In this document: piece by piece, positions 1 to 22,730 of the stretch
Layout: each line of letters begins with the position of its first letter
Numbering within the stretch: position 1 is the stretch's first letter
Position numbers and translations under genes: made by a program
Notes under the pieces: generated by a model
What the model saw: the letters and a program-made list of their open reading frames with translations, nothing else
Told to the model about the DNA's origin: nothing
The model's database searches: none
IMG/VR virus record: IMGVR_UViG_3300007539_000248
Span: 1-22,730 of that record
Length of the DNA: 22,730 nt
Direction: 5' to 3' (one strand)
Source: a virus

Positions 1-2737
1 ATGTATCGTTAATACCGTCAGTAAAACCACCTCCTAGAATCCAAGGGGTGAATACAGGGACGGACGGTAGATTCTCTCCATCGTAAAGGCGCTCTCCAAA
101 AAGATTATTAGTCTCATGGTGATGGCCTTCCGCGATTCTTGAAGGTACATTTAAAGGTGTAGAAGGCTCTATACCAAACGCAGTGCTTATAGAAGATGCA
201 GCCAAAAGCTCTCCATCTACAAAAAGACTTATTAGATTTTTAGATAGATCAAAAGAAATATTAAAGTGTGTAAATGCGCCAGAAACGTCCGCTATAGTAA
301 ACCCGCTCTTAGTGGTTGCACTTAGAGGTACTTTAAACCCTAACTCTTGTCTGCACTGATCGGAACCTCCAATCCCGCTAACGGTCTCCTCAATTACAAT
401 ACTCTTGCCCCATTCAGTATCATTTTGTGCTAATGTAGGTAATACTACAAACTCTAAGGAGGATGTCGTGGATACTGGGAAGTTAGGCCATCCTTTATCT
501 CTCCAACCTATGATCATCCCTCGGGTTCTGTTCTTTCTCTGATCGGCCAAAGTAACCGCGCCCGTGAACGGGTCTGATGAAAGAGCGTCACCGCAGTTTT
601 CATTAGCGGCAACTAGGCGATACCTTCGAGAGTATGTCATATTCCCATGCACCTCAGGTACATGCGCCCAGAAATCCATACACCACCCATTCTGAGTATA
701 CATTAAATCGTCTAGAGGCTGCGAAGGCGGGTATGGCTGGTTGTCCCTATAGTTATTAGGAAGCCTTACGTAAGACCCTTGATCTCTATTATACAGAGAG
801 CCGAACTTCTGTCGGGGGTATCTAACAGCACCCGTCAAGTAAGGAATGGAAACTCCAGAAGCGAAAACTGAAGTTGAATCCCCCACAAGTTTAGCGTTTA
901 AGGGATACCCCGTATCGGCATAGTTACGAACTCCAAAATCGGTAGAGCTTGCTTCTACAGCAGCAGACGGCTCCAGGAAGTTGTAACACACGATCATATT
1001 ATCTGTAACGATAGAGTCGTCAAGAGTTCTCAGATAAGGAGCAATACCCTCCACCGTAGAGGATACCACACTACTAACACCTGTGGCTCCCGAAGTATTC
1101 ACCCAATCAGCCGTGCCGTAGGAGCCGATGGCAAGCTCTGGAATAGCTTCGTATTGAGCGCCCGGACCTTTTTCAATAAACACAGGAGCGAGAGGTGCCG
1201 TGGTATCATCTAAATCCGATGAGTGCAGCATCGCTGTTTTTTGAGTATCAATCTCAGGAACTAACCCGATATCCTTCAAATACGAGAAATCATTGATAGG
1301 TATTCTTGGAATGTATTCAATCTCTTCCGTAAAGTTACTTGCCGAGTAATCGAGGTAATTTACCTTATCCTCGTAGCCACACAGTGCGTCGGGCAAGCTA
1401 ACATTATTTTTATTTACAGTCCTGTAGAAAACACCCTCACCTTGAGGGTCCCCAGGAGGAGTGACTCCAAAGGGACCGAATAGGGCGGCTACTTGTAGTT
1501 GCTTTTTACGTTTTTTAATCTTTCGATCATAAACGTTTGCTACGGAGGCGTAGCTTTCCTGGTAATTCTTAACGATGGCTGAAGATATCGAATAGCCCTG
1601 GGATATCAGATCATCAATCTTAGCCGAAACATCCGCGACCTGGAGACTCCTATCGTTCTCCATGTTTAAGAGGACATCATCATATTTATAGAAATCTTTA
1701 ACGGTGCCTGACTCGTTTTCGTACTCAAAAGAAAGAATCGTATCAGCAAATCTTTCCGTTTGATCTTTAGAGTATAGCTCGCCTCGACCACCCCTGTTTG
1801 CAGCGTATCGAAGTTCCCACGATCTGGCATCTATCTTCTGTGCGGTAATGTAAGGAATGCTTCCGGTTCTTGAGTCGTAATACAGGCCGTCCTGAGAAAG
1901 AATGAACTTTCCTTCTGTAGATTGTGGAGGGCCGAAGTCTGTATCGAAGATAGGCGCTTCCTCTTCAATGAACTGCTGTCCAAGTAGTTGTGCTCTAAGA
2001 ATATCAAGAGCCGCTTTATTCTCCCCATAAGGTATTACTAACTTGTTATCAACAAATTTTTCAAAGCTTTCTAAATTTTGATTTGAGCTTTGTCTAATGT
2101 TATCCTCAAGGACAAAAAGGTCATCAGGAGATAGGTTAGTATTAGATCTAAAATCATTGATGATATTGTTTACAGCCGCTGCATGTTCGTCGATATTAAC
2201 CTTCGGCTCGGGAAGATCCCCAGAAGCTCTGCGCGATATTACATCGTTCACCTGCGCGTAGGATTCAAGCGTCTGATCTAATTCAAGTTGAAGGTCGGAG
2301 ATGTTTCTCTCAGCCGTAGCTGTCTGAAGCTCCATGATCTCACTATCGTTATCGGAAGACCCGCCCTCAACAGCATCCTTGATCTCTGCGATCAAATCCC
2401 TAACATCGTCTGCGGAGATGTTCACTCCTTCAGGTAGAGAACCTTCCAGTAAAGGTTCAATACCTCCGTCAACAAGATCCTTAATTACTTCGGCAGTAGA
2501 AATCGCAGCCCTGCTAAGAGACCTAAACTTGTTCACAGCTTCAATTGAGTTTTTTAACTTCACTATGGTTTTTCCATTGATGAAGTTCTCTACTCTAACC
2601 ACACCTTTAAGTCTGTTCAGTCTAAACTTTTCTGAGGATAACCGTGCTGCAATATCTTCTCCCTTGGCAGCGAGGAAGTCCGACACCGATGCAAGTGCTC
2701 CTGTAGGAAGGATATTTAAAGATTTTAAGGATATCAT
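1..2737 (-). CDS. Large virion protein with LamG/concanavalin-like domain (partial, C-terminus outside window)
   Basis: I translated the minus strand from ATG at 2737 and found it open to base 1, giving 912 codons without a stop, so the C-terminus lies outside the window. The first ~330 residues are charged and probably helical. Around residues 650-870 there is a pattern typical of LamG/concanavalin-A-like lectin folds in phage virion proteins: MDFWAHVPE, then WGKSIVIEE, then a strand pair ending ISLFVDGELLA. Such domains usually sit on fibres or tail surface proteins and may bind glycans. The gene follows the central spike gene by 19 bases, at the end of the baseplate block, so a baseplate-periphery or fibre role fits (inference). 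The upstream sequence has CTAAATA and then AGAGAG directly before ATG. The exact family is not recognised. Confidence 0.8.
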   Translation of the reverse strand, partial: MISLKSLNILPTGALASVSDFLAAKGEDIAARLSSEKFRLNRLKGVVRVENFINGKTIVKLKNSIEAVNKFRSLSRAAISTAEVIKDLVDGGIEPLLEGSLPEGVNISADDVRDLIAEIKDAVEGGSSDNDSEIMELQTATAERNISDLQLELDQTLESYAQVNDVISRRASGDLPEPKVNIDEHAAAVNNIINDFRSNTNLSPDDLFVLEDNIRQSSNQNLESFEKFVDNKLVIPYGENKAALDILRAQLLGQQFIEEEAPIFDTDFGPPQSTEGKFILSQDGLYYDSRTGSIPYITAQKIDARSWELRYAANRGGRGELYSKDQTERFADTILSFEYENESGTVKDFYKYDDVLLNMENDRSLQVADVSAKIDDLISQGYSISSAIVKNYQESYASVANVYDRKIKKRKKQLQVAALFGPFGVTPPGDPQGEGVFYRTVNKNNVSLPDALCGYEDKVNYLDYSASNFTEEIEYIPRIPINDFSYLKDIGLVPEIDTQKTAMLHSSDLDDTTAPLAPVFIEKGPGAQYEAIPELAIGSYGTADWVNTSGATGVSSVVSSTVEGIAPYLRTLDDSIVTDNMIVCYNFLEPSAAVEASSTDFGVRNYADTGYPLNAKLVGDSTSVFASGVSIPYLTGAVRYPRQKFGSLYNRDQGSYVRLPNNYRDNQPYPPSQPLDDLMYTQNGWCMDFWAHVPEVHGNMTYSRRYRLVAANENCGDALSSDPFTGAVTLADQRKNRTRGMIIGWRDKGWPNFPVSTTSSLEFVVLPTLAQNDTEWGKSIVIEETVSGIGGSDQCRQELGFKVPLSATTKSGFTIADVSGAFTHFNISFDLSKNLISLFVDGELLAASSISTAFGIEPSTPLNVPSRIAEGHHHETNNLFGERLYDGENLPSVPVFTPWILGGGFTDGINDT

Positions 2738-2753
2738 CTCTCTGTACTCTTTT

Positions 2754-2760
2754 TATTTAG
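2754..2760 (-). promoter_or_regulatory. CTAAATA motif, candidate late promoter (LamG-like virion gene)
   Basis: CTAAATAAAAAG lies 16 bases upstream of ATG at 2737 on the coding strand, overlapping the spike gene's end. It resembles the T4 late core TATAAATA, and no -35 box is seen. Confidence 0.45.
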
Positions 2761-3869
2761 GTTATCGGGGGGCTTGTGACAGATCCTCCAGACCTGACTC
2801 CACCGTGAATATGATCGGTTAGGCTCGTCCCATCAATCACTACATCCCCAGAGTTACCTGTGATGGACACGGAATCCGCATTTATGTTTATACCCGTCTG
2901 GGTCAGGGTTACAGTAGTGCTCCCGACTACCAACCTAATGGCATCGCCCGCAGCAATCTCGATAGTCCCTTCAGGAGCTTCGTACGTAGCGCCTCCTTTT
3001 ATAGTTAAATCCCTAATGTTACCTTTCTCGGCAACACGGGACACGGAAAGACGGGCTCTAATGTTGTGATTCCCTTTGTTTGCGCTATCTTCTATATCTC
3101 CTTCAGCATTGTTTGTTCTTCTCTGATCTCCATTACCTCCGAGAAGCTCCATGTTTTGCGACCCCTTCATGCTTATGAAGTTCTGGTCTCTCGCGGTATT
3201 TAACCATGCAGAGTCGGGATGTTCTCCCCCAGAGATAATCTCTAACCTGTTAGGCCCGAAATCATTGTTGGTCTTCTCGTCAGCAAGAACAATCCTATCC
3301 ATGCCCATTTCGGGAGGACCGTCATTAAGTCTGAGGTGCTTGCCCGAAGCTGCCTGAATCAGAACTGAGTTATCGAGACGCCCTTTCTCAGTTATCTTAT
3401 GAGATAAAACTACCTTGTGTCCATTCTTCTGCTTCCAAACATCTTGTTGGGGCAGGAAGTTATCCGCATAAATATTACCCGCCTCGGGTATGCCTAGATC
3501 ATAAGTTTTATGTTCTTTATCAGTCTTCCGCGCGTAGGGGTCTCTTTGGTCTGTATTAAAATCATCAGCGTCATTCTTATCGTTCGCTGTCGAGCTTCGG
3601 CCCTTAGTCTGCGCGATAGGTTGCGGGACCGAGCCGAGCCAAGCGTACTTAAAGATGCCCGCCTCAGTATCTTGCTCGATCCCAGGCATCTCCACATACA
3701 ATACTTGGCTTCCCGGTCCTGGGGGAGCGGGGAAGAATCCGTGTCCGGCACCTACACTTTGCCCACAAGGCAACGCCTTGATCTCTTCGGCAGAATCTAA
3801 AGGCTTGATAGTAAGAATACCTCCTTGCTGGGTATCGACCGTGGATTTAACTGTGCCGACTTTAATCAT
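2757..3869 (-). CDS. Baseplate central spike protein, gp5/gpV-like, with HxH tip
   Basis: A 370-aa protein that probably forms the trimeric needle under the tail tube that pierces the outer membrane on contraction. The first ~110 residues look like the OB-fold of gp5/gpV spikes (start MIKVGTVKSTVD, with a GILTIKPLD strand). The last ~80 residues alternate hydrophobic and polar as in a triple-stranded beta-helix (IEIAAGDAIRLVVG, then DSVSITGNSGDVVIDG). They end in H353-I-H355 followed by GGVRSGGSVTSPP. In P2 gpV and phi92 gp138 a comparable HxH binds an iron ion at the spike apex. No lysozyme domain is visible, unlike T4 gp5. Its start overlaps the end of the hub gene by 8 bases, suggesting translational coupling. 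The family call is firm; iron binding is inferred. Confidence 0.85.
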   Translation of the reverse strand: MIKVGTVKSTVDTQQGGILTIKPLDSAEEIKALPCGQSVGAGHGFFPAPPGPGSQVLYVEMPGIEQDTEAGIFKYAWLGSVPQPIAQTKGRSSTANDKNDADDFNTDQRDPYARKTDKEHKTYDLGIPEAGNIYADNFLPQQDVWKQKNGHKVVLSHKITEKGRLDNSVLIQAASGKHLRLNDGPPEMGMDRIVLADEKTNNDFGPNRLEIISGGEHPDSAWLNTARDQNFISMKGSQNMELLGGNGDQRRTNNAEGDIEDSANKGNHNIRARLSVSRVAEKGNIRDLTIKGGATYEAPEGTIEIAAGDAIRLVVGSTTVTLTQTGININADSVSITGNSGDVVIDGTSLTDHIHGGVRSGGSVTSPPIT

Positions 3870-6714
3870 CTCTTAAAAAGCTGTACTGCGCCTTTAACAT
3901 TTCTTCAGTTGTATTTGAACTTCCAGAAGGAATCAACTTAAGGGTGGTTTTATATCCAGAGGTATCAATCTTATGAGTAAGTCCTCCTATATGGTAGATT
4001 CCTGAAAGCCAATGGAATGTTCCAGGAACTCTGGGTTCGCTTACCCATAGAGCCACGTTTCTATTATGGGTTTCAAACGCAAGGATGTCCATTTCTGGCA
4101 CACCGAGTATCTCGACCTCGATATCTGATATCCTATTTTTGAAAGAAGCTAGTACCCGTGCTTTAACGGCTAACTCTACAGCAGTAGCTTCATTATCAAC
4201 CTTCATTAGGGTCTGCAAGGTACTCAAAGGAGATGAACTTATCTCTCTAACTCGCGACTCGACCTTCTTTGTCCCTTCATCCGTATGAACCACCTTCACC
4301 TCCGAATCTAACCCTTCATTAGATGTGTACGGAAAAAATATGTCTAAGAAGCCATTGTTATTAATAAAGGACAGGTCTTCTTTTAACTGCTCAAACTGAT
4401 CCTGTACAGAGTCATCTACAAACTTCTTTACCATTGAAGGGGCGTCGGATTGAATACCTGTTACAAGACCTAAGCCGTTTGAAACTAAACGACGAGCCGC
4501 ATACGAACGATCTTCCTTAGCCTTGTCATTCAACTCAAGGCGGTCAGTACCTCCTTTAGAGATGCTCAACGTTACGGACTCTTTAACCAGATCTAGGTAA
4601 TCTTTATTCTCCTCAAAACGTTTGATTACAGAATACAGTTGCTGTTCAATGATGGGAGCTTTAAGTATATCGTAATAAAACCCCGCCTTGGATATTCTGT
4701 AGCGAAGATCTGTAATTATATTGTCTTTGCGGTTATTGAATCCAGTAGCAATAGAGATGGTAGCAGGATCATTTTCAAGCTCTATGGGAAAAGATTTAAT
4801 CTTCGACTTTGCCGGAAAAATACCTTCAATAAAATCAGAAGTACCGATTACAGTAATGTAAGGCGTAGTTTCCCACTCAACTTCAATACCTAAATAGTTG
4901 GCTATAAATTCTCGATCTTCGTTGGGCACAGCATTGCAAAAGATTTGCGTAGATCCCAGGTATTGATCTGCCTTATCAAAAAACTTTTTGTTAAGCTTAT
5001 TTAAAGTAGATCGAAGTGCTTTGTGCTTATCCTTGTACTTAAACAGAATTTTATTAGTGTCAGGGGGAGGGTTTGTAAGAGCCTCCTCTAAGGCCGCAGC
5101 ATCGCCTCCAAAATCTTCATCAAACTCACCTGCAATTAAGACGTTCCTTATATCAATACCAGGACCACTTAATTCGTAAATAGCTCCATATCCTTGTAAC
5201 TGATTATCATTCCCAAGCTTCACATCTAAGACTTGAGCCTTTCTTACAAACGACTGCCTATCTAAGCGATCCGATATCCTAGCTATCGCACGCTCGTTGA
5301 AATTCTTCAGGCTATACCTATAAATGAGTACCGCCCCCTGAGTTAGAGTTGACCCTATCGTCGTGGCTCGACTAGTGCGGTAGGCCATGTAAGTCTCCTG
5401 CTCCTCGATGGGGAGTTGTTCCCAGAACCTAATAAAACTATTTATAGATGTTGGGTTTATGGGACCTCCCGACTGCCCTTTTACTCTGGACACAGGAAGA
5501 ATGCCTATTGAGTTCGCTGGGGATGTGGACGCTTTTTTAAACCTAATAGGTTGCCAATCTAAAGTATAAGAAGTTTTTCCGTTACGAGTGACAGGACTAT
5601 CAATATCAAACACATAGCATAGTCCTAAAGAGGAGGCGTCCTCCCCTACAAACTCAGCCAAAGCGAAGGACGATGTATTAAGATTTTTCCCAACCAGAGA
5701 TGTTGGGAGTTCATAACGAACTCTTTTAGAATCGCCCTTGATATACTCCGACCATGCATATTCATATTTTTTCCTGTCTTGAGCAGCGATATTATCATCG
5801 ATACCCGTGGATCCATTTTGGTCTAAAGCTTGCACCTCTTTAGGAAGAACCTTTCCCTTATACTTGATAAGGGTTGAGTTTACTTTGCTGTTAAACCCTA
5901 AAGATTCATAAAAAGTTTGAATCACATCCTGTGTAATTGCGGTAGAGGCTGTACTACTCAAACCCACTCTATCGGTGTGAGGCGTATTTTCGAATTGCGC
6001 TGGAGCGGATAGCTTCTTGTTAGGTCCTGGGTGGACCTTTAAGAACTCTGCATCAAGTATACTTTTGTGAGCGTCTGAAAATCTTACTACCGACTGTGCG
6101 CCTTCCCCCGCAGCTAAAATTCCAAAAACTTCGGAAATAACTTTAGAAGGTTCTCTTAAATCAAGACCCTTTACTAGAGAAACACTTTCTTCTGTGTAAT
6201 CTTCTTTTTGCTGATTTCTTTCAATACTGAGATCGTGAAAGTTAACAATTCTTAAAGTTACAATACGATCTTTATTGTCGGAAACCTCATACCCTACATC
6301 GATAATCTGACCACGATGAATCTCAGACAATGCGTAAGGATCTTCCTCAGCCAGGGGGGTAGTCGAAGGTGCTACGTACCCCCAACGTATGAAAATGTTT
6401 GCGGTCTCTGTCGCGCTAAGTTGCCAGTTCTCTGAGTCCGTCTCTTGGGAAGCCGCCCATGCGCGAGGGTTTACGGAGCAATACCACGAAAATATCTTCT
6501 TCTCAATTTCTTGCTGAGGGTTAATCAGCCGAACTAGAATTTGCCCAGTATCATCACCTCCAAAAACTATATTTTCAAAAGACAGTAAAGTGTTTCTTAA
6601 ATCAAACGGATCCGTATAGCTAGTAAATCCCCGGTCAGAAGGAACAAGAGCGTCTCTTGTAAAATCCATCATCAATCTAGGCGAACTGGTATTTCTATAT
6701 CCGGCGGCTGTCAT
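3862..6714 (-). CDS. Baseplate hub protein, probable gp27/gpD-type
   Basis: A 950-aa protein, about 2.4 times the length of T4 gp27. The last ~70 residues carry the signature of baseplate hub proteins that hold the spike: a segment around GTFHWLSGIYHIGGLTHKID followed by GYKTTLKLIPSG. The N-terminal region (DTGQILVRLINPQQEIEK) resembles the first tube-like hub domain. The middle is long and not recognised, so it may hold an inserted or duplicated domain. The position between the gp53-like wedge gene and the spike gene agrees with a hub role. The start codon overlaps the upstream stop as TAATG. CTATTATA lies just before the ATG on the coding strand, resembling the motif found before plus-strand genes. 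I am confident it is a baseplate protein and less sure of one-to-one equivalence with gp27. Confidence 0.7.
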   Translation of the reverse strand: MTAAGYRNTSSPRLMMDFTRDALVPSDRGFTSYTDPFDLRNTLLSFENIVFGGDDTGQILVRLINPQQEIEKKIFSWYCSVNPRAWAASQETDSENWQLSATETANIFIRWGYVAPSTTPLAEEDPYALSEIHRGQIIDVGYEVSDNKDRIVTLRIVNFHDLSIERNQQKEDYTEESVSLVKGLDLREPSKVISEVFGILAAGEGAQSVVRFSDAHKSILDAEFLKVHPGPNKKLSAPAQFENTPHTDRVGLSSTASTAITQDVIQTFYESLGFNSKVNSTLIKYKGKVLPKEVQALDQNGSTGIDDNIAAQDRKKYEYAWSEYIKGDSKRVRYELPTSLVGKNLNTSSFALAEFVGEDASSLGLCYVFDIDSPVTRNGKTSYTLDWQPIRFKKASTSPANSIGILPVSRVKGQSGGPINPTSINSFIRFWEQLPIEEQETYMAYRTSRATTIGSTLTQGAVLIYRYSLKNFNERAIARISDRLDRQSFVRKAQVLDVKLGNDNQLQGYGAIYELSGPGIDIRNVLIAGEFDEDFGGDAAALEEALTNPPPDTNKILFKYKDKHKALRSTLNKLNKKFFDKADQYLGSTQIFCNAVPNEDREFIANYLGIEVEWETTPYITVIGTSDFIEGIFPAKSKIKSFPIELENDPATISIATGFNNRKDNIITDLRYRISKAGFYYDILKAPIIEQQLYSVIKRFEENKDYLDLVKESVTLSISKGGTDRLELNDKAKEDRSYAARRLVSNGLGLVTGIQSDAPSMVKKFVDDSVQDQFEQLKEDLSFINNNGFLDIFFPYTSNEGLDSEVKVVHTDEGTKKVESRVREISSSPLSTLQTLMKVDNEATAVELAVKARVLASFKNRISDIEVEILGVPEMDILAFETHNRNVALWVSEPRVPGTFHWLSGIYHIGGLTHKIDTSGYKTTLKLIPSGSSNTTEEMLKAQYSFLRDD

Positions 6715-7019
6715 TACTGTATAATAGGAATCTTAAGTTCTTTTCCTGCAACTAATTCGGTCATAGGATCAATAACGCCATTGGCGCTGCAAATAACCCA
6801 CCACAAACGATCCGTGCCGTAAGCAGCCTGAGAAATTAGATCCGCTCTGTTCTCCATCTCCGCAGGAACAAATGCTATCTTATACGTAAAAGATGTGAGA
6901 TTATCTATGATAAATCTTTTCCAAGTCTTGGAGTTTACAAGATCTTTGAAAGGCTTGCCTCGATGAAGGCGTTCTACAGCTTCATACGTATCGAACCTGG
7001 ATGTAAAAGTTTTAGCCAT
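6714..7019 (-). CDS. Baseplate wedge protein, gp53-like (LysM-like)
   Basis: A 101-aa protein. The C-terminal half (about residues 59-101) has the compact pattern of phage LysM-like baseplate proteins: an AYGTDRLWWVICSANGV helix-turn region, then DPMTEL and GKELKIPII. In T4, gp53 joins the wedges to the central hub through a LysM-like fold. The N-terminal half has a strand-like stretch (SFTYKIAFVPAEM) and a helix. It is half the length of T4 gp53 (about 196 aa), so it may be only the core domain, as in the small LysM-like proteins of simpler myophages. It starts 2 bases after the upstream gene's stop and its own stop overlaps the hub start as TAATG. No Shine-Dalgarno is visible. Confidence 0.7.
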   Translation of the reverse strand: MAKTFTSRFDTYEAVERLHRGKPFKDLVNSKTWKRFIIDNLTSFTYKIAFVPAEMENRADLISQAAYGTDRLWWVICSANGVIDPMTELVAGKELKIPIIQ

Positions 7020-7021
7020 GA

Positions 7022-8077
7022 TCAGAGTTTAGGGTATTTTTGACGTTCTAACTGAGTAACGGAGTTGTCCAGTCTAAGCTCCAATATCTGAGAAGCGTCG
7101 GGCACAATCTCATTGTCAGAGCCATGATGGCTTCCATGCGTCTGGCGGAACTCCTCTAGATTCAAGGAGAACTTAACTTGTCGTGGGAGAAGAGTTCTAA
7201 ACTCGTACCCTTTATCGGAGGGGTAAGTGATTGAGAAGTTTTTTACAATGAAAGGCGCTTCATTAAAGACCGTTCCGTGACGAAACCTTACGATAGGAGG
7301 TCCCGCAGGTCCGATGTCCGTAGTATCCCCAATAACAGAAGCTCTAAGAGTATCGATCACGAACTGCGTATAATACACTGCAAGCATAAGGTCTGTGCTC
7401 AGGCTTGCAGGTTGTAGAGAAAGGGCTTGTAAGATAGGACCCAAATGTTTACGCAGCGAAGGTTCTGTTATCGAGTCCTTAGGTTCTCTGCTAGTGGGGT
7501 CGTACACGCGCGGTCCAGAATATCTGTCTTCGTTCGATATCTGGTATAAGGAGTCGGAAACTACATTAAATGATGACCCGAAAAACTTATCAAGCTTATC
7601 TTTTGTGAATGTAGTCCAGAATAGTTTCTGGGCGCGGCTAACCTGAGTCGGTGCCGTATAAATCGGTACACCTGAGGAGTTCTTGCGGAAAAACCTTGTA
7701 ACTCCAAACCCATGCAAATACTCCTCCGTCGCCATTTTAAAGAAGTATTCTATATGAGGGATCGTATAAGTAAAGCTTAGTTTTACTTTTCTCACATCCC
7801 CGCCAACGAATAGGCGTACGGGCTCGTTACGCGCGACAATGTTCTGAGAAGCATATCGAGAGCTTCGATCCTCAGTGATCGTAGGGTTTTCAAAAAATGC
7901 AACGCGCCTCTTTCCAATTTGAGAGTTAGGGTAAGTAAAATCTAAATACGATCTCTCCTCCAGCACGGAGTTAAGACGCTTATCAGCCTCCTCAAGATTT
8001 ATAAGGGCATTAGTTATAGCCCCCTCACGTATCTCAAAAATCTCTTTGATTCCTTTTTTTATTCCTTTTAGTACCAT
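7022..8077 (-). CDS. Probable tail tube cap / baseplate-to-tube protein (gp48/gp54-type)
   Basis: A 351-aa protein directly after the tape measure gene, the position held by gp48 in the T4 order 29-48-54, and close in length to T4 gp48 (364 aa). Features seen are an N-terminal helix, then a conserved-looking block FENPTITEDRSSRYASQNIV followed by ARNEPVRLFVGGDVRKVKL and a strand FTYTIPHIEYFFKM. The C-terminal part is beta-rich (FIVKNFSITYPSDKGYEF, then VKFSLNLEEFRQ). Proteins of this type form the ring where the first tube ring polymerises. The call rests on gene order, length and general pattern, so it is an inference. The gene begins 6 bases after the tape measure stop. Confidence 0.5.
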   Translation of the reverse strand: MVLKGIKKGIKEIFEIREGAITNALINLEEADKRLNSVLEERSYLDFTYPNSQIGKRRVAFFENPTITEDRSSRYASQNIVARNEPVRLFVGGDVRKVKLSFTYTIPHIEYFFKMATEEYLHGFGVTRFFRKNSSGVPIYTAPTQVSRAQKLFWTTFTKDKLDKFFGSSFNVVSDSLYQISNEDRYSGPRVYDPTSREPKDSITEPSLRKHLGPILQALSLQPASLSTDLMLAVYYTQFVIDTLRASVIGDTTDIGPAGPPIVRFRHGTVFNEAPFIVKNFSITYPSDKGYEFRTLLPRQVKFSLNLEEFRQTHGSHHGSDNEIVPDASQILELRLDNSVTQLERQKYPKL

Positions 8078-8083
8078 GATTTA

Positions 8084-10147
8084 TCAGTCTAATGCAGACG
8101 CCTCCACTTTAGATCTAGTAGTAGGGAACCTCATTAATTCCCTGGGAGGACTAGGTATCCCAGCAAAGCCCTGAAGAGCCGCGGGCAGATTCTCAAGAGC
8201 TGTGTTGGCTCTTTGAAGCTCTTCAACAATCTCTGTATTGCCTTGATCGATACTTACCCTTACGTTGGGATCAGATACTTGAGTGGGTGTCGAAGGGGGA
8301 GCCTTTACACCTTGAGCTTGCTGAATCTCTCTACTCATTTGGCTAGATTTAAAATCTTCGTCAAAAACATCATGAACAGCAGTCGCAGTTTTGTCTGCTA
8401 GCAATGAACCTGCAATACCTCCAATAATGGCTCCCGCTAAAGCTCCAATCGGACCAAGAGGAGCACCCGCAAGAGCCCCAGCACTCGCGCCACCGACAGC
8501 GCCTCCCGTAGTAGCCACACCTCTAACAGCCGCCCTGGACTTATCCCCAGTCTCAGCAAGCTCGCTGCCAGCCGCGATTACGCCTCCCAAGGGCGCGGCA
8601 AGTTTGCCCGCACCTCTGAGAAGCTTGCTGCTCATAACTTTATTCATGCCGGGGGACAGTGCTGATCTCGGCTTCATTCCTGCTTTTGTCAACCCTTTTG
8701 CTAGACCTGACTGCGTGCCCGTAAATGCTTTACCAATTAGCTTGCTTCCTGTCCTGCCTACTGCGGGTATAACGGAAGGTGCCGCAGAAAAGAGAAGGCT
8801 AGAGGCAAGCCCGTACAGCGACAGTGTAACGACCTTCAAAGCATTATCAAGACCTGTAGCAGTACCTATCATGCTTCCAAGAGAATCCGACACCTCATCC
8901 ATGGCGGGCACTAAACTGTCAAGGACCTTTCCTTGCATTCCTGCTTTATCATCCAGTCCCGCTAGGGTTGTACTGAACAATAGCATGTTCTCCATAGCCT
9001 CGCTAGAAGCTTCTCCGATAGATCGAGCCGCGTCTGCTTGTCTCTTAGCAGCTTCTTGAGGATCTACTTGTTGAGTCATGATACTAAGAATATCAGTACC
9101 TTTTTCAGCAGCTACTCTCGAAGCTCTTTGAGCTTTGAATACGTTTTCAAGGCTAAAGGTTTCTCCCATCGCCCCCTGTAACCCTGCCAGGAGCCGCTCC
9201 AACTCAATTCCAGATCTACCTTCTGTCTGCGCGGCCAAACCCTCAATGGCTTCAGCGATAAACTTAACCATCCCCTCTGGATCTGTCTCATCGGGCGCAG
9301 CAATACCAAGCTGGCCCGCAATTGCAGGAAGGCGTACTATATTTTCAGGGGCAGTAAGACTTCCAACAAGACTTGCTATATCAAGGTTGGGTAATGCCGT
9401 TGTAAGACCTGCTAACCCTTTCTGAATCGAGTCTGATACCTCAGGACCAAAAATAACCGACTGCTTTTGAGCTGTTCTTGTAAAAGCTGCCACGGCATCC
9501 AAAATGGAGTCGCCTAAAATACCGTTTGAAGCAGCCAATTCAAGAATGGTATTTCCAAACTCAATAGAAGCTTCCGTACTTGATCCGAGGACGTTTGTTT
9601 GAGTCGCAAGGAACTTATTAAGAGAGCCTATACCAGTGCCCAATCCAGCAGCGGTAGCAATAAACTTTTGAGTTTGTTTTCCGGTGTCTCTAATGTTTGC
9701 CCTGATCGCAGAGTCGATTAAACCTGCGAACTGAGACGGGGCAAGTCCAAACTCTCCTGCCGCCTTGGAGATAGATGCCTCGGCTCTGGATACGCCGTCT
9801 TCGAGCCTTCTCGTTCCAAGTAACTGATCTCTTCCCGTGGCTGCTGCTGAACGTGCCAAGGTATTGCCAAAGGCATTCATCTCGCCGCCAACTTTGGAAG
9901 CAAAGCTAACGACGGTTGATCCTATTTTTGTAAGGGTTGCAACAAGGACTGCTTTAGTCTTTACAAATTCCTTCGTATTTTCTTCAACAGCTTTCGTGTT
10001 ATCCTTCTGATCTTTATCGCCGTCAGAGCTTAACTTTTCAAGCTCCTCTTTCAGTTCTTTTATACCTTGGGAAACAGCATCTTGCATACCTTTAGCAAGA
10101 CGCTGATTTGCTTCCATTATCAGATTTCTGTCGGCGTCACTAAGCAT
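8084..10147 (-). CDS. Tail tape measure protein
   Basis: A 687-aa protein rich in Ala, Gly, Ser and helix-formers. Residues 1-75 are a charged predicted coiled coil (KELKEELEKLSSDGDKD). The middle is long amphipathic helix. Residues ~545-585 form a Gly/Ala-rich hydrophobic stretch (GAVGGASAGALAGA and AGAIIGGIAGSLLA), typical of the membrane-active segment of tape measures. By the usual ~0.15 nm per residue, a tail of about 100 nm is expected (inference). T4 gp29 is 590 aa. Its start overlaps the upstream stop as TAATG, and a CTAAATA motif lies 43 bases further upstream. A 222-codon open frame on the opposite strand (8391-9059) is a shadow of its Ala/Gly-rich C-terminal half. Confidence 0.9.
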   Translation of the reverse strand: MLSDADRNLIMEANQRLAKGMQDAVSQGIKELKEELEKLSSDGDKDQKDNTKAVEENTKEFVKTKAVLVATLTKIGSTVVSFASKVGGEMNAFGNTLARSAAATGRDQLLGTRRLEDGVSRAEASISKAAGEFGLAPSQFAGLIDSAIRANIRDTGKQTQKFIATAAGLGTGIGSLNKFLATQTNVLGSSTEASIEFGNTILELAASNGILGDSILDAVAAFTRTAQKQSVIFGPEVSDSIQKGLAGLTTALPNLDIASLVGSLTAPENIVRLPAIAGQLGIAAPDETDPEGMVKFIAEAIEGLAAQTEGRSGIELERLLAGLQGAMGETFSLENVFKAQRASRVAAEKGTDILSIMTQQVDPQEAAKRQADAARSIGEASSEAMENMLLFSTTLAGLDDKAGMQGKVLDSLVPAMDEVSDSLGSMIGTATGLDNALKVVTLSLYGLASSLLFSAAPSVIPAVGRTGSKLIGKAFTGTQSGLAKGLTKAGMKPRSALSPGMNKVMSSKLLRGAGKLAAPLGGVIAAGSELAETGDKSRAAVRGVATTGGAVGGASAGALAGAPLGPIGALAGAIIGGIAGSLLADKTATAVHDVFDEDFKSSQMSREIQQAQGVKAPPSTPTQVSDPNVRVSIDQGNTEIVEELQRANTALENLPAALQGFAGIPSPPRELMRFPTTRSKVEASALD

Positions 10148-10638
10148 TACGTTCTAGGGCGTTGAGAGCGGTCTAAATAGTCTCTGTAGGTATTTAGGTC
10201 TACTTGCTTTAAGTACCGTAACTTGCTGCCACGTACATCGTACTTACGAAATAACCTCTTTTCTGTGCCTGGAGTGAGGTCAATAATATCCAACATCTGT
10301 TTGAACGTAAAGGTTACTCCTGGAGTCTTGTTAATCTTGTCGCTCATCTTTCTAAGAATCTCTGCTCTTTTTCTTGCTGGAAGATAGTTAAGGTTGAAGC
10401 CCCAGATATACCTCTGGCCGTTATCGGCTTTCCATATTTGCTCTCCATCCTTCGTTGCAAGAAGTAGTAAGGGCTGTTCGTCGGTATTTCTTCGAGGTCT
10501 TCTTCTATTAGGACCAAAACTCTTGTAGCTAAAAGTAAATAAATGTCCTGTAAATCTAGACAGCCGTTTAACGCTTCCTACGCTCGATCCTGGGGTATTT
10601 CGTCTAAAACTTAGACTTGAGTAGATTTTTCTTGCCAT
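10147..10638 (-). CDS. Small basic tail/baseplate assembly candidate, 163 aa
   Basis: A 163-aa basic protein, not confidently recognised. It starts MARKIYSSLSFRRN and contains an Arg-rich stretch (GPNRRRPRRNTDE), then KDGEQIWKADNGQRYIWGFN followed by LNYLPARKRAEIL, and a C-terminal helical part. The YIWGFNLNYL patch suggests a beta-hairpin. It sits directly upstream of, and overlaps by TAATG with, the tape measure gene, which in T4 follows gp27 and gp28, so a tail or baseplate assembly role is likely from context only. On the coding strand TATAAT lies 33 bases upstream of ATG with no -35 box and no Shine-Dalgarno. The 44-base gap to the divergent 10683 gene may hold promoters for both. Confidence 0.7.
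   Translation of the reverse strand: MARKIYSSLSFRRNTPGSSVGSVKRLSRFTGHLFTFSYKSFGPNRRRPRRNTDEQPLLLLATKDGEQIWKADNGQRYIWGFNLNYLPARKRAEILRKMSDKINKTPGVTFTFKQMLDIIDLTPGTEKRLFRKYDVRGSKLRYLKQVDLNTYRDYLDRSQRPRT
10191..10197 (-). promoter_or_regulatory. CTAAATA motif, candidate late promoter (tape measure gene)
   Basis: CTAAATA lies inside the 3' end of the 163-aa gene, 43 bases upstream of the tape measure ATG at 10147. Confidence 0.35.
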
Positions 10639-10669
10639 TTTTGAAGTCGGAGGAACTTTAATCTAATAA

Positions 10670-10678
10670 TATTATATA
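10670..10678 (+). promoter_or_regulatory. TATTATATA -10-like element before the 10683 gene
   Basis: The motif ends 4 bases before ATG at 10683. The reverse strand reads TATAAT for the divergent 10638 gene, so it could work both ways. No -35 box is seen. Confidence 0.45.
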
Positions 10679-10682
10679 GAAT

Positions 10683-10991
10683 ATGGTTTCCCTAAATCTA
10701 GATGACAAAATAGAACTTGAAGAGTTCATGGAACAAGTAAACTACGCTTTATCTTTAGAGTTTAAAGAAAAATGGAGACATAGGTATTCTGATACGTTTA
10801 TTAGTGTATTTCAGAATCTTCTAATAGAAGCATTTCAAAATCAAAAACCAATAAAGATCTCTCAATTAGAGAATCAGTTTACAAACAGATATGGTTATGA
10901 TATAAATCAAGTACATGATTTTTTTGAAATGATTGATATCAGCATTTACTACCCGATTGTTTATCGCGGCTTTCCTTCGTCTTCTCGATAG
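10683..10991 (+). CDS. Hypothetical protein, 102 aa
   Basis: A 102-aa protein of unknown function with no recognised motif. It is mostly helical: an acidic first third (LDDKIELEEFMEQV), a central amphipathic helix (FISVFQNLLIEAFQ) and an aromatic-rich C-terminus (DISIYYPIVYRGF). Its codons are AT-richer than those of the structural genes. The start is set by TTATATA ending 4 bases before ATG, with no Shine-Dalgarno, as for other plus-strand genes here. Its last 53 bases overlap the end of the convergent nuclease gene, and it appears to contain a weak terminator for that gene. Being on the plus strand next to the primase islet suggests an early or replication-phase gene (inference). Confidence 0.7.
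   Translation: MVSLNLDDKIELEEFMEQVNYALSLEFKEKWRHRYSDTFISVFQNLLIEAFQNQKPIKISQLENQFTNRYGYDINQVHDFFEMIDISIYYPIVYRGFPSSSR
10840..10875 (-). terminator. Weak candidate terminator of the nuclease gene, inside the 10683 gene
   Basis: On the minus strand GATTCTCT and AGAGATC (10875-10868, 10862-10856) form a 7-bp stem with one bulge and a 5-base loop, followed by TTTATTGGTTTTTG. It lies about 64 bases past the nuclease stop. Confidence 0.4.
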
Positions 10992-11733
10992 CTTCTTCAA
11001 GCATCTTCGGAGTTCCTCCAAACTTAGGGCATAAGTTCTTGTAACCACACCAGTCACAGAACTGGTTTACTCTGGGTCGAAAGTCGTCTGCTTTCTTCTT
11101 TCTTATCTTCCACTTTTTTTCGTCAACCCTTTTAAGAAATCCGGCGACATGACTAGGAAGATACTTGATAGTAACCAAGTGTCCAGTAATTGGGTAGTAG
11201 TGGGCTACTGTAATATCACGAATATCACACTTGTAGATCTTGGAGATTGCAGCAGTATAGATCATTAGCTGAGGATCGTTATATAACTCTCGCTTAGTCT
11301 TCTCTCTCTTTGAGGTTTTGTAATCAATCACCAGATACTTTCCCGTTTGGCCTTCAACTACACGGTCAATAATTCCATTGACCTCTAGGTCAGGAATAAC
11401 TTCAACCGCGAACTTCATTTCCGTAGAAAGGCTCTTGGTGAGCTTCTTGTTGAACTCGAAAAAGTTCTTGATACATTTCTCAGTATCTTCTTCACGCCCT
11501 TCGAAGTGATAGCTATTACGTAGACGGACAGCGTGCTCCCGAAGCTCCTCTACGGACTCGGCTTCTACTCCGTCTTCAAGGATCTTGTGAATGTAAGATC
11601 CAAACTGAAGAGCATCCTTGGAAAGCCCTTCGTTGTATTCCTCGGGCAGGTAGTGTACGTACTTGTACTTATACTTCTGCTCGCATTCCGTAAATGTGTT
11701 TAATTTTGAGGGTGAGAATCCTTTTATATACAT
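10939..11733 (-). CDS. PD-(D/E)XK nuclease with probable 4Fe-4S cluster (Cas4/AddB-like)
   Basis: A 264-aa protein from ATG at 11733. The start is chosen because residues 6-25 begin with the family's characteristic FSPSKLNTFTECEQKYKYKY. Nuclease motifs are GSYIHKILE (H49), E105, GIIDR (D123), IDYKTSK (D137, K139) and DPQLMIY (Q155, Y159). Four cysteines are placed as in the iron-sulfur nucleases AddB and Cas4: C17 near the N-terminus, then C226-x2-C229-x5-C235. All catalytic residues are present, so it should be active on DNA ends or single strands, probably in recombination or replication. Its start codon overlaps that of the divergent primase gene by two bases, and its end overlaps the convergent 10683 gene. 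No CRISPR array is nearby, so a phage replication or recombination role is more likely than adaptation. Confidence 0.85.
   Translation of the reverse strand: MYIKGFSPSKLNTFTECEQKYKYKYVHYLPEEYNEGLSKDALQFGSYIHKILEDGVEAESVEELREHAVRLRNSYHFEGREEDTEKCIKNFFEFNKKLTKSLSTEMKFAVEVIPDLEVNGIIDRVVEGQTGKYLVIDYKTSKREKTKRELYNDPQLMIYTAAISKIYKCDIRDITVAHYYPITGHLVTIKYLPSHVAGFLKRVDEKKWKIRKKKADDFRPRVNQFCDWCGYKNLCPKFGGTPKMLEEAIEKTKESRDKQSGSKC
11724..11730 (+). promoter_or_regulatory. TTATATA -10-like element before the primase gene
   Basis: TTTTATATAC directly precedes ATG at 11732, with only one base between motif and start codon. It lies inside the divergent nuclease coding sequence. It fits a leaderless transcript. 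Confidence 0.4.
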
Positions 11734-12724
11734 GATGTTACCGTCCGGTGTTATTAAAGAGTACTTGCACACGAAATTCCCTGTGAATAAGGTGTTAGGG
11801 CAAGAGTTTACAACTAATTCCATCTTCGCGCAGGACGAGAAGTTCCATATGTCCATCAACATGGACACGGGGCTTTGGCAAGATTTCAAGTCGCAAGAGA
11901 CGGGAAACTTCCCTCAGCTAATCGCAGCGGTAGAGCAGATCCCTTACGATCAAGCTCTAAGTTATCTACGCTCCAAGCTGTTCGACACCCCAGAACATCT
12001 GTTTGCAATTTCTTCGGTACGGGTCGAGAATCAGAAGCCTGTCTCTAATCAAAACCTAAAAAAGATCGTATCTTCATTCTCTCCGTTTAACCCTGATGAT
12101 ATAAACAAGGAGAGCCTTTCGGATCGCCTCGCCCGTAAGTTCGTACTTTCTAGGAAGCTATCCAAATTCACTTTCTACACATCCAAGTCCGGGCGTTACG
12201 CCAACAGGATCATTATTCCCTATACTCATACGGGTAGAATCTCTGATTCGTACTATTTCCAAGCTAGAAACCTTAGCGTAATGGGCGTCAAATATCTTAA
12301 CCCCTCGCGCGAGGTTACGGGTATCAAGTCCTCAGAGATTCTATTCCCTTATCGGCAGGACTGCGATTACATCTTTATCACCGAAGGGCCTATTGACGCC
12401 ATTAGCCTTCAAGTGAACGGTATAAATGCCACCTGTACGCAGGGCAGTCATCTGTCTCATCTGCAAGCTGAATCCCTGAAGGACAAGCAGATCATCTTTG
12501 CGTACGACAACGATACGGCAGGTGCTGAAGGGGTTAAGCACGCTAGAAGAACTCTACTTAGGAAGAACAAGAACGAGTTCTGTGCAGCATGCCCTCCCTC
12601 AGGCTTTAAGGACTGGAACGACTTGCACATCGAGTGCTCCTCTCAAGACGAATTTATCTCTAAGGTGCGTGAAAGCATACGTACCGTGGACTTCGAATAC
12701 GATATCACCGAAGCACTAGGCTGA
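11732..12724 (+). CDS. DNA primase, TOPRIM domain (gp61-like)
   Basis: A 330-aa protein, close to T4 gp61 (342 aa), which makes RNA primers for the lagging strand together with the replicative helicase. The TOPRIM motifs are complete: FITEGPIDAIS (E218, D222) and FAYDNDTAGAEG (D259, D261). A later KDWNDL is also typical. The N-terminal segment (FHMSINMDTGLWQDF then GNFPQLIAAVE) has the layout of a primase zinc ribbon but contains no cysteines. ATG at 11732 is chosen because TTATATA ends 1 base before it and residues further upstream are not family-like; ATG at 11735 is an alternative. It is divergent from the nuclease with overlapping starts, and its end overlaps the convergent 12705-13595 gene by 20 bases. 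Confidence 0.85.
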   Translation: MMLPSGVIKEYLHTKFPVNKVLGQEFTTNSIFAQDEKFHMSINMDTGLWQDFKSQETGNFPQLIAAVEQIPYDQALSYLRSKLFDTPEHLFAISSVRVENQKPVSNQNLKKIVSSFSPFNPDDINKESLSDRLARKFVLSRKLSKFTFYTSKSGRYANRIIIPYTHTGRISDSYYFQARNLSVMGVKYLNPSREVTGIKSSEILFPYRQDCDYIFITEGPIDAISLQVNGINATCTQGSHLSHLQAESLKDKQIIFAYDNDTAGAEGVKHARRTLLRKNKNEFCAACPPSGFKDWNDLHIECSSQDEFISKVRESIRTVDFEYDITEALG

Positions 12725-13595
12725 ACTCTTCACTAACCACAGTCTCTTCAAAAAGATCGTACTTGACCTGAACGATGTAATCACCCGTCTCCAAGGCTTC
12801 AGTATTCCAAGTATAGAGAATGGTGTTCTCGGAGCTAACGTCAACACCTACTGAAGTCCAATCAACTATGTCCGTAATCAGGCCCGTCGTACGGGGGTTT
12901 CTTTTTCTGATTCTTATTTGAGCGTTTCGTGCTGTGCTATTTCTAAACACGTTCTTGATATCACGCGGCATATTCTTATTCGCCACAAAAATATCTGTAG
13001 AGATTCTAAGAGTCTCGACTGAACTTAGCTGAAGGTACTTCTGTTGCAGCTTGTTCTTGGCGGTAAGCTGGTAGGGCTCCACGAATGTGAGAACTCTATC
13101 TTGATATACAGTGAACTTATTCCAGTAGAGCTTGTAACCAGCAGAGGCTTCAGTTGTCTCGAAGTTTTTGACCAGCCAAGCATCAAAGTAGTTGCCGTCC
13201 GAAAGTCCCAGCGAAGAAAATTCAGGGAATACCGTACCGTCTGCGACAATTGCATAACGTCCATCGTCTTGTTTAAAGATGCCTGACGCCGTAACTGCTG
13301 TGGGATCATAAGCACTTACTTCAAGAATGTTTTGGTACGTAGCTACTTTAAGAGCTTCACCACTGGCGTTCAGCTTACCATACTGATCTGTTCCTGTAGC
13401 ACTTGAGTCCCTGTTAATGTAGATGTCCGGGCTACCGTTCGTTAGAGTGGTATCGGGTAAGATGTAACACGCGCTAATATCGTACGGGTTAAAGTACGTA
13501 CCATTATTGGTGAAGTTCATCTCAAGTAGAGTCTTGAGAAGAATACTAGGACGGTTATACCGCTTCACTACTTCAAATCCGTTAAACTGAGCCAT
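12705..13595 (-). CDS. Probable virion structural protein, 296 aa
   Basis: A 296-aa protein, not assigned to a family. It is rich in beta-forming and aromatic residues throughout, with few charges at the ends, as in tail or neck structural proteins. Examples are ILYTWNTEALETGDYIVQVK near the C-terminus, which looks like an immunoglobulin-like or fibronectin-like strand pair, and FDAWLVKNFETTEA in the middle. It follows the gp26-like gene and its -1-frame extension, roughly where T4 has genes 27 and 28, so a tail or baseplate component is plausible (inference). CTAAATA ends only 4 bases before ATG, with no Shine-Dalgarno, so the transcript could be leaderless. Its stop lies inside the convergent primase gene. 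Confidence 0.7.
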   Translation of the reverse strand: MAQFNGFEVVKRYNRPSILLKTLLEMNFTNNGTYFNPYDISACYILPDTTLTNGSPDIYINRDSSATGTDQYGKLNASGEALKVATYQNILEVSAYDPTAVTASGIFKQDDGRYAIVADGTVFPEFSSLGLSDGNYFDAWLVKNFETTEASAGYKLYWNKFTVYQDRVLTFVEPYQLTAKNKLQQKYLQLSSVETLRISTDIFVANKNMPRDIKNVFRNSTARNAQIRIRKRNPRTTGLITDIVDWTSVGVDVSSENTILYTWNTEALETGDYIVQVKYDLFEETVVSEEFSLVLR

Positions 13596-13599
13596 ACTT

Positions 13600-13606
13600 T
13601 ATTTAG
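13600..13606 (-). promoter_or_regulatory. CTAAATA motif, candidate late promoter (12705-13595 gene)
   Basis: CTAAATAAAG ends 4 bases before ATG at 13595 on the coding strand and overlaps the stop codon of the -1-frame extension. If used as a -10 element, the transcript would start at about the start codon. Confidence 0.45.
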
Positions 13607-13857
13607 GTTTTTCGAGATTTAGCTTTATCTATTTCTTCTTTCTCCCTTTCCCGCTCTTCGTTTAGAAGCTTGATGTAGTCCAATCGCTCGATCAAGGTAA
13701 GGTCTTTAACGTCTTCAAAGCTGAAATTTACGTGCTTAACAAGGATGTAGGCTTGATTCTCAAGACCTCGATCCGACCACATGCTTGTTAGCTCGCTGTA
13801 AAAAAATTGGGATTCAGATCGATAGAGACCTGATTTCTCTTGCCGCAGCCCTGGCAT
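13603..13857 (-). CDS. -1-frame extension of the gp26-like gene (gp51 position), probably expressed by frameshifting
   Basis: An 84-codon open frame whose first 70 bases lie within the gp26-like gene. The part after base 13800 looks like a real protein: FFYSELTSMW, then EDVKDLTLIERLDYIKLL and a charged helix to the end. The protein-like pattern seems to begin at the FFY, exactly where a -1 slip on seven Ts (13806-13800) in the gp26-like frame would enter this frame. The joined product would be about 344 aa (279 + 65). Without a shift, ATG at 13782 would give 59 aa, 5 bases after the upstream stop and with no Shine-Dalgarno. In T4, gene 51, a hub assembly factor, follows gene 26. I take this as a tail-assembly-chaperone-like extension; that is inference from the reading frames. 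Confidence 0.6.
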   Translation of the reverse strand: MPGLRQEKSGLYRSESQFFYSELTSMWSDRGLENQAYILVKHVNFSFEDVKDLTLIERLDYIKLLNEEREREKEEIDKAKSRKT

Positions 13858-14636
13858 GAATAGAAGAACTTGTCTTCCATACCATATTCTGAACTGAAAA
13901 TTTTGGATCGAAGAGTATCGATATCTCTAACGGTGGTCTTTCTGATAAAGGCTTCGATGATTGTCTTGTCCTTTACTCCTGCAACGCTGTAAATAAACAG
14001 GTGCATGTTTTGGTGAATGGCCTCTAGGCTGTTGTACAGATGAACGTCCTGTACGCGCGGGAGCTTGATCTGAACCTCCTGCTCGGAGTCGGGAAGAGTA
14101 AACTTCATCATGGACTCCTCCAAGGGAGTTACGCCGAGAGTCTTAATAGACAGATCGAGCTTGCTTACGGTTCCGCAGTTATCACAGGAGTGTTCGATAG
14201 GATAGACATCGCCGTACGAGATACCTCGTAAGCGGAACAGGACGTAAAGCCGATCCTGCGGCGTAAGCATTGCTACGTCGATACCTTCAACACACCTACG
14301 AAGAAGCTTCTCCAGAGTTTCGTCAGGAGAATCCATAGCCTGAGCGGATTTTAACATACGCTCTTCGTCGAAAGTGAAGGGGCGAATCTTTACTGATGTA
14401 GTTCCCGTTTCGTACAGCAGTCCGCGTGAAGGTAGGTCCACTTCAACCCAACTCATCTTAGAAGCTACTTTGCTAAGAAGCTGGTCTAGTATCTCTTCTG
14501 AGCGCCTATCAGCGGGTAGCGTTTCCGCCATTGCTTGCGCTTTCTCCGCTACACCTGTGCTCTGGGGACCTTCGGGCTCAGGAGCAACTCCTGCCTGATG
14601 TTTTTTTACAAGATCAACGATTGATTCTTCTGACAT
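13788..14636 (-). CDS. gp26-like baseplate hub assembly protein with four-Cys zinc site
   Basis: A 282-aa protein matching the T4 gp26 / T4-type baseplate family in pattern. After a low-complexity leader (residues 1-55) come WVEVDLPSRGLLYETG and VKIRPFTFDEE, then PQDRLYVLFRLRGISYGDVY. A zinc-type pair C151-x2-C154 (SCDNCG) is matched by C261-x2-C264 (SCQGCGK). Family members act in baseplate hub or tail assembly ahead of the tape measure. The final codons read AAT TTT TTT ACA, a slippery site that would fuse it to the next frame. Upstream, TATAAT on the coding strand ends 28 bases before ATG, with no -35 box and no Shine-Dalgarno; the divergent helicase gene starts 43 bases away. Confidence 0.8.
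   Translation of the reverse strand: MSEESIVDLVKKHQAGVAPEPEGPQSTGVAEKAQAMAETLPADRRSEEILDQLLSKVASKMSWVEVDLPSRGLLYETGTTSVKIRPFTFDEERMLKSAQAMDSPDETLEKLLRRCVEGIDVAMLTPQDRLYVLFRLRGISYGDVYPIEHSCDNCGTVSKLDLSIKTLGVTPLEESMMKFTLPDSEQEVQIKLPRVQDVHLYNSLEAIHQNMHLFIYSVAGVKDKTIIEAFIRKTTVRDIDTLRSKIFSSEYGMEDKFFYSCQGCGKRNQVSIDLNPNFFTAS
13800..13806 (-). promoter_or_regulatory. Slippery heptamer T_TTT_TTT, candidate -1 ribosomal frameshift site
   Basis: Seven consecutive Ts on the coding strand, phased in the gp26-like frame as (AA)T TTT TTT ACA. This is the X_XXY_YYZ form for -1 slippage, 9 bases before the stop codon. P2 uses a similar T_TTT_TTG site in its tail assembly genes E/E+E'. A small stem-loop (13767-13750, CTTGA/TCAAG with loop GAA) lies about 33 bases downstream, too far to be sure it stimulates shifting. 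Confidence 0.6.
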
Positions 14637-14663
14637 AATTTACAAAAACTTGGTTGTTTTGAT

Positions 14664-14678
14664 CTATTATAGTAATAG
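14664..14678 (+). promoter_or_regulatory. CTATTATAGTAATAG near-palindrome between gp26-like and uvsW-like genes
   Basis: A 15-base near-perfect palindrome just before TTG at 14680. On the plus strand it gives TATTAT, and on the minus strand TATAAT, for the gene starting at 14636. It is probably a bidirectional promoter element. Confidence 0.45.
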
Positions 14679-14679
14679 A

Positions 14680-16017
14680 TTGAAGATTATCGTAAAAAAT
14701 GTAACTTCTTTGCTTCAAACAACTAACAAAGAGTTAATTAAAGTTCTAAGAAAGAAGTACAGTGCTAAAATCCCTGGCGCTCGCTACAGTCGTGCTTACC
14801 GAAAAGGGTGGGACGGTTCAAAATATTTTGTGACCGAAGGAGGGAAGTTTGGTACAGGGTTGCTGCCATACATTCTAAACGATTTGGATCTTGCTGATCT
14901 CAAGTATGAACTTCAGGATGAGCGAGATCCTGTAGTAGATAGTCATGATATCGAAGTGCCTACACTTCAGTACAGGGACTATCAGAGGTCTCTCATAGAG
15001 CTTGCCCTAGAACGCCGTCAGGCGCTCATCAAGGCTCCCACGGGCGCGGGTAAGACGATTATACTAGCGGGCATCTTGCGTGCGTTAGAGAGCCGTACAG
15101 GGCTTATATTCTTCACCCAGAAGACCCTCCTCCTACAGACCTACGACTTCCTCACAAAGTTAGGTTTTGATGTAGGTGTAGCGTTCGGAGACGGAGTGGA
15201 GATCAAGCCTATTACATTGTGTACGGTTCAGTCAATTCACAAAGTCCTAGATAGCCACTTGGATCAATCAGAGTTCATCATATTTGATGAGGTGCATGAG
15301 TTTTCTAAGGGTAAGCTATCCACCAAGGTCGTAAAATCTTTTCCTAATGCAGTGTATCGATTTGGCATGTCTGCAACAATGCCCAAAGAAAAGATGGCGA
15401 AGCTAAATCTTGTCGCCTATCTTGGGCAGGAGATATCTGAAGTGGACGTATCAAAACTAGTAGACGAAGGGTTTCTCACGCCTCCCGTAGTCCAGTTTCT
15501 CGACCTACCCGAATACAGGGATCACTCTCTTCTGGATAAGACCTACATGGACATATACGATTCTCACATTATCAACTGCGATATACGTAATGATAAAATT
15601 AGGGAGATATGTGACAGTATCGAAGAGGGCAAGGTGTTAATCTTAGTAAAGAACTTGAAGCACCTGGAGATTTTAAAGGGTCTTATCCCGCACGCGCGTA
15701 CGCTAGAGGGTAAAGATGATCTCATGACCAGGAAGCGCACGATCCAGAACTTCGTAGAGGAAAAAGTATCCGTGCTGATAGGAACTAAGATTATGCAGAC
15801 AGGCGTGGATATTCCTGAAATCACACACCTAATTAACGCTCGCGGAATGAAGTCTGAGATCGCTACCCTTCAAGCCCTAGGCCGAGCACTTAGAATACAT
15901 AAAAGCAAAACCAAGGTGTATATCTACGACTTCAACGATCAGGTTCCATATCTAAAGGAACATTCTAAAGCTAGAAAGAAAGCTTACAAATCTCTAAAGG
16001 TAGAAGTAAATGATTAA
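14680..16017 (+). CDS. uvsW: UvsW-like superfamily 2 DNA/RNA helicase
   Basis: A 445-aa helicase. In T4, UvsW unwinds branched DNA and R-loops, shifting replication from origin- to recombination-dependent. All core motifs are present: Walker A APTGAGKT (residues 119-126), DEVH (203-206), SAT (231-233) and motif VI QALGRALR (398-405). The N-terminus (GWDGSKYFVTEGGKFGTGLL) resembles the substrate-binding domain of UvsW. There is no ATG near the start. TTG at 14680 is chosen because it begins a KIIVKN strand like the IKVHF start of T4 UvsW and follows CTATTATAG by a few bases; TTG at 14650 is the in-frame alternative. T4 UvsW is about 500 aa, so this one is somewhat short. Its stop overlaps the start of the 16010 gene. 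Confidence 0.88.
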   Translation: MKIIVKNVTSLLQTTNKELIKVLRKKYSAKIPGARYSRAYRKGWDGSKYFVTEGGKFGTGLLPYILNDLDLADLKYELQDERDPVVDSHDIEVPTLQYRDYQRSLIELALERRQALIKAPTGAGKTIILAGILRALESRTGLIFFTQKTLLLQTYDFLTKLGFDVGVAFGDGVEIKPITLCTVQSIHKVLDSHLDQSEFIIFDEVHEFSKGKLSTKVVKSFPNAVYRFGMSATMPKEKMAKLNLVAYLGQEISEVDVSKLVDEGFLTPPVVQFLDLPEYRDHSLLDKTYMDIYDSHIINCDIRNDKIREICDSIEEGKVLILVKNLKHLEILKGLIPHARTLEGKDDLMTRKRTIQNFVEEKVSVLIGTKIMQTGVDIPEITHLINARGMKSEIATLQALGRALRIHKSKTKVYIYDFNDQVPYLKEHSKARKKAYKSLKVEVND

Positions 16018-16240
16018 AAACAAGAACGACTTTATCAAATCTCTTAGCCGTCTGCGGGAAGAAGACTCCGAAGACCTCAAGTTCATCGTATCTAGAATAC
16101 AAAAAGTGATCGACTCTTCCGCAATTACAGAAGAGTCGATCAAAGAAATTCATTCGTGTATAAGTCTTCTATTATCTATTCATGGAAAATTTGTGGACTA
16201 TAACGTCAGGTGGTTGAAGCAAGGCTACATGGAAGATTAG
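16010..16240 (+). CDS. Small helical protein after the UvsW-like gene, 76 aa
   Basis: A 76-aa charged, helical protein of unknown function, containing RLREEDSEDLKFIVSRIQKV. It overlaps the helicase stop by 8 bases, and AAAGG about 10 bases upstream is one of the few Shine-Dalgarno-like sequences in the window, so it is probably co-transcribed and coupled. T4 also has a short gene (uvsW.1, 76 aa) directly after uvsW, but I see no clear sequence likeness, so the shared position and length are only suggestive. A perfect 13-bp inverted repeat inside it (16107-16142) looks like a terminator for the opposite strand. Its stop overlaps the stop of the convergent 16237 gene by 4 bases. Confidence 0.75.
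   Translation: MIKNKNDFIKSLSRLREEDSEDLKFIVSRIQKVIDSSAITEESIKEIHSCISLLLSIHGKFVDYNVRWLKQGYMED
16100..16142 (-). terminator. Intrinsic terminator for the terminase-portal-core strand, inside the 76-aa gene
   Basis: A perfect 13-bp inverted repeat (TGATCGACTCTTC at 16107-16119, its complement at 16130-16142) with a 10-base loop. On the minus strand it is followed by CTTTTTG (16106-16100). It lies about 95 bases beyond the stop of the 16237-17844 gene. Confidence 0.7.
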
Positions 16241-17844
16241 GCTTCCTCAGGAGCGTCCTCTTCTTCTTCAGACGCCTGTGAGAGCGCATCCCAGTCGATG
16301 TCCTTGAAAAGCTCCTCAAGCTCACCCATAAGTTCGGTCATGTCTTGGTCTCCCAGACCAGCACCGTCACCTTCCTCTTCTTCTTCTTCTTCTTCGGGGC
16401 TTTCCTCAGCCTCTTCGCCGGGATCAACCGCTTCGTCGGCACGCTTATTCATGTCCTCTTCGTCATCGCCCTTCTTCTTTTTCTTCTTGCTACGAAGAGC
16501 TTTGAGATCACTGGCTTCGATTTTGCCGTCGCCATCAGAGTCGATGGCTTCTTGATTTCCAGGAAGATCCTTCTTCTCAAGGATTGACTCGACGATAGCG
16601 TCCAGGTCCATCTCCGAGAACAAAGTCTCGTTAATCTTAAGTTCGGCGTCAGAGAAGACTTCAAAGATGAAGTCGTTTACGTCCAGGGTTTGAATGCCAC
16701 CACGTTTTCTGAGCGACTTTGCGAACGCTTCAAAGACATCCCGAACAACGCTCTCTTTCTCGCTGAGGGAAGCAAGGGCTTCGAAGAAGACGGACTGAGC
16801 TTTTGCAAGGTTTGAGAACGTGGGTACGAACTTAAGGTTCTGCACGTTAATACCGTAGGACTCGTTAAGCTCCGAAAGAATACGCTGCTTGATAGGCTTC
16901 TTAAACTCAAAAATCCGCGCAACGTACTCGCGGATATCTTTTTGAGAAATGTTTACAACGTCGGACGCCTCGTAAATCGACGCAAAGACCGTCTTGAGAT
17001 CGGACTTGGAAGCGAGGGCCAGATAAGGAACGTCTGCTACGGCTGCATTCAAAGACTCAAGAACAAGAGCGTCGTCGTTGTAGATGCAGGAGGCAAGCTT
17101 GGCGACCTGCTCATTCTTTACCCAGGAGCGAGCGAAGTTTTCCTTGGACTCGTTAAGCTCGTTTCTAATAAGCTCCTGAGAGCACACCATCTCGAATACA
17201 GTTTTCTGCGAGTCGTGAGGAATGGCGACAGTACCTTCAGAAACAATGTCTTCCCAGGTTCGACGAGGAGTGTTGAATGCTTTGCCTAAGGCATTGGAAA
17301 GTTTTAAGGAGTTGGATACGTCTTCGAACTCAAGAATGGTATCCTGATTCTCCTTAACGTAATCAATAACCTTGTCCTTGATCTCCTGTAGCTTCACAAA
17401 CTCGGCACTCTCAAGAATGTTTTGAGACTCGCCAAAGCAGCTAGACCTACGCTCTAGCTTCTCGCGCATATCATTGATTTTGCTACGCCCTTCAAAAGCA
17501 TCAAGCAGAGTGGAGAAGCTGTTCTCCGCATCACCGTACTCATCGTTACGAAGGCTTGAGATAAACGCGCTTACGGATTCATTTACTTTACCGTCAATGC
17601 TCTCATCCGAGAAGAGTTTTGTAGCTTCGTTCACTTCGATATCATGTAAAGAAACGTTGCCGTTTTTTACATCGACAACGCAATTTACAAGAAGGTTTGA
17701 TTCTGTCAGAAAGGATGCTGTTTCTGTGCGAGCATCGAAATCAAAAAGAACCATGTTCTCACGAACGACTCGGCCTAAATAATTCATCGCCATATTAACT
17801 TTGGCGATTGATTGGTCTCTAAAAGAAAAGGAGTTTGTATTCAT
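16237..17844 (-). CDS. Candidate prohead core/scaffold protein, acidic, with EF-hand-like loop
   Basis: A 535-aa protein directly after the portal gene, where T4-like phages have prohead core and protease genes (67, 68, 21, 22). Residues 1-430 are largely helical and charged. At 435-446 the sequence DSDGDGKIEASD is a complete 12-residue EF-hand-type calcium loop (D at 1, 3, 5 and 12, G at 6, I at 8). It is followed by KKKKKK and then a very acidic tail with long Glu runs, ending in a short amphipathic helix (MGELEELFKDIDWDAL). Such tails are common in scaffold proteins. No serine protease motif is evident, so I do not call it gp21. The scaffold role is inferred from position and composition. 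The start lies 68 bases after the portal stop, behind a hairpin, with TTTATATT directly before ATG. Confidence 0.6.
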   Translation of the reverse strand: MNTNSFSFRDQSIAKVNMAMNYLGRVVRENMVLFDFDARTETASFLTESNLLVNCVVDVKNGNVSLHDIEVNEATKLFSDESIDGKVNESVSAFISSLRNDEYGDAENSFSTLLDAFEGRSKINDMREKLERRSSCFGESQNILESAEFVKLQEIKDKVIDYVKENQDTILEFEDVSNSLKLSNALGKAFNTPRRTWEDIVSEGTVAIPHDSQKTVFEMVCSQELIRNELNESKENFARSWVKNEQVAKLASCIYNDDALVLESLNAAVADVPYLALASKSDLKTVFASIYEASDVVNISQKDIREYVARIFEFKKPIKQRILSELNESYGINVQNLKFVPTFSNLAKAQSVFFEALASLSEKESVVRDVFEAFAKSLRKRGGIQTLDVNDFIFEVFSDAELKINETLFSEMDLDAIVESILEKKDLPGNQEAIDSDGDGKIEASDLKALRSKKKKKKGDDEEDMNKRADEAVDPGEEAEESPEEEEEEEEGDGAGLGDQDMTELMGELEELFKDIDWDALSQASEEEEDAPEEA

Positions 17845-17857
17845 AATATAAAATAGC

Positions 17858-17877
17858 CCTAGGTATCCTTATCTAGG
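17858..17877 (-). other. Hairpin in the leader of the prohead core candidate
   Basis: CCTAGATA / TACCTAGG form an 8-bp stem (one G-U) around an AGGA loop on the coding strand, followed by GCTATTTTATATT and then ATG at 17844. It could be an attenuator between portal and core genes or a structure controlling initiation. It sits in the longest intergenic gap of the window (17845-17912). Confidence 0.5.
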
Positions 17878-17912
17878 AGACCCATTTTATATTTTTAGAA
17901 TTTTTCTGATTT

Positions 17913-19580
17913 TTATTTAGGTTCCTGTTCCTGGGGAGGTGCTTGTCCTTCGGGAGGAGCCGCAGCGTCCGGGGGAGCACCTTCAGGCGCGGGAGGGGGT
18001 AATGGAGCACCCCCAGGAGGAGGCATAGCCCCAGGAGCCCCAGGAGCGCCACCCATCTCCTCTTGCTGCTTCTTCACTCGGGACTTCATGTCTTCTATTT
18101 CACCATCCGTGAAGCCAAAATACTCTTTGTAAAGATACTCGTCATCGAATAGCATGAGACCCTTTACCGCTTGAACGATCCTGACCTTCGCCTCGTCTAC
18201 TTCAAGACGCCGCTTTTCAAACATGTCCGAAGGCGAGGTTAGCTTAATCTGCACAGACTCGATCATGCTTTTAGGAAAGCCTACTAGCTTGAGATGACGG
18301 TCAAGGAGCACATTCAACCCGACTTCAACATCTCTCTGAAGTCTCTGTACGGCTTTAGCAAACTTAACGTCAAGCTGAGAGAGGTTAGCTTTTCTTTCGG
18401 GCGACTTATCCTTTTCTACGATAAAGTCTTTCGGAACTTTAAGTGCCGCAAGCAATTTATCACGGAAGTAATGAACATCGTCCGTCTCTCCAAGATTCTG
18501 TGCTCCAGGAAGCACATCAATCTTAGTTCCCTGTCCATTACGAATAGGGATGAAGAAGTCCTCGTCCACCGTCAGAGGGTTGTACTGAGAATCGATACTG
18601 TTCGATCCAGGGTTCCACATGGACTGCTTCTTGAACTTTGTTTTAATACGTTCAACAAAAGCCTCCACCTTGGATTGCGGTAGGTTACCCGTCTCAAGGT
18701 AGAAAGCCCGTCTCTCAGGTGCTCTCTGAATACGATAAATAAGCATCGCGTCTTCCATCAGCATGAGAGATTTGAAGACCCTGACACCGTAAGCTAAGAT
18801 GCCTTTTCCGTACGGGTAGTAATCAGAGTCCGAGGTCATACGACGGAAATGTACGATCTGGTCTTTGCTAAGTTTAATAATATTCTTCTTCTTTACGTCG
18901 GGAGCAAATGATTGTGAGTAGTCTGATCCGCTTGCTCGTTTGTCGGGAATCTCTTGTAAGAACTCCTTTAGATAACCATACTTATCCTCAACTCTGTAGA
19001 TGAACTTAGGGTTAAGAATCTTAAGTCTCATAATACCTTTTTCGGTATTATTGAGATCTACCACATTCTCTACAAAGCAATCGCCGTACTTGGCCGTGTT
19101 ACGAACAATGTCCCAGATGTACTTATCGAGTCGGCACTGCTTAACGAAACGTTCAACCTCTCGCTTGATTACCTCGTTGTCGGAGGTGATTTCAAAAAGC
19201 TCTTCGCGAGTATTTTCTTGAGTAGCGTCATCAGAGTAAATGTCTAGAGCCGCGCCTACCTCTGACTCCTGATCCATTCGCTCGTAATCCGCATAGCGAG
19301 TGCGTCTCTCCTTCTCCACGCGAGGCATTGCGTGAGCGCCTGTAGACTTACCATACCCGCCCGCGAAGTCCTCAGGAGCTTCTCTCGCTGCGGATTGAGC
19401 GTCTCCTGCTAACGGAGGTTGCGCGGGAGGTCTACCGGGAGTCTTCTTTGAAAATGCTTTCTGAAAGAACGCAAAGAATCTGCCTCTATACCCAGGAGCC
19501 TCTGCTCCATAGTTATTCTGAGAAGGGAACTCGGTGGATCCATAGTTCTCATTAACTTTGTTGTCTACGTTCTCATCCAT
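17913..19580 (-). CDS. Portal vertex protein (T4 gp20-like)
   Basis: A 555-aa protein that forms the dodecameric ring at the head vertex through which DNA enters. The core shows the gp20 pattern: DQESEVGAALDIYSDDA near residue 100, RMTSDSDYYPYGKGILAYG, MLIYRIQRAPERRAFYLETG, and VHYFRDKLLAALKVPKDFI. T4 gp20 is 524 aa. The N-terminal ~85 residues are low-complexity, and the last ~48 form a Pro/Gly/Ala-rich tail (PPPGGAPLPPPAPEGAPP) that is probably disordered. ATG at 19580 lies 16 bases inside the end of the terminase gene. CTAAATA sits 33 bases upstream, within the terminase coding sequence. The stop is read from the CTAAATAA of the next motif. Confidence 0.93.
   Translation of the reverse strand: MDENVDNKVNENYGSTEFPSQNNYGAEAPGYRGRFFAFFQKAFSKKTPGRPPAQPPLAGDAQSAAREAPEDFAGGYGKSTGAHAMPRVEKERRTRYADYERMDQESEVGAALDIYSDDATQENTREELFEITSDNEVIKREVERFVKQCRLDKYIWDIVRNTAKYGDCFVENVVDLNNTEKGIMRLKILNPKFIYRVEDKYGYLKEFLQEIPDKRASGSDYSQSFAPDVKKKNIIKLSKDQIVHFRRMTSDSDYYPYGKGILAYGVRVFKSLMLMEDAMLIYRIQRAPERRAFYLETGNLPQSKVEAFVERIKTKFKKQSMWNPGSNSIDSQYNPLTVDEDFFIPIRNGQGTKIDVLPGAQNLGETDDVHYFRDKLLAALKVPKDFIVEKDKSPERKANLSQLDVKFAKAVQRLQRDVEVGLNVLLDRHLKLVGFPKSMIESVQIKLTSPSDMFEKRRLEVDEAKVRIVQAVKGLMLFDDEYLYKEYFGFTDGEIEDMKSRVKKQQEEMGGAPGAPGAMPPPGGAPLPPPAPEGAPPDAAAPPEGQAPPQEQEPK
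17914..17920 (-). promoter_or_regulatory. CTAAATA motif, candidate late promoter (prohead core candidate)
   Basis: CTAAATAAAAA overlaps the portal stop codon and lies 69 bases upstream of ATG at 17844. The leader would include the hairpin at 17858-17877. Confidence 0.45.
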
Positions 19581-21052
19581 TTATAGTAATCTCGAATATT
19601 CTCGTCCTGTGAATATTTAGTGCTTATCACTGGCATTACCTTTGATTTCTCGTCAATAGGGTCAGATGTAAGAGGCTCAGGACTACCTCGGTAAATGTCG
19701 TCCATTGTATGTGCGGCTAAAGCTAAACTCATTACAAGGTCGTCATTATAGCCATCATCCGCTTGAACTTTGCCAGTACCTTCTGAAATAATAAAAGTTA
19801 ATAACTCATCTACAGTGCGGGATGAGTTTACTTTTATTTTTCCTTTTCTAAGACTTTCTTCTAGATCAGCTAAAACAGCTTCTCTATTTTTGTTGGTGAG
19901 CATGAGACCGAAATCACCTTTATCGTCCATCACAAGGTTGTCGTACTCCAATGTATCCCAAAGCTGTTCGATCAGCGCAAGTCCTAGACCGTTCCTCTCC
20001 ACCTGCACGTAAGCGGTATTATATGCATAGCCTTCAGTCTTGATAATCTCAGCAAACTTACTAAGAGGAGTTACGTTTGAGTAGAATTCAGCTACCTGCT
20101 CTCCGTTGTATAGATTAATTACGTGGAACGCGGAGTGATCCCGCTCTCGCCCGTAGGAAGCGTCCACCGCGATGAGGTAATTGTAGAAAGGCTCGGGCTC
20201 TTTCCATATTCGCATACGGTGAGTATACTTTGATCTCCATTCGTCAGAAGTAGTGTCCTTTAGCATGCCTAGGGTGTACCTGTCAATGAACGTGTCTCCT
20301 GTTCCCAGGAACTCGCACTCATACTCTTGTAGCCACGCCTTGTCACTCATGTTCGGACGAGTATCTGCGTACCACTCTTTGGTATACCAAGGGTGCTCTT
20401 CCCACTTGATGTCCACAATGTGAAACTTGTTATTACCCGCGGCTGCATCTTTGTACAGTTCGTAGTACAGATTGCTCATGCCATTAACTGTTGAAATGAT
20501 ACAGGCAGAACCTCCCGTACTAATTGTGGGATAGATAGCCATCCAAAACTCGCGCATCTTTTCAACAAATGCAGCCTCATCCACGATAAGTAGTGATACG
20601 GACTCACCTCGTCCTGCGCCAGCAGGCTGAGATTTAACTCGGGACCCTGTGGATAGCTTCAGAACGTGCTTGTTCCTCTCCACTTCTGCGGGCTTCAACC
20701 ACTTCGGAAGATCATCGTACATGGCTACTACACGCTCCAAGAAAGCTCTCGACTCCCTATCTCCGATGGACACAACCATCACGTTTTGATGACCAAAAAA
20801 GATGATCTTCCACAAGGAGTAAGCAGCCGCGAGAGTAGTGATCCCCGCCTGACGAAACTTCTTTACAAGACTAAATCGATTATTGTTAATCTCGCCAATC
20901 ATCCGCTCTTGAAAAGGAAATAGCTCAAAGGGCACGACCCCCTTGATCGGGTGAATTACATTCACGTACTTGTTGATAAAGTATGCCGGATCCGAACCAC
21001 ACTTATCCAGTTCTTTTATAATTTCTTCTCTTGTCACGCTATTATATAGCAT
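19565..21052 (-). CDS. terL: Terminase large subunit (T4 gp17-like)
   Basis: A 495-aa DNA packaging motor: ATPase plus headful nuclease. The Walker A variant KFRQAGITT lies at residues 65-73 with an Arg in place of the usual early residue, as in gp17-type terminases. Walker B LLIVDE is at 154-159 (catalytic E159) and a coupling motif STVNG is at 187-191. The RNase H-fold nuclease has acids at D297 (AVDASYG), E352 (VERNG) and D437/D438 (YNDDLVMS). T4 gp17 is 610 aa; this one lacks much of the N-terminal extension. ATG at 21052 shares two bases with the divergent glycosyltransferase start. GTG at 21037, 3 bases after TATAAT on the coding strand, is a possible alternative start that would fit a leaderless transcript. 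Confidence 0.95.
   Translation of the reverse strand: MLYNSVTREEIIKELDKCGSDPAYFINKYVNVIHPIKGVVPFELFPFQERMIGEINNNRFSLVKKFRQAGITTLAAAYSLWKIIFFGHQNVMVVSIGDRESRAFLERVVAMYDDLPKWLKPAEVERNKHVLKLSTGSRVKSQPAGAGRGESVSLLIVDEAAFVEKMREFWMAIYPTISTGGSACIISTVNGMSNLYYELYKDAAAGNNKFHIVDIKWEEHPWYTKEWYADTRPNMSDKAWLQEYECEFLGTGDTFIDRYTLGMLKDTTSDEWRSKYTHRMRIWKEPEPFYNYLIAVDASYGRERDHSAFHVINLYNGEQVAEFYSNVTPLSKFAEIIKTEGYAYNTAYVQVERNGLGLALIEQLWDTLEYDNLVMDDKGDFGLMLTNKNREAVLADLEESLRKGKIKVNSSRTVDELLTFIISEGTGKVQADDGYNDDLVMSLALAAHTMDDIYRGSPEPLTSDPIDEKSKVMPVISTKYSQDENIRDYYKWMRT
19614..19620 (-). promoter_or_regulatory. CTAAATA motif, candidate late promoter (portal)
   Basis: CTAAATATT lies inside the terminase 3' end, 33 bases upstream of the portal ATG at 19580. 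Confidence 0.4.
21040..21048 (+). promoter_or_regulatory. TATTATATA -10-like element before the glycosyltransferase gene
   Basis: The motif ends 2 bases before ATG at 21051 and lies within GCTATTATATAGC, a near-palindrome. The reverse strand reads TATAAT 3 bases before GTG at 21037, an alternative terminase start. Confidence 0.45.
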
Positions 21053-21764
21053 GAATCGCTACGCAATCATCGCTACTCGGTACACAGAAGCAGAATGTAA
21101 TGATAAAAGTTTAAACGTAGGCCAGCTAAATGCTGACCTTACGCGAATGGGTTGGGATGTACGATTTATGCGAGACTGTAGCTCAATCTTTCAAGCCTAT
21201 CATAAGGCGGTAACCGAGATCAAGCCCGATGATGAGGATCAGGTTATTTTATGCCACGACGATATTGAAATACTTACGAAAGACTCGGCGTTCAATAAGA
21301 TTATCGACAGTCATTTAAAAAAGAAACGTGTGGGCTTTGTCGGAATTGCTGGCAGCGCAGGACTGCAAAGAAAGCGCAACTGGACAGCCTCCCTGCAACG
21401 TTACATGGGCGGGGGTATGGTATCTCACGGAAAGTCCGTAGAGCAGATGGATTTAACCTGCTTCTACGGCAACGGAGGAGTGATAAACCAAGCTGTAGTT
21501 CTTGATGGCGTTTTTCTAGCCACTACAGGCAAAGTCTTAGATAGAATTCAGCTTAAAATGCCTAAAGGGTTCTCAGGGGGATGGCACTGGTATGACGCTA
21601 GTTACACACTTCAGGCGCATTTACTAGGGTTTAATAATTTCATAGTACCTATTCATCTGAGACATGAATCTCCAGGGAATTACGATTCATCATTCCACAG
21701 AGACTCAGAAGTTTTTCATGAGCTATTTAAAAAGCACCTTCCGGCTGTCATAAGGAAGTTCTAG
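21051..21764 (+). CDS. Family-2-type glycosyltransferase
   Basis: A 237-aa protein with the pattern of the glycosyltransferase group related to Pfam Glyco_tranf_2_5. It has an N-terminal strand (YAIIATRY), the metal/nucleotide-sugar motif in ILCHDDIEIL (D70-D71), VGFVGIAGSAG, a glycine-rich GGGMVSHGKS, VVLDGVFLATTGKVL, then GGWHWYDASYTLQAHLLGF and a final HLRHESPG. In phages such enzymes may glycosylate phage DNA or host surface glycans; the acceptor cannot be read here. ATG at 21051 is chosen because TTATATA ends 2 bases before it and the family pattern starts at MNRYAIIAT. Its stop lies in the loop of a likely terminator and it overlaps the convergent 21723 gene by 42 bases. Confidence 0.8.
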   Translation: MNRYAIIATRYTEAECNDKSLNVGQLNADLTRMGWDVRFMRDCSSIFQAYHKAVTEIKPDDEDQVILCHDDIEILTKDSAFNKIIDSHLKKKRVGFVGIAGSAGLQRKRNWTASLQRYMGGGMVSHGKSVEQMDLTCFYGNGGVINQAVVLDGVFLATTGKVLDRIQLKMPKGFSGGWHWYDASYTLQAHLLGFNNFIVPIHLRHESPGNYDSSFHRDSEVFHELFKKHLPAVIRKF

Positions 21765-22235
21765 TATAACTTTCTTTTCAAAATATTTTTCGTTATAATT
21801 ATTCATGAAAAGTTGAAACTCGTCCGAAGTTTCTTTGCTGAAAAAGAATGTTGTAACGTCACTGACATCTGTAAGATATTTGATCGCCTCTTCTTCCGCA
21901 GAGCTTCGATCACAGTTAGTTGACTGATTTAAAAGAATAACAGTCTTAGCGGATGTAACACACTTTGCAATAGCTTCTTTGTCGAATGATGGTAAAGTAT
22001 CGAAGAATCCTGGGAAGGGCGATATCAAGATGTAAGGAATGTTTAGTATCTTACACACCAGAGCCGAAAATACACAAACACCCGCAGTGGGCATCAGATA
22101 AACTAGCTCTGGATTAAGAGTTCGAAAAAACTCAATAATGTTATTGGCTGCATTCTTCCTCTTTGAAATAGAAGCGCCTACACCTATCTTAGGAAAAAAT
22201 TCATCACCGAAGACTGCAATAATGTTCTGAGCCAT
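21723..22235 (-). CDS. SLOG/YpsA-like Rossmann protein
   Basis: A 170-aa protein from ATG at 22235. A much longer upstream extension is open, but its sequence is antisense to the 22254 gene and not protein-like. Seen are NIIAVFGDEF as a first beta strand and loop, LVYLMPTAGVCVFSALVCK, NIPYILISPFPGF (residues 65-77), SAKTVILL, and a C-terminal helix-strand. The arrangement, above all 'IPYILI-PF', resembles SLOG-superfamily proteins such as YpsA/DUF1273, which bind nucleotides or nucleotide-derived ligands. This is a family-level guess by pattern, so the function is unknown. TATAAT lies 4 bases before ATG on the coding strand, which would give a leaderless transcript. Confidence 0.55.
   Translation of the reverse strand: MAQNIIAVFGDEFFPKIGVGASISKRKNAANNIIEFFRTLNPELVYLMPTAGVCVFSALVCKILNIPYILISPFPGFFDTLPSFDKEAIAKCVTSAKTVILLNQSTNCDRSSAEEEAIKYLTDVSDVTTFFFSKETSDEFQLFMNNYNEKYFEKKVILELPYDSRKVLFK
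21754..21778 (+). terminator. Candidate terminator of the glycosyltransferase gene
   Basis: GGAAGTT (21754-21760) pairs with AACTTTC (21768-21774) over 7 bp with one G-U, with a 7-base loop holding the gene's TAG stop, followed by TTTTC. It is embedded in the 3' end of the convergent SLOG-like gene. Confidence 0.45.
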
Positions 22236-22238
22236 TTC

Positions 22239-22247
22239 TATTATATA
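22239..22247 (+). promoter_or_regulatory. TATTATATA -10-like element between SLOG-like and Trp-rich genes
   Basis: It lies in the 18-base gap between divergent start codons, ending 6 bases before ATG at 22254. On the reverse strand TATAAT lies 4 bases before ATG at 22235. Confidence 0.45.
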
Positions 22248-22253
22248 CGTGAG

Positions 22254-22487
22254 ATGAAAGATAACCTGTACACAACTTGGGAGTGGAATGACGCTCCTAC
22301 TTATATTCGGTCGTTTGCTCCTTTTCGGGAAGGCACCTGGATTGTTCGTATTGAGCCTGGGGACGATTGGAACTATGGTAACTACAAGGATAGTTGGACC
22401 GTTGTAGAAAAGAAAATAGAAAATCGTTGGTATCTTTTTATTCAAGATACCAACGATGTAATTTGGCCTAAGCCTGTTTTCTATTAA
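22254..22487 (+). CDS. Hypothetical Trp-rich small protein, 77 aa
   Basis: A 77-aa protein of unknown function, unusually rich in Trp (7) and Tyr, with beta-prone segments TWIVRIEPGDDWNYG and RWYLFIQDTNDV. It is likely a small beta-barrel or beta-sandwich; no family is recognised. The start is set by TTATATA ending 6 bases before ATG with GTGAG in between. Its 3' end contains a perfect 14-bp inverted repeat, apparently the terminator of the convergent gene ending at 22488, so the sequence there serves two purposes. It sits beside the glycosyltransferase and SLOG-like genes in a small accessory cluster. Confidence 0.7.
   Translation: MKDNLYTTWEWNDAPTYIRSFAPFREGTWIVRIEPGDDWNYGNYKDSWTVVEKKIENRWYLFIQDTNDVIWPKPVFY
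22407..22457 (-). terminator. Intrinsic terminator inside the Trp-rich gene, for the gene ending at 22488
   Basis: A perfect 14-bp inverted repeat (22423-22436 with 22444-22457) with a 7-base loop. On the minus strand it is followed by TTTTCTATTTTCTTTTC. It lies 31 bases beyond the 22488 stop. The plus strand has no T-run after the stem, so it is probably one-way. Confidence 0.75.
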
Positions 22488-22730
22488 TCAGGGTCCTACA
22501 GGATTCAGTCGGGTGCCATTTAAACCCGGTTTATCGTAGCGACCAACGTGAATATACTCGGGAGGGCACGACCCAGGCCCTTCAGCGATTACATCGGCCC
22601 TACCTCCTCCGGTCCATTCCCCGTTTACGAAAGACTCCGGTTCGTACGTAATATCTATGACCTTGTATGCGTTGGGGCAATACGCATCAAACCGAACTAT
22701 GTTACCTCTCCCGTTAGCCGTTGGGTTATA
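22488..22730 (-). CDS. C-terminal end of an unidentified, probably structural, protein (partial)
   Basis: The minus strand is open from the right edge (22730) to TGA at 22490-22488, giving the last 80 residues of a gene that begins outside the window. The sequence contains GNIVRFDAYCPNAYKVID, then ITYEPESFVNGEW and GRADVIAEGPGSCPPEYIHV. It is Gly/Pro/aromatic-rich and beta-like, as in minor virion or fibre proteins, but no family is recognised. It abuts the convergent 22254-22487 gene with no intervening base. A strong hairpin with a U-rich tail 31 bases downstream, inside that gene, is its probable terminator. Confidence 0.7.
   Translation of the reverse strand, partial: YNPTANGRGNIVRFDAYCPNAYKVIDITYEPESFVNGEWTGGGRADVIAEGPGSCPPEYIHVGRYDKPGLNGTRLNPVGP

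Follow-up and report, generated by a model that had tools for sequence, protein, structure and literature searches.

In phage lambda (gpG/gpGT) and in P2 (gpE/gpE+E'), the ribosome makes a -1 slip a few codons before the stop codon of the short tail assembly chaperone, and a C-terminal extension is thereby added to part of the product. The frameshift site of P2 is T_TTT_TTG. Among the Vandenendeviridae and Andersonviridae, a conserved GTTTTT site lies at the end of the N-terminal chaperone reading frame (TAC-N), and the -1 frame is open in all genomes (PMC12846349). In the T4 literature, gp26 and gp51 are listed as hub assembly chaperones (PMC3004832), and a 2022 report on the tail chaperones of T4-like phages (Vladimirov, Gautam and Davidson, Virology 566:9-15), as described in two papers that cite it (PMC10885494, PMC12846349), assigns them short and long forms.

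Here we analyse a viral stretch of 22,730 nucleotides (IMG/VR record IMGVR_UViG_3300007539_000248; hereafter "the window"). Judging from sequence comparisons, it very probably carries a tail assembly chaperone gene subject to programmed -1 ribosomal frameshifting, which would yield a short form of 282 amino acids and a long form of 344. The locus resembles the lambda and P2 pairs in having a short zero-frame form, a putative -1 slip near its stop codon, and a C-terminal extension, and its slippery site is similar to that of P2. It differs from them in that the zero-frame protein is larger (282 amino acids) and has two CxxC pairs, and in that four genes part it from the tape measure gene. The poly-T site at the TAC-N end is also shared with the Vandenendeviridae and Andersonviridae; these belong to other phage families, and the likeness is drawn from the description of their site.

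The gp26-like gene and its -1 frame extension

The gp26-like gene of the window (13788-14636, minus strand) encodes the zero-frame product, the G-like or TAC-N form. This protein matches PF12322 (T4_baseplate; E=2.6e-21, 76.7 bits against a curated cut-off of 24.5) and phrog_150 (baseplate hub; E=7e-25). On the minus strand the gene ends AAT TTT TTT ACA GCG AGC TAA, and the protein ends ...NPNFFTAS*. The heptamer T_TTT_TTT (13800-13806, minus strand; seven As on the plus strand) is thus read directly from the sequence, in phase, with three codons (ACA GCG AGC) between it and the TAA. The -1 frame runs N F F Y S E L and onward to a stop codon at 13603-13605, and the fusion comprises 344 amino acids (279 + 65). 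The 65-residue extension (13603-13800, minus strand) would be the T-like part of the long form. Both the in-phase heptamer near the stop codon and the stop-free -1 frame entered at FFYSEL had been pointed out in an earlier, sequence-only reading of this DNA, and we confirmed both, the latter by reading all 65 codons down to 13603. That reading had set the span of the feature at 13603-13857; the part from 13603 to 13800 is the extension, and the remainder belongs only to a mechanically called open reading frame.

In the mechanism that we propose, most ribosomes would end at the TAA and produce the short form (gp26, the equivalent of lambda gpG), and some would slip one base back on T_TTT_TTT and produce the long form with its C-terminal domain (the equivalent of lambda gpGT). 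By analogy with lambda, both forms would then coat the tape measure protein and bring in tail tube subunits. Slippage on the heptamer, and its efficiency, are what we infer from this arrangement.

Conservation of the slippery site

Relatives were collected by a search with the portal protein of the window, which gave 80 related contigs and a lineage set of 37 untruncated gp26 loci including the window, 28 of them non-redundant. With gp26 proteins as queries, a search of viral_contigs with that of the window recovered an identical contig alone, the gp26 of Stenotrophomonas phage RAS14 found no relatives, that of SP-15 found only SP-15 itself, and an alignment of nine gp26 proteins was too divergent to be used as a query. 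Identity to the gp26-like protein of the window is 27-62% across the other non-redundant loci of the lineage. A relative of the lineage (L169; 49% portal identity) is found on a contig from a Prochlorococcus single-cell genome (AG-409-P03), which gives a hint of the hosts.

In all 37 lineage loci, the heptamer lies exactly three codons upstream of the gp26 stop codon and the -1 frame is open, with an extension of 52-63 codons. The site is T_TTT_TTC in 22 loci, T_TTT_TTT in 14, and G_TTT_TTT in one (L167), the last being the form seen in the Vandenendeviridae and Andersonviridae. In cyanophages, T_TTT_TTC is found one codon before the stop codon in 77/77 loci, and T_TTT_TTT occurs also in Sinorhizobium phage phiM12 and in RAS14. 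The codon that precedes the TTT encodes N, S, D, H, or Y, yet it ends in T in 27 of the 28 non-redundant members. Likewise, the first Phe of the site is encoded by TTT without exception, even though TTC accounts for 41% of Phe codons. Given the codon use of the lineage, log10 P is about -8.6 for the T-ending codon and -6.4 for the TTT, figures that overstate the case somewhat because the 28 sequences were treated as independent.

The extension also evolves as a protein would. Its dN/dS in the -1 frame is 0.20 for the lineage loci and 0.083 for those of the cyanophages, and lineage substitutions at the three -1 frame codon positions are 0.27, 0.18, and 0.43, highest at the third. It is therefore hardly conceivable that the T run is in phase by accident and that the -1 reading frame is silent: the site is kept in 114/114 loci of two lineages, and the -1 frame is under purifying selection. 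Furthermore, T_TTT_TTY within the last six codons was found in none of 276 other open reading frames of at least 150 codons on the same contigs, as against 36 of the 37 lineage gp26 homologues, which argues that the site is not due to chance.

Candidate start codons of the extension

The extension would need a start codon of its own if it were a separate small gene, with ribosomes re-initiating there once they had terminated at the end of gp26. The window does have an ATG in the -1 frame (13780-13782, minus strand), the sole nearby candidate, and the annotators of phiM12 assumed a separate gp51 reading frame. However, an ATG near this position is present in only one of the 27 non-redundant relatives (L149), and 18 of the 28 non-redundant members have no ATG, GTG, or TTG ahead of residue 15 of the extension. 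Re-initiation also leaves unexplained both the heptamer and the T-ending codon before it, and in the Straboviridae gp51 is a contiguous fusion. We therefore regard an independent gene as very unlikely. The sequence-only reading had held that a conserved start codon at 13782 together with no slippery sequence would speak against a frameshift, and the relatives present the opposite picture, with the heptamer kept and the start codon not.

The extension of the window matches phrog_634 ("baseplate hub assembly catalyst", the gp51 family) with E=2e-4. Its annotation in other genomes is uneven. In S-MbCM7 (L006:4598-4772) it is left without annotation, in phiM12 (L007:4855-5016) it is annotated as the separate gp51 reading frame mentioned above, and in SP-15 (L003:4803-4922) a hypothetical reading frame covers part of it.

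RNA structure downstream of the site

Among the 15 T_TTT_TTC members tested (L149, L157, L162, L126, and 11 others; alignment A3, columns 19-45), a hairpin of 7-8 bp starts 7 nt past the heptamer. Changes on both sides are seen in five of its eight pairs, and neither any of 500 shuffles nor any slid control reaches the same covariation. In cyanophages, too, a stable hairpin is predicted (mean z -2.3), with modest covariation, one slid control equalling it in both-side changes. The covariation test of a downstream stem was negative in the T_TTT_TTT subgroup to which the window belongs. A possible long-range stem is predicted for the window specifically (13734-13792, minus strand; arms 13784-13792 and 13734-13743), without support from covariation. 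The two subgroups may thus show a trade-off between the strength of the slippery site and that of the stimulator, and a site of seven Ts may depend less on a stimulator than T_TTT_TTC does.

These structures also bear on the view that the -1 product comes from slippage of RNA polymerase on the T run rather than from slippage of the ribosome. Seven Ts are present in the 14 lineage loci with T_TTT_TTT, and L119 and L109 have eight, as this view would favour. On the contrary, the T_TTT_TTC of 22/37 lineage loci and 77/77 cyanophage loci offers a run of six Ts only, which is short for transcriptional slippage. Moreover, the TTTTTTC subgroup has a covarying mRNA hairpin at the spacing expected of a frameshift stimulator, and the codon phase of the site is invariant, as ribosomal slippage requires. 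Transcriptional slippage is accordingly a very improbable source of the long form, and -1 ribosomal frameshifting remains our preferred reading.

Relation to T4 gp26 and gp51

The zero-frame product of the window is a homologue of T4 gp26, and its extension is a homologue of the C-terminus of T4 gp51. In T4 and other Straboviridae these are two separate genes, 26 and 51, transcribed divergently, whereas the lineage of the window has a single gene with a slippery site. T4 gp51 itself has a gp26-like N-terminal part and the extension homologue at its C-terminus. A profile built from six gp51 proteins of the Straboviridae, compared by hhalign, aligns end to end with the fusions of the cyanophages and phiM12 (E=1e-16) and also matches the fusions of the window lineage (E=2.7e-8). 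The extension alone matches the gp51 profile with E=2.9e-10 in the cyanophages and E=1.7e-5 in the lineage; the best of 40 shuffled controls of the lineage extension reached 0.028. Thus the heptamer is kept in homologues and similarity spans the join, gp51 aligning end to end with the fusion, which are the two things that the earlier reading had proposed to look for.

From these profile alignments, gp26 and gp51 of T4 seem to represent the short and the long form, respectively, encoded as two genes. In other words, T4 gp51 appears to be a second copy of gp26 to which the extension is fused, and T4 therefore has two genes and no frameshift. We infer that gp26 and gp51 arose by the duplication of a single frameshifting gene. 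The earlier suggestion that the gene 26-51 pair corresponds to a tail assembly chaperone pair is supported by this homology; as for the extension, it matches only the C-terminal part of gp51. Our reading of the window agrees with the 2022 report, as the papers citing that report describe it.

Gene order and the chaperone role

The presumed client of the chaperone, the tape measure protein, is encoded at 8084-10147 (minus strand) and matches phrog_167 (tail length tape measure; E=8e-7) and phrog_1047 (E=8e-15). As far as the contigs reach, the lineage keeps the gene order terL, portal, p535, UvsW, gp26/extension, p296, primase, exonuclease, gp2, and tape measure. The sequence-only reading had compared the gene with the lambda and P2 chaperone genes just upstream of the tape measure gene; here the position differs, in that four genes intervene (p296, primase-like, exonuclease, and gp2-like). 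In the distant relatives SP-15, LIS04, phiXF1, and Mel-JY01, the gp26-like gene sits between the tail tube and tape measure genes.

Two of the intervening regions deserve mention. The p296 gene (12705-13595; 296 amino acids) follows directly after the extension and is present in 27/27 non-redundant relatives examined, and its product has no convincing Pfam or PHROG match. The exonuclease-like (10939-11889, minus strand) and primase-like (11663-12724, plus strand) reading frames share about 230 bases as listed, and the listed TTG start of the former probably lies too far upstream.

Comparisons of structure gave weak matches. When 837 chains were re-aligned to the gp26 model of the window, five reached Z 2, and 3klu (YqbN) and 2ob9 (HK97 gp13) were among the three best re-aligned entries, with a Z of about 4.4-4.5; the gp51 model also showed a weak fold match to 2ob9 (Z 3.7). 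3klu is termed a tail assembly chaperone (TAC) in PMC9603447. Plain Foldseek searches of the PDB with both models and a search of the PDB by sequence gave nothing significant, and no TAC family was among the Pfam results for the window protein. Homology, the position of the gene in relatives, the T4 literature, and the weak fold match together suggest that the gp26-like products function as chaperones.

Putative recoding within the chaperone family

The shifted frame is not the same in all relatives. In SP-15 (L003:4723-4930), LIS04 (L002:4714-4940), and GXN1 (L004:4729-5000), and also in LR756508, Mel-JY01, and phiXF1 (L172, L173, and L176), the reading frame of the extension is +1 (or -2) instead of -1, and candidate slip sites in this group are TTTTTT, CCCGA, or CCC_TAA. 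The profile of the SP-15, LIS04, and GXN1 extensions nevertheless matches that of the window lineage (E=6e-5; best of 40 shuffles, 0.038). It seems fairly likely that a single homologous chaperone family has exchanged one recoding device for another: -1 in the window lineage, the cyanophages, and Sinorhizobium phages, +1 (or -2) in the SP-15-like phages, and none in the Straboviridae, which have two genes.

Significance

The principle of a frameshifted tail chaperone is already known, and the evidence for it in the window lineage is unusually clear. Because the principle was published in 2022, what is gained here is confirmation, extent, and details of the mechanism, namely, the fixed slippery site, the covarying hairpin in one subgroup, and the variant with a shifted frame. 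The analysis also points to a C-terminal domain of 55-65 amino acids that has been missed or mis-annotated in several T4-like phage and cyanophage genomes.
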